Shown: in pieces, positions 1-64,000 of the stretch
How positions within the stretch are numbered: the first letter of the stretch is position 1
How the letters are laid out: each line of letters begins with the position of its first letter
Assembly: GCF_001683335.1 (NCBI RefSeq)
Contig: NZ_CP016201.1
Span: forward strand, 2,493,972-2,557,971
Direction of reading: 5' to 3'
Length of the DNA stretch: 64,000 bases
DNA from: Selenomonas sp. oral taxon 126
GTDB lineage: Bacteria; Bacillota; Negativicutes; Selenomonadales; Selenomonadaceae
The notes under the pieces: model-generated
Told to the model about the DNA's origin: nothing
The model's input: only the letters and a program-made list of their open reading frames with translations
Databases searched by the model: none
Program-made: the position numbers and the translations under genes

Positions 1-158
1 ACGTCACTGACATAGATGACAGGAATACCCGCCTCACGCAGTGCCTTCATCGTTCCTCCTGTGGACACGATTTCTACGCCCGCCTTATGCAGAACACGTG
101 CAAACTCCACAACGCCGGTCTTATCGGACACACTGATCAGGGCACGTTTTATCTTCAT
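1..158 (-). CDS. purH: Bifunctional AICAR transformylase/IMP cyclohydrolase, N-terminal part
   Basis: Only the first 52 residues are inside the window; the gene continues off the left edge. The visible part begins [15 protein letters not shown] and carries the STGGT loop typical of the MGS-like IMP cyclohydrolase domain, which closes the inosinate ring in the last step of purine synthesis. The start ATG overlaps the purN stop in an ATGA arrangement, so translation is probably coupled. It is the last gene of the pur operon seen here. The C-terminal formyltransferase domain lies outside the window and cannot be checked. Confidence 0.93.
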
Positions 159-787
159 AATGATCCTCCTTCAGCGGCGGGCAGAATGTGTACCTTTCGC
201 CCATCCGTACGCAGTCTGCCTTCGACATAGAGTTTGATTGACACAGGGAATATCCGATGCTCCTGTTCCAGTACCCTTGCGGCAAGCGTCTCCTCCGTAT
301 CTCCCTCCAGAACAGGCACTGCCGCCTGCATGATGATGGGACCGGAGTCCATGCCCTCATCCACAAAGTGCACGGTACACCCGCTGACCTTGACCCCGTA
401 TGCGAGTGCGTCGCGATGGGCGTGTGCTCCGGGAAAACTCGGCAGGAGCGCGGGATGAATATTCAATATGCGCCCCGTATAGGCATGCACAAAGACGGGC
501 GACAGGATACGCATAAATCCGGCCAGTACGACAAGACTTACATCGTGTGCGTGCAGTTCGGCGAGCATGGTGCGCTCAAAATCTGCACGCTCTGCATAGT
601 CCCGATAGATGACGGGCACGGCAGGAATGCCCGCCTCGCGCGCACGTTCCAGTGCATAGGCATCCGCCTTGTCCGCGATGACAACGGCAATTTCCGCCGG
701 AATATCGCCGCGCTCGACTGCCTCGATGATGGAGGCAAGATTCGAGCCTCGCCCCGAGCAGAGGATCCCGAGTCTCTCCTTAGGCAT
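155..787 (-). CDS. purN: Phosphoribosylglycinamide formyltransferase (GART)
   Basis: 210 residues, the usual length of PurN. It transfers a formyl group from 10-formyl-tetrahydrofolate to GAR, the third step of purine synthesis. The N-terminus shows the [11 protein letters not shown] phosphate-binding loop, and the catalytic region shows [20 protein letters not shown], with the Asn-His pair followed further on by the catalytic Asp in [13 protein letters not shown] chose the ATG at 787, which overlaps the purM stop by 8 bases; an upstream in-frame extension to 823 lies inside purM and does not match the family. The stop overlaps the purH start. Confidence 0.94.
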
Positions 788-1829
788 CAAAGACACCGCC
801 CTTGATGACAATCTCGTGTGCACCTTCGGTTACATGTCCGATGCGGTGAACGATCTCGCCCTGTGCGTGGAGATGTGATGTGATGCGCTCTGCCTCCTCG
901 GGCGCGACAATCAGCACCATGCCGATGCCCATGTTGAACGTGCGGTACATCTCCGCCCAGTCCACATTGCCCCACTCCTGCAGCAGACGGAAGATCGGCG
1001 GCATCTCCCATGCAGCGCCGTCCACCTCTGCACCCATATTCTCGGGCAGTGCGCGCGGAATATTCTCATAGAATCCGCCGCCTGTAATATGAACCATTCC
1101 GTGAATGTCAAATTCCCGAATCAGCGGCAGACAGATGCGCGGATAGAGACGGGTTGGCGTCAACAGCTCCTCACCAATGCTCTTGCCGAGCTCCTCTATG
1201 AACTCATCGCCCTTGAAGCCCTTGTGTTCAAATACGATTTTACGCACCAGTGAGTAGCCGTTCGAGTGGACGCCCGAGGACGGCAGTCCGAGCAGTACAT
1301 CTCCTGCCTTGACGCGTGCGCTTGTAATGAGCTTGGAGCGCTCCGCCACGCCGACCGAGAAGCCTGCAATATCGTATTCCCCGACGGGATAGAAGCCTGC
1401 CATTTCCGCAGTCTCGCCGCCGATCAGGGCGCAGCCGGACTCCTTGCAGGCACGTGCAACGCCTGTGACCACCTCGGCAACCTGCGCGGGTTCGAGCTTG
1501 CCGACGGCAAGATAGTCGAGGAAGAAAAGCGGCTCTGCACCCTGGACGAGGATGTCATTTACACACATGGCAACAGCATCCTGTCCGATTGTATCGTGCT
1601 TGTTCAACAGGAAGGCAAGGCGCAGCTTCGTTCCGACGCCGTCCGTACCCGAGACGAGAACGGGTTCTTTATAGTCCTTCGTATTGAGGGCGAACAGTCC
1701 GCCGAAACCGCCGAGATCGCCCAGCACCTCGGGACGATAGGTAGCGCGCACGCAGTCCTTTATCATGGACACCGATTCATTTCCGGCATCAATGTCGACG
1801 CCCGCGTCGCGATAGGTCATTTTCTCCAT
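780..1829 (-). CDS. purM: Phosphoribosylformylglycinamidine cyclo-ligase (AIR synthetase)
   Basis: 349 residues, full length for PurM. It uses ATP to close the imidazole ring of FGAM to give AIR. Recognisable segments are YRDAGVDIDAGNE at the N-terminus, SGTDGVGTKLRLAF near residue 60 (ATP/substrate loop), GGETAEMAG near residue 140 and the glycine-rich HITGGGFYENIPR. It follows purF by 5 bases and overlaps purN. The start region is not decisive: a second ATG lies three codons in, and the purine-rich stretch upstream is rather far from the first ATG. Confidence 0.95.
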   Translation of the reverse strand: MEKMTYRDAGVDIDAGNESVSMIKDCVRATYRPEVLGDLGGFGGLFALNTKDYKEPVLVSGTDGVGTKLRLAFLLNKHDTIGQDAVAMCVNDILVQGAEPLFFLDYLAVGKLEPAQVAEVVTGVARACKESGCALIGGETAEMAGFYPVGEYDIAGFSVGVAERSKLITSARVKAGDVLLGLPSSGVHSNGYSLVRKIVFEHKGFKGDEFIEELGKSIGEELLTPTRLYPRICLPLIREFDIHGMVHITGGGFYENIPRALPENMGAEVDGAAWEMPPIFRLLQEWGNVDWAEMYRTFNMGIGMVLIVAPEEAERITSHLHAQGEIVHRIGHVTEGAHEIVIKGGVFDA

Positions 1830-1834
1830 CGGTC

Positions 1835-3286
1835 TCAGAGTCCCCTTTCACGCTGTGCAATCCGTCTGCGCTCAAGGATGATTTTGTCATCCTCGCTGAG
1901 TGTCGCATCCTCCTCGGGAACGGGATAATCGTTGTTAAAGCAGGCATAACACATATGATCCGGATTGAGTGCCGGAACACATTGCCGCAGTCCTTCGATG
2001 GATATGAAATGAAGGGAATCAGCGCCAATAAAGGAGCAGATCTCCTCGACACTCTTTGTCGCAGAGATGAGTTCCTTGCGGATGGACGTGTCTATGCCGT
2101 AGTAGCACGGATCTGTGATCGGCGGGCTGCTGATACAGACATGGATTTCCCGTGCCCCTGCATTGCGCAGAAGGCGCACGATTTTGCCGCTCGTCGTACC
2201 GCGCACGATGGAATCATCCACCATGATGACGGACTTCCCCGCAACGACGGAACGCACGGGACTCAGCTTCAGCTTGACAGCCGCATCGCGCTGTTTCTGC
2301 GTGGGCTGAATGAAGGTACGCCCGATATAGCGGTTTTTGATGAGCCCCTCCGCAAATGGAATCCCTGTCTCATAGGCAAAGCCGGTGGCTGCCGTTGTCC
2401 CCGAATCTGGAACTGAGATGACAACATCCCCACGAAAGCCCGACTCGCGCGCCAGAACGCGCCCCATCTCGAATCGTGCAGCATGGACGCTCTGCCCGTC
2501 GATGATGGAGTCCGGGCGTGCAAAATATATGTACTCAAAGATACAGGAGGCAACGTCATCACCATTGGAAAAACGATAGGATTTGAGTCCGTCGCTGTCC
2601 ATGACAACCATCTCTCCGGGCTGAACATCGCGCACGAATTCTGCACTGTTGACATCGAGGGCGCAGGTCTCCGAGGACAGAATCCATCCGCCGCTGGGCG
2701 TGCGACCGATGCACAGCGGACGGAATCCCTGCGGATCGCGGACACCGATCAGCTTATCCTCGGTCATAATGCTAAGACAGAATGCGCCGCGTACAACGCT
2801 CACCGCCTCGAGGATACGCTCCTCGATGGAGGGCTTCTGCGAGCGTGCAATCAGGTGGACAAAGACCTCGGAATCGATCGTCGTCTGAAAGACCGTCCCC
2901 TTGCTCTCGAGATCTCGGCGGATCAGCGCCGCATTCGTGAGATCGCCGTTGTGCGCGAGTGCGAGCGCACCGCCCGCATAGTTGACGCGCAGGGGCTGGG
3001 CATTTGCAGCGAGACTGAACCCTGTCGTCGCATAGCGGACGTGCCCGATGGCGATCTTCGCATTATCGAGATGGGGAAGCTGGTCGCGAAAAACCTCGCT
3101 GACGAGTCCCATTCCCTTTTTTACATCAATCCAATAGCCGTCCGTCAGCGCAATGCCTGCACTCTCCTGACCGCGGTGCTGGAGCGCAAAGAGTCCGAGA
3201 TACGTCATCTCGGAGACATCCTCCGCATAGGAGTATACTCCGTAGATGCCGCATTCTTCCTTCCACTTTGGCACTTTTTCGTACAT
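1835..3286 (-). CDS. purF: Amidophosphoribosyltransferase
   Basis: 483 residues. It catalyses the first committed purine step, PRPP plus glutamine to phosphoribosylamine. The protein starts with an 11-residue propeptide ending before Cys12 (KEECGIYG), which after cleavage becomes the N-terminal nucleophile of the Ntn glutaminase domain. The C-terminal phosphoribosyltransferase domain has the PRPP loop VIMVDDSIVRGTTSGK. Late cysteines (CYYGID and CYACF) match the Bacillus-type enzyme that binds a [4Fe-4S] cluster. It sits between purC (5-base gap) and purM. Confidence 0.95.
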   Translation of the reverse strand: MYEKVPKWKEECGIYGVYSYAEDVSEMTYLGLFALQHRGQESAGIALTDGYWIDVKKGMGLVSEVFRDQLPHLDNAKIAIGHVRYATTGFSLAANAQPLRVNYAGGALALAHNGDLTNAALIRRDLESKGTVFQTTIDSEVFVHLIARSQKPSIEERILEAVSVVRGAFCLSIMTEDKLIGVRDPQGFRPLCIGRTPSGGWILSSETCALDVNSAEFVRDVQPGEMVVMDSDGLKSYRFSNGDDVASCIFEYIYFARPDSIIDGQSVHAARFEMGRVLARESGFRGDVVISVPDSGTTAATGFAYETGIPFAEGLIKNRYIGRTFIQPTQKQRDAAVKLKLSPVRSVVAGKSVIMVDDSIVRGTTSGKIVRLLRNAGAREIHVCISSPPITDPCYYGIDTSIRKELISATKSVEEICSFIGADSLHFISIEGLRQCVPALNPDHMCYACFNNDYPVPEEDATLSEDDKIILERRRIAQRERGL

Positions 3287-3291
3287 TGTGC

Positions 3292-4008
3292 TTATGCTTC
3301 TCCCGTCAGCCTGTGAAGCATTTCCTTATAGGCGTCCTCTACATTGCCGAGGTCGCGGCGGAAACGATCCTTATCCAGTTTCTCCTTCGTATCGCTGTCC
3401 CAGAACCGGCAGTTGTCCGGCGAAATCTCATCAGCGAGGATGATATTCCCCTGTGCGTCCTTGCCGAATTCCAGCTTGAAGTCGATGAGATCGACCTTCT
3501 TCGTCTTGAGGAACTTCGTCAGAACATCGTTGATCTTGAGCGACATCCGCTCGATCTCGTCGAGCTCCGCATCTGTTGCAATCTTCATCGCACGGATGTG
3601 ATAGCGGTTGAGCATGGGATCGCCGAGGTCGTCGTTTTTGTAGCAGTATTCAATGATTGGGAACGGCATGGGGACACCTTCCTCAAGTCCAAGGCGCTGC
3701 GCCAGAGAACCCGCCGCGACATTGCGGATGATGACCTCGAGCGGAATGATCGTGAGTTTCTTGACAATCATCTCGCGGTCGCTCGGCATGGAGATATAGT
3801 GGTGTGCAATTCCCTCTTTGGCAAGAAGATCGAAGAAGAACGCCGTCATCTTGTTGTTCATGACGCCTTTGTCCGCAATCGTGCCGCGTTTTGCACCGTT
3901 CCCCGCCGTTGCATCGTCCTTGTAATAGACGAGATACTCGTCCGGATGTTCCGTTGCATAGATAATCTTTGCCTTACCCTCGTAAAGAGCCTCTTTGCGT
4001 TCCATCAT
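3292..4008 (-). CDS. purC: Phosphoribosylaminoimidazole-succinocarboxamide synthase (SAICAR synthetase)
   Basis: 238 residues, normal length. It ligates aspartate to CAIR using ATP. Family signatures are LYEGKAKIIYAT at the N-terminus, the segment NGAKRGTIADKG, PLEVIIRNVAAGS near the middle and DEISPDNCRFWD, which carries the aspartate-binding acidic residues. Two adjacent ATGs open the gene; the distal one is given. It is second in the operon after purE, with about 60 bases between them in which no terminator is visible. Confidence 0.95.
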   Translation of the reverse strand: MMERKEALYEGKAKIIYATEHPDEYLVYYKDDATAGNGAKRGTIADKGVMNNKMTAFFFDLLAKEGIAHHYISMPSDREMIVKKLTIIPLEVIIRNVAAGSLAQRLGLEEGVPMPFPIIEYCYKNDDLGDPMLNRYHIRAMKIATDAELDEIERMSLKINDVLTKFLKTKKVDLIDFKLEFGKDAQGNIILADEISPDNCRFWDSDTKEKLDKDRFRRDLGNVEDAYKEMLHRLTGEA

Positions 4009-4068
4009 AGGCCTGCCTTTCCATTATTCCCAATCAGGGGAAAATCCTATTCCATGATTCACAACAAC

Positions 4069-4557
4069 TTACAGCTGAGCTGCTACGCGATCTGCCTTTG
4101 CCTCGACATCGAGTACCATTTTTTCACGATAGTCCATCAGGGCTTCTGCAATCGAAGCATCATAGACAGCAAGAATCTCCGCCGCGAAGATCGCAGCATT
4201 CTTTGCGCCGTTGATCGCCATGGATGCAACGGGTACGCCCGACGGCATCTGCACCGTGCTGAGCAAGGCATCCATCCCGTTGAGAGGCGTTGCATTGACA
4301 GGAATGCCGATGACCGGCTTAATCGTATAGCTTGCAACGACTCCTGCAAGATGTGCCGCTGCACCTGCTGCAACGATGAATGCCGCAAACTCCTTGTTGT
4401 GGTCGGCCTCCATGACAAAGTCACGCACATTTGACGGCGTGCGATGTGCCGAGGCAACCTTGACCACAGGCTCAATGCCGAATTGCTTGAGGAGCTCGAC
4501 CGCAGGCTTTAAGATTGGCCAGTCGGAGTCGCTTCCCATGAGAACTGCTACCTTCAT
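4069..4557 (-). CDS. purE: N5-carboxyaminoimidazole ribonucleotide mutase (class I PurE)
   Basis: 162 residues, the usual size of class I PurE. It converts N5-CAIR to CAIR. The N-terminus MKVAVLMGSDSDWPI and the SAHRTP motif with the catalytic His are intact. The ATG at 4557 is chosen because AAGGAG lies eight bases upstream and because the longer frame to 4602 would extend into the promoter. It is the first gene of the pur operon; no purK is in the window. Confidence 0.95.
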   Translation of the reverse strand: MKVAVLMGSDSDWPILKPAVELLKQFGIEPVVKVASAHRTPSNVRDFVMEADHNKEFAAFIVAAGAAAHLAGVVASYTIKPVIGIPVNATPLNGMDALLSTVQMPSGVPVASMAINGAKNAAIFAAEILAVYDASIAEALMDYREKMVLDVEAKADRVAAQL

Positions 4558-4572
4558 TTTACCATCTCCTTG

Positions 4573-4607
4573 GACTCTATGATAACGAGATTTTAGAGTC
4601 ATGTCAA
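4573..4607 (-). promoter_or_regulatory. Promoter of the pur operon with overlapping dyad
   Basis: On the minus strand a -35 TTGACA (4602-4607) and -10 TATCAT (4579-4584) are separated by 17 bases. The predicted leader is only about 15 nt, so no purine riboswitch fits. A 7-bp inverted repeat GACTCTA...TAGAGTC (arms 4594-4600 and 4573-4579) spans the spacer and part of the -10, which could be an operator. That role is inference. Confidence 0.75.
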
Positions 4608-4616
4608 TAGAACGCC

Positions 4617-4653
4617 AAAAGGACTGCCATACCGAGTACAGCAGTCCTTACAT
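4617..4653 (-). terminator. Rho-independent terminator after cheV
   Basis: Stem arms AAGGACTGC and GCAGTCCTT (4619-4627 with 4641-4649) with a 13-base loop, followed on the minus strand by a short T run. It sits just past the cheV stop and just upstream of the pur promoter, separating the two units. Confidence 0.8.
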
Positions 4654-4662
4654 TACTGGAAT

Positions 4663-5613
4663 TTAGTGTTCGTCAACGACATCGTGAAGCGGCTCGCCGA
4701 AGGTGAGCGTATCCAGGAGGTCGATGAGCTGATTGATCTCCGGCTTCGACACCTGACCCGATGCACCAAGGCTCTCACCCTTGCGCCGCATCTCCTCGCT
4801 GATGAGGGAGGAGAAGAGCACGAGTGGAACCTCGCCCAGACGATCATCCTCGCGCACGAGCTTGAGCAGACGATGTCCGTCCATTTTCGGCATCTCAACA
4901 TCGGAGATAATGATGCGCACATGGTTCTCGATCGGGCCATTCTTGCGTGCAAGATCCTGCAAGTAATCCCATGCATCCTGTCCATTGCCGAAGTCGCGGA
5001 TGAACTTGTAGCCCGCCTCATGTAATGTGTTCACAAGGAGGTCACGCAGCATCTTGGAGTCCTCTGCAACCACGATATGTGCTGTACCACGACGCGTTTT
5101 GGCATCCTGTGTTGCCTCCGTGACCGTCGTGAGCTTCTGGTTGATCTCCGGGTTGATCTCAGCAATGATGGTCTCAAAGTCAAGCAGGAGAACAATGCGA
5201 TCCTCCATCTTGATGATACCGACGACACGCGACCCCTCACCTACATTCGGCGCGGGCTCCATATTCTTCCATGAGATGCGGTGAATGCGGTAGACGCTGC
5301 CGACGAGGAAGCCAATATCGTAGTTGTTGATCTCTGTGACAATGATGTTCTGAAGCTCGTCCACCGTTTGGAGATTCAGGCAGCGTGCCATGTTGACCAG
5401 CGGAATCGCCTTGCCGCGCAGCGTGAACAGCCCGTCGACATAGGGATGCGCCTCGGGCATTGCCGTCACTGGTGTGCGTGTGATGACCTCACGCACCTTT
5501 GCGACATTGATGCCGTAGTTCACCTTCCCAATGCTGAACTCGACAATCTCAAATTCGTTCGTGCCTGTCTCAAGCAGGATGCCTTTTCTCTCTTCTGTAA
5601 CCGTATCTGCCAT
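4663..5613 (-). CDS. cheV: Chemotaxis coupling protein CheV (CheW domain plus receiver)
   Basis: 316 residues. A CheW-like domain (about 15-155, with FSIGKVNYGINVAKVREVI) is followed by a response-regulator receiver domain (about 175-305). The receiver keeps the acidic pair in VVAEDSKMLRD, the phospho-acceptor Asp in IISDVEMPKMDG, and the late Lys in VSKPE. CheV couples chemoreceptors to CheA and is tuned by phosphorylation, so motility is implied for the host. It stands alone between terminators, with no other che gene in the window; the 89 bases upstream show no clear sigma-A promoter. Confidence 0.93.
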   Translation of the reverse strand: MADTVTEERKGILLETGTNEFEIVEFSIGKVNYGINVAKVREVITRTPVTAMPEAHPYVDGLFTLRGKAIPLVNMARCLNLQTVDELQNIIVTEINNYDIGFLVGSVYRIHRISWKNMEPAPNVGEGSRVVGIIKMEDRIVLLLDFETIIAEINPEINQKLTTVTEATQDAKTRRGTAHIVVAEDSKMLRDLLVNTLHEAGYKFIRDFGNGQDAWDYLQDLARKNGPIENHVRIIISDVEMPKMDGHRLLKLVREDDRLGEVPLVLFSSLISEEMRRKGESLGASGQVSKPEINQLIDLLDTLTFGEPLHDVVDEH

Positions 5614-5702
5614 TTATCTCTCTCCCCCATGCTCGTAAACATTGTTTGCTATGCTCTCTATTCGCCCTTCGGGAAAAAAATCCTGCTTGTTTTCATAAAA
5701 AT

Positions 5703-6611
5703 CTAGGACTTTTTGTTTTTCTCTGATAAATACGTCCAACCATCGCGCTGTTCAACGACACCATCTTTGAGCAGTCTGCCAAGCGCGCGCTTGAACGCCG
5801 CCTTGCTGATATGAAAGCGATCCTGAATGACCTCGGGTGAGGTGGCATCGGTGTACGGCATCTTGCCGTCGTGTTCCATCAGGAGGGCAAGAAGGCGATC
5901 TGCATCCTCGATGCGGGCGGCTTCCTTCGGCGGACGGAGCGATGCGTTCAGGCGTCCATCCTCACGCAGATAGGTGACGCGTATCTCTACGGTCTCTCCT
6001 ACGCGCGGGCGATTCTGAACCTCGCGATGATCGATAAATGCGATGTAGCGTTCTTCGGTGAAGAGGAAGATGCCGCGCTCGGTGATATTGTAGACCGATG
6101 CTTTCAGACGGTCTCCTACGCGCACGCCTTCGGCAGGACGTGAGGCGCGACGCAGCTCATCCTCCACCTCCATCGTCACGGCGAGCCGCCCGGATTTATC
6201 CGTGTAGAGCTTTGCCCATACGGTCTCGCCGATCTGCGGACGGCCGCGCATCCCGGCATAGGGCAGGAAGATGCCGCGCTCCGCGCCGACATCGAGGAAC
6301 GCGCCCTCCTTCGTGACGTTGATGACGCGCAGACGGGCGACCTGCCCCTCCTTCATACGGGGGGTGCGCATACTCGCAGTCAGTCTACGCTTTGGGTCAA
6401 GATAGAGAAAGACGCGGACGCGATCCCCGACCTTGACGGGCGCGGTCTGCTGGATGGTATGCAGCAGGATATCGTCGCTTGTATTGCCCGTCTCCGCATC
6501 CAGAAATACGCCCAGCTCACTTTCGCGCACGGCGGTGAGCTCGGCAACCTGACTTGGTCCGTATTTGCACGGACGCCGCGCCGCTTTGTCCCTCTGCGTT
6601 CTTTCCTGCAT
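5703..6611 (-). CDS. cvfB: CvfB/YitL-type S1 RNA-binding protein
   Basis: 302 residues from the ATG at 6611. Repeated S1-like OB folds are visible (for example GQVARLRVINVTKEGAFLDV, and GDRLKASVYNITERGIFLF), followed by a C-terminal winged-helix segment (residues about 235-300, ISKAAFKRALGRLLKDGVV). This is the CvfB/YitL architecture, linked in staphylococci to virulence-factor expression, with RNA binding as the biochemical role. The longer frame to 6734 lies inside rsfS and is rejected. It is the last gene of the obgE-to-cvfB run, 5 bases after rsfS. Confidence 0.88.
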   Translation of the reverse strand: MQERTQRDKAARRPCKYGPSQVAELTAVRESELGVFLDAETGNTSDDILLHTIQQTAPVKVGDRVRVFLYLDPKRRLTASMRTPRMKEGQVARLRVINVTKEGAFLDVGAERGIFLPYAGMRGRPQIGETVWAKLYTDKSGRLAVTMEVEDELRRASRPAEGVRVGDRLKASVYNITERGIFLFTEERYIAFIDHREVQNRPRVGETVEIRVTYLREDGRLNASLRPPKEAARIEDADRLLALLMEHDGKMPYTDATSPEVIQDRFHISKAAFKRALGRLLKDGVVEQRDGWTYLSEKNKKS

Positions 6612-6616
6612 GAATT

Positions 6617-6961
6617 CTATTCCTCGTATGGAGTCAGCTTCGCATCGCCCCACAGGCGCTCCAGAGCGTAGTATTCGCGTGCCTCCTGCTGGAAGATATG
6701 CGCGACGGTATCGCCATAGTCGAGCAGAACCCACTCGCCCTCGCGGTAGCCCTCCTTGTGCAGGAAGGAAATGCCCGCTTCCTCCATTTTTTCTTCAATG
6801 TTATCTGCAATTGCGCGCACCTGTGTCGCCGTGTTCGCAGAGCAGATCACGAAATAATCATTCGTCGACATGAGTCCGATCATGTCCATCTGCACGATAT
6901 CGCGTGCTTTTTTTTCATCTGCCGCCGCGCAAATCACACGGCATTTTTCCTGCTCTGTCAA
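6617..6961 (-). CDS. rsfS: Ribosomal silencing factor RsfS
   Basis: 114 residues, typical RsfS/Iojap length. The protein binds L14 on the large ribosomal subunit and blocks subunit joining under starvation. Family features are the segment DMIGLMSTNDYFVICSANT and the C-terminal GEWVLLDYGDTVAHIF followed by REYYALERLWGDA. It lies directly after the LCP-family gene and before cvfB. The nadD-yqeK-LCP-rsfS order is a common Firmicute arrangement. Confidence 0.95.
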   Translation of the reverse strand: MTEQEKCRVICAAADEKKARDIVQMDMIGLMSTNDYFVICSANTATQVRAIADNIEEKMEEAGISFLHKEGYREGEWVLLDYGDTVAHIFQQEAREYYALERLWGDAKLTPYEE

Positions 6962-6975
6962 GCTGTTCCCTCCTG

Positions 6976-8025
6976 TTACTCCGCACCCGTCGTCTCCGGC
7001 GGGAAAAGTTCATGAATGATTTCGTCCGTTGCTGCACGATCCATAATCCAAACGGTATCATCGTCCCGTGAAAAGTCCCCGGGCAGCATGATGGTACGCG
7101 GCGGCTCAATGTTCAGCTTTCGAATGACGTTGCCGATATGCACAGAGTCAAACAGCTCTGCGCTCGTCGTCACATTCTGTTTTAGAATATCTGCGATGGC
7201 CGGGACTTTGGGCAGTGTATCGACGCGCAGAAGTTTTGCATAAAATGCCTTGACAAATTTCTGCTGGCGCTGCGTGCGTCCGAGATCACCAAGATCGTCG
7301 CTGCGATAGCGCAGATAGTGTTCCGCCCCCACGCCGTCCAGATGGCGATAGCCCTGCCGCATATGGATGGAAAGGCCTGCCTCCGGATCGTCATAGTCCA
7401 TGTTGCGCTCGATATAGAGATCAATGCCTCCGACAGCATCGACAATCTGTCCGAATGTTGCAAGGTCGATGACGACATACTGATGAATGGAGATGTCAAA
7501 CATCTGATTGATCGTCCGCACCATCAGAGGCGCTCCTCCTACGGCGTAGACATTGGCGAGTCGTGTCTCGCCCTTACCCTGTGCCATTTGCACCCATGTA
7601 TCGCGCGGGATGTTGAGAATCCGCACCTTGCCCGTTGCATTTTCCATGCTGATGAGGAGGATGGCGTCGGCTCGTTGTTCCTCCGCGTTATCCATGTTGA
7701 CCGCATCATCCAGACCGAGGACGAGTACATTCGTATAGCCGTCAAAACGGACATCCACCTCGCCCCGATTTGCCTCCTGCCTGATGAGATACGCCTCGTA
7801 CATATCGCGCACATCGCGATATGCCTGTACCCCCCAGCCAACGATATAGTAACCTGCAATGCCAATTGCCGCAAGCAGGAAGATCGTACAGATGAGGCGG
7901 AAGATGCCCTTCAGGAGTGCCATACGGCGGCGGCGTGCCCGCTGACTGCGACGCTTTTTTATATTCTCACGGGAATTTTCGCTCTGTAATTGTGCAGCTA
8001 GTTCCTCTGCATCGTATTCCGACAT
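6976..8025 (-). CDS. LytR-CpsA-Psr (LCP) family cell-wall ligase
   Basis: 349 residues from the ATG at 8025, which has GGGGG five bases upstream; a GTG two codons earlier is possible. The cytoplasmic N-terminus is basic (KKRRSQRARRRR), then comes one membrane segment (about residues 40-62), then an extracytoplasmic LCP domain. Catalytic and lipid-phosphate-binding features are visible: GLDDAVNMD, QRADAILLISM, NIPRDTWV and the later Arg residues in YLRYRSDDLGDLGRTQRQQ. LCP enzymes attach polymers to peptidoglycan via lipid-linked phosphate; the substrate here is unknown. It sits between yqeK and rsfS. Confidence 0.9.
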   Translation of the reverse strand: MSEYDAEELAAQLQSENSRENIKKRRSQRARRRRMALLKGIFRLICTIFLLAAIGIAGYYIVGWGVQAYRDVRDMYEAYLIRQEANRGEVDVRFDGYTNVLVLGLDDAVNMDNAEEQRADAILLISMENATGKVRILNIPRDTWVQMAQGKGETRLANVYAVGGAPLMVRTINQMFDISIHQYVVIDLATFGQIVDAVGGIDLYIERNMDYDDPEAGLSIHMRQGYRHLDGVGAEHYLRYRSDDLGDLGRTQRQQKFVKAFYAKLLRVDTLPKVPAIADILKQNVTTSAELFDSVHIGNVIRKLNIEPPRTIMLPGDFSRDDDTVWIMDRAATDEIIHELFPPETTGAE

Positions 8026-8060
8026 CGCCACCCCCTCTCCTCTTTAAAACAGCACGGCGC

Positions 8061-8633
8061 TCAGCGGGAAAGTATGAGTTCATTTCGCGCCGTAATCGTA
8101 TCGGGATGAATAAGTCCGCCCTTTTGTGCGACGAAGATGATGGACTCCGTCAGCCCGACGAGCATCATCTCATCCAGCGAGGCTGTGCGTGCAAGTTCCC
8201 GCAGATGCTCCACCTCGGGATAGGCGCGCGACGGCTCGATCATATCTGCATAGTAGATGATCTTGTCGAGCGCTGTCATGTTCGCGCCGCCGACCGTATG
8301 CCGCCAGACTGCCTGCGCAATTGCCGCATCGTTCACGCCGTAGAGCTCATAGATCAGATATGCGCCTACATAGGCATGGAGGAGGAGCGGCATGGCAGAC
8401 TCGATTTTCCCGATGGGAATCCCCCGCCGGCGCGCCTCCATCGGGAGCGCAGCCGTTTCGTATGCGCGCCCGCAGTCATGCAGGAGACCCGCAACACGTG
8501 CGCGCTCCTCATTCATGCCGAAGCGACGTGCCAGCGTAGCAGCCGTCTCCGCAACGCCAAGGGAATGCTGATAGCGGCTCGGGGTCAGCTGCTGCTCCAA
8601 GATGGCGCGCATCTCCTCATAGGTCTTTGTCAT
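8061..8633 (-). CDS. yqeK: HD-domain Ap4A hydrolase, YqeK family
   Basis: 190 residues starting MTKTYEEMRAIL. HD-domain metal ligands are visible: His in RYQHSLGVAETA, the HD pair in LLHDCGRA, the His cluster around LLHAYVGA, RHTVGG, and the late Asp in YYADMIEPSR. YqeK proteins hydrolyse diadenosine tetraphosphate symmetrically. The start at 8633 overlaps the end of nadD by 17 bases; a longer frame to 8807 is inside nadD and rejected. The nadD-yqeK pairing is widely conserved. Confidence 0.92.
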   Translation of the reverse strand: MTKTYEEMRAILEQQLTPSRYQHSLGVAETAATLARRFGMNEERARVAGLLHDCGRAYETAALPMEARRRGIPIGKIESAMPLLLHAYVGAYLIYELYGVNDAAIAQAVWRHTVGGANMTALDKIIYYADMIEPSRAYPEVEHLRELARTASLDEMMLVGLTESIIFVAQKGGLIHPDTITARNELILSR

Positions 8634-9237
8634 GCTCACGGTACAACCCCCTTTTCTCAATATACTCCTCCACATCGCGCGGAACAAGATGGCGGATGGA
8701 CAGTCCCGCGCGGATGCGCGCGCGAATGATGGTCGAGGAGATCTCCAAATGCGGTGTCGGCAGCACCTCGATGTGACTGCGTTCCTCTGCCGTAAATTTT
8801 TCTGCAATCAGAACCTCGTCCAGCGGAACGCCCTGCCGTGTCGCAACGATGAAGCGGCAGGAACGCAGAAGCTGCTCCGGCTCGTGCCAGAGATAGAGGT
8901 CGTTCATGGCATCTGCACCTGTGATAAAGAAGAGCTCCGCATCTCCCAAATTGGAGCGAAGCTGCGCAATCGTATCCACCGTATAGGAAGGGCCGTCTCT
9001 TTTTAGTTCGATATCCGAGACGGAAAAATATGGGTTCTCCGCGACTGCATACTTCGTCATGATGAGGCGATCCTCGGCGGATGCCGCACGCGCCCCGTCC
9101 TTATGCGGCGGACGGGCGGACGGAATGAAGAGAATCTCGTCCAAATGCGCGTCAGCGCGCACCATCTCCGCAGTAATAAGGTGTCCCATATGGATTGGGT
9201 CGAATGTGCCGCCCATAATTCCAATGCGCCGCTTCAA
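8617..9237 (-). CDS. nadD: Nicotinate-mononucleotide adenylyltransferase
   Basis: 206 residues if started at the TTG at 9237, giving an N-terminus LKRRIGIMGGTFDPIHMGH. The TTG has GAGGTG six bases upstream; a GTG at 9258 would add seven residues but has no ribosome-binding site. The nucleotidyltransferase motif GGTFDPIHxGH and the C-terminal ISSTIIRARIR are present. NadD adenylates NaMN in NAD synthesis. Its ribosome-binding site overlaps the stop of the small membrane ORF upstream. Confidence 0.94.
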   Translation of the reverse strand: MKRRIGIMGGTFDPIHMGHLITAEMVRADAHLDEILFIPSARPPHKDGARAASAEDRLIMTKYAVAENPYFSVSDIELKRDGPSYTVDTIAQLRSNLGDAELFFITGADAMNDLYLWHEPEQLLRSCRFIVATRQGVPLDEVLIAEKFTAEERSHIEVLPTPHLEISSTIIRARIRAGLSIRHLVPRDVEEYIEKRGLYREHDKDL

Positions 9238-9242
9238 AGCAC

Positions 9243-9392
9243 TCACCTCACGATCCACAGAAATACCATTATGAGCACAGTCGTCAATATAAATATAACG
9301 CTTGCATACAGATAGTCAAGTATATCGTGACGTCCTTTTGGCGACTTTGCATATTGTTTGATCGTACACAGATAGGCATTCAGGTGTCGCAT
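9243..9392 (-). CDS. Small hypothetical membrane protein (49 residues)
   Basis: A short open frame between proA and nadD, read MRHLNAYLCTIKQYAKSPKG and continuing to a hydrophobic segment at about residues 31-47 (SVIFILTTVLIMVFLW), ending IVR. The N-terminal half is hydrophilic and basic, so one membrane-spanning helix with a short cytoplasmic tail is likely. Its start lies four bases after the proA stop and its stop five bases before the nadD start, and it fills the whole gap. That spacing argues for a real translated gene. The ribosome-binding site is weak (GAGCGC next to the ATG). I do not recognise a family. Confidence 0.6.
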   Translation of the reverse strand: MRHLNAYLCTIKQYAKSPKGRHDILDYLYASVIFILTTVLIMVFLWIVR

Positions 9393-9396
9393 GCGC

Positions 9397-10668
9397 TCAT
9401 TTTTTCACGGGGGCGCTCCCACGTATCTGCCCCTCGCCATAGACGAGATACTTCGTGCTGGTCAGGGCGTCCAGCCCCATCGGACCGCGCACGTGGAGCT
9501 TCTGCGTGCTGATGCCGATCTCTGCGCCAAAGCCGAACTCGAAGCCATCCGTAAATCGCGTTGAAGCGTTGACATAGACGGTCGAGGCATCCACTCTCTG
9601 CTGAAAGTCATGTGCCGCCCGTATGTCGTTCGTGACAATCGTTTCGGAATGTCCTGTATTATAGCGGTTGATATGAGCGACAGCCGCATCGAGATCCTCC
9701 ACGATGCGGACGGACAGGATGAGATCCCCGTACTCGGTTGACCAATCCTCCTCCATTGCTGCGGAGATGTTCGGCAGGATGCGGCAGGTCTTGCTGCATC
9801 CGCGCAGTTCCACGCCGTCCGCACAGAGGAGCGCAGCCATCTGAGGCAGGAACTCTGCTGCAATCCCTTCGTGGACGAGCAGCGTTTCCGCCGCATTGCA
9901 GACCGAGGGACGCGAGACCTTCGCATTCTCCACAATGCGGAGCGCCATCGCTGTATCAGCTGCACGGTCTACGTAGATATGGCAGACGCCCGCACCCGTC
10001 TCTATGACGGGAACTGTGCTGCTCTCGACGATACGGCGGATGAGTCCCGCGCCGCCGCGCGGAATGATGACAGCGAGCAGCCCCGTCAGATGCGTCATAA
10101 CATCGACGGCGGCACGCTCCTTCATTGCGAGCAGCTGGACGGCACCTGTCGGAATCCCCGCACTGTATGCAGCGTGCGAAAGCACATCCGCTATGATACG
10201 GTTGGAGCGGAGCGCATCCGAGCCGCCGCGCAGAAGGACGGCATTGCCCGATTTCAGACAGAGTCCGATGGCATCAGAGGTCACGTTCGGACGTGCCTCG
10301 TAGATCATGCCAACAACGCCGAGTGGGACGCGCATCCTCCTGATCTCCAGCCCATTGGGACGGCGCACCGAGTAGTCCTCCCTGCCAAGCGGGTCGGGCA
10401 GCGCTGCCGTCAGGCGAAGCCCCTCCGCCATAGCAGCAACGCGCTCCTCATCAAGGCGCAGACGATCCAGATAGGAAGCGCGTGTTCCCGTGCTGGCAGT
10501 CTCTGCGACATCTGCCGCATTTTCACGGAGAATCTCGTCTGTATGCGATATCAGAGCGTCTGCCATCGCAGAGAGCGCCGCATTTCGGACGTCCGTCCGA
10601 AGGACTGCAAGCTGATAGGATGCCGTCTTTGCCGCCTCTGCCTGTGCGCGAATCTCCTGCTCCATCAT
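9397..10668 (-). CDS. proA: Gamma-glutamyl phosphate reductase
   Basis: 423 residues, full length. It reduces glutamyl-5-phosphate to the semialdehyde in proline synthesis. The aldehyde-dehydrogenase-type fold shows PLGVVGMIYEARPNV, the nucleotide-binding KSGNAVLLRGGSDA, and the catalytic Cys in SRPSVCNAAETLLV. AAGGAG seven bases before the first of two ATGs supports the start. It follows proB by 11 bases. Confidence 0.95.
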   Translation of the reverse strand: MMEQEIRAQAEAAKTASYQLAVLRTDVRNAALSAMADALISHTDEILRENAADVAETASTGTRASYLDRLRLDEERVAAMAEGLRLTAALPDPLGREDYSVRRPNGLEIRRMRVPLGVVGMIYEARPNVTSDAIGLCLKSGNAVLLRGGSDALRSNRIIADVLSHAAYSAGIPTGAVQLLAMKERAAVDVMTHLTGLLAVIIPRGGAGLIRRIVESSTVPVIETGAGVCHIYVDRAADTAMALRIVENAKVSRPSVCNAAETLLVHEGIAAEFLPQMAALLCADGVELRGCSKTCRILPNISAAMEEDWSTEYGDLILSVRIVEDLDAAVAHINRYNTGHSETIVTNDIRAAHDFQQRVDASTVYVNASTRFTDGFEFGFGAEIGISTQKLHVRGPMGLDALTSTKYLVYGEGQIRGSAPVKK

Positions 10669-10679
10669 CTTCGTACTCC

Positions 10680-11804
10680 TTATACCATCAGCACCATATT
10701 GTCCCGATGAATGACTTCCTCATGCGCCGCATCCGCAATGAGCGTCGGAAAGTCTGCCGTCTGATGCCCCATCAGGCGTGCAATGTCTGCGGCATTATAT
10801 GCCGTGATGCCGCGTGCGATCTCCTGACCGTCAGGACTGAGGACGCGTATTGTGTCCCCTGCGGAGAATTCACCGTAAACGTCGGTCACACCGACTGCGA
10901 GCAGGCTCGCCCCACGGCGCATGGCAAGAATACAGCCTTCGTCTACGGCGATCTCCCCCATCAGACGCTGACCGAATGCGAGCCAGCTCTTGCGCGTTCT
11001 GAGATGTGCCTCACGCGCCGGAAAAAGTGTCCCAATTTCTTCACCGCGCAGGATGCTGCGGACGATGCCGTCCTCATCACCGCGCGCAATCACCATCGTC
11101 ACGCCGGCGTTCTGGGCAATCTTGGCGGCCTCGATCTTCGTCTGCATCCCGCCTGTGCCCTGTGCAGATCCTGCCCCGCCCGCAATGTGCTCGACCTCCG
11201 GCGTGATCTCCGGAATCTCCGAGATCAGTCTCGCAGACGTATCCGTGCGTGGGTTTGCCGTATATACGCCGTCAATATCCGAGAGGATTATGAGCGCATC
11301 GGCATCGACGAGTGCGGCGACGACAGCGGACAGATTGTCGTTGTCCCCAATCTTGATCTCATCGACTGCAACGGCGTCATTCTCGTTGATGACGGGAATG
11401 ACATTCATGCCGAGGAGCGCGAGGAGTGCGTTGCGTGAATTCATGTACTGATGGTGACGCGCGGCATTTTCCTTCGTGAGAAGCACCTGAGCCATTGTGC
11501 GCCCGTACTCGTGAAAGAACTTCTCGTAAATGTGGAGCAGCGCTCCCTGACCGATTGCCGCAAGCGCCTGCCGTGCGGGCACACTTGCAGGGCGCTCTGT
11601 CAGTCCGAGGGCATTCATCCCCGCTGCAATCGCGCCGGAGGAGACGAGTAGGATGTCCTTGCCCTGATTCGCCTCGTCGATGAGCTCGCGCACGAGATGC
11701 TCGATGCGATGGAGATTCATGCCGCCCGATGGATGCGTGAGCGTGCTCGTCCCCACCTTGACTACGATGCGCTTTGCAAAGCGGAGTTGATCTCGTGCAC
11801 TCAT
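10680..11804 (-). CDS. proB: Glutamate 5-kinase with PUA domain
   Basis: 374 residues. The N-terminal amino-acid kinase domain (about 1-255) has VVKVGTSTLT, LVSSGAIAAGM, PVINENDAVAV and GTGGMQTKIEAA; the C-terminal PUA domain (about 280-360) includes DEGCILAMRRGASLL. It phosphorylates glutamate, the first and usually proline-inhibited step of proline synthesis. The start overlaps the end of yhbY by four bases, and proA follows. Confidence 0.95.
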   Translation of the reverse strand: MSARDQLRFAKRIVVKVGTSTLTHPSGGMNLHRIEHLVRELIDEANQGKDILLVSSGAIAAGMNALGLTERPASVPARQALAAIGQGALLHIYEKFFHEYGRTMAQVLLTKENAARHHQYMNSRNALLALLGMNVIPVINENDAVAVDEIKIGDNDNLSAVVAALVDADALIILSDIDGVYTANPRTDTSARLISEIPEITPEVEHIAGGAGSAQGTGGMQTKIEAAKIAQNAGVTMVIARGDEDGIVRSILRGEEIGTLFPAREAHLRTRKSWLAFGQRLMGEIAVDEGCILAMRRGASLLAVGVTDVYGEFSAGDTIRVLSPDGQEIARGITAYNAADIARLMGHQTADFPTLIADAAHEEVIHRDNMVLMV

Positions 11805-12100
11805 AGCTCAATCCTGGGCTTGTCGAAATTGCGTCGGAAGAGCAGTCCGTTCCGTCCGATCACCTGAACGAGATTCGCATCTGCACGCTCTGCAAGAACG
11901 GTGATGGCATCCTCCGGCTCATCGGGGGCGTTTTGCAGCACGCGCACCTTGATGAGCTCACGCCTCTTGATCGCCTCGCGTGCGGAGGCAACGACTGTAG
12001 GCGACACCCCTTCTTTCCCGATCATGACGACAGCGTCCTCCGTCATGCCGAGCGAGCGCAGCTTACGAATCTGTTTACTGGTCAGAGAGTTTCGCAGCAA
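11801..12100 (-). CDS. yhbY: YhbY-type CRM RNA-binding protein
   Basis: 99 residues, the length of stand-alone CRM-domain proteins associated with pre-50S ribosomal particles. Signatures are LTSKQIRKLRSLG at the start, the GxxG-like loop in VMIGKEGVSP, and IGRNGLLFRR near the end. The start is a TTG preceded by GGGGGA. It sits between obgE and proB, a recurrent position in Firmicutes that fits its ribosome-assembly role. Confidence 0.9.
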   Translation of the reverse strand: MLRNSLTSKQIRKLRSLGMTEDAVVMIGKEGVSPTVVASAREAIKRRELIKVRVLQNAPDEPEDAITVLAERADANLVQVIGRNGLLFRRNFDKPRIEL

Positions 12101-12113
12101 GATCCTTCCCCCT

Positions 12114-13397
12114 TTAATCCTGATAGTCGAATGCCATATCCCCGATGTGTACGGTCATGCCCTCTTTGATACCGCGTGCGCGCAGCTTTTCATCGAGTCC
12201 CTTGAGGCGCCAGATGTACTGGAAACGACGTACCGCCTCGTCGTTGTTGAAATTCGTCATGGCAACGAGCTTTTCAATCGCCTTGCCGGATACAATGAAG
12301 TCGCCCGCATCGTTGCGCGAGATCGTCACCTTCTCGTCATCCTCGGCATTCTGGTCAAAGACGGCGATTTCTTCCTCCTCAGACTCCGGTTCCGGGACAT
12401 AGGCATCGAGCCATGCGCCGATGTGGTCGATCAGCTCCTGCACCCCCGCGCGGGTCGCCGCTGAGATGGCAAAGATTTCCAGTCCCTCGCGTTCGGCGAG
12501 CTCCTTCAGGCGCGGCAGATGTTCCTCCGCAGAGGGGAGGTCAATCTTGTTCGCCACAAGAATCTGAGTGCGACGTGCAATCTTCTCACTGTAGCGCGCG
12601 AGTTCCGTATTGATCTTGTAGTAGTCCTCGACGGGATCGCGCCCCTCAATGCCCGAGGCATCCACAACATGCAGGATGAGGCGTGTGCGCTCGACATGGC
12701 GCAGGAAATCATGCCCCAGACCAACGCCGTCGGCAGCCCCCTCAATGAGTCCGGGGATATCTGCCATGACGAAGCTCTTCTCGTAGTCCGTCTGCACGAC
12801 GCCGAGAACGGGCGTGAGCGTCGTAAAGTGATAATCCGCAATCTCGGGACGTGCCGCGGAGCAGGAGGCGACAAGGCTCGACTTGCCGACGCTCGGATAG
12901 CCGACCAAACCGACATCTGCGAGGAGTTTCAGCTCCAGACGCAGCTTGCGGCTTTCGCCCGGCTCACCGAATTCGGCAAAGGACGGGGCACGATTCGCCG
13001 CATTTGCAAACTTCGCATTGCCGCGCCCTCCGCGTCCCCCACGCACAATGACAGCCTCCATACCGACCTCTGTGAGATCAGCAAGCACCTCCCCCGTCGC
13101 CTCATCGGTGACAATCGTGCCGGGCGGGACATCGACATAGAGGTGCTGTGCATTTCTGCCGAACTGGTTCTTATGCTCGCCATTCTCGCCGTTCTTCGCG
13201 ATGAATTTGCGGTGAAAACGGAACGAGAGGAGCGTATTCAAATTACGGTCTGCGCGGAATATGACATCTCCACCGCGCCCGCCGTCTCCGCCCGACGGAC
13301 CGCCCTTCGGCATGAATTTCTCGTGACGGAAGGCAGACTTGCCGTGTCCGCCATCTCCTGCCTTCACCGTAATCTGTGCGCGGTCAATGAACTGCAT
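12114..13397 (-). CDS. obgE: GTPase Obg
   Basis: 427 residues with three parts: glycine-rich Obg fold (1-158; KFMPKGGPSGGDGGRGGDV), G domain (about 159-335; GYPSVGKSSL, DIPGLIEGA, NKIDL, ISAATRAG) and a C-terminal OCT domain (about 350-425). Obg acts in large-subunit assembly and stress control. GGGGG lies five bases before the ATG. A long hairpin precedes the gene. It heads the run to cvfB. Confidence 0.96.
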   Translation of the reverse strand: MQFIDRAQITVKAGDGGHGKSAFRHEKFMPKGGPSGGDGGRGGDVIFRADRNLNTLLSFRFHRKFIAKNGENGEHKNQFGRNAQHLYVDVPPGTIVTDEATGEVLADLTEVGMEAVIVRGGRGGRGNAKFANAANRAPSFAEFGEPGESRKLRLELKLLADVGLVGYPSVGKSSLVASCSAARPEIADYHFTTLTPVLGVVQTDYEKSFVMADIPGLIEGAADGVGLGHDFLRHVERTRLILHVVDASGIEGRDPVEDYYKINTELARYSEKIARRTQILVANKIDLPSAEEHLPRLKELAEREGLEIFAISAATRAGVQELIDHIGAWLDAYVPEPESEEEEIAVFDQNAEDDEKVTISRNDAGDFIVSGKAIEKLVAMTNFNNDEAVRRFQYIWRLKGLDEKLRARGIKEGMTVHIGDMAFDYQD

Positions 13398-13412
13398 ACG
13401 TCCCCCTACATA

Positions 13413-13460
13413 AGAAGCTGCTTTCGCAAGTGCAGCATTTCACTTGTGAAAACAGCTTCT
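13413..13460. repeat. Long imperfect hairpin in the obgE leader
   Basis: Arms of about 20 bases: AGAAGCTG pairs with CAGCTTCT, then after one non-Watson-Crick position GAAA pairs with TTTC, then CAAGTG pairs with CACTTG around an 8-base loop. On the minus strand it lies between the rpmA terminator and obgE and is not followed by a T run, so it is not an ordinary terminator. It could be a processing or attenuation structure. Confidence 0.6.
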
Positions 13461-13490
13461 AAAAGAGCCTGTACCCACGAGGGCACAGGC
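13461..13490 (-). terminator. Terminator of the rplU-prp-rpmA operon
   Basis: Stem GCCTGT...ACAGGC (13467-13472 with 13485-13490) extended by CCC/GGG with one mismatch, followed on the minus strand by TCTTTT. It lies 18 bases past the rpmA stop. Confidence 0.8.
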
Positions 13491-13507
13491 ATCCACATAT
13501 AACAAGA

Positions 13508-13801
13508 TTAAACAGCGGCCTCCGCAAGCGGATACACACTGATCTGGCGCTGATGACGCCCCTTGCGCTCGAAGGCAACCTTGCCGTCGATCTTCGCAAA
13601 GATCGTGTCGTCCTTGCCGATGCCGACGTTGTGCCCCGGATGGAAATGCGTGCCACGCTGACGAACGATGATGCTGCCTGCCGTCACATGCGTACCTGCC
13701 TGCTCCTTTACGCCAAGGCGCTTGGAATGGCTGTCGCGTCCATTGCGTGTCGAGCTGACACCCTTTTTATGTGCAAAAAGCTGCAAATCAAACGAGAACA
13801 A
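13508..13801 (-). CDS. rpmA: 50S ribosomal protein L27 (precursor with cleavable N-terminus)
   Basis: 97 residues from a TTG at 13801 with AGGGGTG six bases upstream. This start gives the N-terminus MFSFDLQLF followed by AHKKG, exactly the nine-residue extension that the Prp protease removes from Firmicute L27. A GTG three codons earlier overlaps the prp stop but is poorly placed. The body carries the conserved [15 protein letters not shown] segment. Cleavage exposes the N-terminus that reaches the peptidyl-transferase centre. Confidence 0.93.
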
Positions 13802-13806
13802 TCTGT

Positions 13807-14124
13807 TCACCCCTTTACTTCCTGAATTCGAATACCTTTCGGGCTGATCTTCTCAATTTCTGCAAGCCCCATATACATGGTGCGCAGAATCGCCTCGGTG
13901 GAATCGTCCGGCTCTTTCAGCCGCATGTTGAGATTCCCGCTCGCAATGTCATAATCGACGGTGCGATGCAGATGCTCCATGATTCCGAGAAGCGCCGACT
14001 GGGTCAGAGCCGATACGCCGGCGCAGACAATATCCTGTCCGCGTTTTGCCGTGCCGCTGTGCCCTGTAACTGTGTACCCCGTAATCATCCCGTCTTCATT
14101 CGTGAAGATTTCAACCGAGATCAC
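13807..14124 (-). CDS. prp: Ribosomal-processing cysteine protease Prp
   Basis: 105 residues. Prp cleaves the N-terminal extension of L27 before or during ribosome assembly. The catalytic His and Cys are in [20 protein letters not shown] (His about 22, Cys about 34). The start is a GTG with GAGGCG upstream, three bases after rplU. Its location between rplU and rpmA, and the intact cleavage motif in L27, together support the assignment strongly. Confidence 0.94.
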
Positions 14125-14127
14125 AAA

Positions 14128-14439
14128 TTACGCCTCGATCTTCTCGATGACGACCTTCGTGAACGGCTGACGATGACCCTGACGCTTGCGGTAGTTAGAC
14201 TTCGCCTTGTACTTGAAGACCAGAATCTTCTTGCCCTTGCCGTGCGCCATGACCTTGCCCGTCACCTTCGCACCGTCCAGCATCGGACGACCGATTTTGA
14301 CATCAGCGTCATTCACAACGGTCAGCACCTGATCGAAAACGACAGACTCGCCCTCGCCCGCCTCGAGCTTCTCCACAAAAATGGTATCGCCCTCAGCGAC
14401 CTTGTACTGCTTGCCGCCCGTCTTTACGATTGCATACAT
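14128..14439 (-). CDS. rplU: 50S ribosomal protein L21
   Basis: 103 residues, the normal length. It begins [14 protein letters not shown] and ends with the conserved [15 protein letters not shown] segment. It binds 23S rRNA in the large subunit. GGGAGG precedes the ATG. First gene of the rplU-prp-rpmA operon, with its own promoter and structured leader. Confidence 0.97.
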
Positions 14440-14558
14440 GAAAACACCTCCCTATATTGTTACTCGCCGGTTGCGGTTCGGCAGAGCCGATTGTATGACC
14501 TCGCCGTGCGGTTGGGGATGGGCTCGCGCCCAAACAGGCTATACGCCTACGATAGAGC
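14440..14558 (-). promoter_or_regulatory. Structured leader of rplU (candidate L21 leader)
   Basis: About 110 nt of transcribed leader precede rplU. It contains small GC-rich hairpins such as GGCGTATAGCC and GGGCGCGAGCCC, and near the gene two copies of a GAACCGCAACC / CCAACCGCAC-like segment. Firmicutes often carry an autoregulatory L21 leader RNA here. Position and structure fit, but I could not test it against the covariance model. Confidence 0.5.
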
Positions 14559-14587
14559 ATGATAACATATTCATGCCATGCTGTCAA
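14559..14587 (-). promoter_or_regulatory. Promoter of rplU-prp-rpmA
   Basis: Near-consensus minus-strand promoter: -35 TTGACA (14582-14587), 17-base spacer, -10 TATCAT (14559-14564). It lies immediately after the guaA stop, so guaA and rplU are separate units. Confidence 0.85.
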
Positions 14588-14590
14588 CCT

Positions 14591-16150
14591 TTACTCGAGT
14601 TCTATGGTGGCAGGAGGTTTGCCTGTGCAGTCGTAGAGCACGCGATTTACGCCGCGAACCTCGTTGACAATGCGGGTCGTGACCCTCGACAGCACGTCCC
14701 ACGGGAGCTGTGCCGCCTCTGCCGTCATGAAGTCGCCGGTCTCGACGGCGCGCAGAATGACGGCGTAGTCGTAGGTGCGTCCGTCTCCCATGACGCCGAC
14801 GGAGCGCATATTCGTGAGCGCGGCGAAATACTGTCCGAGGTTCTTTTGGATGCCTGCTTTTGCAATTTCCTCACGATAGATGGCGTCTGCCTCCTGCACA
14901 ATATGCACCTTATCTGCCGTGACTTCGCCGATGATGCGGATGCCGAGCCCCGGCCCCGGGAAGGGCTGACGGTCGACGAGATAGTCCGGAATGCCGAGTT
15001 CACGCCCTGCGGCACGCACTTCATCCTTGAAGAGGAGGCGGAGCGGCTCGACGATCTCCTTGAAGTCGACGTGATCGGGAAGTCCTCCGACGTTGTGATG
15101 CGACTTGATGACGGCGGATTTGCCAAGTCCGCTCTCAATGACATCGGGATAGATCGTCCCCTGCACGAGGAAATCGACCACACCGATCTCGCGTGCTGCC
15201 TCCTCAAAGACGCGGATGAATTCCTCCCCGATGATCTTGCGTTTCTGCTCCGGCTCCGTTACGCCCTTGAGTTTCGCATAGAAGCGGTCGCGCGCATTGA
15301 TGCGCACAAAGTTGACATCGTAGGTGCCGGACGTTCCAAAGACCGCCTCGACTTCGTCCCCCTCGTTCTTGCGCAGGAGTCCGTGATCGACAAAGACGCA
15401 GGTGAGTTGGCTGCCGATTGCCTTTGAGAGCAGGACGGCGGCGACGGAGGAGTCCACACCGCCCGAGAGCGCACAGAGCGCACGCCCCGTACCAATCTTC
15501 TGCCGCAGCTCCTCCACCGTCTTTTTGACGAAGGAATCCATGCGCCACGTACCTGTGCATTTGCAGACATGATAGACAAAATTGCGGAGTATCTTCGATC
15601 CATTTTCCGTGTGCATGACTTCGGGATGGAACTGCACCGCATAGAGGGGTTCCACAGGATTTTCCATCGCTGCAATCGGACATACCGGAGTGCTTGCCGT
15701 TGTATGGAAGTTTGCGGGCAATTTGCTGATATAGTCCGTGTGACTCATCCAGCAGATATTTTTTGACGGAATGCCGTCAAACAGCAAGGAGCTACCGTCT
15801 GTGATGTCGACTTCTGTCTTTCCGTATTCACTCGTCGGTGCTGTCTCAACGCGTCCGCCGCAGAGATGTGCCATCAGCTGCGCGCCGTAGCAGATGCCGA
15901 GGACGGGAATCCCGAGCGAAAAGAGCTCCTTCGGCGCGGTGACGGCATCCTCCCCGTAGACGCTGTTTGGACCGCCCGTCAGAATAATGCCGCGCGGTGC
16001 AAGCTCACGAATGCGCTCCAAGGACAATGTATGTGGATGTACCTCACAATATACGGAGTTCTCGCGCACACGGCGCGCAATGAGCTGGTTGTACTGCCCG
16101 CCGAAATCAAGCACCAGAATCATTTCGCCGGCATCGGGTCTGTTCATCAT
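14591..16150 (-). CDS. guaA: GMP synthase (glutamine-hydrolysing)
   Basis: 519 residues. An N-terminal class I glutamine amidotransferase domain (nucleophile Cys near residue 86 in [13 protein letters not shown]; His-Glu in QFHPEV) is followed by an ATP pyrophosphatase domain (PP-loop [14 protein letters not shown]) and the GMP synthase dimerisation domain ending in IELE. It aminates XMP to GMP. It follows recX by 16 bases and ends just before the rplU promoter, so it appears to be in the recA-recX unit. Confidence 0.96.
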
Positions 16151-16166
16151 GGAAGTCCTTTCCTAT

Positions 16167-16658
16167 TTACTCTTCTGCACCCTCTGTATAATTTTCCACG
16201 GCATGACGCGCCGCATCGACGGAGAATCCCTTTTGATAGAGATTCGCCATCATCTTTTGACGACTGCCCGTCGGCTGATACTTCATTGCAAGTACGCGCT
16301 CCGCTGTGGCAATCTCCCGCTCGAAGGTATCTTCCGGCACGACACTCCATACGAGATCGTGGTCAAAGCCGCGCTGCATGAGCTTCGCACAGATCTGTCG
16401 GACAGAGTTTCGATTCTCGTTGTAGAGGTACATGAACTGCTGCGCGCAGAGATCTGCATCGTCCAGATAGCCGCGCTCGATCAGGCGCGCAATGGCGGCA
16501 TCGATCTCCTCCTCCGGGAAGCCCTTGCGCTCCAGTTTTTCACGCAGTTTCTTTTCGCTGTGCGCCTGCCGCGCAAGATAGTCAACAGCAGTCACAAGAG
16601 CAGTCTTTGCCTGCGATTTTCGACCGCGCTTCTTTGGCACGGCGCTCGTGTCATTCAT
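16167..16658 (-). CDS. recX: Regulatory protein RecX
   Basis: 163 residues of tandem three-helix repeats: [19 protein letters not shown], then [21 protein letters not shown], then RSSxRQICAKL-like [20 protein letters not shown]. RecX modulates RecA filament growth. The basic, Lys/Arg-rich N-terminus ([10 protein letters not shown]) is an extension. The ATG overlaps the recA stop by four bases, so the two are translationally coupled. Confidence 0.92.
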
Positions 16659-17785
16659 TCATCCGTCTCCGGCATTGCCTCTTCCTCAGGAATATCAGGG
16701 GCATCCTGATCTGCCTCTGCAGAAGTTTTTTTCGAACCCTTCTTTTTCGGCGCAGCCCCCTCCACAAGAAGTTTCGTGCGGATCTTCTCCTCGATCTCGG
16801 CGATCAGCTCCGGCTTTTCCTCCAAGGTCGCCTTTGCGTTTTCCTTGCCCTGCCCGAGGCGCTCCCCCTCATAGGCATACCATGCACCGCTCTTGTTCAC
16901 GATGTCCAGCTCGACGCCCATGTCGATGATGCTGCCCAGGCGCGAGACACCTTCACCGTAAATGATGTCAAATTCTGCCGTTTTGAACGGGGGAGCAACC
17001 TTGTTCTTGACGATCTTTGCGCGCGTGCGGTTGCCAAGGGATTCCGTCCCCTGCTTGATGGAGTCTGCACGACGCACGTCAATGCGCACGGAGGCATAGA
17101 ATTTGAGTGCCCGACCGCCCGTCGTCGTCTCTGGATTGCCATAGGATACGCCGATTTTCTCGCGCAGCTGATTGATAAAGACAGCGACCGTGCGCGTCTT
17201 GCTGATGATGCCCGTGAGCTTGCGCATTGCCTGACTCATGAGGCGCGCCTGCAGTCCGACCACGGAGGAACCCATGTCCCCCTCGATCTCGGATTTTGGT
17301 ACGAGCGCTGCAACCGAGTCGACAACGATGATGTCAATGGCACCGCTGCGCACAAGTGCGTCCACAATCTCAAGCGCCTGCTCGCCTGTATCCGGCTGAG
17401 AGATCAGGAGATCCTCGGTATTGACGCCCAGCTTGCGCGCATACTCCGGGTCAAGGGCATGCTCGGCGTCGATGAATGCGGCAAGCCCCCCTGCCTTCTG
17501 TGCCTCGGCAATCATATGGAGGGTGACGGTTGTCTTACCGGAGGACTCGGGACCATACACCTCGATGATGCGTCCGCGCGGGATTCCGCCGACACCGAGT
17601 GCTATATCCAGCGGCAGAATACCGGTCGATATGACATCGATATTCATGTTTGCCTTTGCTTCGCCGAGACGCATGATCGCGCCTTTGCCATGCGCTTTCT
17701 CAATTTGCTTGAGTGCATTCTCCAGAGCCTCTTCGCGCGTCATCGGCTTGTCCCGCTTTGTATCCTTCTTGTCCTTCTCTGCCAT
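16655..17785 (-). CDS. recA: Recombinase RecA
   Basis: 376 residues from the ATG at 17785 (GGAG eight bases upstream; a GTG three codons earlier is less well placed). The Walker A is GPESSGKTT, with the [13 protein letters not shown] Walker B region and L2 loop including NPETTTGG. The acidic C-terminal tail after the core (lysine-rich then Asp/Glu-rich) is typical. RecA drives strand exchange and would promote LexA self-cleavage; note that lexA is broken in this window. Confidence 0.97.
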
Positions 17786-17839
17786 ATCGTGCACTCCTTT
17801 AAGGTTCTACTGATGTTCTATTCCATTCCCAATTATACG

Positions 17840-17882
17840 AAAATCCCCGCACCTTTGTCAAAAGGAATGTGCGGGGATTTTA
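17840..17882 (-). terminator. Terminator between yqeY and recA
   Basis: Perfect 13-bp stem AAAATCCCCGCAC/GTGCGGGGATTTT (17840-17852 with 17869-17881). The A and T tracts on both sides make it potentially bidirectional. It closes the rpsU-yqeY unit before recA. Confidence 0.9.
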
Positions 17883-17897
17883 TACGATATGAATTTC

Positions 17898-18341
17898 CTA
17901 CTTCAAAAGGGAGCGGACGATTTCGTTCACGAGCTTGCCGTCAGCACGCCCCTTGACGCGCGGCATGAGAACGCCCATGACCTTGCCCATGTCCTTTGCG
18001 GTCGTCGCACCGACCTCGGCGACGGCTTCCTCAACGATCTTCTTGACCTCATCGGCACTGAGCTGCGCGGGCAGATAGGGCATCAGAATGTCGATCTCCG
18101 CCTTGGTCTTATTCACGAGATCTGCGCGTCCGCCGCGTTCAAACTCCTCAATGGAGTCACGGCGCATCTTCACTTCCTTCGTGATTACACCGATGATCTC
18201 ATCATCGTTCAGCGTCTTCTTGCCGTCAATCTCAGCCTGACGAACGGCACCGCGCACGAGGCGAATGACAGACAGCCGCTCCTTCTCGCCCTGCTTCATA
18301 GCGTCCTTCATATCTGCTGTGAGTTTTTCCATCAATGACAT
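17898..18341 (-). CDS. yqeY: GatB/YqeY domain protein
   Basis: 147 residues from the second ATG (MSLMEKLTADMKDAMKQGEK). The family is a small helical protein similar to the tail domain of GatB and is thought to interact with tRNA; its exact role is unsettled. The segments RLSVIRLVRGAVRQAEID and YLPAQLSADEV are characteristic. An ATG three codons earlier is nearly as good. It follows rpsU, as in many Firmicutes. Confidence 0.9.
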   Translation of the reverse strand: MSLMEKLTADMKDAMKQGEKERLSVIRLVRGAVRQAEIDGKKTLNDDEIIGVITKEVKMRRDSIEEFERGGRADLVNKTKAEIDILMPYLPAQLSADEVKKIVEEAVAEVGATTAKDMGKVMGVLMPRVKGRADGKLVNEIVRSLLK

Positions 18342-18373
18342 ATGCTTCATCCTTTCCTCAGAGGAACAGAATA

Positions 18374-18408
18374 GAAAAACATCCGCAGAACAGTGTCCAC
18401 GGATGCCT
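18374..18408 (-). terminator. Hairpin terminator after rpsU
   Basis: Stem CATCCG/CGGATG (18380-18385 with 18400-18405) with extra pairing in the loop, followed on the minus strand by TTTTT. It may attenuate transcription from rpsU into yqeY, which starts 33 bases further on. Confidence 0.6.
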
Positions 18409-18415
18409 TTTGCAA

Positions 18416-18598
18416 TCAGCCCCTGTATTTGCGTTTACGCGCTGCCTCAGATTTCTTCTTGCGGCGAACGCTCGGTTTCTCGTAATGTTCACGCTTTCGA
18501 ACTTCGGCAAGAGTGCCGGCCTTCTGTGACATACGCTTAAAGCGGCGGAGAGCACTATCGATCGACTCGTTCTTGCCGACCTTGATTTCATTTGCCAT
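18416..18598 (-). CDS. rpsU: 30S ribosomal protein S21
   Basis: 60 residues starting [19 protein letters not shown] and ending with the basic tail [15 protein letters not shown]21 helps 30S subunits initiate translation. The longer frame to 18712 runs through the promoter and is rejected. Confidence 0.96.
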
Positions 18599-18655
18599 GC
18601 ATTTCCCCTCCCTCCACGCGCGGAGTAATTTTGCACCGATAAATGATGCAAGGAC

Positions 18656-18685
18656 ATTATACCCCATAGAGATAATCCGTGTCAA
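18656..18685 (-). promoter_or_regulatory. Promoter of rpsU
   Basis: Minus-strand -35 TTGACA (18680-18685), 18-base spacer, -10 TATAAT (18656-18661): both hexamers are consensus. The remaining bases up to the divergent promoter at 18.8 kb hold only AT-rich sequence with no gene. Confidence 0.88.
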
Positions 18686-18786
18686 TCGCGTAATGAAATT
18701 TTCACAAAACATAGGATGATATCATCAACTGTTCGTTTGAACATCTATTTATACATAGTATGCAACAATAAAAAATTTTTATATTT

Positions 18787-18829
18787 TACTCTCAGAGTAT
18801 TGACAATACATCTCAGCCTGCGCTATGAT
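18787..18829 (+). promoter_or_regulatory. Promoter of the metal-binding lipoprotein gene with abutting dyad
   Basis: Plus-strand -35 TTGACA (18800-18805), 18-base spacer, -10 TATGAT (18824-18829). A perfect 13-bp dyad TACTCT-C-AGAGTA (18787-18799) touches the -35. It does not match Zur, MntR, Fur or PerR box consensuses that I know. A regulator site is plausible but unproven. Confidence 0.7.
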
Positions 18830-18897
18830 TTCATTATGTGAGGTTTGATTAAATCCACAAAATGTTCAGCTATATTCATTAAGGAGATCTGTTACCC

Positions 18898-19803
18898 ATG
18901 CGCAGTACAACAAAAATTCTATCCCTTCTGCTGCTTGTCCTCTCTGTCGCACTGGTCGGCTGCGGCGGCGCAGACAAAACCGCAGAAAAGAAAAGTGCGG
19001 AGCCGTTCCGCATCGTGACCTCGTTCTATCCCATGTATGTTGCTACCATCAACATCACGGACGGCGTGGATGGCGTGGAAGTATATAATATGACGAAGCC
19101 GCAGACCGGCTGCCTGCATGATTACCAGCTCATGACAGAGGACATGAAGACGCTCGAAAAAGCGGATGCATTCGTCATCAATGGCGCCGGCATGGAGGAC
19201 TTCATGGACAAAGTGACGGAGCAGCAGAAAAAGCTCAAGGTCATTGATGCCTCGCGCGGCATTGAACTCATTCACGATGATGAGGGAGACAATCCCCATG
19301 TCTGGCTCAGCGTGACCAATGAAATCGCTCAGGTGCGCAACATTGCCGATCAACTGAAGGAAGCCGATCCCGCACATGCCGAAAAATACGAGAAGAACGC
19401 CGCTGCCTATATCGAAAAACTCACGGCGCTCAAGAATGAGATGCACGCGGCACTCGACAATGTTCCCCACAAGGATATTGTCACCTTCCATGAGGCATTC
19501 CCCTACTTTGCAAAGGAGTTCCATCTGAACATCATTGGCGTGGTAGAACGCGAGCCGGGAACGGAGCCGACGCCGACGGAGCTGCAGGAGACCATCGAGC
19601 AGGTGAACGCGCTGCCGACGAAGGTGCTCTTTACAGAGCCGCAGTACTCCCCCGCCGCTGCTGAGACCATTGCACGTGAGACGGGCGCCAAGATCTACAC
19701 GCTCGATCCCGTTGTGACCGGTGAGGCGACGCCCGCAGCAAAGGACGCATATATTGATACGATGAAAAAGAATATGAAGGTATTACAGGAAGCTCTGCAG
19801 TGA
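18898..19803 (+). CDS. Metal ABC transporter substrate-binding lipoprotein, ZnuA/AdcA type
   Basis: 301 residues with a lipoprotein signal peptide (lipobox LVGC at about residues 18-21). Cluster A-I metal-binding features are present: TSFYPMYVATINITDG, His in CLHDYQL, His in NPHVWLS, and His/Glu in FHEAFPYFA, plus a late Asp in TLDPVVTG. Zinc is the likeliest ligand; manganese is possible. AAGGAG precedes the ATG. It is the only plus-strand gene here and has no permease or ATPase neighbour, so it must work with components encoded elsewhere. An intron relic starts 10 bases after its stop. Confidence 0.88.
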   Translation: MRSTTKILSLLLLVLSVALVGCGGADKTAEKKSAEPFRIVTSFYPMYVATINITDGVDGVEVYNMTKPQTGCLHDYQLMTEDMKTLEKADAFVINGAGMEDFMDKVTEQQKKLKVIDASRGIELIHDDEGDNPHVWLSVTNEIAQVRNIADQLKEADPAHAEKYEKNAAAYIEKLTALKNEMHAALDNVPHKDIVTFHEAFPYFAKEFHLNIIGVVEREPGTEPTPTELQETIEQVNALPTKVLFTEPQYSPAAAETIARETGAKIYTLDPVVTGEATPAAKDAYIDTMKKNMKVLQEALQ

Positions 19804-19819
19804 CCTAATGCACAATCGC

Positions 19820-19884
19820 GTAGGAAGCGGTGATTAGCCGCCGTCCTCTCACACCACCGTGCGTACCGTTCGGTACACGGCGGT
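19820..19884 (-). ncRNA. Group II intron domains V and VI
   Basis: Domain V (19853-19884, minus strand) folds as ACCGCCGT paired with ACGGTGGT around a GTACC-GAAC-GGTAC upper stem with a GNRA-like loop. Domain VI follows, GGCGG...CCGC around CTAATCA, which would hold the branch-point A. It starts directly after the maturase stop, the usual layout. Confidence 0.75.
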
Positions 19885-19885
19885 T

Positions 19886-20713
19886 TCAATAGGTTGCGTG
19901 TACAGACTGATATGCCTCGGCTAAGTCATAAAAGCCGAAGCGTATCAGTCTTTCTTTTGTCATCGCCATCTTGACCGCTACCGTGTTGCTTGTCCACCAA
20001 CAACCTCTCCGGCAGTTTCCTGCTTTGTAGGCTGTTGCAAAGGGTACTCCCAACTTGCATAGATTCCGTATCTTCATCCTCGGCTTCTTCCATTGCTTCC
20101 AGATACACATCCTTACGCGATGGTACAGCCATTTGTTCAATTCCTCTATGCGATGCTCCATGTTCGCTATCCCGTAGTAGTTCAGCCCCCCTCGCATATA
20201 TAGGAAGCACTGATAAATTCAGCACCGCCATCTTAGCGCATCTTTTTTGCCCGCTTTTTGTCGGCAAATCCTCCACAGAGCACCACTCTGCGTCCGGTTT
20301 GCCTCCTCAATCGGACGAAAAAATCTACGCCAATCTGACGGACTTCATTTTATCAGTGATTCCTATACTTTTATCTTGCCCAGAGATGTCGGCAGTTTCT
20401 GCACCCTCCTCCGAGACGCCAGTTCTTTGAGCTTGGCTTTCATCTTCTTCCACGCTTGCGGGTGGACTCGTACATATACGCCGCTTCCGTTTTTCCCCAG
20501 CGCGAATCCGAGATACTTGAATTGCTTCGTTGCGAACACACTGACCGTTCTGCTTTTCTCTTGGTTGACTTTCAGTTTCAGGTTTCCCTCAAGATAGTCT
20601 GTGCTCTTGGTCAGGATTCGCTGTGCGGCTCGCCTGCTCTTGGCGAGCAGGATGATGTCGTCCGCATACCGCAAAATGTCTTTCCCGCTACCGGACAGAC
20701 TCCGATCTTTCAC
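19886..20713 (-). pseudogene. ltrA: Group II intron reverse transcriptase/maturase, truncated and interrupted
   Basis: Upstream part (20713 to 20364) has the RT active site RYADDIILLAKS and thumb sequence; downstream part (20197 to 19886) has the maturase domain, for example RGGLNYYGIANMEHRI and WLYHRVRMCIWKQWKKPRMK, ending YQSVHATY. A 161-bp insertion separates them and creates a stop. Removing the insertion plus one TATA copy joins them in frame as GKIKVYMRGGLNYYG. The N-terminal RT motifs are absent. Confidence 0.9.
20203..20363. mobile_element. MITE-like element inside the maturase pseudogene
   Basis: A 161-bp non-coding insertion whose ends are inverted repeats: the outer 15 bases match at 14 (GGAAGCACTGATAAA versus GGAATCACTGATAAA), and weaker symmetry continues to about 50 bases. 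It is flanked on both sides by TATA (20199-20202 and 20364-20367), a 4-bp target duplication. No transposase is encoded. The parent family is not identified. Confidence 0.8.
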
Positions 20714-20748
20714 CGCTTAGAAACGTGCGCCGCCGGGCGCACCACGAC

Positions 20749-20782
20749 AAAAGGCACTCCCCGCATCTGCAAGGAGTGCCGA
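20749..20782 (-). terminator. Terminator after the small outer-membrane protein gene
   Basis: Perfect 8-bp stem GGCACTCC/GGAGTGCC (20753-20760 with 20773-20780) followed on the minus strand by TTTTG. It lies 13 bases past the stop. Confidence 0.85.
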
Positions 20783-20794
20783 TTATGTATGTGC

Positions 20795-21298
20795 TCAGAA
20801 GCGCATCGTGAGTCCGACGCCGACGCCGTTCTCACGGCTGCCGTGATCCGGCTTGAAGTTGTGATAGTTCACATTAAGATCCAGATTTGCAATCAGCGAT
20901 TTGTTGAATCCGACCTGCGACTCGTTGAAATCCTTGCCCGCAATATAGGACGCATAGGCATTGAAACCGAGCACAGATGGCGTGCTGAGTGCAAGCCCTC
21001 CATAAGCATTGTCCTCGTTTCTCTGCCCCATATCCCAGCGATAGCCTCCAAGCAGTCGAATGTTCTGCCCGAGGACATTGTACTGCATATAGACATCCTT
21101 CGGATTGCCGTATTCATCGCGATCGTTGCGCCCCACGCCGATCGTGATATCGTCCGCCGCCTTATGCTCGATATAGGCCTCTTTCGTACCGACGCCGATG
21201 GCGGTGTCATGTGTACCGAGATGATTGATCGGAGCCGCCGACACCGCCGACGAGAGCGACAGACTGACCATCGCAGCGAGAATTGCATATTTCTTCAT
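20795..21298 (-). CDS. Small outer-membrane beta-barrel protein (hypothetical)
   Basis: 167 residues from MKKYAILAAMVSLSL, with a signal peptide ending at SAVSA-A. The mature part alternates polar and hydrophobic residues with many Gly, Tyr and Asn (GGYRWDMGQ, AYASYIAGKDF, LDLNVNYHNF) and ends GVGLTMRF, a terminal Phe as recognised by BamA. That suggests a porin-like barrel in a diderm envelope. AAAGGAGG precedes the start; the longer frame to 21406 enters argH. I do not recognise a more specific family. Confidence 0.8.
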   Translation of the reverse strand: MKKYAILAAMVSLSLSSAVSAAPINHLGTHDTAIGVGTKEAYIEHKAADDITIGVGRNDRDEYGNPKDVYMQYNVLGQNIRLLGGYRWDMGQRNEDNAYGGLALSTPSVLGFNAYASYIAGKDFNESQVGFNKSLIANLDLNVNYHNFKPDHGSRENGVGVGLTMRF

Positions 21299-21402
21299 CG
21301 TAAATCCTCCTTTCTGATATGGGCATATTATCCCAATACGGCGTTTGACACCCCTTAACAGAGGATTATGCTTTGATGAAATTTTTAGTACCTGCCATAA
21401 AA

Positions 21403-22826
21403 TCAAAGGATTTCCTGCCGCTGCTCCAATGCAGATACAATGAGCCGCTCCTCCGCCATCAGTTCCTCTGCCGCAGTGAGCTGCATCTCCGCCTGTTCAT
21501 ACGAAGTACCGCCATAGGAGTTCCGACCGGCAACGCAGGTTTCGGGGCGGATTGCCTCATAGACATCGTCGGCAAAGAGGTTCGACAGTTTCTGGTAGTC
21601 CGCAAGCGGAAGTTCCATGAGCCAAATGCCGCGCTCAATGCAGAGCGCGACCGCTTTCCCCGAGACGCTATGCGCCTGACGGAAGGGCATCCCCTTACGC
21701 ACGAGGTAGTCCGCAAGATCCGTTGCATTCGAGAAATCCGCCTCGACAGCGTGGCGCATGACATCCGCGCGCACCTTCATCCCACGAATCAGCTGCGCAT
21801 AGACGGCAAGGCTGAAGTTCACCGTGTCGATGGCATCGAACAGCCCCTCCTTGTCCTCCTGCAAATCCTTGTTGTACGCAAGCGGGAGTCCCTTGACTGC
21901 CGTGAGCATCGCCATGAGATGACCGACCACGCGCCCCGTCTTGCCGCGCACGAGTTCGGAGACATCGGGGTTCTTCTTCTGCGGCATCATGGACGAGCCT
22001 GTGCAGTGCGCGTCATCCAACTCGACGAACGAGAACTCACGCGAGCACCAGAGGATGATCTCCTCCGAGAGGCGCGAGAGATGCACCATGAGGATGGATG
22101 CCGCCGAGAGGAATTCGAGGATGTAGTCACGGTCGCTGACCGCATCCAGACTGTTTGTATAGATGCGCTCAAAGTTCAGCTTCTTCGCGACAAACGCACG
22201 GTCAATCGGCAGTGTCGTGCCTGCAAGCGCCCCCGCACCGAGCGGCATGATGTCCGTCCGCGCATAGACGCCTTGAAAGCGCTCGAAATCACGCGTGAGC
22301 ATACCGAAGTATGCCATAAGATGATGTGCAAAGAGGATGGGCTGGGCGCGCTGCAGATGCGTATAGCCCGGCATGATGACATCCTTATTTGCGTTCGCTG
22401 ATTCGACAAGCGCGTGTTGGAGCTCGGCAATATGACCGAGCGCCTCCACGACAGAGCGACGCACAAACATATGGGTATCGAGCGCCACCTGATCGTTGCG
22501 GCTGCGCGCCGTGTGCAGACGGCTGCCCGCATCTCCAATCGCATCGGTCAGGCGCTTTTCGATATTCATATGAATATCTTCGAGCTCCACGCTGAATTCA
22601 AATGCGCCGCTCTCGATCTGCGCGAGAATCTCACGCAGCCCATTATCGATTGCCGCGCGCTCTTCCTCCGAGAGGATTCCAACCTTTGCGAGCATGGCTG
22701 CGTGTGCAAGCGACCCCGCAATATCCTCGCGGTACATCCGACGGTCGAATGCGATGGACGCCTGAAACTCGTTGATCATCTCGTCCGTCGTCTTGGAGAA
22801 GCGTCCGCCCCAGAGCTTTTCGCTCA

Positions 22827-22827
<1 letters not shown>
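21403..22827 (-). CDS. argH: Argininosuccinate lyase
   Basis: 474 residues, full length. It cleaves argininosuccinate to arginine and fumarate. Signatures: KLWGGRF at the start, HTARSRNDQVALDTH, TVMPGYTHLQ-like IMPGYTHLQRAQP, and the fumarase-type signature GSSMMPQKKNP with the catalytic Ser loop. The ATG overlaps the argG stop in a TAATG arrangement. It is the last gene of the arg operon. Confidence 0.96.
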
Positions 22828-24038
<1,211 letters not shown>

Positions 24039-24066
24039 GTTTGAAACATCTCCTTAGAAATATAAA

Positions 24067-25005
24067 TCAGTCACCCATAACGAGTGCCATGATCGCCTTT
24101 TGGACGTGGAGGCGGTTCTCCGCCTCGTCAAAGATCACATCGGCAAACTCCTCAAAGACATCCTCCGTGATCTCCTCTCCCCGATAGGCAGGCAGACAGT
24201 GCATCACGATACAGCGCGCATCGCCTGACTCGGCAACGAGTTCCCAATTCACCTGATAGGGACGGAACACCGCCGTGCGTGCGTCGTGCTCCGCCTCCTG
24301 CCCCATGCTCGCCCACGTATCCGTAACGATGACATCTGCGCCCGCAACCGCTTCCATCGGATTGTGCGTGATTGTGATCGTTGCTCCCGTTGCCGCTGCA
24401 TCCGCCTTTGCATTTGTGACGACCTCGGCATTCGGCTCGTAGCCCTCGGGGGTTGCCGCCGCAAAGTGCATACCGACCTTTGCCGCCGCATACATGAGCG
24501 AGTGCGTCATATTGTTGCCGTCGCCGACGTATGCCATCTTCAGCCCCGCGAGATTCTTGCCCTTGTACTCACGGATCGTGAGCAGGTCGGTCAGCGCCTG
24601 ACATGGGTGCAGGAGGTCACTGAGCGCGTTGATAACGGGGACATCCGCCCACTGCGCCAGTTCCTCGATACGCTCATGCCCATAGGTGCGGATCATGATG
24701 CCGTCGAGATAGCGCGAGAGCACGCGCGCCGTATCCTTGATCGGCTCGCCGCGCCCGAGCTGGAGGTCACGGCTGCTGAGAAAGAGCGCCTGACCGCCGA
24801 GCTGGTACATCCCCACCTCAAAGGAGACGCGCGTGCGCGTCGAGGACTTCTCGAAGATCATGCCGAGCGTCTTGCCCGCAAGCAGGGGGTGCGGAATGCC
24901 TGCCTTCTGCTTTGCCTTAAGATCCGCCGCAAGTGTCAGTATCTCCTCCACATCGTCTGCACTGAGGTCGTGGATGGAGAGCAAATCCATTCCCTTGTTC
25001 ATCAT
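24067..25005 (-). CDS. argF: Ornithine carbamoyltransferase
   Basis: 312 residues. It makes citrulline from ornithine and carbamoyl phosphate. The carbamoyl-phosphate site is FEKSSTRTRVSFE, then HPCQALTD, and the ornithine-binding HCLPAYRG near the C-terminus. The ATG overlaps the argD stop (ATGA). Ornithine specificity is read from DTWASMGQE and HCLP. Confidence 0.95.
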   Translation of the reverse strand: MMNKGMDLLSIHDLSADDVEEILTLAADLKAKQKAGIPHPLLAGKTLGMIFEKSSTRTRVSFEVGMYQLGGQALFLSSRDLQLGRGEPIKDTARVLSRYLDGIMIRTYGHERIEELAQWADVPVINALSDLLHPCQALTDLLTIREYKGKNLAGLKMAYVGDGNNMTHSLMYAAAKVGMHFAAATPEGYEPNAEVVTNAKADAAATGATITITHNPMEAVAGADVIVTDTWASMGQEAEHDARTAVFRPYQVNWELVAESGDARCIVMHCLPAYRGEEITEDVFEEFADVIFDEAENRLHVQKAIMALVMGD

Positions 25006-26222
25006 AGTCCTCCTCGGTCACATATGTCAAGGATGCAGCGATCCAAAACAGCAATCAGTTCATCCACTTCAGTCTTCGAGAAAATCAGCGGCGGGATAAA
25101 GCGCAGGACATTTCCTGCCGTGCAGTTGATAATGACGCCGCACTCAAGGCAGAGACGCGCGATCTGTGCTGCGTCCTCGCTCTTTTGCATCTCCATGCCG
25201 AGAATCAGCCCCGTGCCGCGCACCTCTCTGATATGCGCAGGGTATTTCTCCTGCAAGCCGCGCAGTGCCTCTTTGAAATATCCGCCGACCGACTGCACTT
25301 CACGCAGGAAAGCCTTGTCTGCAATCGTATCAAGGACGACGTTTGCCGCCGCACACGCAAGCGGATTCCCACCAAAGGTGGAGCCATGATCGCCCGCATG
25401 GAATGCTGCAGCAACCTTCTCTGTGACGACGAATGCCCCGATCGGCACGCCGCCCGCAAGCCCCTTGGCGAGCGTGACAATATCCGGCATTACGCCCTGC
25501 GCTTCATAGGCGTAAAACGTCCCCGTGCGCCCCATGCCCGTCTGAATCTCGTCAAAAATCAGGAGGGCATTGTATTTGTCGCAGAGTTCCCGCACCTCTT
25601 TCAGATAGCCGTCCGACGGCATGCGCACGCCGCCCTCGCCCTGAATCGGTTCGAGCATGACGGCGGCCGTGCGTGCGCTCATCATCTCCTCGAGTGCTGA
25701 AATATCGTTGAACGACACATAGTCGAAGCCCCCGGGCAGCGGCTCGAAGCCCTTGTGGAATTTCTCCTGTCCCGTCGCCGTCAATGTCGCAAGCGTCCGC
25801 CCGTGAAAGCTGCCGAGCGCCGTGATGATCTGCGATTTGTCGCGAGAGATCGTATGCGCGTATTTGCGCGCCGCCTTGATCGCCCCCTCATTCGCCTCCG
25901 CGCCCGAGTTCCCGAAGAATACCTTGCCGCCCGCCGTCAGCTGCGACAGCTTTGACGCAGCATCCGCCTGCGGCTCGGTATAGTAGAGGTTCGAGACATG
26001 GATGAGCCGCGACGCCTGCTCTGCAATCGCGTGCACAAGAGGCGCGTAGTTGTGTCCGAGCACGTTCACCGCAATCCCGCCGAGCGCATCGAGGTATTTT
26101 CGCCCATTGACATCCCACACATACGAACCGTCTCCGTGGTCGAGCACAATCGGATAACGCGCGAAGACAGGCAGATAGCTCGCCGTATCCCGCGCCATAA
26201 TTTCATTTTCGTTCTTCATCAT
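25002..26222 (-). CDS. argD: Acetylornithine aminotransferase
   Basis: 406 residues of class III PLP aminotransferase. FFGNSGAEANEGAIKAARK binds the cofactor phosphate, IFDEIQTGMGRTG carries the Asp that contacts the pyridine nitrogen, and the PLP Lys is in TLAKGLAGGVPIGA. Within the arg operon the substrate is almost certainly N-acetylornithine, though the family also handles succinyldiaminopimelate. Two ATGs open the gene; the second has the better ribosome-site spacing. Confidence 0.93.
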   Translation of the reverse strand: MMKNENEIMARDTASYLPVFARYPIVLDHGDGSYVWDVNGRKYLDALGGIAVNVLGHNYAPLVHAIAEQASRLIHVSNLYYTEPQADAASKLSQLTAGGKVFFGNSGAEANEGAIKAARKYAHTISRDKSQIITALGSFHGRTLATLTATGQEKFHKGFEPLPGGFDYVSFNDISALEEMMSARTAAVMLEPIQGEGGVRMPSDGYLKEVRELCDKYNALLIFDEIQTGMGRTGTFYAYEAQGVMPDIVTLAKGLAGGVPIGAFVVTEKVAAAFHAGDHGSTFGGNPLACAAANVVLDTIADKAFLREVQSVGGYFKEALRGLQEKYPAHIREVRGTGLILGMEMQKSEDAAQIARLCLECGVIINCTAGNVLRFIPPLIFSKTEVDELIAVLDRCILDICDRGGL

Positions 26223-26231
26223 AACTCCTGC

Positions 26232-27116
26232 CTACGGAAGCACCATTGTTCCGATACCGCGCGAGGTAAAGATCTCCAAGATGATGGAGTGGGCAAGCCG
26301 CCCGTCGATGATATGTGTCTTGTGTGCGCCCGCTTCGAGCGCGCGGAGGCATGCCTCCACCTTCGGAATCATGCCCCCCGCAATGACGCCGCTACGGATA
26401 TACTCCTTCGCCTCGTCCGCATGAAGCTGCGAGAGGAAGCTGCTCTTGTCACCGAAGTCCTTGTAGACTCCCTCGACATCCGTGAGGAGCAGGAATTTCT
26501 CCGCGCACAGCGCACCCGCAATCTCCGCCGCAACATAGTCCGCATTGATGTTGTAGCTCTCCCCCTCGCTCCCCATGCCGATGGGTGCAATGACGGGAAC
26601 ATAGCCCTGATTGAGGAGATCGACGATGATCCCCGTGTCGATCTCGGTGACCTCCCCGACATAGCCGATGTCGACGGTACGTGCCTCGTCATTTTCATAG
26701 ACAGTCGCGTGCTTCTTCTTCGCCTTGATGAGACCCGCATCCTTGCCGCTGAGTCCGACCGCGCGCACACCGCGCAGATTGAGCAGCCCGACGATCTCCG
26801 AGTTCAGCTTGCCGTCGAGGACCATCTCGGCAATCTCCACCGTCTCCTCATCCGTCACGCGCAGCCCCGAGACAAAGGTACTCTCCTTGCCGACCTTCTT
26901 GAGAAAGCCCGTGATCTCAGGCCCGCCGCCATGCACGAGGATCGGACGGATGCCGACAAATTTCATCAGTGCCACGTCGCGCATGACATTTTCCTTCAGC
27001 GCGTCGTTGATCATCGCGTTGCCGCCGTATTTGATGACGACGGTCGTCCCGTAGAATTCCTGTATGTACGGGAGCGCATCTACGAGAATCTCTGCCTTGT
27101 CCTGATCTGAGTACAT
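26232..27116 (-). CDS. argB: Acetylglutamate kinase
   Basis: 294 residues. It phosphorylates N-acetylglutamate. [10 protein letters not shown] holds the phosphate-binding Lys, VHGGGPEI binds substrate, and [21 protein letters not shown] is the late nucleotide region. The N-terminal helix of about 25 residues ([14 protein letters not shown]) is of the sort found in arginine-sensitive hexameric kinases, so feedback inhibition is likely. Confidence 0.95.
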
Positions 27117-27129
27117 TGTGCGCCCCCTC

Positions 27130-28341
27130 TCAGGTGTGGTACTCGCCGTTGATCTTCACATATTCATAGGAGAAATCGCAGGTCCAGACCGTCGCCTCGA
27201 CGTTTCCGTCCCCAAGGTCAATCTCGATGACGATATCATGTGCCGTCATCACCGCGCGCAGCGCATCCGCATCGTATGCCGCGCCGACGCCCGCCGCATA
27301 GACGGGGATGCCGCCGAACTTCACCGTCGTCCGATTCGGATCCATCGGCACGCCCGCATAGCCAACCGCGCAGATCACACGCCCCCAGTTCGGATCCTCA
27401 CCGAAGAATGCCGTCTTGACGAGCGGGCTGTTCGCCACGCTCATGCCGACTGTCTTTGCGTCGGCAAAAGTCTTTGCGCCCTTGACATGAATGGTGATGA
27501 ATTTCGTCGCGCCCTCACCATCTGCCGCGATCTTCTCCGAGATCCCCTGACAGAGCGCGAGAAGTGCGCCTTTGAACGCCTCGTAGTCCGCATTTTTCTC
27601 CGTGATCTTCGGATTTCCTGCAGCCCCGTTCGCAAGCACAATCGCCATATCGTTCGTGCTCATGTCGCCGTCGATCGAGATCATATTGAGGCTGTATTCC
27701 ATAACCTCGGAAAGCGCTTCCTGCAGGAGCATGCCGTCGATATCCGCATCCGTTGTGATAAAGCAGAGTACCGTTGCCATATCGGGGCGAATCATGCCCG
27801 AGCCCTTTGCGATGGTGCCGAACCGGACTTCCTTGCCGCCGAGCATAACGGAGGTTGTTCCCGCCTTGGAATACGTATCCGTCGTGATGATGGCGTTGCC
27901 TGCATCCATGCTTCCATGCGGTGAGAGTTCCTTTACCGCCGCATGGATGCCGTGCTCCACCTTGTCCATCGGCAGGAGCTGACCGATGATGCCCGTCGAT
28001 GCGACGATGATATCCTGTGCGCCGCAGCCGAGCGCATCCGCTGCAATCTTCTGCATGGCGGCGGCATCCGCCTCGCCCTGTGCCCCCGTGCACGCATTGG
28101 CGCAGCCCGCGTTGGCGACAATGGCGCGTGCCGTATGCGTGGCGACAACCGCCTTGGAGACGTGTACGGGCGCAGCCGCAACAGCGTTCTTCGTAAAGGT
28201 TCCCGCAACGGCGGCTTCCTTTTCACTGTAGATCACGGCAACATCGAGGTTGCCGCTCTTCTTGATGCCCGCCTTGACGCCGGCTGCCTGAAAGCCCTTC
28301 GGATAGGTAACCCCGAGCTTTGCACTCTCTTCACTAAACAT
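27130..28341 (-). CDS. argJ: Glutamate N-acetyltransferase / ornithine acetyltransferase
   Basis: 403 residues. ArgJ moves the acetyl group from acetylornithine back to glutamate and is made as an autocleaving precursor. The cleavage Thr lies in [13 protein letters not shown], and [12 protein letters not shown] near residue 110 helps form the oxyanion hole. It implies an acetyl-recycling arginine pathway. Whether it is also bifunctional (acetyl-CoA using) cannot be read from sequence; a separate acetyltransferase candidate is at 54 kb. Confidence 0.95.
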
Positions 28342-28367
28342 ATATTTTCCTCCATTTTCCTACAAAA

Positions 28368-29402
28368 TTATGGATACATGGGCACGAGATCGAGCCCCGC
28401 ACGCTCATCCAAGCCAAACGCAATATTCATATTCTGCACAGCCTGCCCCGCCGCCCCCTTGACGAGGTTGTCGATGGCAGAGAAGACGATGACGCGTCGT
28501 GTGCGCGGGTCGATATGCCACGCGAGGTCACAGTAGTTCGTGCCGCGCACATACTTCGTCGCTGGATATGCACCACGCCCGCGCAGACGGATAAAGAACT
28601 CATCCGCATACATCGCTCCGAACGCTTCATCAACCTGTTCCGGCGTCACGCCCTCACGCAGCGTCGCATAGCAGGTCGCGAGGATGCCGCGCGAAATGGG
28701 TGCGAGATGCGGTGTGAAATTGATCGTGACCGCAGCGCCGCCCGCATCCGCAAGTGCCTGCTCGATCTCGGGCGTATGACGGTGCGATACAGCGCCATAC
28801 GCCGTAAAGCTGTCATAGAACTCGGGGTAGTGCGTGCTTTCCTTCGGCGCACGTCCCGCGCCCGACACACCCGACACAGCATCCACCAGAATGCTGTCGC
28901 TCTTTACGAGCAGCGCCTTCACAAGCGGAGCAAGCGCGAGGATGCTCGCTGTCGTATAGCAGCCCGCATTGCCGATGATGCGCGCCCGCCGTACCTGCTC
29001 GCGATAGAGTTCGGCAAGCCCATAGGCACGGTCTGCACCTGCGTCGATGTGTTCCACATGATACCACGCCTCGTATACGGAGGTATCTGCAAAGCGATAG
29101 TCCGCGCCCAGATCGATGATGCGCAGTGGCAGATCCGAAACGCTCTTTGCAATCTTCATTGCATGCCCGTGCGGCAGTGCAATGAAGAGAACATCGCTAC
29201 CTGCGGCAATCCGCCGCACATCCTCCATGGATTCAAGCTCATTGTCATAAATATTCATCAAATGTGGATAAAGAGCAGATAGTGTCTCGCCCGTATGACG
29301 CTCCGAGGTCAGATGTGCAATCTCGACATTTGGATGTCGATGCAGCAGACGAATCAACTCTTCTCCGGCATAACCGGAAGCCCCGACAATACTTGCCTTC
29401 AT
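28368..29402 (-). CDS. argC: N-acetyl-gamma-glutamyl-phosphate reductase
   Basis: 344 residues. The N-terminal Rossmann loop is IVGASGYAGEELIRLL, and the catalytic Cys is in GNAGCYTTAS. It reduces acetylglutamyl phosphate. GGAGGGG precedes the ATG. First gene of the argCJBDFGH operon, whose members abut or overlap throughout. Confidence 0.96.
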   Translation of the reverse strand: MKASIVGASGYAGEELIRLLHRHPNVEIAHLTSERHTGETLSALYPHLMNIYDNELESMEDVRRIAAGSDVLFIALPHGHAMKIAKSVSDLPLRIIDLGADYRFADTSVYEAWYHVEHIDAGADRAYGLAELYREQVRRARIIGNAGCYTTASILALAPLVKALLVKSDSILVDAVSGVSGAGRAPKESTHYPEFYDSFTAYGAVSHRHTPEIEQALADAGGAAVTINFTPHLAPISRGILATCYATLREGVTPEQVDEAFGAMYADEFFIRLRGRGAYPATKYVRGTNYCDLAWHIDPRTRRVIVFSAIDNLVKGAAGQAVQNMNIAFGLDERAGLDLVPMYP

Positions 29403-29439
29403 TTCATCCCCTCCGTTTCATCCCCGAAAAGATTTTATA

Positions 29440-29469
29440 ATTATACATCTTTACTGCATAAGATTTCAA
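29440..29469 (-). promoter_or_regulatory. Promoter of the arginine operon
   Basis: Minus-strand -35 TTGAAA (29464-29469), 18-base spacer, -10 TATAAT (29440-29445), with a leader of about 30 nt, too short for a T-box. AT-rich sequence around the -10 could hold an ArgR site, but no clear ARG box dyad is seen. Confidence 0.75.
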
Positions 29470-29480
29470 GTCTTTTTTCC

Positions 29481-29531
29481 AAAAAATAAACCGACCTCAC
29501 AGATCGCCGTAAAAGAACTGTAAGGTCGGTT
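29481..29531 (-). terminator. Terminator after thrB
   Basis: Long stem AACCGACCTCACAG/CTGTAAGGTCGGTT (29489-29502 with 29518-29531, one mismatch), followed on the minus strand by a T-rich tract TATTTTTT. It separates the threonine genes from the arginine operon. Confidence 0.92.
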
Positions 29532-29536
29532 CAAAA

Positions 29537-30481
29537 TCATCTCTTTCGCTGCTGCGGTCGCAGGACGCGCGCCCCCTTCGTATCGAGACGCAAGTGCAGC
29601 GGACGCGCCTCTACATCATGCGCGCAGAATGCTTCCTGCATTGCCGCCGCCACTTCCTCCGTGCATTTGCGGTGCTCGGGAACAAAGGCAATGAGGCAGG
29701 GGCCTGCCCCGCTCAAGACCGCGCCATAGGCACCCGCCCTCTTCGCCGCCGCAAAGACATCAAACATGCCCGGGATGAGGGAGGCGCGATAGTTCTGATG
29801 GAGTGCATCCTCAAAGGCATTGCCGAGATGCTTCTCCGAGCCGCGTGCGAGCGCCGCAACCATCATCGCCGCATGACTGATGTTGAACACGGCATCCTTC
29901 ATCGGAACTTCGGCTGGCAGCACCTCGCGCGCAGATTTTGTCGAGAGATAGAAGTCCGGCACCATAACGACAAAACGCATAAAGATGCGCGGCAGGAAGG
30001 AAAAACATTCCACATGACCGTTTGTCACGGTATTCACCGTAAAGCCGCCGAAAATCGCAGGAGCAACGTTGTCGGGATGTCCCTCGATGTCTGTCGCCAG
30101 CTGCAGGAGATCATCACGACTGAACGGACTGCCGACAATGGCATTTGCCGCAGTAAGCCCCGCCACAATCGCCGTTGCACTGCTGCCGAGTCCACGTGAC
30201 AGCGGGATCCGATTGTTCATGCGGATCTTTGCGCCCTGGAACTCCTCCGCACGGTCGGCACGCTGGAGAAGATATTGAATGGATTTCCATACGATATTGC
30301 GCTCATCGCCCGGAATATACGCCGCGCCTTCGCCGCGCGCAGAGATATGAAGCCCCTTTTCGTGCGTGAGCGTCAGCGTCATTTCGTTATACAGCGTACA
30401 GGCAACCCCCAACGCGTCAAACCCCGGGCCGAGATTCGCACTTGTCGCAGGAACGCGCACCCGTATGGATCGCTCATTCAT
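29537..30481 (-). CDS. thrB: Homoserine kinase
   Basis: 314 residues of GHMP kinase. RVPATSANLGPGFDALG opens the protein and the ATP loop is LSRGLGSSATAIVAGL near residue 95; AVLSGAGPCLIAFV is the C-terminal glycine-rich motif. It phosphorylates homoserine on the way to threonine. The ATG overlaps the hom stop. No thrC is in the window. Confidence 0.94.
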   Translation of the reverse strand: MNERSIRVRVPATSANLGPGFDALGVACTLYNEMTLTLTHEKGLHISARGEGAAYIPGDERNIVWKSIQYLLQRADRAEEFQGAKIRMNNRIPLSRGLGSSATAIVAGLTAANAIVGSPFSRDDLLQLATDIEGHPDNVAPAIFGGFTVNTVTNGHVECFSFLPRIFMRFVVMVPDFYLSTKSAREVLPAEVPMKDAVFNISHAAMMVAALARGSEKHLGNAFEDALHQNYRASLIPGMFDVFAAAKRAGAYGAVLSGAGPCLIAFVPEHRKCTEEVAAAMQEAFCAHDVEARPLHLRLDTKGARVLRPQQRKR

Positions 30482-31782
30482 AGCAGATCCTCCTGCCCGT
30501 CCGCAACGCGGATCAAGCTGCGCACCTCACGTACGACGGGGAGCGCCTGCAGCGCCTCAACGGCTGCGGATGCCGCCGCATGTGTGACAACATGGGTCAC
30601 GGCGACGATCTCCGCATCCCCGTTCTCCGTCCAGCGCGCCTGGATGACGGACTTGAGGCTGACTCCCGCACGCCCGAATGTCGTTGCAATCTCTCCGAGG
30701 ACACCCGGCTCATCGGCGACGACGAGACGCAGATAGTAGGATGACTTCGTCTTCTCCACCGGACAGAGCTTCTTTCTCTCCCCGATCTTGTACTTCATGC
30801 GGCCCGTCGTACCGGACACAATATCGCGTGCGATCTCGATGATGTCCGCAACCACCGCCGACGCCGTCGGGAGTGAGCCCGCTCCACGCCCATAGAACAT
30901 TGCGTCACCAATGACATTGCCGCGCACAAAGATCGCATTGAATACCCCGTTCACCGAAGCAAGCGGATGCGTCTTCGGCAGGAAGACGGGGTGGACGCGG
31001 ACGTCAATCCCCTCCTCCGTGTTGCGCCCGACTGCGAGGAGTTTGATGACATAACCTAGATTGAGACCATACTCAATGTCGTCCTCGGTGATATGTGAAA
31101 TCCCCTCAACGGAGACATCCTCAAAGCCGATGACGGTATCAAAGGCGAGTGAGGCGAGAATAGCCGCCTTGCGTGCGGCATCGAGACCATCCACATCCGC
31201 CGATGGGTTTGCCTCCGCATAGCCCTTTTCCTGCGCACGACGCAGAACGGCATCATAGCTGACGTGCTTCTCCGTCATCTTCGTCAGCATATAGTTCGTC
31301 GTCCCGTTGACAACACCCATGATCTCCGAGATGCTGTTCGCCGTCAGGCACTCCTTCAGCGGCTTGATGATGGGAATGCCGCCGCCGACGCTCGCCTCAT
31401 ACAGGAAGTCGACATTATTCTCAGCCGCAACAGCATAGAGCTCGGCAAGATGCTCCGCGATGACATCCTTATTCGCCGTGACGACGTGCTTTCCCGCCGC
31501 CATTGCGCGCAGCATATAGTCCTTTGCTGGCGTGAGACCGCCCATCACCTCGACGACCACCGAAATCTCCGGATCGTTCAGGATCTCGTCAAAGTTGTCC
31601 GTTAGAGCAATGCCCTCAGCCTCGGGACGATGTTTTTTCGCATCGCGCACGAGAATCTTTTCAATCTCAATATGTGCGCCGCTACGTCCCGTAATCGTAT
31701 GAGCATTCATCGCAAGCGTGCGCACCACGCCGGAGCCGACTGTCCCCGCACCGAGCAGTGCAATCTTAATCGTATTCACCAA
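30478..31782 (-). CDS. hom: Homoserine dehydrogenase with C-terminal ACT domain
   Basis: 434 residues: NAD(P)-binding domain (IALLGAGTVGSGVVRTL), catalytic domain (GGGIPIIKPLKECL and NGTTNYMLTKM, with the Lys of SADVDGLDAARKAAILAS) and an ACT domain from about residue 350 (YYLRLVVADEPGVLGEIATTF), probably the threonine-feedback site. It lies between the regulator-like pheB and thrB. Confidence 0.95.
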   Translation of the reverse strand: MVNTIKIALLGAGTVGSGVVRTLAMNAHTITGRSGAHIEIEKILVRDAKKHRPEAEGIALTDNFDEILNDPEISVVVEVMGGLTPAKDYMLRAMAAGKHVVTANKDVIAEHLAELYAVAAENNVDFLYEASVGGGIPIIKPLKECLTANSISEIMGVVNGTTNYMLTKMTEKHVSYDAVLRRAQEKGYAEANPSADVDGLDAARKAAILASLAFDTVIGFEDVSVEGISHITEDDIEYGLNLGYVIKLLAVGRNTEEGIDVRVHPVFLPKTHPLASVNGVFNAIFVRGNVIGDAMFYGRGAGSLPTASAVVADIIEIARDIVSGTTGRMKYKIGERKKLCPVEKTKSSYYLRLVVADEPGVLGEIATTFGRAGVSLKSVIQARWTENGDAEIVAVTHVVTHAAASAAVEALQALPVVREVRSLIRVADGQEDLL

Positions 31783-31796
31783 ATTTCATCCCCCAG

Positions 31797-32243
31797 TCAG
31801 GCCTGTCCAATTACTTCCAGACGCTGCACGCCGTCGACCACATCCACCTTTTCGAGCAGGGTCTGGAAATCGCTGCGCAGCTTTGCTGTCTCGAGCGAGA
31901 TGTGCACCGTTGCCGCCCCCCGTGCAGGAAGCCCCTGATTGATCGTCAGGACGTTCCCACCCTCCTCGGCAATGACGCGCAAAACATCCTGCAGCGTACC
32001 GGGGCGATGGCTGATGAGGAGCGCGAGTGTGACGATCTTGTCGCGCGTCGCCTCAAAGAACGAATACACATAGTCCTTGTACTTGTAGTACGCGCTGCGG
32101 CTGAGATTCGCCTTTTCGACTGCCTCATTGACCGTCCGCACTTCACCGCGATTGATGAGTTCCTTGGCGAGAATCGTCTTCTTGATTGCTTTCGGCAGAA
32201 TCTCCTCGCGCACGAGATAGACTCCCGTCATATCAATTTTCAT
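31797..32243 (-). CDS. ACT-domain protein PheB/ThrR family
   Basis: 148 residues. The N-terminal part (about 1-70, NRGEVRTVNEAVEKANLSRSAYYKYKDYV) looks like a helix-turn-helix; the C-terminal part is an ACT domain (residues 75-145, LISHRPGTLQDVLRVIAEEG). The Bacillus subtilis homologue (YszB/ThrR) represses the hom and thrB genes. Its position as first gene before hom-thrB suggests the same threonine-responsive role, but that is inference. Confidence 0.85.
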   Translation of the reverse strand: MKIDMTGVYLVREEILPKAIKKTILAKELINRGEVRTVNEAVEKANLSRSAYYKYKDYVYSFFEATRDKIVTLALLISHRPGTLQDVLRVIAEEGGNVLTINQGLPARGAATVHISLETAKLRSDFQTLLEKVDVVDGVQRLEVIGQA

Positions 32244-32291
32244 AAATTATACCCCCGATGGATAGAAAGATTCTTTATAAGAGACAGTCAA

Positions 32292-32320
32292 AGTATATCA
32301 TATCTGAATGCAATCGCCAA
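32292..32320 (-). promoter_or_regulatory. Promoter of pheB-hom-thrB
   Basis: Minus-strand -35 TTGGCG (32315-32320), 17 bases, -10 TATACT (32292-32297). A second overlapping register (TTGATT with TATGAT) is also possible. The leader is about 40 nt. Confidence 0.65.
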
Positions 32321-32321
32321 A

Positions 32322-32903
32322 TCAAATCTTATTCTCTGTCCCGTTCATCAGGCGCACAATATTCTCACGATGTCGGACGATAACGAGAATCGCAGCAATC
32401 ACGGTAAACAGAATGTATTCCATCGGATAGGCAAAGAGTGCCGCAAGGATGGGCGTGAGAAAACCTGCAACCACAGAGCCGAGCGATACATAGCGCGTCA
32501 TGTAGACAATCGTCATCCAGAGGACGAAGACCATGAAGGTCACATCCCCCATCAGCATCGTCAAAACGCCGAGCGATGTCGCAACGCCCTTCCCTCCGTG
32601 AAAGCGTAGGAAGATGGAAAAACTGTGTCCAATGATGGCAAAGAGCCCGCCGATGACCGCAGCAAGCGGCGTGCCTGCGAGGACGAGCCCGAGTGCAACA
32701 CCCGCCTGCCCCTTGAGGCTGTCGGCAATGAAGACGGCGATGCCGGCGCCCTTCCCCAGCGTCCGCCACGCATTCGTTGCACCGATATTGTGACTCCCAT
32801 GCTCGCGCAGATCTTTGTGCCAGAAGAGTTTTCCAAGAATCAGCCCGCTCGGAATCGAGCCGATCAGATAGGCGAGAATTGCCGTGAGTATATAGTCGGT
32901 CAT
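32322..32903 (-). CDS. plsY: Glycerol-3-phosphate acyltransferase PlsY
   Basis: 193 residues, an integral membrane protein with about five hydrophobic segments. The three family motifs are present: LIGSIPSGLILGK, GSHNIGATNAWR, and the glycine-rich GGKGVATSLGV. It uses acyl-phosphate to start phospholipid synthesis. Its ATG overlaps the der stop in TAATG. Confidence 0.94.
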   Translation of the reverse strand: MTDYILTAILAYLIGSIPSGLILGKLFWHKDLREHGSHNIGATNAWRTLGKGAGIAVFIADSLKGQAGVALGLVLAGTPLAAVIGGLFAIIGHSFSIFLRFHGGKGVATSLGVLTMLMGDVTFMVFVLWMTIVYMTRYVSLGSVVAGFLTPILAALFAYPMEYILFTVIAAILVIVRHRENIVRLMNGTENKI

Positions 32904-34228
32904 TATTCCTCCTCCTTGCGCGCACGCACGACGAGGCGTAGCGGCGTTCCCTCGAAGCCAAAGCTCTCACGCAGACGATTCTCAATGAAGCGCAGGTAGG
33001 AGAAGTGCATGAGCTCGGGATCGTTCACAAACACGATGAACGTCGGCGGCGCAATCCCCACCTGTGTGACGAAGAGGATCTTGAGCTGCTTCCCCTTCTT
33101 CGTCGGCGGCGGATTGACCGAGACCGCATCGCGGATGAGTTCATTGAGCACGCTCGTCTTGATGCGCATGGACTGCTGCTCCGCAACGTATTTGACCAGC
33201 TCCGTCACGCGCTCGACGCGCTGTCCCGTGAGTGCCGAGGTATATAGCACAGGTGCGTATTGCAGGAAGCCCAGCTTCTCGCGCAGATCGTCTGTGAAAC
33301 GAAGCGTCGACTTGTCGTGCTTATCGGGGAAAATATCCCATTTGTTCACGACGATGATGACGCCCTTCCCGGACTCGTGGACATAGCCCGCGATCTTCGT
33401 ATCCTGCTCGAGAATCCCCTCGGCGGCATTGATGACCATGAGCACCACGCCCGCGCGGTCGATTGCGCGCAGGGAGCGCATGACGCTGTAGCGCTCCACG
33501 GGCAGTGTGATCTTCCCCTTGCGGCGCATCCCTGCCGTGTCAATGAGCAGATACTTCACACCGTCCCGCGTGAAATGTGTGTCGATGGCATCCCGCGTCG
33601 TCCCGGGCACGTCGCTGACAATCACGCGCTCCTCACCGAGCAGACGGTTGACGAGTGAGGACTTGCCGACGTTCGGGCGTCCGACCACGGCGATTGCAAT
33701 CTCGTCGGACTCAGCGCCGTCGCTCATCTCCTCCGGAAATGCCGCGACAATCGCGTCGAGCAGGTCGCCGAGATTCATCGCATTTGACGCGGAGATGGGA
33801 ATCGGGTCGCCAAGCCCCAGTGCATAAAAATCGTAGATCAGCGATTCACGGTCAAAGCTGTCGATCTTGTTGACTGCAAGGATGACGGGCTTCTTCGTCC
33901 GCCGCAGGAGGCGTGCCACCTCCTCGTCAGAGGAGGTCAGCCCCGCACGCCCGTCGACGAGAAAGAGGATGACATCCGCCTCCTCCATCGCCAACTCTGC
34001 CTGACTGCGCATCGAGCGGAGGATGTGGTCGCTCTCGTCGAACTCGATGCCCCCCGTATCAATAATTGTAAACTCGTGATTCAGCCACTCCGCATCCATA
34101 TAGATGCGGTCGCGTGTCACCCCCGGCATATCATCGACAATCGAAACGCGCTTCTTGCCGATCTGGTTGAACAGCGTCGATTTGCCGACATTCGGCCGTC
34201 CGACGACCGCCACAATAGGCTTGCTCAT
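32903..34228 (-). CDS. der: Ribosome-assembly GTPase Der (EngA)
   Basis: 441 residues with two G domains in tandem (GRPNVGKSTLFNQI near residue 10, GRPNVGKSSLVNRLLG near residue 185) and a C-terminal KH-like domain. DTGG and DTAGM switch motifs, NKID and NKWD specificity motifs are visible. It acts in 50S maturation. The longer frame to 34339 enters the upstream gene and is rejected. Confidence 0.96.
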   Translation of the reverse strand: MSKPIVAVVGRPNVGKSTLFNQIGKKRVSIVDDMPGVTRDRIYMDAEWLNHEFTIIDTGGIEFDESDHILRSMRSQAELAMEEADVILFLVDGRAGLTSSDEEVARLLRRTKKPVILAVNKIDSFDRESLIYDFYALGLGDPIPISASNAMNLGDLLDAIVAAFPEEMSDGAESDEIAIAVVGRPNVGKSSLVNRLLGEERVIVSDVPGTTRDAIDTHFTRDGVKYLLIDTAGMRRKGKITLPVERYSVMRSLRAIDRAGVVLMVINAAEGILEQDTKIAGYVHESGKGVIIVVNKWDIFPDKHDKSTLRFTDDLREKLGFLQYAPVLYTSALTGQRVERVTELVKYVAEQQSMRIKTSVLNELIRDAVSVNPPPTKKGKQLKILFVTQVGIAPPTFIVFVNDPELMHFSYLRFIENRLRESFGFEGTPLRLVVRARKEEE

Positions 34229-34254
34229 CCACTTCACTCCTCTCCTGCATCCAA

Positions 34255-35646
34255 TTAGCTTGCCGCAGACTTTGTATAGCCCGCATTGCTCTGCCACGTA
34301 TAGCCGCCGCTCGGGCGCTCGCGATGGTACGCGCCCCATGCAGCAAGCGCCTCCCGATAGTCCCGCCCCGTCGCCACGGGCTCGATGCGGACAGAGGGAA
34401 AGGACGCCCTCATCGCGTCGAGACTCATATCGTCGAGAAAGACATCCTCGCCCTCACGCAGCGCAGATGCGGGGATCAGCACCCCATCCACCGTATGCGG
34501 AAGGGATTGGAGCGCCTGCATAATATCGTGCCCCGTCAGAAGCCCCGATACATTGACCGTCGCACCGAAGTGTTCATTCACGACAGGAAGCACATGAATG
34601 CGCCGTGCATCGGGGTCGAGTTCGCGCGCCAGTTGCTCCATCACAGGCGCAACAGCTGTACCGCTGACGACCGCAATGCGCGCCTCATCATTCTCCTCAT
34701 CCATCGCTGCGCCGGCCTTCGCCCACTCCTCGATGAAATTGCGCGTCAGTCCGATTCCGTTGTCAAGCTGCGGGAATCCATCGTACATCTCGGCGGACGG
34801 CACCTCACGCCCCGCGAGAAAGTAAAACTCATCGCCGAGATAGATGAAGGTGCGCCCCTCCTCCGCACGCATGCGCTCCTGCCACGCTTCCACCTGATCG
34901 ATCACGCGCGCAGCGCCCTCTCGGTCAAATTGGACAAGCGGGAAGGGATCACTACGGTGCTTCGTGAGACCAACGGGCACGATGGCAAGTGAGAGTGCAT
35001 GAGGACGGCGCGCTGTGATATCGCGAATCGTGCGCTCCAATTCCTCCCCGTCGTTCAGTCCGTAGCAGAGAACGACCTGTGTATGATAGTCTGCGCCCGC
35101 CGCCTCGAGTTTTGCAAGCTGCCCAAGGATGTCCGCCGCACCCTTATAGCGCAGCATTTCTGCACGCAATACGGGATTTGTGCACTGAACCGATACGTAG
35201 AGCGGGGAGAGATGATAGCGCTCTATGCGCGAGAAATCCGCCGCCCCCATATTTGTCAGCGTCACAAAATTTCCATAGAGAAAGGAGAGACGATAGTCAT
35301 CGTCCTTGATAGAGAGGCTGTGGCGCATATCCGGTGCAATCATGTCGACAAAGCAGAAATAACAGTGATTGGCGCAGGGGCGAATCCCGTCAAAGACAGC
35401 GCGCTCGAACTCCACGCCGAAGTCCTCATCGTAATCCTTGTCGAATGCAATCAGCTCCTGCTCCCCATCCGCATGCTCCACGAGGAGCTCGATCTCCTCG
35501 TCCGCCATTGCAAAGCTGAAATCGATGATGTCACGCAGCGGCATATCGTTAACCGAGAGGATTTTATCCCCCGGGACAAGCTCCAGTTCCTCTGCAATGC
35601 TCCCCTCCAGCACGCGCAGGATGATGCCCGGATACGTTCTCGCCAT
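34255..35646 (-). CDS. DUF512 radical SAM/PDZ-like protein
   Basis: 463 residues. The N-terminal 60 residues form a PDZ-like fold (VLEGSIAEELELVPGDKILSVN). A radical-SAM-type cluster CANHCYFC (C-x3-C-x2-C) follows near residue 90, and the rest contains the DUF512 region (VVSGTAVAPVMEQL, VNVSGLLTGHDI). The family's reaction is not established to my knowledge. It sits between rpsA and der, a conserved context in Firmicutes. AAAGGAGGGG precedes the ATG. Confidence 0.88.
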   Translation of the reverse strand: MARTYPGIILRVLEGSIAEELELVPGDKILSVNDMPLRDIIDFSFAMADEEIELLVEHADGEQELIAFDKDYDEDFGVEFERAVFDGIRPCANHCYFCFVDMIAPDMRHSLSIKDDDYRLSFLYGNFVTLTNMGAADFSRIERYHLSPLYVSVQCTNPVLRAEMLRYKGAADILGQLAKLEAAGADYHTQVVLCYGLNDGEELERTIRDITARRPHALSLAIVPVGLTKHRSDPFPLVQFDREGAARVIDQVEAWQERMRAEEGRTFIYLGDEFYFLAGREVPSAEMYDGFPQLDNGIGLTRNFIEEWAKAGAAMDEENDEARIAVVSGTAVAPVMEQLARELDPDARRIHVLPVVNEHFGATVNVSGLLTGHDIMQALQSLPHTVDGVLIPASALREGEDVFLDDMSLDAMRASFPSVRIEPVATGRDYREALAAWGAYHRERPSGGYTWQSNAGYTKSAAS

Positions 35647-35671
35647 ATTCCCCTCCTTTCCATTTCATGAA

Positions 35672-35697
35672 AAAGGAGTGATTTGCATCACTCCTTT
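35672..35697 (-). terminator. Terminator after rpsA
   Basis: Perfect 10-bp stem AAAGGAGTGA/TCACTCCTTT (35672-35681 with 35688-35697), 6-base loop, then TTC on the minus strand. It stands between rpsA and the radical SAM gene. Confidence 0.85.
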
Positions 35698-35728
35698 ATT
35701 GTTCTTATAAAGTTATTCGCAGTCCGGC

Positions 35729-36898
35729 TTACTTCAACCAATCGAGATGAGCCTCAACCTGTCCCTCGGTATTTTCGCTGGCTTCCGCCTTCTCTGCCTG
35801 ACGCTCATCGACATACTTCTTGATCTCTGCCGCATCTGCATCACGCTTCGCCTTGGTGATCGAAAGCGAAATGCGCTTGCGCTTCGTGTCGATGCGGAGA
35901 ACCTTGACCGTCACAACATCGCCCGTATGAACTGCCTCGTCAGCACGCTCAATGCGCTTCTCGGCGAGCTCACCCATCGGGATGAGACCGTCAAAGCCCG
36001 GCTCGATCTCCATGAACGCACCGAAGTCCGTCAGCTTGATGATCTTGCCTTCGATGAAGTCGCCCTCGGCGTACTGCTCCGCCTTCTCCACCCACGGATC
36101 CGGAAGCGTATCCTTCACCGAGAGGGAGATGCGCTTTGCATCGCGGTCAACGCTCTTGACAAAGACATCGAGCTCCTGCCCGACCTCGAGCACCTCGGAG
36201 GGATGCTTCACACGATGCCATGCGAGATCGGAGATATGCGCCAGACCATCCACGCCGCCGATATCGATGAATGCACCATAGTCGACAAGGCGCTTGACCG
36301 TACCGCGTACGACCTGTTCCGGCTCGATTGCCGAGAACACAGCCTCCTCCTTCTCTGCGCGGTCACGCTCGAGAAGTCTGCGGCGCGAGAGCACGAGTCT
36401 GCGCTTCTGGACGTCGATCTCGATGATCTCCGCCTCCACCGTCTGATCGACATAGACTGCGAGATCCTTGACGAAGTGCAACTCCATCTGGGATGCGGGA
36501 ATGAATCCACGCAGCCCCATGACGTAGGCGACGAGGCCGCCCTTGACCTCTTTTGCGATCTTTGCCTCGACCGTCTCGCCCTTCTCCTGAATCTCCTCGA
36601 TGACCTTCCACGCGGCCATCTTGTCGGCTTCTACCTTCGAGAGGCTGCCGCCGTTATCGCCGCCAAGCGACTTGATATAGACATCGATCACATCGCCGAC
36701 CTTCACAACATCGCGTGCATCGTCCGGCGCAGGAACGGCAAGCTCCCTCTTAGAGACAGGAATCTCCTGCTTGTAGCCGATATCGACATACGCCTCGTCG
36801 CGGGACACCTGAACGACTTCCCCTTTGACAACCGTACGCTCCTGGATATCGGGCATATCTTCCTGTTCCAAAAGTTCCTTCATGCTCTGCTCTGACAC
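35729..36898 (-). CDS. rpsA: 30S ribosomal protein S1 (four S1 domains)
   Basis: 389 residues with four S1 repeats at about 20-90, 105-170, 190-260 and 275-345; the third and fourth are clearest (GTVKRLVDYGAFIDIGGVDGLAHISDL and GKIIKLTDFGAFMEIEPGFDG contain them). The acidic, alanine-rich tail is disordered. The start is a GTG ten bases after AAGGAGG, inside the end of ispH. Clostridia often fuse IspH to S1; here they overlap by 19 bases but stay separate. Confidence 0.92.
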   Translation of the reverse strand: MSEQSMKELLEQEDMPDIQERTVVKGEVVQVSRDEAYVDIGYKQEIPVSKRELAVPAPDDARDVVKVGDVIDVYIKSLGGDNGGSLSKVEADKMAAWKVIEEIQEKGETVEAKIAKEVKGGLVAYVMGLRGFIPASQMELHFVKDLAVYVDQTVEAEIIEIDVQKRRLVLSRRRLLERDRAEKEEAVFSAIEPEQVVRGTVKRLVDYGAFIDIGGVDGLAHISDLAWHRVKHPSEVLEVGQELDVFVKSVDRDAKRISLSVKDTLPDPWVEKAEQYAEGDFIEGKIIKLTDFGAFMEIEPGFDGLIPMGELAEKRIERADEAVHTGDVVTVKVLRIDTKRKRISLSITKAKRDADAAEIKKYVDERQAEKAEASENTEGQVEAHLDWLK

Positions 36899-37710
36899 TG
36901 TTTATAAACCTCCTTGATAATCCAGTCCGGTGTAGATGCACCGGCTGTAATACCAATTTTATTAACATGATTGATCCACTCGTCCCGCAACTCTGCCACG
37001 GTTTCGATGTGGTATGTTTTGCATTTTGTTGCGCATATCTGGGCAAGCCGCGAGGTATTCGCGCTGTTCTTGCCGCCGATGACAAGCATCACGTCAACCT
37101 TCTCGGCCAGCTCCAAGGCTGCCGCCTGACGCAGATCCGTCGCCGTGCAGATCGTGCGCAGAATCTTAATCTCACGCGACTTTTCCAAGAGACACGCGAC
37201 AATGCTCTGAAAGCGTTTGGCTGAGAACGTCGTCTGCGAGACGATCCCGAGCTTTCCGATGCGCGGCAGTGCCTCTGCCTCCGCCTCGGTCTCGATAATA
37301 TGAGCACCATGCGCCGTCCATTCGAAGATACTCTTCACCTCCGGATGGTTCTTCTCTCCGACAATGACTACCGTGTATCCTTCCTCGGATAACAGCTTTG
37401 CCGAGAGCTGCGCCTTCTTGACGTGCGGACAAGTCGCATCCACGAGTTCTAAACCGCGTGACTCCGCCTCCTCATACACCTTTGGTCCCACTCCGTGCGA
37501 ACGGATGATGACGAGTCCGTCCTCCATCTCATCGAGTGAGCCGACAGTACCAACGCCTTCATTTTTGAGGCGCGCCACCATCTGCGGATTATGAATGATC
37601 GGACCCAGCGTACTGGATGTTCCATCCGGCGAGGCGTTCTCCCGGGCAATCTCAATGGCGCGCTTCACGCCATAGCAGAATCCCAGATGCTCAGCTAAAA
37701 TAACCTCCAT
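36880..37710 (-). CDS. ispH: 4-hydroxy-3-methylbut-2-enyl diphosphate reductase
   Basis: 276 residues from MEVILAEHLGFCYGVKRAI. The three cluster-binding Cys are in GFCYGV, DATCPHV and RTICTAT, and the substrate-binding THxxT-like and NSANTSRL segments are present. It is the last enzyme of the MEP isoprenoid pathway. A GTG four codons earlier is possible. It is the first gene after its promoter and overlaps rpsA. Confidence 0.95.
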   Translation of the reverse strand: MEVILAEHLGFCYGVKRAIEIARENASPDGTSSTLGPIIHNPQMVARLKNEGVGTVGSLDEMEDGLVIIRSHGVGPKVYEEAESRGLELVDATCPHVKKAQLSAKLLSEEGYTVVIVGEKNHPEVKSIFEWTAHGAHIIETEAEAEALPRIGKLGIVSQTTFSAKRFQSIVACLLEKSREIKILRTICTATDLRQAAALELAEKVDVMLVIGGKNSANTSRLAQICATKCKTYHIETVAELRDEWINHVNKIGITAGASTPDWIIKEVYKQCQSRA

Positions 37711-37784
37711 AGACCTCACCAAAGTGTATATTGATTCTCAATGAATCCACATATACAGAATCCTATCCACACAATCTGTGTAAC

Positions 37785-37813
37785 AGTATAACACGCCTGC
37801 CTCTCCCACGCAA
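37785..37813 (-). promoter_or_regulatory. Promoter of ispH-rpsA
   Basis: Minus-strand -35 TTGCGT (37808-37813), 17-base spacer, -10 TATACT (37785-37790). The leader is about 70 nt with a possible AGAATCC/GGATTCATTGAGAATC structure. Confidence 0.65.
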
Positions 37814-37832
37814 ATAAAATTTATTTTTTCTC

Positions 37833-38207
37833 TCACAAGTACGATCCACTAACGAAATTTCTCGCCGCGAGGAGGGCAAAGAGTCCGAGCAGAACGCTCA
37901 GAACGATGTAGAGAATGCCGATGGTGATCCGCCCCTCCTCAATGAGGGTCAGGGATTCGAGTGAGAACGTGGAAAATGTTGTAAAACCGCCGCAGATGCC
38001 CGTCTGCAAAAAGAGGATGAGGCGCGGATCGATATCGCCGTGCCTGCCCGCAATGCCGACGACAAGACCGATTGCAAAGCATCCGATGATATTGATAGCG
38101 AATGTGGCGAGCGGAAATCCGCTGCCGAGTTTCGGAATGACCTGTCCGAGGAGATAGCGGCAAACGGCGCCAAGTGCACCGCCAAGCCCGACCGCAAGGA
38201 TGTTCAC
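37833..38207 (-). CDS. crcB: Fluoride channel Fluc/CrcB
   Basis: 124 residues with four hydrophobic helices. Family motifs GGALGAVCRYLLG, FAINIIGCFAIG and GGFTTFSTFSLE (the fluoride-lining Phe and the central Na+ site region) are intact, so it should be an active dimer of the single-gene type. The ATG overlaps the stop of the alpha-ribazole phosphatase gene, so it appears to be the last gene of the cobalamin operon. No fluoride riboswitch could be placed upstream. Confidence 0.92.
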   Translation of the reverse strand: MNILAVGLGGALGAVCRYLLGQVIPKLGSGFPLATFAINIIGCFAIGLVVGIAGRHGDIDPRLILFLQTGICGGFTTFSTFSLESLTLIEEGRITIGILYIVLSVLLGLFALLAARNFVSGSYL

Positions 38208-38827
38208 TGCGCATCCCCCGCACGTAGATGAGAGGTATCATTCATCAGAGTGACTACGGCAAATCCGTCATCTTCGAAGCGGATCTTGTTGACTGCGGTA
38301 TTGAGCTGAGAGAGATGCCAGATGGAGCGAATCGGCATGGAGAGAAGATCGGCAAGCAGGATGCGGATGGACGCACCATGCGAGACGATGACGATGCGTT
38401 TCCCGCGCTCCTGCGCGACGATCTCGCGCACGCGCCCGGCAATGCGCCGCTGAAACTCCGGAAACGGCTCGCTCTCAGGAATGTCCGCCTGCTCCGGATC
38501 GGTGTAAAAATTCTTCATGGCATTGGGATTCTCGGCATTGACATCGTTGAAGTTGCGCCCCTCCCACGCGCCGAAGTTCAGCTCACGCAGCTGCGGGTCA
38601 GAAATGACCTCAAGGCCGAAGCGCTGCGCCAGCGGTGCCGCCGTCTCCATCGCACGCGTGAGATCGCTCGCATAGATCATATCCACATGATCGACTGAAA
38701 GATTTTTTCCGAGCATCGCCGCCTGCGCGCGCCCCTCCGCCGAGAGCGGCACATCCGAATGCCCCTGAAAGCGCCCCGTCTTGTTCCACTCCGTCTCCCC
38801 ATGCCGTATGATGATGATCTCTGTCAT
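38204..38827 (-). CDS. cobC: Histidine phosphatase, probable alpha-ribazole phosphatase
   Basis: 207 residues. Phosphoglycerate-mutase-like fold with the catalytic His in IIIRHGETEWN, substrate Arg in LRELNFGAWEG, and second His in VSHGASIR. The superfamily is broad; placement directly after pduX and cobS argues for alpha-ribazole-5'-phosphate as substrate in nucleotide-loop assembly. Confidence 0.82.
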   Translation of the reverse strand: MTEIIIIRHGETEWNKTGRFQGHSDVPLSAEGRAQAAMLGKNLSVDHVDMIYASDLTRAMETAAPLAQRFGLEVISDPQLRELNFGAWEGRNFNDVNAENPNAMKNFYTDPEQADIPESEPFPEFQRRIAGRVREIVAQERGKRIVIVSHGASIRILLADLLSMPIRSIWHLSQLNTAVNKIRFEDDGFAVVTLMNDTSHLRAGDAQ

Positions 38828-38849
38828 ATCCCCCTCCCCTTTCTATATT

Positions 38850-39728
38850 TCAATTTCTGATCTCACAGATGACGCCGCCGGAAATGAGCCGCGCCGTCTG
38901 CATATAGCTGTAATTTTCACCGAACTCTGCGGCAAGCTCCTGCGTTCGCTGCTCCACATCCGAGGCTCTCAGCTCCGATGCCCAGAGTGCCCCGACCACG
39001 GTGCCGCTGTGCGCCACGAGGACGCCGAGTGCCCCTTTCTTCTGCGCGGATTGAATGAATTCCTCCAGCTGCGGCTTTTCCAGATGTTCCTGATTGAGGC
39101 GCGCGCTCGCCGTCGCCGCCTGTCCGAGCAGGACTTCCTGTCGATGCCCCTCTGTGCGGAATGCCTGCTCTACCGTTTCAAGCAGCTGGCGATATGCATC
39201 ATCCTGACTGCCGCGATTCCCCTTGCTCTGATAGTAAGCGATGGTGTCAACGGTACCGCCCACATCGAATATGGAGACGGCAAGGAGCGACACATTCGCA
39301 TACTGCCCGAAGAGTTCCCCCGTCGTATGGCTGACATGGGAAAGCCCCGCAAAGGCAATGCCGTCGCTCGGCTCAATCGCGATTGCAATGTCCATGAGCT
39401 CGCGCCCCATGAGTTCCCGTCCGAAGGCGCGCGCCGTCGCATAGGAGACTGCCGCAATATCGGCACTCGAGGATGCCATGCCCTTGCCCTGTGGAATCTC
39501 GGAATCGAGCCGTATACCGAACGGAAGGGAGTCCTTGCCAATATGGGCAAGCGTCCGCTGCAGAGCCTCCTCCGCTTTTTCTCCAAGCCCATGCACGCCC
39601 GTGAACTGATCCGAGACCGTCGCTACAGCATACATGCTGATGGGCGCGGTCACAAGAAACGGCGTCCCGTCGAGGACGCCTTCCACGAGTTCGCCGCAGG
39701 ATGCCGGCGCTTTTGCAATTATTTCCAT
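38850..39728 (-). CDS. pduX: L-threonine kinase, PduX type (GHMP family)
   Basis: 292 residues from MEIIAKAPASCGELVEG; the ATP loop is IPQGKGMASSSADIAAVS. PduX makes threonine phosphate, the precursor of the aminopropanol linker of cobalamin. The start overlaps the cobS stop by 10 bases; a longer frame to 39917 runs through cobS. No CobD decarboxylase is in the window, but CbiB needs its product. Confidence 0.85.
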   Translation of the reverse strand: MEIIAKAPASCGELVEGVLDGTPFLVTAPISMYAVATVSDQFTGVHGLGEKAEEALQRTLAHIGKDSLPFGIRLDSEIPQGKGMASSSADIAAVSYATARAFGRELMGRELMDIAIAIEPSDGIAFAGLSHVSHTTGELFGQYANVSLLAVSIFDVGGTVDTIAYYQSKGNRGSQDDAYRQLLETVEQAFRTEGHRQEVLLGQAATASARLNQEHLEKPQLEEFIQSAQKKGALGVLVAHSGTVVGALWASELRASDVEQRTQELAAEFGENYSYMQTARLISGGVICEIRN

Positions 39729-40486
39729 AAAATCCCCCAAACATTCGGATATGCAGATGCAAGTGAAAATACCGCGAGGACAAGGGTCTCCGTGAGCACG
39801 GTCGCCGCCCCGTAGACATCGCCCGTAACCCCGCCGAGGATATTGGTCATCATACGGCAGAACAGGAGCGCAAAGAGCGTGCCAAGTACGAGTGCAGCTG
39901 TGGCGAGCACGCCCCACGGCAGGACGAGCACCGCAGTCGTCAGTGCAGCGATCACGACGGTACTGCGATCCGCCATATCCGCAAACGTCTTGCCCATGCC
40001 GTCCTCACGCGCATAGGGAAAACACGCGACGGCGAGCACCATCGCGAGTCTGCCGATGATCGGCATGACGAAGAGCGCAGGCACGAGGAGCGGCCACGCC
40101 ATATCGGAGAGCAGGGAAAACTGGACGAACATGAGCATGACGAACGACACGACGCCAAACGCACCGACGCGGCTGTCTTTCATGATCTCGAGCTTGCGCG
40201 CGCGCTCCCGCCCCGAGAACACGCCGTCCGCCGTATCCATAAAGCCGTCTGCGTGCAGTCCACCCGTCAAAAGGAGCGGTAGGATGAGCAGGAGTGCGAC
40301 GGTCAGCGAGCGTATGCCGAGCGCATAGAGCAGCAGCCACGCGGCAAACGCATAGCAGATGCCGAGCACAAGCCCGACGAGCGGGAAGAAGCGCGTGCTA
40401 CGCCCGAAATCCTCCGCCGTCCACACGGTCTGTTTGACGAGATGAATGCGCGTGAGAAATTGAAGTCCGATCAGAAAAGAATTCAT
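39719..40486 (-). CDS. cobS: Adenosylcobinamide-GDP ribazoletransferase (cobalamin synthase)
   Basis: 255 residues, polytopic membrane protein. The catalytic acidic cluster GGLHADGFMDTADGVF is present near residue 75. It joins adenosylcobinamide-GDP to alpha-ribazole (phosphate). It sits between cbiB and pduX. Confidence 0.94.
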   Translation of the reverse strand: MNSFLIGLQFLTRIHLVKQTVWTAEDFGRSTRFFPLVGLVLGICYAFAAWLLLYALGIRSLTVALLLILPLLLTGGLHADGFMDTADGVFSGRERARKLEIMKDSRVGAFGVVSFVMLMFVQFSLLSDMAWPLLVPALFVMPIIGRLAMVLAVACFPYAREDGMGKTFADMADRSTVVIAALTTAVLVLPWGVLATAALVLGTLFALLFCRMMTNILGGVTGDVYGAATVLTETLVLAVFSLASAYPNVWGILWK

Positions 40487-40497
40487 GAAGTGCTTCC

Positions 40498-41460
40498 CTA
40501 AATATGATAATAGAGAGATAGGAGATAGTAAAGCAGCAGATAGAGGACGGTCACGGTATACATGAGGCGGATCGCGCCGAGGATGTGCTTCGCCGTAATA
40601 TCCATATGCGCATCTCCCATATAGGCGCGGAAATGCCGCTCGCCAAAGTAGTAATTGATGCCGCCGAGTCGGATGTGCAGTGCCCCCGCAACGGGCGCCT
40701 CCGCATGACCGCCGTTGGGACTCGGATGCCCTGCGGCATCACGCACGAGGATGTTCAGCGCGTTGCGCCCGTCATAGCCGAGCAGGAACGCCGCCATCAC
40801 AAAGAGTATGCCTGTGATCCGCGCGGGAACGAAGTTCAGCACGTCGTCCACACGTGCCGCCATGCGCCCAAAGTAAAGGTAGCGCTCGTTCTTATAGCCG
40901 AGCATGGAGTCCATCGTATTCGCCGCGCGATAGAGAACGGCAAGCGGCGCGCCCCCGAGTGCAAAGAAGAAAAGCGGCGCAATCACGCCGTCCACGGTGT
41001 TCTCCGCCACCGTCTCGATTGCCGCGCGCGCGGCATCCGCCTCATCCAGCTCTGCCGTGTCGCGCCCGACGATGTAGCCGACGTGCTCGCGCGCCGCTGT
41101 GATATCCCCCTTGACGAGTAGCGCATAGATGTCCTGCCCCGCCTTGGCAAGCATGCGCGGCGAGATGCAAAAGTAGAGAAGGATGACGCTGACGACATCC
41201 GCGCCCCACGCCACGGGCAGCTGACGCGCCGCCAAGAGAAGCCCCTCGGCAAATGCGTAGGAAATACAGAGTACAAGCAGCGTCAGGAGCGATCCCATCG
41301 CAAATTTCTGCGCGTCGCTCCCCCGCAACGGATAGAGCAGCTTCTCCAAAAATGCAATCAGGCGCCCCAGCACGGCGACGGGATGCCATCGCGTCTGCGG
41401 ATCGCCGAGGACGGTATCGAGAAAGAACGCCGCCATGGCGATGAGGGAGGGCGAGATCAT
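40498..41460 (-). CDS. cbiB: Adenosylcobinamide-phosphate synthase
   Basis: 320 residues with several membrane segments. Family features are DTVLGDPQTRWHPVAVLG at the start, VGRDTAELDEADAARA and ENTVDGVIAPLFF in the centre and SPNGGHAEAPVAGAL near the end. It attaches aminopropanol (phosphate) to cobyric acid. The ATG overlaps the cobQ stop. Confidence 0.95.
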   Translation of the reverse strand: MISPSLIAMAAFFLDTVLGDPQTRWHPVAVLGRLIAFLEKLLYPLRGSDAQKFAMGSLLTLLVLCISYAFAEGLLLAARQLPVAWGADVVSVILLYFCISPRMLAKAGQDIYALLVKGDITAAREHVGYIVGRDTAELDEADAARAAIETVAENTVDGVIAPLFFFALGGAPLAVLYRAANTMDSMLGYKNERYLYFGRMAARVDDVLNFVPARITGILFVMAAFLLGYDGRNALNILVRDAAGHPSPNGGHAEAPVAGALHIRLGGINYYFGERHFRAYMGDAHMDITAKHILGAIRLMYTVTVLYLLLYYLLSLYYHI

Positions 41461-42989
41461 CTGCGCCCCTCCACGATTTCGCGCAGCTTCTCCATGTCGA
41501 GGCTCGCACGCACCGTCTCGGCGAGACGGTCATAGGCGCGCTCCTTTTCCGCACGATAGCGGTACTGCACAGGCAGCTCCTCCCGACCGCGCTGCACGCG
41601 CAGACGGTTGAGCAGAGCACGGCGGAAGTCGTCGTCATCGAATACGCCGTGGATGTAGGTGCCCGCAACAAGCCCGTCCGCCGAGACCGCTCCATCGGGC
41701 AGATCCACCGCCGTCCCCGCTGCCGAAACAATGCGGAACGGACGATGAACGTCCTCCATAAAGTGCGTCTCTCCCATGTGAATCTCATAGCCTGAGAGCC
41801 CCGTACCCGCAATCTGTGCCCCCAAAAAGGGAAGGTCAGCGGATGCTGTAACCTGACGCAGTCGCTTCGTCGCCGCAAAACTCGTCTCAATCGGCAGATA
41901 GCCGAAGCCCGCCGTCTCATCGTGCTCGGACTCCGTATGCAACGGGTCGCGCACAACACGGCCAAGCATCTGATAGCCGCCGCAGATGCCAAAGAGCGGC
42001 GTCCCCTCTGTCACACGCGCACGGATTGCAGCCTCCAAGCCCGACTCACGGATGTAGAGTAGATCCTCCGTCGTATTCTTCGACCCAGGGAGGAGGATGA
42101 GGTCGGGCGTCCCGAGCTCGCGCGGCGTACCCACATAGTAGAGCGCGACATCCGGCTCGTTTGTGAGCGCATCAAAATCCGTAAAATTCGAGAGCTTCGG
42201 CGTTCGGATGACGGCAATGCGCAGCTGACCGCTGTGCGCGGAGCCGTCCCCATAGTGCTTTTCATCAAGCGATACCGAATCCTCCTCGTCGATGCCGAGC
42301 TGCTCGATATGCGGCACAACGCCGAGCACGGGTTTCCCCGTTTTTTCCTCAAGGAAGTCAAGTGCAGGGGTCAGCAGAGTCACGTCGCCGCGAAATTTGT
42401 TGATGACAAGCCCCTTGACGAGGGCGCGCTCCTCCTCGTCGAGAAGTTCCAGCGTGCCCACGAGGGAGGCGAGCGCGCCGCCGCGGTCGATGTCCGCGAT
42501 GAGGAGGACGGGCGCGCGCAGATGCTTTGCGACGCGCATATTCACAATGTCGTTCGCCTTGAGGTTGATCTCGGCGGGACTGCCCGCTCCCTCGATCACA
42601 AGCAGGTCGTAGTTTTCCTGCAAGACATCAAGGGCTTCCTCGACCGCACCCCACGCCTTGAGCGAGTAGCCCTTGTGGTACTGACGCGCGCTCATATTGC
42701 CGACCGGCTCACCCATAATGACGACCTGCGACTGCGAATTCCCCGTGGGTTTCAGCAGGACAGGATTCATGTGAACCTCGGGCGCAAGCCCCGCCGCCTC
42801 TGCCTGCGCAACCTGCGCACGCCCCATCTCGCGCCCGTCGAGTGTGACATAGGAGTTCAGCGCCATGTTCTGTGCCTTGAACGGCACGACACGCTTCCCC
42901 TCCTGCTGAAAGATACGGCAGAGCGCCGTTGTCAATATGCTCTTGCCCACATGGGAGCTCGTCCCCATCAGCATAATGCTCTTAGCCAT
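41457..42989 (-). CDS. cobQ: Cobyric acid synthase
   Basis: 510 residues. The N-terminal dethiobiotin-synthase-like ATPase has GTSSHVGKSILTTA, and the C-terminal class I amidotransferase-like domain has the Cys of LFGICGGYQMLG and the His of TYIHGVFDD. It amidates four side chains of the corrin ring. Starts one base inside the cobU stop. Confidence 0.95.
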   Translation of the reverse strand: MAKSIMLMGTSSHVGKSILTTALCRIFQQEGKRVVPFKAQNMALNSYVTLDGREMGRAQVAQAEAAGLAPEVHMNPVLLKPTGNSQSQVVIMGEPVGNMSARQYHKGYSLKAWGAVEEALDVLQENYDLLVIEGAGSPAEINLKANDIVNMRVAKHLRAPVLLIADIDRGGALASLVGTLELLDEEERALVKGLVINKFRGDVTLLTPALDFLEEKTGKPVLGVVPHIEQLGIDEEDSVSLDEKHYGDGSAHSGQLRIAVIRTPKLSNFTDFDALTNEPDVALYYVGTPRELGTPDLILLPGSKNTTEDLLYIRESGLEAAIRARVTEGTPLFGICGGYQMLGRVVRDPLHTESEHDETAGFGYLPIETSFAATKRLRQVTASADLPFLGAQIAGTGLSGYEIHMGETHFMEDVHRPFRIVSAAGTAVDLPDGAVSADGLVAGTYIHGVFDDDDFRRALLNRLRVQRGREELPVQYRYRAEKERAYDRLAETVRASLDMEKLREIVEGRR

Positions 42990-43558
42990 CAGATCGCCTC
43001 CGCAATTTTCTTGATGTTCACGGGAATGCCGCAGGTGACAAGGTAGACCTCTGCGGCGCTGTGTGCAATCTGCTGATTCGCCAGCCCCGCCATATCGCGG
43101 TAGAGGCGTCCAAGCCGATGTTCGGGCACAATGCCCGCACCCACCTCGTTCGTGACGAAGATCGTCGTCGCCTCCACCTCCTGCGCCGCCTGAATCAGCG
43201 CACCAATCCGCTCCTCCACATGGAGGACGAAGGAGTCACGCTCCTGCTCGTCTTCGGGATATTGGAGCATATCATTGCTCAGGAACATTGTAATGCAGTC
43301 AAAGAGAATCACGCCGTGCGACTTCCCCGCCTCGCGGATGGCGTTCTCCGAAAAAAAGGGAGCCTCATAGGTCGACCAGTTGGCAGGACGGCGCGCCTGA
43401 TGGAGATCGACGCGTTGCTGCATCTCCGTATCGTAGACCTGTGCCGTTGCAATGTAGGCGACCTGTGCCCCAAACGCGGCACAATGTGCGGCATAGCGCT
43501 CGGCAAATGCAGACTTGCCCGAGCGGACACCGCCCGTCACGAGAATTATCTGTCCCAT
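42989..43558 (-). CDS. cobU: Adenosylcobinamide kinase/guanylyltransferase
   Basis: 189 residues from the ATG at 43558 (a GTG three codons earlier is too close to GGAGG). The P-loop is LVTGGVRSGKSAFAE and the guanylylated His region is DLHQARRPANW. It activates cobinamide before CobS. Overlaps the end of cbiA by 13 bases. Confidence 0.94.
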   Translation of the reverse strand: MGQIILVTGGVRSGKSAFAERYAAHCAAFGAQVAYIATAQVYDTEMQQRVDLHQARRPANWSTYEAPFFSENAIREAGKSHGVILFDCITMFLSNDMLQYPEDEQERDSFVLHVEERIGALIQAAQEVEATTIFVTNEVGAGIVPEHRLGRLYRDMAGLANQQIAHSAAEVYLVTCGIPVNIKKIAEAI

Positions 43559-44913
43559 CTGCGACACGCCTCCACAAAATGATTTGCCGCATCCTGACAG
43601 CCTGCAAAGTGCAGATGCAGATAGCTGCCGAGCGCATTTTTGTACGCATGCCCCGCAGCATACTGCGCATGATTGCGCAGCTTTGTGAAGCGGAACGGAC
43701 GCGCTGCTGCCGTGCCCTCGTCTGCCTCCTCCACGGAGAAGTGGAATTCATGTCCGTGAAGCACAAGCCCCGCCGCACCGAGTACGGTGTCTGCCAGCTG
43801 CTCCGCCTCCACATAGCCGACCATCTGCAGTTTCTCCGTCATGCGTGCGCGCGCTGGGAAGATGCCGACCATCTCATGCTCTGCCCCGTCGAAATCAATC
43901 AGGGAGCGCATCAGATACATATAGCCGCCGCATTCGGCGTAGAGCGGCATCCCCGCTTCTGCCGCACGGCGGATCGAGGCGCACATTGCCGTATTCTCCG
44001 CCAGCTGGCGCGCAAACATCTCGGGGAAACCGCCGCCGATGATGATGCCGTCCACATCGGGCAGTGCCTCATCGTGCAGGGGGCTGAACGTGACGATCTC
44101 CGCGCCGTGCGCCTCGAGTTCTGCAAGGCTCGCCGCATAGTAAAAGGAAAACGCCTCGTCGCGCGCCACGCCGATGCGGACGGAAGATACAGCATCCGTG
44201 TGCATGGGAGGGGCAACAGACAGTGGAGAGGCACTGCGGGCAAGTTCCATAATCGCGTCCAGATCCAGCCCCGCCTCGACCCGCTGCCCAACAGTGGCGA
44301 TCGTCGCCGCCGCCGCGTGCTCCTCCACGGGCGTCAATCCGAGATGACGCTCGGGCAAAGCGAGCGCGGCGTCGCGCCGCAGAGCGCCGTAGACGCGCAG
44401 CTCGACGCCCTCCATCGCCGTGCGCACCATCTCCTCATGTGTCTCGCTGCCGAGGCGGTTGAGGAGCACGCCCGCGAGATTGACCGCAGGGTCATAGACA
44501 CGGAAGCCGAGCGCCGTTGCCGCCGCAGACGCTCCGACGGATTTTGCATCGATGACGAGCAGAACGGGTGCGTCCAGCGCCTTTGCAATCGCAGCCGTCG
44601 AACTGACGCCGCGCCGCCCGCCGTCATAGAGTCCCATGACCCCCTCGATGACGGCGATGTCCGCATCCACGCATTCGTGCGCAAAGATCTCCGTCAGACG
44701 CGCCTCGGGCACGAGCCACGTGTCCAGATTATGTCCCGTACGCCCGCTCGCCAGATGATGATAGCCGAGGTCGATGTAGTCCGGCCCCACCTTGAAGGAC
44801 TGCACGCGAAGACCACGCGCGCGCAGAGCCGAAAGAAGCCCTGTCACGAGCGTGGTCTTGCCGCCGCCTGACTGCGTCGCTGCAATCACAATGCGCGGGA
44901 TATTCCACTGCAT
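43546..44913 (-). CDS. cbiA: Cobyrinate a,c-diamide synthase
   Basis: 455 residues. ATPase loop IAATQSGGGKTTLVTG at the N-terminus; amidotransferase Cys in PLYAECGGYMYLM; late His in HGHEFHFS. Amidates the a and c side chains of cobyrinic acid. Its C-terminus overlaps cobU. Confidence 0.95.
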   Translation of the reverse strand: MQWNIPRIVIAATQSGGGKTTLVTGLLSALRARGLRVQSFKVGPDYIDLGYHHLASGRTGHNLDTWLVPEARLTEIFAHECVDADIAVIEGVMGLYDGGRRGVSSTAAIAKALDAPVLLVIDAKSVGASAAATALGFRVYDPAVNLAGVLLNRLGSETHEEMVRTAMEGVELRVYGALRRDAALALPERHLGLTPVEEHAAAATIATVGQRVEAGLDLDAIMELARSASPLSVAPPMHTDAVSSVRIGVARDEAFSFYYAASLAELEAHGAEIVTFSPLHDEALPDVDGIIIGGGFPEMFARQLAENTAMCASIRRAAEAGMPLYAECGGYMYLMRSLIDFDGAEHEMVGIFPARARMTEKLQMVGYVEAEQLADTVLGAAGLVLHGHEFHFSVEEADEGTAAARPFRFTKLRNHAQYAAGHAYKNALGSYLHLHFAGCQDAANHFVEACRRWDR

Positions 44914-44927
44914 GAATCCATCTCTCC

Positions 44928-45563
44928 TTAGGGACGCGTGTTGTCAATGAGATACATGAGCGCGTTGATCGCCGCAGCGGCAATCGGGCTGCCGCCCTTC
45001 GTCCCCTCGACGGTGATATAGGGAACGATGCCGTGCGATGCAAGCGCCGCCTTGGACTCAGCCGCGCCCACGAAACCCACGGGAATGCCCACGATGCAGG
45101 CGGGACGGATGCCCTCCTCACGCACGAGGCGCAGCACCTCGAAGAGCGCCGTCGGCGCGTTGCCAATGGCGACAATGCTACCGTCGAGCGCCTTGCCGAA
45201 CTGGCGCATGGCAACCATCGAGCGCGTAATGCCCTCTGCCTTTGCACGGGCAGCAACCTCGGGATCGGCAACCAGACAGTGTACCTCGCCGCCGAACGAA
45301 GCGAGCTTCTTCTTGTTGATGCCCGTGCGCACCATCTCGACATCCGTATAGATATGCGCACCCGCCTTCAGTGCCTCAATGGCGCGGTCAATCGCCTCTG
45401 GATGCACGCGCGTGATCGGCGCATAGCCGACATCACCCGAGGCATGGATCAGGCGCGAATAGAGCTTCGTTGCACGCTCATCCAGATGAAGCCCCTCCAG
45501 ATGGGGCGCAATCAGCTCCATGCTGCGGTTTTCAATCGCCATCGGCTCCTTGATGAAATCCAT
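44928..45563 (-). CDS. cbiC: Cobalt-precorrin-8 methylmutase
   Basis: 211 residues. The catalytic His is in LIHASGDVGYA, followed by TDVEMVRTGIN and the glycine-rich GIPVGFVGAAESK. It moves the C11 methyl group to C12 to give cobyrinic acid. It lies between cbiJ and cbiA. Confidence 0.95.
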   Translation of the reverse strand: MDFIKEPMAIENRSMELIAPHLEGLHLDERATKLYSRLIHASGDVGYAPITRVHPEAIDRAIEALKAGAHIYTDVEMVRTGINKKKLASFGGEVHCLVADPEVAARAKAEGITRSMVAMRQFGKALDGSIVAIGNAPTALFEVLRLVREEGIRPACIVGIPVGFVGAAESKAALASHGIVPYITVEGTKGGSPIAAAAINALMYLIDNTRP

Positions 45564-45578
45564 GGATAACTCCTATTC

Positions 45579-46361
45579 CTACGATTCGCTGACCGAATCG
45601 ACAAATGTCTTTATTTCTTCATAGCTGTGTGCAAGATGCGGGTAGGAAAGCACGGGGCGGTCGATCACGATGACGGGCAGATTGAGATCCGCCGCCGCCT
45701 GAAATTTGGCATCCGTGCCGCCAATTGTCCCGCTGTTCTTTGTGATGATAACATCCGCCTGATACTTCTCATACATACTGCGGTTCAGTTCGCGCGAGAA
45801 CGGTCCCTGCATCGCAATGATCTGCGCCGGCGTCAGCCCGAGCCCCTCACAGAGCGCAATGACCTCCGCCGTCGGCAGAACGCGTGCAATGAGGGTACAG
45901 TCCGCAAGTGGCTCTGCCTTTACGAAGCGCTCCAGATTGCGGCTACCCGTCGTCAAAAAAATATTTTTTCCAAGCCGCGCCGCAACCTCTGACGCCTCCT
46001 CATAGGAGTGCACGAGATGTACATTCTCATACGAGATGTCCGTCAGATCACGCTCAAAGCGGATGTAGGGAATCCCCGCCGCCGTGCACGCTGTCATGGC
46101 GTTGCGCGAGACATTGACGGCGTAGGGATGGGTCGCGTCGACGAAGACGTGCACGCCATGCTCCGCGAAAAATGCGCGTAGCCCCCCCTCATCGAGCGGC
46201 GTGTCGTTGATGAGGAGGCGACCGCTACCGCTCTCCCGCTGCTCTGCGAGGAGCTGCTGCCCGTAGGAGCTGACGACCGACGCCGCCACGTCATATCCTG
46301 CTACACAGAGGCGACGCACGATCTCACGTCCGTCCTGTGTGCCTGCTGCCGTGAATATCAA
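45579..46361 (-). CDS. cbiJ: Cobalt-precorrin-6A reductase
   Basis: 260 residues. The CobK/CbiJ signatures FVDATHPYAVNVSRNA and FLTTGSRNLERF are clear, as are ALLQGPF-like IAMQGPFSRELN and ITKNSGTIGGTDAK. It reduces the C18-C19 double bond with NAD(P)H. Its GATA-like start overlaps the cbiH stop (ATGA). Confidence 0.93.
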   Translation of the reverse strand: MIFTAAGTQDGREIVRRLCVAGYDVAASVVSSYGQQLLAEQRESGSGRLLINDTPLDEGGLRAFFAEHGVHVFVDATHPYAVNVSRNAMTACTAAGIPYIRFERDLTDISYENVHLVHSYEEASEVAARLGKNIFLTTGSRNLERFVKAEPLADCTLIARVLPTAEVIALCEGLGLTPAQIIAMQGPFSRELNRSMYEKYQADVIITKNSGTIGGTDAKFQAAADLNLPVIVIDRPVLSYPHLAHSYEEIKTFVDSVSES

Positions 46362-47113
46362 AGCCCCGGCTCCCGTTTCTGATAGCCGCGCGGTGTAATC
46401 ATCCAGTCGCCCACCGTCCGCGTCTTCGAGTTGCCGATGATGACGAGCGAGAACATGTTGATGTCCTCCTTCGTAAAGTCACCAAGCGTAGAGATCAGCG
46501 TCGCCTCATTCGCACGGCTCGCCCCCGTCACAATGCCAACAGGAGTCTCGGCTGCACGGTGGCGCAGGAAGATCTCTTGTACTGCCTTGATCTGCCCCAC
46601 GCGCTTATTGCTGCGCGGATTGTAAAGCGCCGTGACAAAGTCGCCCTTTGCCGCGAGCTCTGCGCGCTCCTGAATGATCTCCCACGGCGTGAGCAGATCC
46701 GAGAGGCTGATGACAACGAAGTCGTGCATGAGAGGCGCACCGAGGAGTCCCGCCGCCGCACTCATCGCCGAGACCCCCGGGATGACACCGCCGAATTCGG
46801 GGCGCTCCGCCTCATCCATCTTCACAAGCAGCTCAAGCACGAGTCCTGCCATCCCGTAGATGCCGGCATCGCCGCTCGAGATGACGACAACCGTCTCCCC
46901 CTCCGACGCCTCCTTGAGCGCCGCACGGCAACGGTCGATCTCCTGTGTCATGCCCGTATCGAGCACCTTTTTCCCATCGACCAGCTCCGCAATGAGCTCC
47001 ACATAGCGCTTGTAGCCGACAACCGTCGTCGCTTCCTCGATTGTGCGCCGCGCGCGGTAGGTCATATCATCCAGACTGCCGGGGCCGATGCCCACAACAC
47101 TTATTTTTCCCAT
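46358..47113 (-). CDS. cbiH: Cobalt-precorrin-3B C17-methyltransferase
   Basis: 251 residues of tetrapyrrole methylase: GIGPGSLDDMTYRA at the N-terminus, VVISSGDAGIYGMAGL for SAM binding, and the CbiH-typical YNPRSNKRVGQI. It methylates C17 with ring contraction. Overlaps cbiG by 13 bases. Confidence 0.94.
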   Translation of the reverse strand: MGKISVVGIGPGSLDDMTYRARRTIEEATTVVGYKRYVELIAELVDGKKVLDTGMTQEIDRCRAALKEASEGETVVVISSGDAGIYGMAGLVLELLVKMDEAERPEFGGVIPGVSAMSAAAGLLGAPLMHDFVVISLSDLLTPWEIIQERAELAAKGDFVTALYNPRSNKRVGQIKAVQEIFLRHRAAETPVGIVTGASRANEATLISTLGDFTKEDINMFSLVIIGNSKTRTVGDWMITPRGYQKREPGL

Positions 47114-48189
47114 AAGAGTGCCACCGTCACTTTCCCAAATGATGTTTTTTCGAGCGCCATGCGCCCGCCTGCTTTACCTGCCGCACAGAGCGCCGCCGCT
47201 TCGGATACATTCCCGGCGCCGATCGTCTGCCGGACAAAATCGGACTCCTTTAGCCCGTATCGTTCAATCATCTCTGCAAGTGCCTCGTTCGGAAAGAAGC
47301 GTATCTCCCGCCCGAGCGTCTCTGCCGCTGCAAGCAGCCCCGCCTCATCGCGCTTGACTGTCGTGCTCGCGAGGAGATCGATGTCAGACGGCTCTCTGCC
47401 GATTATGCCGCACGCCTCCGTCAGCGCACGCAGGATCTTCGCCTCGGGGATACCCGCGCGGCAGCCGACGCCGGCAATGAGACGGCGCGGCACGAGATAC
47501 AGTGTGCGCGGCGCATGTTCCTGCGGAAGGTCATCCGCCGCCGTGATAACGACGCGGTACTCATCCGCCCCCACGGGCGGTATAGCCCCACGAAAGAGAC
47601 GTGCCTGCACTTCCTCCGCGCGCAGCTGCGCCTCGTAGAATGCGGCATGCGGCAAATCGCTCGCAATATAATACGCGATTTCCTTGCCCTCGAGCAGCGC
47701 CGTATTCAGCACCTGTATTGCCGATTTCGGCACGGGGCGCAGCGCAAGCCGCGCGGCAATCGCATCAGGGGCAAGCATGCCCGTCACATCCGTTGCCGTC
47801 GTAATGACGGGGTCGGCGCCCACCGCCGCGCAGAGGTTTCGCGTGAGTTCATTCGCGCCGCCGATATGCCCCGAGAGGAGGCTGATGCCGTGCCGCCCCG
47901 CCTCGTCAAAGACGAGGACGGCGGGATCGTATAGCTTGTTCTCCACATAGGGTGCAATCATGCGCACGACAATGCCCGTCGCCATCACGCAGACGAGCGC
48001 ATCATAGCGCGTAAACGCCGTCTGCATGATATCCGCAAGCCGCTCAAAGTAAACGGTCTCGCTGTTCGTCAATGCACTGCCGCGCAGATGCTCGGGCAGA
48101 TGCACCGTCACACCGCCCTCCACAGCGCCCGCGAGGTGGTCTGCGAGAGCCGCACCGCCCGCCGTGAGCGCAAAAAGCGCTGTTCTCAT
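47101..48189 (-). CDS. cbiG: Cobalt-precorrin 5A hydrolase
   Basis: 362 residues in three regions: N-terminal CbiG_N (MATGIVVRMIAPYVENK, LSGHIGGANEL), a linker, and C-terminal CbiG_C (GVGCRAGIPEAKIL, LASTTVKRDEAGL). CbiG opens the delta-lactone and is diagnostic for the anaerobic, early-cobalt pathway. Confidence 0.94.
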   Translation of the reverse strand: MRTALFALTAGGAALADHLAGAVEGGVTVHLPEHLRGSALTNSETVYFERLADIMQTAFTRYDALVCVMATGIVVRMIAPYVENKLYDPAVLVFDEAGRHGISLLSGHIGGANELTRNLCAAVGADPVITTATDVTGMLAPDAIAARLALRPVPKSAIQVLNTALLEGKEIAYYIASDLPHAAFYEAQLRAEEVQARLFRGAIPPVGADEYRVVITAADDLPQEHAPRTLYLVPRRLIAGVGCRAGIPEAKILRALTEACGIIGREPSDIDLLASTTVKRDEAGLLAAAETLGREIRFFPNEALAEMIERYGLKESDFVRQTIGAGNVSEAAALCAAGKAGGRMALEKTSFGKVTVALLWEK

Positions 48190-48941
48190 GCTTTCGCGTC
48201 CCGGAACATGTGCGAGAACTGCGGTGCATAGAGCTGCGAGAGCTCATATTCCGTATTGAGGCAGTCCCCGACCACGATCATCGCCGTGCGGTCGATCTCC
48301 TCCGCCTTCACCTGCTCCGCAATCGTCGCGAGCGTGCCGCGCAGGATCTTCTGCTCCGGCCATGTCGCGCGCTGTACGATGGCAATCGGCGTGGTCTCCT
48401 CGTAGCCGCCCGCAATGAGCTCCGCCGCAACCTCCTCGATCATTGCAATCGAGAGGAAGATGCACATCGTCGCATGATGTGCCGCAAGGCTGCGCAGCTT
48501 CTCGCGCTCCGGTACGGGCGTACGCCCCTCGTTGCGCGTGATGATGACTGTCTGCGAGATGCCGGGCAGCGTATACTCCTGCCGCAGCGCCGCCGCCGTC
48601 CCAAGGAAGGAGCTGACACCGGGCACGACATCGTATGCAAAGCCGCGCTTCTCCCACGCGTCCATCTGCTCCTGGATCGCGCCGTAGATCGCGGGATCGC
48701 CCGTATGGAGGCGCACGGTCATCTTTCCGTCGGCTTCCGCCTGCGCGATGACCTCCACCACCTCGTCCAGCGTCATATGCGCCGAGTTGTGGATCTCCGC
48801 CCCGTCCTTGCAGTAGTCAAGGAGGGCAGGATTGACAAGCGAGCCCGCATAGATGACGACATCCGCCTCTGCGAGATAGCGCACGCCCTTTACCGTGATG
48901 AGTTCGGGATCACCGGGACCCGCACCGACAATATGGATCAT
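48186..48941 (-). CDS. cbiF: Cobalt-precorrin-4 C11-methyltransferase
   Basis: 251 residues. IVGAGPGDPELITVKG at the start, VVIYAGSLVNPALL and RLHTGDPAIYGAI in the SAM site, then GVSSFLGTAAAL. It methylates C11. The ATG lies 9 bases after cbiT; overlaps cbiG by four bases. Confidence 0.95.
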   Translation of the reverse strand: MIHIVGAGPGDPELITVKGVRYLAEADVVIYAGSLVNPALLDYCKDGAEIHNSAHMTLDEVVEVIAQAEADGKMTVRLHTGDPAIYGAIQEQMDAWEKRGFAYDVVPGVSSFLGTAAALRQEYTLPGISQTVIITRNEGRTPVPEREKLRSLAAHHATMCIFLSIAMIEEVAAELIAGGYEETTPIAIVQRATWPEQKILRGTLATIAEQVKAEEIDRTAMIVVGDCLNTEYELSQLYAPQFSHMFRDAKA

Positions 48942-48950
48942 ATTTCTTCC

Positions 48951-49529
48951 TCACTTTCTCTGAGCTGTGATGATATAGATGGGATTGAGCGCCTTTGCCA
49001 TATCGTACGGGCCGACGCGCTCGAGTCTGCTGATCTGCACCTGTATCGCCTCGTAGGTATAGAGGTCTGCGTGTGCGTGGAAATAGTCCAGACAGGCAGC
49101 GACCGTCTGAATTGTAATCGCATTCGCCACAATGCGCCCGTTGGGGCGCAGCCGCTCCCCGATGATATCCAGAATATCCGCGAGGCGTCGGCCGCTGCCG
49201 CCAATCAGAGCCACATCCAACGTTGGCAGACCCGCCAGTGCGTCGGGGGCTGCCCCCTCCACAACGGTGATATTCTCAACGGAGAATTTCTTTGCATTCT
49301 CCGCAATCAGACCAATCCCCTCGGGATTCTTTTCTATCGCGTACACATGCCCCGCAGGTGCAAGCCGTGCCGCCTCGATTGAGAGTGAGCCCGTGCCCGC
49401 ACCGATGTCATAGACGACGGCATCGGGCGCAATCTGCGCCTTGACCAGCGTGAGGATGCGAATTTCCTCCTTCGTCATCGGCACCTTGCCGCGCACAAAC
49501 GCCTCGTCCTTGATTCCAAGATTCATCAA
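48951..49529 (-). CDS. cbiT: Cobalt-precorrin-6B C15-methyltransferase (decarboxylating)
   Basis: 192 residues of class I SAM methyltransferase: KEEIRILTLVKAQI, then YDIGAGTGSLSIEAARL as SAM loop, and ALIGGSGRRLADIL. It methylates C15 and decarboxylates the acetate side chain. Separate from cbiE rather than fused as in CobL; the two overlap by four bases. Confidence 0.94.
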   Translation of the reverse strand: MMNLGIKDEAFVRGKVPMTKEEIRILTLVKAQIAPDAVVYDIGAGTGSLSIEAARLAPAGHVYAIEKNPEGIGLIAENAKKFSVENITVVEGAAPDALAGLPTLDVALIGGSGRRLADILDIIGERLRPNGRIVANAITIQTVAACLDYFHAHADLYTYEAIQVQISRLERVGPYDMAKALNPIYIITAQRK

Positions 49530-50167
49530 TATTTCTCCTCATGCGCGCAGACAATGATGACACCGTGCCCGATGCCGTCCGTGTCCGCCGCCTGACCTAT
49601 CGTCATTTCTGTGATCTGCTCATCTGCATACGAAAGCCGCGTGCAAACATACATTGTGTCATCGCTGCTCCATCCGTGCGCCATGAGGCGCGCGGCAATG
49701 GTCTGCGAGTTGTTCCGCCCATCCGTCAGCATGCCGAGCACAGCACCATCCGTGCGGAGAAGCTCTGTCTCATGCGGTTCACGCCCGTGAAAGCTGAGAA
49801 GCCGCGCAGAGTGCCACGGCAACGCCAGCCGCGCAAACGCCATCTGCAGGGAGCTGATCCCCGGGATGACCTCGATCTGCCCAATGGGAAAGCTGCGCCG
49901 CAGTGCGTCGAGCAGCGAATAGTAGCCGGGATCGCCCGAAACCATGACGACAACATCATCCTCTGCGAGCGCATCGCGTATAAAGGAAAGCACGCCCGGA
50001 ATATCCGCACCGATGGCGCACTCGCGCGCCCCGCTGTGGGAAAAATCTGCAAGCGCGCGTTTCCCCCCGACAAGGATACGCGCATTTTCGATTGTTTTCT
50101 GTGCTTTTGGCAACAAATACGCAGGATCGCCGGGGCCGATGCCGACAACAATAATTTTATGACTCAC
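49526..50167 (-). CDS. cbiE: Cobalt-precorrin-7 C5-methyltransferase
   Basis: 213 residues of tetrapyrrole methylase: VGIGPGDPAYLLPKA at the start, VVMVSGDPGYYSLLDAL in the SAM region, and GISSLQMAFARLALPW. It methylates C5. Overlaps the cbiD stop by 11 bases. Confidence 0.94.
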   Translation of the reverse strand: MSHKIIVVGIGPGDPAYLLPKAQKTIENARILVGGKRALADFSHSGARECAIGADIPGVLSFIRDALAEDDVVVMVSGDPGYYSLLDALRRSFPIGQIEVIPGISSLQMAFARLALPWHSARLLSFHGREPHETELLRTDGAVLGMLTDGRNNSQTIAARLMAHGWSSDDTMYVCTRLSYADEQITEMTIGQAADTDGIGHGVIIVCAHEEKY

Positions 50168-51275
50168 GGTTCAGTCTCCATCCATAGTCACGGGCAAAGG
50201 AAAGCGCCCGCGCATCCGCGCCGAGAATATCCCCTGCAAAGTTCACCATCAGCGCGCCGACCTGAACCTTGCCGAAGAGATAGCGCTCCGCGCGGACGTG
50301 CACGCGCTCGGCGATGACGGCACAGACACGCTCCGCAAGCCCTGCCGCAGCAATGACCTCCATCGCGTCCTCCGTCGTATTCGACGCAAGCACGGCGCGC
50401 ACCGCCTCCTGCGCCAGCCCCTCCGCCGCCGCATAGGCGGCAAGCGTCTCAAGGCGCGCATCCGCAACGCGGTTGTGCGTGTGGAATACGCCCGCTGCCA
50501 TCTTTACGAGCTTGCCCGTATGCCCGAGGATGAGGATTTTCTCCGCGCCGCGCTCCGCCGCACGATCCAGCATAAAGCCGATGAAATTACTCGTCTCGAT
50601 CAGCGCCGACTGTGAGACACCGAGAGAGAGCGCAATGCGTTCTCCGATCTTGCCGGGGACAAAGACAAGCACCGGCTCGCCTGCGGCAAGCGCTACGTCA
50701 ATCTGCGGCACAAGGGAGTCCTTAAACGCCTCCTCCGACATCGGACGGAGCACGCCCGTCGTCCCGATCACGGAGATCCCGCCCTCAATGCCGAGCACGG
50801 GATTGAGCGTTTTCTTCGCCAGCTCCACACCCGCAGGGATGGAGATCGTCACGCGCGCGCCGACATCGGCACTCCCTGTCATCTCCTCCACAACGTTGCG
50901 GATCAGGTTCCGTGGTCCCATATTGATCGACGGCTCACCGACGGGGAGACTCATGCCGCGTTTCGTCACCGTACCTACGCCCTCGCCCGCGCGGAATTCA
51001 ATATCATCCGTTTCATCGAGAAGCGTAAGCGTTGTGAACACAGAGACGCCGTTCGTGATATCGGGGTCATCCCCCGAGAACTTCACGACCTCGGCGCGAA
51101 TCCCCTCCACCGTCTTGACAACATCCTTCACGGGAATCGTCAGAGGTGTGCCGTCCAATGCCGTCAGACTGACCTCGTGCCAGTCCGCCCCCGCCATATA
51201 GAGGAACGCTGCCTTGACGCCCGCCGCCGCGCATGCTCCCGTTGTATATCCGCTGCGTAATTCGCCCTTTGCCAT
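50157..51275 (-). CDS. cbiD: Cobalt-precorrin-5B C1-methyltransferase
   Basis: 372 residues from MAKGELRSGYTTGACAAA, the CbiD signature. GTVTKRGMSLPVGEPSINMGPR and ILGHTGKLVKMAAGVFHTHN are also characteristic. It methylates C1 in the anaerobic pathway. The ATG at 51275 follows TTGTGGAGA; a longer frame to 51323 enters the promoter. First gene of the cobalamin operon. Confidence 0.95.
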   Translation of the reverse strand: MAKGELRSGYTTGACAAAGVKAAFLYMAGADWHEVSLTALDGTPLTIPVKDVVKTVEGIRAEVVKFSGDDPDITNGVSVFTTLTLLDETDDIEFRAGEGVGTVTKRGMSLPVGEPSINMGPRNLIRNVVEEMTGSADVGARVTISIPAGVELAKKTLNPVLGIEGGISVIGTTGVLRPMSEEAFKDSLVPQIDVALAAGEPVLVFVPGKIGERIALSLGVSQSALIETSNFIGFMLDRAAERGAEKILILGHTGKLVKMAAGVFHTHNRVADARLETLAAYAAAEGLAQEAVRAVLASNTTEDAMEVIAAAGLAERVCAVIAERVHVRAERYLFGKVQVGALMVNFAGDILGADARALSFARDYGWRLNRES

Positions 51276-51311
51276 ACAAAATCTCCACAAGAGAAAAACA
51301 GAGTTATTATA
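51275..51311 (-). promoter_or_regulatory. Short leader and -10 element of the cobalamin operon
   Basis: A consensus -10 TATAAT lies at 51306-51311 on the minus strand; the -35 is weak (TTTCAT, 16-base spacing). The predicted leader is about 24 nt, so a cobalamin riboswitch does not fit between promoter and cbiD. Confidence 0.6.
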
Positions 51312-51335
51312 ACATTCTTCCATGGAAATGAAAAG

Positions 51336-51365
51336 AGAGCGCCGTGCTTTTCACACAACGCTCCC
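51336..51365 (-). terminator. Terminator after the lexA pseudogene
   Basis: Imperfect stem GAGCG..GTG / CAC..CGCTC followed on the minus strand by TCTTTTC, ten bases past the lexA stop. It separates lexA from the cobalamin operon. Confidence 0.7.
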
Positions 51366-51375
51366 GAAATGTCCA

Positions 51376-51979
51376 TCAAATATGGCGATAGAGTCCGATG
51401 ACCTTGCCGAGAATCTGCACATCCGTCTCGTAGAACGGCTCCATCGAGTCGTTCTCCGGCTGCAGGCGTATGCAGGTCTTTTCGCGGAAGAAACGCTTCA
51501 CCGTCGCCGACTCGCCATCGATCAGCGCCACGACAATATCCCCGTTGTTCGCCGTCGGCTGCTGGCGCACGAGCACGAAGTCCCCGTCGAAGATGCCGAC
51601 GTTGATCATGCTGTCGCCCTGTATGCGCAGCATAAAGACATCCTCCGAGGTTCCAAGCAGCGCGCGCGGGAAGGAGAAGACCTCCTCGACGTTCTGCTCC
51701 GCGAGAATCGGCTCGCCCGCGGTCACTGTTCCGACAAGCGGTACAGGGAGCGTGCGCCCCCACGGATTCTCACCCATGATGTCGATCGCACGCGGCTTCG
51801 TCGCATCGCGTCGAATCGCGCCGTTCTCCTCGAGCATGGCGAGATAGCGATGTACGGTCGAACTGGACTTCAGTCCGACTCTCACGCACCGAGGGCGGAT
51901 ACCCCTTCTCGACCAAGAAATCCTTAATATACTGCAAGATCTCGGATTGACGCCGTGTGGAGATTCTGGTTTTCTTCAC
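51376..51979 (-). pseudogene. lexA: SOS repressor LexA, frameshifted in the DNA-binding domain
   Basis: The first frame starts at a GTG (51979, GGGGGG upstream) and reads [24 protein letters not shown], normal for a LexA winged helix. At about 51889 the frame breaks. The next frame continues [20 protein letters not shown] and the whole S24 peptidase domain, with the Ala-Gly cleavage region VTAGEPILA, the Ser of [10 protein letters not shown] and the Lys of SATVKRFF. Compared with the family, 11 bases (most of an Ile-Gly-x-x stretch) are missing. A GTG at 51885 could still start the C-terminal part. A sequencing error cannot be excluded. Confidence 0.85.
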
Positions 51980-52075
51980 GGTAATACCCCCCTGACAGGT
52001 TCGTTCGTACACATATAGTCCTTTATATCATAGCATATGTACGTTCTAAAAAAAAGAGGGTTTTGAAAAAAAACA

Positions 52076-52966
52076 TCAATTCGTATCAAATTTTTGTTCT
52101 GCATCGTGCAGAATGCCGTCACGGCGCTCCTTCGATGCAGCAAAATAATCGTGCACCGCCTGCCGATCCCCGCGCTCAACCGCTGTGATGACCTCGCCGA
52201 GGATTGCCTGCAGCTCACGCAGAGAGTCCGCAATCGGCACGCCGTTCGTCATGCAGATGTCCGCCCACATATCCGCATTAGACGACGCAATGCGCGTGGT
52301 GTCCTTGAAGCCGCCGCCGATGAGCTTCAGACAGGAGTCCAGATCGTCGCCGCTACGGTTCAGCAGTGTGACGAGCGCCGCCGCCGCAAGATGCGGCACA
52401 TGGCTGATGACTGCGGCGCAGCGGTCATGCTGTGCGAGATCAAGCGTCGTGAAGTTCGCGCGCGTATGCCTCAGGAGCGCCATCAATCGCTCCTTGACCT
52501 CCTGCGGCACCGTCTCGTCGTCGATGATGACGTACGCCTTGCCTGCAAAAAGATCCTTCGTTGCTGCCTCGACGCCGCTCTTCTCGCGCCCCGTCATGGG
52601 ATGCCCCGGCACATAGTACACATACGGGGGCAGAATCCTGTGCAGTGCCTCGTAGATATAGCCCTTCGTACTGCCCGCGTCGGTGAGGATTGCGCCCGCT
52701 TTCAGATAGGGCAGGATGCGCTCGACCATCGGCACAATCTGCAGGACGGGCGGACTGAGATAGACAATATCCGCATCCCCCACCACAGCTTCGAGATCGG
52801 ATGAGGCAACGTCTACCGCGCCGCATGCCATCGCCGCACGCATGGATGCCTCCGTACGGCAGAGTCCCGTGATATAGATGGCATCACCAAGTGCATCCTT
52901 GAGCGCGAGTCCGAGCGAGCCGCCAATGAGACCGACGCCGATGATGGCGAGCTTTGTCCGCTTCAT
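52076..52966 (-). CDS. tyrA: Prephenate dehydrogenase
   Basis: 296 residues. NAD-binding IIGVGLIGGSLGLALK at the N-terminus, DAGSTKGYIYEAL, and the catalytic His of VPGHPMTGREKSG. It makes 4-hydroxyphenylpyruvate for tyrosine. No ACT domain is attached (the domain ends at about 290). The ATG overlaps the aroF stop by four bases. About 100 bases between it and lexA hold a T-rich tract only. Confidence 0.93.
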   Translation of the reverse strand: MKRTKLAIIGVGLIGGSLGLALKDALGDAIYITGLCRTEASMRAAMACGAVDVASSDLEAVVGDADIVYLSPPVLQIVPMVERILPYLKAGAILTDAGSTKGYIYEALHRILPPYVYYVPGHPMTGREKSGVEAATKDLFAGKAYVIIDDETVPQEVKERLMALLRHTRANFTTLDLAQHDRCAAVISHVPHLAAAALVTLLNRSGDDLDSCLKLIGGGFKDTTRIASSNADMWADICMTNGVPIADSLRELQAILGEVITAVERGDRQAVHDYFAASKERRDGILHDAEQKFDTN

Positions 52967-53976
52967 GCGCGCCGCCCGACCGCCGGGGCAATCTGGCGCA
53001 CCTCATCCATCAGCAGCTCAAACTTCTGCGGGATGAGGCTCTGATCACCGTCCGAAAGCGCGCGCTCGGGATGGCAGTGCACCTCGATGATGAGACCGTC
53101 CGCACCGACCGCCACAGAGGCGCGCGCGAGCGGGCGCACCATCTGCCAGCGCCCCGTCCCATGACTCGGATCGGCAATGACGGGAAAATGTGTGAGCTCC
53201 TTGAGCGCCGCCACGGCGTTAAGATCCATCGTATTGCGTGTATAGGTCTCGTAGGTGCGGATGCCGCGCTCGCAGAAGATGATGTTCCCGTTCCCGCCCG
53301 CAGCAATGTACTCGGCCGCATTCAGCCACTCGCTGATCGTTGCGGACAGCCCGCGCTTGAAGAGCACAGGCGTCTGCGTCCTGCCGAGCGCCTTGAGCAT
53401 CTGGAAATTCTGCATATTGCGCGCCCCGACCTGCAGCAGATCGGCATATTCGGCAACGAGTTCAATGTCGTCCTTGTCCACGACCTCGGTCACAACGCGC
53501 AGCCCGGTCTTGTCCGCCACATCGCGGAGAATCTTCAGCCCCTCCAGTCCGAGTCCCTGAAAGTCATAGGGACTCGTACGCGGTTTGAATGCACCGCCGC
53601 GCAGGAATTGAGCACCGGCCGCCTTCACTTTGACCGCAACATCATAGAGCTGGTCATAGCTCTCGACCGAGCAGGGCCCCGCCATAATGGCAAGCTGCTC
53701 ACCGCCGACGGGGAAGCCCGCCACATCCACAATCGTGTTGGCAGGATGGAAGTCGCGGCTGACGAGCTTGTATTTCTCCGTAATACGAACTGTTTTCTCA
53801 ACGCCTTCCATCATATTCATCTCAAGCCCCGCAATGATCTTCTTATCGCCAATCACGCCGATGATGAAGCGATCCTCGCCCTTCGACAGATGTGTGCGAA
53901 GCCCTGCCTGTTCAATCTTCGCCGTGACCTGATCGATATTCGCCTGTGTGGCTCTTGGATTCATAACAACTATCAT
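52963..53976 (-). CDS. aroF: DAHP synthase (AroA-I beta/AroF type)
   Basis: 337 residues. An N-terminal ferredoxin-like regulatory domain (about 1-70) precedes the barrel: MAGPCSVESYDQL, FLRGGAFKPRTSPYDFQG, VLFKRGLSAT, ADPSHGTGRW and EVHCHPERALSDGDQS. It condenses PEP and erythrose-4-phosphate, the entry to the shikimate pathway. It precedes tyrA. Confidence 0.95.
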   Translation of the reverse strand: MIVVMNPRATQANIDQVTAKIEQAGLRTHLSKGEDRFIIGVIGDKKIIAGLEMNMMEGVEKTVRITEKYKLVSRDFHPANTIVDVAGFPVGGEQLAIMAGPCSVESYDQLYDVAVKVKAAGAQFLRGGAFKPRTSPYDFQGLGLEGLKILRDVADKTGLRVVTEVVDKDDIELVAEYADLLQVGARNMQNFQMLKALGRTQTPVLFKRGLSATISEWLNAAEYIAAGGNGNIIFCERGIRTYETYTRNTMDLNAVAALKELTHFPVIADPSHGTGRWQMVRPLARASVAVGADGLIIEVHCHPERALSDGDQSLIPQKFELLMDEVRQIAPAVGRRA

Positions 53977-53988
53977 AATGCGCCTCCA

Positions 53989-54438
53989 TCATACCTTGAT
54001 CATAGCAATTTCGTCACAGTTCGGATACTTCGGGCAGTCAATGCACTCTTTCCAAACCTTCTGCGGCAGTTCCTCCCGGCTGATGCGGATGAAGCCGAGC
54101 TTGCGGAAAAAGTCGGGCTTATAGGTCAGCGTAAACACCTTCTCGATGCCGAGCGCATCCCCCTCTGCGAGCAGGCGGCGCACAATCTCCGCACCGATCC
54201 CCTGCCGCGTATGCTCGGGCGCAATCGCCATCATGCGCACCTCGGCGAGCCGATCCCACATGATGTGCAGCGCACCGACACCGACGACAGTGTCGTCTTC
54301 CTCCGCCACAACCATATCGCGGAGGTTCTCATAGAGCGTATTGCGCGAGCGCGGGAGCATCTCTCCCTGTACTGCATAGATATGCACGAGTCCGTAGATG
54401 GACTCAATATCATCAAACCGTGCCTTTCGGTAAATCAT
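53989..54438 (-). CDS. GNAT acetyltransferase, candidate short N-acetylglutamate synthase
   Basis: 149 residues of a single GNAT domain (VRMMAIAPEHTRQGIGAEIV binds CoA). The tail KVWKECIDCPKYPNCDEIAM resembles the Cys-containing C-terminus of ArgA-like stand-alone acetyltransferases. That would feed the arginine operon at 21-29 kb with acetylglutamate. Neighbours here are nth and aroF, so the context does not help; substrate assignment is tentative. Confidence 0.75.
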   Translation of the reverse strand: MIYRKARFDDIESIYGLVHIYAVQGEMLPRSRNTLYENLRDMVVAEEDDTVVGVGALHIMWDRLAEVRMMAIAPEHTRQGIGAEIVRRLLAEGDALGIEKVFTLTYKPDFFRKLGFIRISREELPQKVWKECIDCPKYPNCDEIAMIKV

Positions 54439-54465
54439 GCCCTCACGCTCCCTTCTCCAATGCAG

Positions 54466-55095
54466 TTAAATGGCACTCGGACAGACCAGTGCGAGCGGGC
54501 ACTCCCCGCAGAGCGGCTTGCGCGCCTTGCAGCGCTGACGTCCGTGCAGGATCAGCCAGTGATGCGCATCGCTCCAATCCTCACGCGGGATTGCCTTTTG
54601 CAGCCCCTTCTCCACCTCGAGCGGCGTCTTGCCGACGGCAAGCCGCAGACGGTTCGCCACACGAAAGACATGGGTGTCGACGGCAATCGCGGGTGCGTGG
54701 AAGGCGACGCTCATCACGACATTTGCCGTCTTGCGTCCGACGCCCGGGAGACGCTGCAACGCCTCAAAGTCTGCCGGAACCTCGCCGCCGTACTCCTGCA
54801 GGAGGATGTCACAGGTCTCCAAAATGTGTTTCGCCTTCATGCGGAAGAATCCGCAGTCGTGAATCGCTGCCTCGAGCTGTTCCTGCCCAAGCGCGGCAAT
54901 TGCCTCCGGCGTATTCGCACGCGGGAAGAGTCTGCTCGTCACGATATTCACGCGCACATCCGTACACTGCGCTGAGAGAATCACCGCAATGAGGAGTTCG
55001 AACGGCGTCTTGAATTCCAGCGCAGGCTTTGCATTGGGATAGAGAGTGCGGAGGATGTGGAGCTGCTCCGCCTTGATGGCTTTCGTTACTCTCAT
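54466..55095 (-). CDS. nth: Endonuclease III
   Basis: 209 residues. Helix-hairpin-helix LQRLPGVGRKTANVV with the catalytic Lys, the catalytic Asp in AVDTHVFRVANRL, and a [4Fe-4S] cluster C-x6-C-x2-C-x5-C at the C-terminus. It removes oxidised pyrimidines. It lies one base after the PFL-family gene. Confidence 0.95.
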   Translation of the reverse strand: MRVTKAIKAEQLHILRTLYPNAKPALEFKTPFELLIAVILSAQCTDVRVNIVTSRLFPRANTPEAIAALGQEQLEAAIHDCGFFRMKAKHILETCDILLQEYGGEVPADFEALQRLPGVGRKTANVVMSVAFHAPAIAVDTHVFRVANRLRLAVGKTPLEVEKGLQKAIPREDWSDAHHWLILHGRQRCKARKPLCGECPLALVCPSAI

Positions 55096-55096
55096 A

Positions 55097-56458
55097 TCAG
55101 TTCGTCAGCGACCTCGTCGGCGCCGGAATCCGTCCGCCGCGCGCAATGAAGGCTGCCGAACTGAATCCGCTGCGCACGGGCACAATCGGCGAATAGCCGA
55201 GGAGCCCGCCAAACGATACGCCCTCGCCGACCTTCTTGCCCGGAACGGGAATGACACGCACCGCCGTCGTCTTGTTGTTCACCATGCCGATCGCCGCCTC
55301 ATCCGCAATGATTGCCGCAATCGTGGCGGCGGGCGTATCGCCCTCAATCGCAATCATATCAAGGCCGACCGAGCAGACGCAGGTCATCGCCTCGAGCTTC
55401 TCGATCGAGAGGCTGCCGCGCTGTACGGCATCGATCATGCCCTCATCCTCGCTGACGGGGATAAACGCGCCCGAGAGCCCGCCGACATGGGAGCTCGCCA
55501 TAAGTCCGCCCTTCTTGACCGCGTCGTTGAGGAGCGCAAGTGCTGCCGTCGTGCCGGGCGCGCCGCACGCCTCAAGCCCCATTTCCTCGAGAATGCGCGC
55601 CACACTGTCGCCGACCTCCGAGGTCGGCGCAAGCGAGAGATCAATGATGCCGAACGGCACGCCAAGGCGGCGCGCCGCCTCGCGTGCAACGAGCTGACCC
55701 ACGCGTGTGATCTTGAACGCCGTGCGCTTGATCGTCTCCGCAATCTCCGTGAAGTCCGCGCCCTTGAGATCCTCAAGCGCGTGCTTCACGACGCCGGGGC
55801 CGCTGACCCCGACATTGATGACGCGGTCGCCCTCGGCAACGCCGTGGAACGCGCCCGCCATGAACGGATTGTCTCCCGGCGCATTGCAGAACACGACAAT
55901 CTTCGCGCAGCCGATTGCCTCCTGCTCGCGCGTCAGCTCCGCCGTACGCTTGATTGTCTCGCCCATCTCACGCACGGCATCCATATTGATGCCCGCCTTC
56001 GTCGAACCGATGTTCACCGAGGAGCAGACGATATCCGTCGCCGCCATCGCCTGCGGAATCGAGTCGATGAGCACGCGGTCGCCGTGTGTCATCCCCTTTT
56101 CGACGAGCGCGGAAAAGCCTCCGATGAAGTTGACGCCGACCGCCTTCGCTGCACGGTCAAGTGCCTCTGCGACGGGTACGAAGGAGTCCGTCTGACACGC
56201 GTCCGCCGCAATCGCAATCGGCGTGACAGAAATGCGCTTGTTGATGATGGGGATGCCGTACTCCGTCTCAATGTCCTCGCCCGTACGCACGAGATACTCC
56301 GCCGAGCGCGTAATCTTCTCGTAGACATTCTGGCAGAACTTGTCGATGTTCGGATGTGCACAGTCACGCAGGGAGATTCCCATCGTGATTGTGCGCACAT
56401 CGAGACGGTTCTCCGTAATCATCCGATTTGTTTCGCGGATGTCCTCAAATGTAATCAC
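55097..56458 (-). CDS. PFL-family protein (UPF0210/DUF711)
   Basis: 453 residues, the usual size. Conserved segments include [50 protein letters not shown], and [16 protein letters not shown]. The fold is related to pyruvate-formate-lyase-like proteins, but the reaction is unknown. It follows the ACT-domain gene; this pair is conserved in many bacteria and probably works together. Confidence 0.9.
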
Positions 56459-56473
56459 TCTGCTGCTCCTCGC

Positions 56474-56746
56474 TCACACACTGTGCATGACCTGAAAGAT
56501 GTCCTGATGCTGGAGTTTGATCTGGAGACCGCGCTCCTCGCCCTTTTTCCGCAGGAGTTCCTGCAAATCCTTCAAGCGAATATCGGCATCATCAGGCATC
56601 TCTGCAATCATGACCATGTTGAAGAAACCATCCATAATATTCTGGTTCACATTCATGATATTCACGCGCTGCTCCGCAAGAATCCCGCTCACCATTGCCA
56701 CAATACCGACCTGATCCCGCCCGACAATCGTCACAACCAGCTTCAT
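56474..56746 (-). CDS. ACT-domain protein (UPF0237)
   Basis: 90 residues from MKLVVTIVGRDQVGIVAMVS, a complete ACT domain, related to GcvR-type regulators. Such proteins bind small ligands, probably an amino acid. AGGAG lies eight bases upstream of the ATG at 56746; a GTG three codons earlier is less likely. First gene of the unit running to tyrA. Confidence 0.9.
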   Translation of the reverse strand: MKLVVTIVGRDQVGIVAMVSGILAEQRVNIMNVNQNIMDGFFNMVMIAEMPDDADIRLKDLQELLRKKGEERGLQIKLQHQDIFQVMHSV

Positions 56747-56811
56747 CGTCGTCACTCCTCATCGAAAAATATACGCCAACGCCGCTCTTCGCCGCGCGCA
56801 GCATACACTAA

Positions 56812-56840
56812 GTTATATCAGAAAATGCCGATAGCGTCAA
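56812..56840 (-). promoter_or_regulatory. Promoter of the ACT-PFL-nth-aroF-tyrA unit
   Basis: Minus-strand -35 TTGACG (56835-56840), 17-base spacer, -10 TATAAC (56812-56817). A hairpin GCCGATAGCG/CGCTCTCGGC (about 56827-56858) covers the -35 and its upstream flank, with a T run on the plus strand; its role is unclear. Confidence 0.7.
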
Positions 56841-56874
56841 TAATTATGCGCTCTCGGCGTTTTTTCTACGCAAA

Positions 56875-56924
56875 AAGAACTGCCAAACGAAACGGGAACC
56901 CGTTTTTCGTTTGACAGCTCTTTT
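56875..56924 (-). terminator. Terminator after the membrane Fe-S protein gene
   Basis: Long imperfect stem AACTGCCAAACGAAA...TTTTCGTTTGACAG with GGG/CCC at the top, then TTCTTTTT on the minus strand. It ends the CoADR-ArsR-ferredoxin cassette. Confidence 0.85.
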
Positions 56925-56936
56925 CTCGTATAGCGA

Positions 56937-57566
56937 TCAGCAGTTATCACAAATCTCCTGTATCCCCTTCGTCTGACGATCACCGTGCGCCTCCTGCGGC
57001 GCTTTGGCGCGACAGATCGCCTGTGTCATCGTTCCCATAGGACAGACGACACACCATGCACGCGGACGATAGCGCAGCATCATCAAAATGCCGATGATCG
57101 CCGAGGTCAGCATGAGACTGTAAAAGCCGAATGCGAACTGCGCGAACCACGGCGCGCCGCCCCCGCCATATGCCCATCCCCACGGCACATCAAACAGCCA
57201 GAACAGTGTCACCGTCTCCCGCAGAGGAGCACCTATCGCCGCATGATAGCTTACAACCATCACATTGGCAAACATGGTCAGAAAGAACGCCAAGAATCCA
57301 TAGCGGAAGCGCCGACTGCGCAGCCACATTGGCAGTTCATTTCGTGCGGAAAGATGCAGACGGCTGCCGAGCAGCTGAAAGAGCTGTCCACGATCACAGT
57401 AGTGATTGCAGTAATCCTTGTTTCCCGCCACCAAAGCAAAGGCGAGCGGTGTGAGAAAGCAGATCATACCGAGCCATGCGAACAGAATATTGACAAAGCC
57501 CAGTGAGAAATACACGATGGAGAAGATCCAAAAATATTGATACCATCGCTTGCCCCTCGTCCTCAT
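56937..57566 (-). CDS. Membrane Fe-S protein, NapH/polyferredoxin-like
   Basis: 209 residues with about four hydrophobic segments (YQYFWIFSIVYFSLGFVNIL; LTPLAFALVAG; FLAFFLTMFANVMVVSY; LMLTSAIIGILMML). Cys motifs face the cytoplasm: CNHYCDRGQLF and CVVCPMGTMTQAIC, plus a C-terminal CDNC. The CxxCP with CxxxC spacing resembles membrane electron-transfer proteins such as NapH/CcoG/NosR, but only partial cluster motifs are seen. It overlaps the ferredoxin stop (ATGA). A link to electron delivery to sulfur metabolism is inference. Confidence 0.75.
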   Translation of the reverse strand: MRTRGKRWYQYFWIFSIVYFSLGFVNILFAWLGMICFLTPLAFALVAGNKDYCNHYCDRGQLFQLLGSRLHLSARNELPMWLRSRRFRYGFLAFFLTMFANVMVVSYHAAIGAPLRETVTLFWLFDVPWGWAYGGGGAPWFAQFAFGFYSLMLTSAIIGILMMLRYRPRAWCVVCPMGTMTQAICRAKAPQEAHGDRQTKGIQEICDNC

Positions 57567-57766
57567 GTGCACACCTCCATTCGTATGATCTCCGCCGGAC
57601 ACTCACGACTGCACATACCGCAGCCGACGCAGCGTGCAGGATCGACCACCGCATAGAGCCCGCGCCTAACGGAGATTGCTCCACGTGGGCACACACTCTG
57701 ACACGTTCCACAGGCAACGCAGCTTCCGCGTTCAACAACAGGGAGTGGCCGCTTCCTCGTCCCCAT
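57563..57766 (-). CDS. Two-cluster [4Fe-4S] ferredoxin
   Basis: 67 residues from MGTRKRPLPVVERGSC. Two C-x2-C-x2-C-x3-C motifs (CVACGTCQSVCP and CVGCGMCSRECP) bind two clusters. GGAGG precedes the ATG at 57766; the gene overlaps the end of the ArsR gene by 35 bases. It probably passes electrons to the membrane protein it overlaps. Confidence 0.9.
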   Translation of the reverse strand: MGTRKRPLPVVERGSCVACGTCQSVCPRGAISVRRGLYAVVDPARCVGCGMCSRECPAEIIRMEVCT

Positions 57767-58070
57767 GAGGCGCCCCCTCCTCGTCTGCCCCACAGAGCAG
57801 GGCACGCAAGATCTTTGCAACACGTTCATCCTTCAACTGATAAGCAACCTCGAGCCCGCTGCGTTCTCCACGGATCAGCCCCGCTTGGCGCAGCTTGCTC
57901 AGATGCTGCGACACGGTGGACTGCGGTGCATCCAGACAATCCTGCATATAGGAGACATTACAGCTCCCCTCACGCAGAAGCCGCCGCACAATACAGAGCC
58001 GTACGGGATGCGCCAATGCCCGCAAGAAATCTGCGGCCTCCTCAAGACGCTCCTGATCCTCAATTACCAT
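57732..58070 (-). CDS. ArsR-family transcriptional regulator, Cys-containing
   Basis: 112 residues from MVIEDQERLEEAADFL. The winged-helix region has NVSYMQDCLDAPQSTVSQHLSKLRQAGLI. Cys residues occur near 16-35 (RLCIVRRLLREGSC, MQDCLD) and the last residues are TPCC; the usual ArsR CVC metal motif is absent. The Cys pattern recalls redox or persulfide sensors such as SqrR/BigR more than arsenic sensors. It starts one base after the CoADR stop. Confidence 0.85.
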   Translation of the reverse strand: MVIEDQERLEEAADFLRALAHPVRLCIVRRLLREGSCNVSYMQDCLDAPQSTVSQHLSKLRQAGLIRGERSGLEVAYQLKDERVAKILRALLCGADEEGAPHGDEEAATPCC

Positions 58071-58071
58071 C

Positions 58072-59730
58072 TTAATTTCTCTCCTCATGCTGCATCTTCA
58101 TGTAGGTATAGCCGCCGACCAGATTCTTTACAGTGAGACCATGCGCCCGCAAAATCTGCTCTGCAAGATAGCCGCGCAGCCCCATCTTGCAGCAGACGAC
58201 GATCGGTACCTGCGGGTCGAATTCATGCAGACGCTCACGCAGCCGAGGCAACGGAATGCGCTGCGCTCCTGCAATCTCGCCCGCATGATATTCCTCCGGC
58301 GGGCGAACGTCGATGAGCCTTGCCCCTGCCGCAAGTTCCGCCGAAAGCTCGTGCGGGAGAAGCGGAATACTCCTGCCCAGCAGAATATTTTCTGCTGCAT
58401 AGCCGGCCATATTCACGGGATCTTTCGCTGCGGAATACGGCGGTGCATAGGACAGCTCAAACTCTTCCAAATCCGCAACCGTGAGCGACCGCCCGATGGC
58501 AGAGGCAAGAACATCGATGCGCTTGTCCACGCCCTCTGCACCGATTGCCTGCGCCCCCAGTACAACACCGTCCGAAAGACGGAAAATCAGCTTGAGTGCA
58601 AGCTCCTTTGCCCCCGGATAATAGGCCACATGATGGCGTGGGAAAATCACCGTAAAGCGATAATCCTTTCCGTACACCATCCCTGCTGACTGGAGGGCTC
58701 GCTCGTTCTGCCCCGTTGCCGCTGCCGTAAGACCAAATACCTTGAGCGCGGCAGTTCCAACTACACCGCGATAGGCACGCACCTCCCCTGCCATACGATC
58801 TGCGGCCAGACGTGCCTGCCGATTCGCAGGACCTGCGAGCGGGAGTGCCGTCGCTTTTCCCGTCTGTGCGGAGCGGGTCAGCACCGCATCCCCAACAGCA
58901 TAGACATGAGGGATATTGGTCTGCATATATTCATTGACAAGAATGTGCCCGCGCTCCCCGAGCGCAATGCCGCTCCCGTCGAGGAACGCGGTGTCGGGAC
59001 GCACGCCGATCGCAAGCGCGACGAAATCCCCATGTACCGTACGTCCACTGGAAAGACGTACGCAGATCCCACCATCCTCCTGCTCCTCAAATCCGGCAAC
59101 TCCATCCCCAAGCGCAAGCTCTACGCCGTGCCTACGCAGCTCGACCTCAAGCAGAGAAATCATATCTGTGTCAAAGATCGGAAGGATATGCGGCATCGCC
59201 TCGACCAGAGTAACAGACAGCCCTCGCTCACGCAGATTTTCCGCAAGCTCTACGCCGATGAAGCCGCCGCCGACCACAACAACGCTGCCGCCCGTACCGA
59301 CGAGGGAACGAATGCGATCCGCATCCTGCACACTGCGTAGCGTCGCAATACGCGGATGATTGATGCCGGGGATTGGCGGACGCAGCGGCTTTGCCCCCGG
59401 CGAGAGCAGCAACGCATCATAACTTTCCGTATATACGCCGGCCACAGAGCGCACTTCTACGGTACGATTTTCCGTATTCACACGCGTGACTTCACTGCAT
59501 ACACGCACATCGACGTTATACATCCCACGGAACTTCTCAGGAGTTTGGAGGAGCAAGTCCCCCCGTTCAGCGATGACATCGCCCACATAGTACGGAAGCC
59601 CACAGTTTGCAAAGGAGATGTCCTCCCCACGCTCAAACAGAATGATCTCCGCTGTCTCATCCAGACGCCGCAGACGCGCGGCGGCCGTTGCTCCGCCGGC
59701 AACACCGCCCACAATGATATATTTGCTCAC
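58072..59730 (-). CDS. CoA-disulfide/persulfide reductase with C-terminal rhodanese domain
   Basis: 552 residues. FAD Rossmann loop YIIVGGVAGGATAAARL at the N-terminus, catalytic Cys near 43 in SFANCGLPYYVG, NAD loop VVVVGGGFIGVELAENL, C-terminal dimerisation domain, and from about residue 455 a rhodanese domain (RLIDVRPPEEYHAGEI) whose active Cys is in VVCCKMGLRGY. This is the CoADR-RHD layout that reduces polysulfide, CoA-persulfide or sulfur with NAD(P)H. It heads the cassette and may be an energy or detoxification enzyme. Confidence 0.92.
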   Translation of the reverse strand: MSKYIIVGGVAGGATAAARLRRLDETAEIILFERGEDISFANCGLPYYVGDVIAERGDLLLQTPEKFRGMYNVDVRVCSEVTRVNTENRTVEVRSVAGVYTESYDALLLSPGAKPLRPPIPGINHPRIATLRSVQDADRIRSLVGTGGSVVVVGGGFIGVELAENLRERGLSVTLVEAMPHILPIFDTDMISLLEVELRRHGVELALGDGVAGFEEQEDGGICVRLSSGRTVHGDFVALAIGVRPDTAFLDGSGIALGERGHILVNEYMQTNIPHVYAVGDAVLTRSAQTGKATALPLAGPANRQARLAADRMAGEVRAYRGVVGTAALKVFGLTAAATGQNERALQSAGMVYGKDYRFTVIFPRHHVAYYPGAKELALKLIFRLSDGVVLGAQAIGAEGVDKRIDVLASAIGRSLTVADLEEFELSYAPPYSAAKDPVNMAGYAAENILLGRSIPLLPHELSAELAAGARLIDVRPPEEYHAGEIAGAQRIPLPRLRERLHEFDPQVPIVVCCKMGLRGYLAEQILRAHGLTVKNLVGGYTYMKMQHEERN

Positions 59731-59765
59731 AACACCATCTCCTTCAATGCAATCGCTATATTCAT

Positions 59766-59794
59766 ATATTACGATATAACGATTATATTGTCAA
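59766..59794 (-). promoter_or_regulatory. Promoter of the CoADR-ArsR cassette with spacer dyad
   Basis: Minus-strand -35 TTGACA (59789-59794), 17-base spacer, -10 TAATAT (59766-59771). A perfect dyad ATATAA-TCG-TTATAT (59774-59788) fills most of the spacer, a position where a bound repressor would block RNA polymerase. AT-rich dyads of this sort suit ArsR-family repressors; the autoregulation model is inference. Confidence 0.8.
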
Positions 59795-59795
59795 T

Positions 59796-59830
59796 AAAAA
59801 AGAGGACGATTTCCCTCCGTCCTCAAAAAT
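59796..59830 (-). terminator. Terminator after the first secreted paralogue
   Basis: Perfect stem GAGGACG/CGTCCTC (59802-59808 with 59818-59824) followed on the minus strand by TTTTTT, adjacent to the CoADR promoter. Confidence 0.9.
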
Positions 59831-59852
59831 ATTATCATATCTATCATGCTGA

Positions 59853-60494
59853 TCAGAGTCCCAGATCCCCCATCTTGATCTCCTCGACGCGACCATGTGC
59901 GATCTCAAAGGCAAAGCCGATGGTCGGATCCTCCTCGGAGAAGTAGATATAATCCTCTCCGTAGATCATGCTCGGCTCGCCATACACGCGGCGCAGTTCC
60001 TCCACGGGCGTCCCGATGCGGACGCCCTTCCCTGATGTGAGGGAACTGCGCTCCGATATTTTGACGAGGCGGACGAGACCGTCCACGAAATCGAGCGACA
60101 GGCTATCCGCATACTCGTATTCGACGACCTGTTTGCCGGCGTAGCGCGTGGAGCGCTCCGACTCCGTCTCATAGGGCGCGCCGTAGCGCGCGCGCACGTC
60201 TGCCTCCGTTGCACCGTAGGCAATGTCGCCGAGCACGAGCGCTTCGCGGACAATGCGCGCCGCCGAATTCTGCTCTTCCGCGCGGTGCTGACGCAAAGCC
60301 TCCGCCTCGCGCTTGACCGCATCATCCGCCGAGAGCGTCTGCTCAACAGAGTCCCGCGCAATCGTGACGCGCTTCCCCCCGTCCACGCCGGGCGGCGCTG
60401 TCACCGCAGAGCGGTACGCATCCACCGCAAGGCTTGCCGCCACTCCTGCAAGGACTGCAATCCCAACAAAGGCTGCACACATCCGTGTATTCAA
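59853..60494 (-). CDS. Secreted/anchored hypothetical protein, paralogue A
   Basis: 213 residues with a hydrophobic N-terminal segment (CAAFVGIAVLAGVAASLAV, signal peptide or anchor) and a linker of about 50 residues. The conserved part (about 88-213) contains two copies of a G-x3-YG-type repeat: IAYGATEADVRARYGAPYE and RIGTPVEELRRVYGEPSMI. It is clearly related to the next gene upstream, with matching repeats and endings (FAFEIAHGRVEEIKMGDL versus FSFEIENGRVDEIDMGVI). The V-x3-YG-x-P pattern recalls SmpA/BamE-like folds, but I cannot confirm that. Confidence 0.75.
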   Translation of the reverse strand: MNTRMCAAFVGIAVLAGVAASLAVDAYRSAVTAPPGVDGGKRVTIARDSVEQTLSADDAVKREAEALRQHRAEEQNSAARIVREALVLGDIAYGATEADVRARYGAPYETESERSTRYAGKQVVEYEYADSLSLDFVDGLVRLVKISERSSLTSGKGVRIGTPVEELRRVYGEPSMIYGEDYIYFSEEDPTIGFAFEIAHGRVEEIKMGDLGL

Positions 60495-60568
60495 TGATTC
60501 TCTCCCCCAAAATCATTCCCTCTGATGACGGCTCAGATCGTGAACCTGCGCCTCAAATGCCCCAAAAA

Positions 60569-61048
60569 TTAACGGATGACCCCCATATCGATCTCATCGA
60601 CGCGGCCATTCTCAATCTCGAAGCTAAATCCGGTTGATGCATCCCCATCCGCATAGTAGATGTACTTATCGCCGCGGATGGCATCCGGCTGACCATATGC
60701 GGCAACGAGCGCATTCACATTGGAACCAACGGCGATACCATCCTTCGTCTGAATACCGTTGCGCGCACCAATCTCTACGCGGCGCACCATATCATTGACA
60801 AAGACGATATCGAAGTCGCTGCCGTATTCCCACTCGACGCATTGACCGCCTGCATAAATCGAGTCGAACTTCGTCTCTACCTCGCGCGGCGCACCGTAGA
60901 CGCTGCGGACATAGGACTCCGATGCTCCGTATTCGATACCGCCGACAACGAGCGCATCCTGCGGCACAGCAGCCTCTGCCGCCGCAGAGCCGAGAAGGCT
61001 GACACCAAGCGCAATACCCGCAATCTGTTTTCCATAGCTGAACATCAT
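60569..61048 (-). CDS. Secreted hypothetical protein, paralogue B
   Basis: 159 residues from the ATG at 61048, six bases after AAAGGAG. Signal peptide ends near SAAAEAA. The mature part has the same two repeats as paralogue A: IEYGASESYVRSVYGAP and AVGSNVNALVAAYGQPDAI, and a matching C-terminus. The two genes lie 74 bases apart and look like a tandem duplication; B is the shorter, without the linker. Function unknown. Confidence 0.75.
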   Translation of the reverse strand: MMFSYGKQIAGIALGVSLLGSAAAEAAVPQDALVVGGIEYGASESYVRSVYGAPREVETKFDSIYAGGQCVEWEYGSDFDIVFVNDMVRRVEIGARNGIQTKDGIAVGSNVNALVAAYGQPDAIRGDKYIYYADGDASTGFSFEIENGRVDEIDMGVIR

Positions 61049-61114
61049 CCACATCTCCTTTGTCAAAAAACATTCCTTATGAACTTCCGATTCTATGGCG
61101 CATTATAGGCGAAA

Positions 61115-61156
61115 ACGCTGAAAAGCCTCTGAACGAAATTATTCAGAGGCTTTTCA
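61115..61156 (-). terminator. Terminator overlapping the stop of the NYN gene
   Basis: Perfect 13-bp stem AAAAGCCTCTGAA/TTCAGAGGCTTTT (61121-61133 with 61142-61154). The distal arm touches the TGA of the gene at 61154, so termination starts immediately. Confidence 0.85.
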
Positions 61157-61828
61157 TAGATGATCTGTATCGATATAGACCTTGTCGTTTAATACCTTTA
61201 GATGACTCTCCACGAGGATATCCCGCAACCGTTTGCTCTTTGGATAGCCGCTGCGCACTTGTGCAAGAGGAATGATACGGGCGAAGAGAATCAGCTCCAT
61301 GCCGTTTGCAAAGGGAACTTCGACGATTCCCTGCTGCGTTTTCAAAAAACACGTCGTGAGTTCATACTTTTCCAAACGCTTGCGTTCATTTTCCGTCAAA
61401 GGGGGTTGAACCGGCGTTTTCTTTTTCAGGAGATCAAGCTCAATATTATCGAGATAGTTCATATCGACGGCAATGTGCTTCAGATGAGACTCCTTCATCC
61501 CACGCTCGGTCACAATCATCGCGCGCCGCCGATTGTCCGTAATCACCTTGATGGCGGGGAGGAAATCCCGATCATGCGAAAAGATCGCAAAGATGTCTGT
61601 CTGCGGCTCCTCATACACGGCGCGTACGATTGCCGCCGTCATAAAGGTGTCGGCACTGTTCTTCCCAAAGAAGCACGGGATATAGTTATACGCGCTCGCC
61701 CATGTAGGCATCGCCTTGCCGAATACGTCAATCTGAAACAGTTCATGCTCTTTTCGGAGTTCGCTGCAGCCCTTGTTAAAAAGCCGCTCGTCTATGTTTT
61801 CCGCGTCTACAAACGCATGTATTTTCAC
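61154..61828 (-). CDS. NYN-domain (PIN-like) nuclease family protein
   Basis: 224 residues from a GTG with AGAGGAG upstream. The N-terminal NYN/LabA (DUF88) domain shows the acidic residues of a metal-dependent RNase: HAFVDAENID, GKNSADTFMTAAIV and FSHDRDFLPAI. The C-terminal 80 residues (ILFARIIPLAQVRSGYPKS) look like an OST-HTH/LOTUS-type RNA-binding module. Such proteins cut or handle RNA; target unknown. Confidence 0.82.
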   Translation of the reverse strand: MKIHAFVDAENIDERLFNKGCSELRKEHELFQIDVFGKAMPTWASAYNYIPCFFGKNSADTFMTAAIVRAVYEEPQTDIFAIFSHDRDFLPAIKVITDNRRRAMIVTERGMKESHLKHIAVDMNYLDNIELDLLKKKTPVQPPLTENERKRLEKYELTTCFLKTQQGIVEVPFANGMELILFARIIPLAQVRSGYPKSKRLRDILVESHLKVLNDKVYIDTDHL

Positions 61829-62424
61829 AAGGAATCTCCTCTGCGGCAGGTTCGGACGAATGTCCCCAGCGTCAGCTCCATCCCCGCATTCTGCAGGACG
61901 TAGAGCGATGTCACGAGGATGAACGCGGCACAGCCGTTCATATTGATTGTCGTGCAGATGGGCAGGACGAAGCGTGCAACGGACGGATGTGCGCCAAGCC
62001 GCTGCTCCGCCGAGGCGAGCGGCACGAGCAGCGCCCCCGCAGAGCTCTTCGTAAAGAGTGCGACGGCGACGACGGGTGCCATCTGACGGAAGACGCGCAC
62101 GGGATTCAGCCCGCGCACGGCGAGGAAGAACGGAATGACGACAAAGAACTGAATCAGGTTCCCGCCGATGACGACGGCGGTATAGACACCGAGCGAGCCG
62201 ATGATGAGCCCCGCCTCAATCTGCGCCGCAAGCTGCGCGGCAAAGGCGAGAATGCCGATGGGAAGAACGACGATCAGTCTGCGGATGAGCGTGAAGAGGA
62301 GTTCCTGCAAGCCGTGGATGCCCTTCAGCACCATCTCACGATTCTCCGTCTTCGGCGCAAAGGCAAGCCCAAGTCCCGCAACCGCTGCAACAAGCATGAC
62401 GGAGAGCACATTGCCCGATGTAGT
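61825..62424 (-). pseudogene. Cation:dicarboxylate symporter family, fragment
   Basis: About 194 residues of the SDF (DAACS) fold: SGNVLSVMLVAAVAGLGLAF, IVVLPIGILAFAAQLAAQ, FTKSSAGALLVPLAS and the substrate loop LPICTTINMNGCAAF. The first 150-200 residues are absent, replaced upstream by IS3-like ends at 62424. At the other side the protein stops after GTFVRT, about 100 residues early, where the ribosome site of the NYN gene begins. Both ends are missing, so it is a decayed fragment. Confidence 0.8.
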
Positions 62425-62467
62425 GACCCCAAAAGTTAGATCCTATAAGCCTAACTTTTAGGGGTCA
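62424..62467. repeat. IS3-like inverted ends, 44-bp relic
   Basis: Inverted repeat TGACCCCAAAAGTTAG / CTAACTTTTAGGGGTCA with 11 bases between the arms. TG...CA ends followed by AAAAGTTAG resemble IS3/IS150-group termini. No transposase remains and no target duplication is obvious; it may be an internally deleted insertion sequence, or alternatively a hairpin that acts as a terminator. Confidence 0.5.
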
Positions 62468-62516
62468 AATCATTACAACTTCGTATAACAGCTCCTATTG
62501 CGGCTCTTGTAATTCC

Positions 62517-62834
62517 CTAGTGCTTGCCCGATCCATGCCCGCCATGCGTGCTATGTGCGCCATGGGCATGCCCGACACTGGCGGCGGCATGACCGACGGC
62601 ATGACCGACCCCGGATACGACGTGTCCGACATGGGACGCGCCTGAGGCGGCATGACCGATAATGTCGGTGCCCGTATGCACCAGTCCGTGCCCTGCATGG
62701 CTCAGATGTCCGGCATAGGACGCATCGGCGTGTCCGATTGCCGATGCACCGAAGCCGTGGTTCGACATCCCCGGCAGATAAGCGTTGCCGCCTGTGTGCG
62801 ACCCGCTCCCATGATCCTCTGCTCCTGTAAACAT
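62517..62834 (-). CDS. His/Gly-rich small protein
   Basis: 105 residues, very biased: about 19 His and many Gly, Ala and Ser, in GH-rich runs such as IGHAASGASHVGHVVSG and SVGHAHGAHSTHGGHGSGKH. A ribosome site GGAGG precedes the ATG by 8 bases, which supports a real gene. There is no signal peptide. The composition suggests metal (nickel, zinc, copper) binding or storage. It lies 72 bases after the dynamin-like gene. Confidence 0.65.
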   Translation of the reverse strand: MFTGAEDHGSGSHTGGNAYLPGMSNHGFGASAIGHADASYAGHLSHAGHGLVHTGTDIIGHAASGASHVGHVVSGVGHAVGHAAASVGHAHGAHSTHGGHGSGKH

Positions 62835-62906
62835 GGTATCAACCTCCTTGCATATACATCAACGATTCCTTGAAAGCAACGGGGCGGGCAGGACATCCAT
62901 CCCGCG

Positions 62907-63998
62907 CTACCGCGCAGGATAGATCCTCAGCAGATGATGCAGGGCATCTGCCAGAGCAGCGGTATAGTGGAGGAAGAACATACCTTGCTGGTACGCACTG
63001 TTCTTCTCCTGATACACCTTCTGCAAGGCTGCCCGCTCCACCTGCAACTCCTGCGCCCTTCTCTCCTGACGCGCGAGCTGACTGCTCACAGACGTGCGGA
63101 CGAACTGTTGGCAGGCTGCATGAAATGTCTCTTTCTCACGTCGGAGGAGACGGCTGAGATCTCCGTATTCCCTGTTCGCCTTCTCCCACGATCTCTCGGC
63201 GCTTTCCATCTCCCGCTGCGCACGATCCAGATTGTCCTTCGCCTCGGTGAAGTTCTTGTTCGCTACGGCGTTCCAGAACCGATCGGCGATATTGCTGATC
63301 GGGCTGTCGTCATACGCCCTTCGGAGCGGCTCATAGGCTGCTACACTTTCCTCATACACCGTATGCAAAGCTCTTTCTTCCTCTGCCATGCGCGTACATT
63401 CCCCGCGCATCTGAGCGATACGGCAGGACTCCGCCCCCAGCTTCTCTGCCGTCGCCCTGACTCCATGCGGGCAGAAGGCAGGCAGCAGGTAGGACTGCAC
63501 GTTCAGAGCCGCCCGCACTGCATCCTGCCTGTACTCCCCGAACGCCTCCACTGCCTGAACAAGTGCCACACGGTGTCTCTCGGCGTCGTTGATCTGCTGC
63601 AGGAGCGTCTGCATCTCTGCATCCAGTCCCTGATGCCCCGCGAGAAGCCGTTCCCTCGCCCTGTCTGCGGCAGTCAGAAGCTCTCGGAAGAATCCGCCCT
63701 TGCGGTCGGCGATGTACCGCTCCTTCTGCGCGGCAAGGTCTGTCATAAGGTATCGTCGGATCTCGGCAATCCTCCGATACTCCTCCGAGGGCGCTGCGTC
63801 CTTCGGCTTTTTCGAGGAGACGAAGAAGATCTGATCGAACAGTTCTGTCGGTATCTCATCGCGGATATGTGCATAGGCATCTGCACGCTCCTTTGCAGGG
63901 ATGCGGTCGACCTGGTTGACGATGGCAATCTTGTGCCGGGTTCCAGTTTCCTGCAGCAGCTCGTACTCCGTACGCGTCCCCGCCTTTGCGGCGTGGAA
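62907..63998 (-). CDS. Dynamin-type GTPase, C-terminal part
   Basis: 363 residues are visible and the frame runs off the right edge, so the P-loop is outside. The G4 motif is KIAIVNQVDRI (NQVD), followed by IFFVSSKKPKD, the G5 area. From about 130 residues before the C-terminus the sequence is charged and helical (NLDRAQREMESAERSWEK, RQERRAQELQVERAAL), a long coiled coil like a dynamin stalk. An internal ATG at 63746 is not the true start. Bacterial dynamins remodel membranes; role here unknown. Confidence 0.75.
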   Translation of the reverse strand, partial: FHAAKAGTRTEYELLQETGTRHKIAIVNQVDRIPAKERADAYAHIRDEIPTELFDQIFFVSSKKPKDAAPSEEYRRIAEIRRYLMTDLAAQKERYIADRKGGFFRELLTAADRARERLLAGHQGLDAEMQTLLQQINDAERHRVALVQAVEAFGEYRQDAVRAALNVQSYLLPAFCPHGVRATAEKLGAESCRIAQMRGECTRMAEEERALHTVYEESVAAYEPLRRAYDDSPISNIADRFWNAVANKNFTEAKDNLDRAQREMESAERSWEKANREYGDLSRLLRREKETFHAACQQFVRTSVSSQLARQERRAQELQVERAALQKVYQEKNSAYQQGMFFLHYTAALADALHHLLRIYPAR

Positions 63999-64000
63999 CA

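Follow-up and report, generated by a model that had tools for sequence, protein, structure and literature searches.

A small histidine-rich protein is probably encoded by the fourth gene of an acquired island with three membrane-bending GTPases in Selenomonas sp. oral taxon 126

Introduction

What is a small protein rich in histidine and glycine doing directly behind a dynamin-like GTPase? The question is raised by the right end of a 64,000-nucleotide stretch of DNA, called the window here (G000:C1:2493972-2557971), from Selenomonas sp. oral taxon 126, whose genome is a single contig of 2,886,041 bases. To our knowledge, bacterial dynamins have been described singly or as pairs, and what makes them specific in defense is a question for the field. 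The small protein of this locus is probably encoded by the fourth gene of an acquired island whose other genes include three membrane-bending GTPases.

Results

Three overlapping dynamin-like genes

A preliminary description of the window had reported a 105-residue protein with about 19 histidines, 72 bases downstream of a dynamin-like gene. Both statements are accurate: the frame begins with ATG and encodes 105 residues, including 19 His and 25 Gly by count, and it follows the end of the dynamin frame at 62907, in the same direction, after a gap of 72 nt. The same description had suspected a multi-gene set around the dynamin, reaching beyond the right edge, and extending the contig revealed exactly this, namely three dynamin-like genes, A, B, and C, with overlaps at A/B and B/C, C being the third of the run (Table 1). 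The gene order of this run is well supported. All three proteins have P-loop and DxPG motifs and match Pfam Dynamin_N (A, 2.3e-25; B, 2.4e-28; C, 5.3e-25). By hydropathy, A and B possess a hydrophobic membrane paddle; C has an N-terminal anchor, of a kind that also occurs in the third type of dynamin encoded by G028 and G023, and its C-terminal part is free of a paddle.

Table 1. Features of the island and of related clusters (positions without a prefix are those of the window; the others carry the name of their own stretch)
Feature	Position	Strand	Length	Remarks
Transporter gene, 3' remnant	61862..62418	-		intact 440-444 aa in five congeners
Palindrome near island left edge	62424..62467	.		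hairpin -23.8 kcal/mol, z -4.4
Small His/Gly-rich gene	62517..62834	-	105 aa	fourth and last gene of dynamin run
Predicted long amphipathic helix	62553..62753	-	codons 28-94	single-sequence AlphaFold2 and hydrophobic moment
Shine-Dalgarno AAGGAGG	62843..62849	-		8 nt before ATG of small gene
Dynamin C, 3' part in window	62907..64000	-	363 aa	whole gene L004:8879-10654, 591 aa
Dynamin B	L004:10621-12444		607 aa	upstream of C, outside window
Dynamin A	L004:12422-14257		611 aa	upstream of B, outside window
Glycine-zipper/PLD-like gene	L004:14394-15809		471 aa	divergent from A; Pfam, PADLOC
Second dynamin cluster, window's genome	L031:8083-17063 = C1:1936082-1945062			canonical, with GG/DPL protein
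HNH-ending small genes after dynamin B	L039:11379-12065 and L040:1566-2285			Pfam HNH 26.4 and 24.9 bits, cut-off 21.4

PADLOC matches B to LeoBC (5.4e-26) over residues 21-596, A to LeoA (8.5e-19), and C to LeoA (1.2e-9) through the GTPase domain alone, its output giving no cut-offs for LeoA or LeoBC. These matches, together with the island described below, make the proposed defense or membrane-remodeling setting plausible. At E <= 0.001, C finds a match in only three of 14 genomes of the genus, its own included; those in G005 and G006 are centered on the GTPase domain, one of them reaching residue 375. The sole match to C in genome_contigs, in L030, covers 30 residues at 57% within a membrane segment of an apparent sensor kinase and was taken as chance. 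The part of C inside the window was modeled with a mean pLDDT of 57.7, and comparison of this model with the PDB gave no match at E <= 0.001, so the model was set aside. A tree was built from the 40 rows that passed a P-loop filter, which itself removed several C-type genes; A and B of the island are unplaced long branches in it, and C, also on a long branch, groups with three C-type rows (100/98). A -10/-35 pair before A matches at 11 of 12 positions and is no evidence by itself, because the scan found three sites where 2.9 were expected.

The island and its insertion site

Five congeners carry an intact transporter gene of 440-444 aa, which we take to be of DAACS type, directly adjoining a gene of 1175 aa, presumably encoding pyruvate:ferredoxin oxidoreductase. 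Homology with the transporter ends at L004:8390 (window position 62418) in all five comparisons, which places the left edge of the island there, and it resumes at L004:16280-16299. Since these edges agree in five congeners, about 7.9 kb came in and the 5' part of the transporter gene was lost. The earlier description of the region as full of remnants holds in part, the gene examined next on the left being the transporter cut at its 5' end. The composition gives the island no foreign mark because its G+C (0.590) is close to that of the flanks (0.573 and 0.577). Allowing at most one mismatch, the genome has three copies of the palindrome near the left edge, which is possibly a terminator or a pair of insertion-sequence (IS) ends, which we presume it to resemble. 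At the right end of the island is a repeat of about 170 bases (L004:16022-16197), also present elsewhere in the stretches of four of the five congeners. Phage or prophage origin was considered and rejected: one record of the phages collection matches B, and in viral_contigs neither A nor B nor the GG family described below has a match, in a search by peptide patterns that, for single proteins, reaches only close relatives.

The 471-aa gene divergent from A encodes a protein whose hydrophobic middle is rich in glycine (PADLOC PDC-M09A, about 1e-14) and whose end is weakly PLD-like (Pfam PLDc_2, 1.8e-5, 25 bits, under the cut-off of 27). At E <= 1e-15 it has matches in 28 of 380 genomes of the class, mostly over the middle, and the match in G008 is limited to the PLD-like end, so the protein looks modular. 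The plasmids collection contains none. A glycine-zipper module is common to proteins near dynamin or GG-protein genes and their ends differ, being PLD-like in the island and, by eye, DUF4145/HEPN-like in L034:9438-11207. Also near dynamin or GG-protein genes, L062:9434-11305 encodes a PLD-like protein with a match to MkoB (2e-21).

A small-gene slot in other dynamin clusters

In many dynamin sets a comparable slot holds a small gene whose product is rich in Gly and poor in Lys/Arg, bears GG-repeats, a DPL motif, or both, and sometimes includes an HNH nuclease domain; several clusters of the family have a small gene straight after dynamin B. Four of the first six slot proteins to be aligned share repeats of the type HTxPNxxGGxDIY. 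The other two have a DPLAHAxE motif in common with the GG-repeat proteins and end in an HNH domain, which reads as an effector-like swap. Elsewhere the slot proteins measure 93-239 aa with 0-5.4% Lys+Arg and are Gly-rich in the GG members; the DPL motif varies to NPL in L037 and DHL in L058 and is absent from the GG proteins of L108 and L130.

A profile of the six proteins finds this GG/DPL family in 13 of the 380 class genomes. Dynamin B is likewise present in 13 (E <= 1e-40), 11 of which also carry the family, a co-occurrence with a hypergeometric probability of 1e-17 that ignores relatedness and is thus overstated. The matched gene directly follows B in ten of its 13 genomes, with gaps of -4 to +77 nt. 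Of the rest, G224 has it one gene further away, with another small gene that carries DPL in between, G034 has it at the edge of a contig, and in G164 nothing more than a dynamin remnant accompanies it. The two genomes with B and no GG/DPL match (G026 and G023) have contigs ending at or inside B.

A second cluster in the genome of the window is canonical. Its first dynamin (1114 aa) bears Sel1 repeats and is separated by an unrelated-looking 396-aa gene from the second (639 aa); the third (603 aa) is followed by a GG-repeat/DPL protein of 157 aa. Three further dynamins of about 780-820 aa follow a 204-aa gene in an arrangement common to this genome and G005 (L032:2901-10646 and L042:5654-13320), and no slot-type small gene was seen beside the dynamins of these two clusters.

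Across a phylum sample of 398 genomes, 31 match dynamin B at 1e-30, including the window's genome and G139. The loci of 25 of the other 29 have one dynamin gene, in places split, and two (G432 and G480) have two dynamins each, in masked or cut sequence. In the remaining two, G712 and G604, a small GG-repeat gene lies 18 nt behind the second of three dynamins and ahead of the third; the slot protein of G604 has 16 His in 138 aa. The second dynamins of these two genomes pair together outside the B group in the tree, so they are called B from order and size only.

Plasmids also carry such genes, 36 records matching dynamin B, of which four were examined. In Lysinibacillus pFN9B a dynamin trio is joined, with a gap of 0 nt, by the gene of a 93-aa protein with DPLGQAERY, which by eye resembles a small gene of G224 over its second half. 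The small genes that accompany the trio of Paenibacillus pART37 are charged and coiled-coil-like and show neither GG-repeat nor DPL, Treponema pTS2 has two dynamins, and pFN9A (L173) has three larger dynamins with other genes, similar in size to those of L032 and L042. No GG protein was found in the plasmids collection. The slot is therefore common but not universal, being present in many clusters and its marks absent from pART37 and others. As a separate observation, two small proteins linked to dynamins, L063:2211-2612 of a class relative and L170:8666-8947 of a Bacilli plasmid, have, by eye, DPLxxA and a C-terminal VDGYxRSDGTYVxxHxR in common.

Is the window protein a member of the slot family?

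The window protein agrees with the slot proteins in its late position in the run, small size, and Gly-rich, Lys/Arg-poor make-up. It occupies the last place of the same gene run, but after C, whereas the slot proteins of the class follow B. It contains no GGx(D/N/E) unit and no DPL or DHL; against the slot-family profile, 53 of the 1991 shuffles that were scored do as well, and pairwise comparison with 11 members gives z values of -0.4 to 1.0. A repeat-unit profile scores no better (923 of 1903 shuffles reach it; best stretch, 293 of 1903). An N-terminal likeness to the family, MFT...Y..P.G, was discarded as worse than the shuffle mean, with 897 of 1000 shuffles reaching it. With both marks missing, shuffled sequences scoring as well, and no detectable homology beyond composition, the window protein does not belong to the GG/DPL family by sequence; it is either a replacement of the slot protein or a passenger.

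The small gene and its product

The synonymous codons of the small gene fit the preference of the neighborhood above a composition null (z 2.48; seven of 1000 nulls as good), and the score of 0.088 is weaker than the 0.18-0.28 of five neighboring genes, four of which were in the reference table. Its protein has no family match in four libraries (Pfam, NCBIfam, PADLOC, PHROGs), no relative in the plasmids collection, and none in 189 genomes of the family beyond the window's own; a match in G116 (34 residues, E 4e-4) lies inside a 645-codon frame and was taken as chance. Absence of the gene next to the dynamin gene in relatives, which the preliminary description had named as refuting its reading, is what was observed for the exact gene; a different small gene is found at a comparable place in many dynamin sets. 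Such isolation, the position at the island edge, and the weaker codon preference are what would be expected of a young orphan or passenger frame, perhaps translated, that has no role in the dynamin system and was left behind at the edge. We consider this unlikely in view of the strong ribosome-binding site, the helical periodicity of the hydrophobic residues and histidines described next, and the recurrence of a small-gene slot elsewhere.

Single-sequence AlphaFold2 draws residues 28-94 as one helix, with blocks up to pLDDT 95 (mean 69.9), in the best of five unequal models made from one sequence without an alignment, the remaining four having means of 64.6, 49.7, 45.9, and 37.6. Ala/Gly-rich sequences are readily drawn as helices by structure prediction. 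For residues 28-94 the hydrophobic moment reaches its highest value at exactly 100 degrees, with p 0.0006 for that angle and 0.045 when the largest value anywhere between 60 and 180 is taken, and with no segment chosen the whole protein peaks at 101 degrees (p 0.004 at 100; 0.047 overall). Within the segment the large hydrophobics VILFYM (14 of 67 residues; p 0.0002) and His (13 residues; p 0.005, at 99 degrees) are both periodic, with phases 145 degrees apart, on opposite faces of the predicted helix; Ser/Thr give p 0.04, and Gly (p 0.18) and Ala (p 0.62) are not periodic. There is moderate evidence that this segment is an amphipathic helix with a histidine face, a prediction that better describes the protein than the term aggregation-prone applied to it earlier.

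The histidine content (18%) also invites the view that the protein binds metal, as a Zn, Ni, or Cu store or chaperone that supplies or senses the ion, its adjacency to a dynamin being secondary. A helix could bring together histidines at spacings of 3, 4, and 7 (positions 43, 46, 49, and 53; 61, 68, 71, 78, 82, and 89), and the tail is His-rich as well; the 99-degree period of His and the absence of Cys and Arg are further points for this view. Metal storage would leave the hydrophobic face superfluous, however, the island's five genes include no metal-transport or metalloenzyme gene, and the lack of any match in the four libraries is a further point against it, so we regard a metal-binding role as distinctly unlikely. 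Quite improbable is a killing function, in which a His-faced amphipathic helix resembling the designed LAH4 peptides would permeabilize the cell's own membrane once the dynamins or a change of pH or charge release the protein: the opposed His and hydrophobic faces would suit this role, and the two HNH-bearing slot proteins elsewhere would suit an effector slot, but the protein has few large hydrophobics, one Lys (Lys+Arg, 1%), and no Arg, unlike LAH4. According to PMC8160934, designed peptides rich in His adopt a helix in membranes, and their His residues set the hydrophilic angle.

Discussion

The known systems closest to the island are Eleos and LeoABC. Eleos by definition comprises two genes, LeoA and LeoBC, and the A and B pair resembles it because B matches LeoBC over almost its whole length and A is matched by LeoA, in adjacent genes; in the sister cluster A and B do not correspond one-to-one to LeoA or LeoBC. 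The island differs in having three dynamins, the anchored C being of a separate third type, and a small gene in which PADLOC finds nothing. One partner with a predicted membrane anchor is a further likeness, LeoC in PMC4159319 and C here. The same paper describes LeoABC in vesicle release, so defense is not the only possible role of the island. A survey of Bacillus cereus genomes (PMC11811056) groups Eleos with "Dynamins" as one type because the two often occurred in couples.

Other bacterial dynamins are less similar. The bacterial dynamin BDLP1 (2j68) and the GTP-binding proteins of 5owv, the latter presumably the Campylobacter DLP pair, resemble B and C of the island in the GTPase domain, with matches confined to that domain and just past it, and C has no paddle. 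We know of no small partner gene for DynA of Bacillus subtilis. DynA is a bacterial dynamin tied to phage resistance (PMC8844932), and it differs in that two dynamins are fused in one protein (PMC4159319). No operon combining three dynamins and a small partner was described in the titles and opening lines of abstracts examined in a mostly non-subscription literature. Compared with the GG-repeat/DPL small genes of other three-dynamin clusters, the window gene stands apart by its high His content and predicted helix.

Our best reading, held tentatively and at somewhat less than an even chance, is that the small gene is real and the last of the run A-B-C-small on the island, and that its product associates with the membrane through its helix as a partner in a dynamin operon of Leo/Eleos-like type, probably anti-phage. 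Of this picture, the island, the order of its genes, the reading frame, and the helical period were observed; co-transcription, binding to the membrane, partnership with the dynamins, and defense are inferred. The four genes would be co-transcribed. The protein would lie on the membrane surface along its long amphipathic helix, hydrophobic face inward and neutral Gly/Ser/His face outward, and would mark or shape the membrane patch where the dynamins assemble; alternatively, it may be a membrane-active end that the dynamins release. The purpose would probably be defense against phages, with the divergent glycine-zipper/PLD-like gene supplying a second membrane-linked effector.

A broader and more doubtful proposal is that three-dynamin operons of the phylum have an exchangeable cargo slot, in which a small protein, often by way of its DPL motif, would be recognized by the dynamin machine and brought to the membrane site of phage entry. 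The cargo could then be an HNH nuclease in some species, a GG-repeat scaffold in others or, in this island, a His-faced amphipathic helix that replaced them. A small partner that varies between species while the dynamins stay would offer a direct handle on these systems, since it could be their cargo, sensor, or effector, and thanks to the recurrent DPL motif and the HNH versions this can be tested with short constructs.
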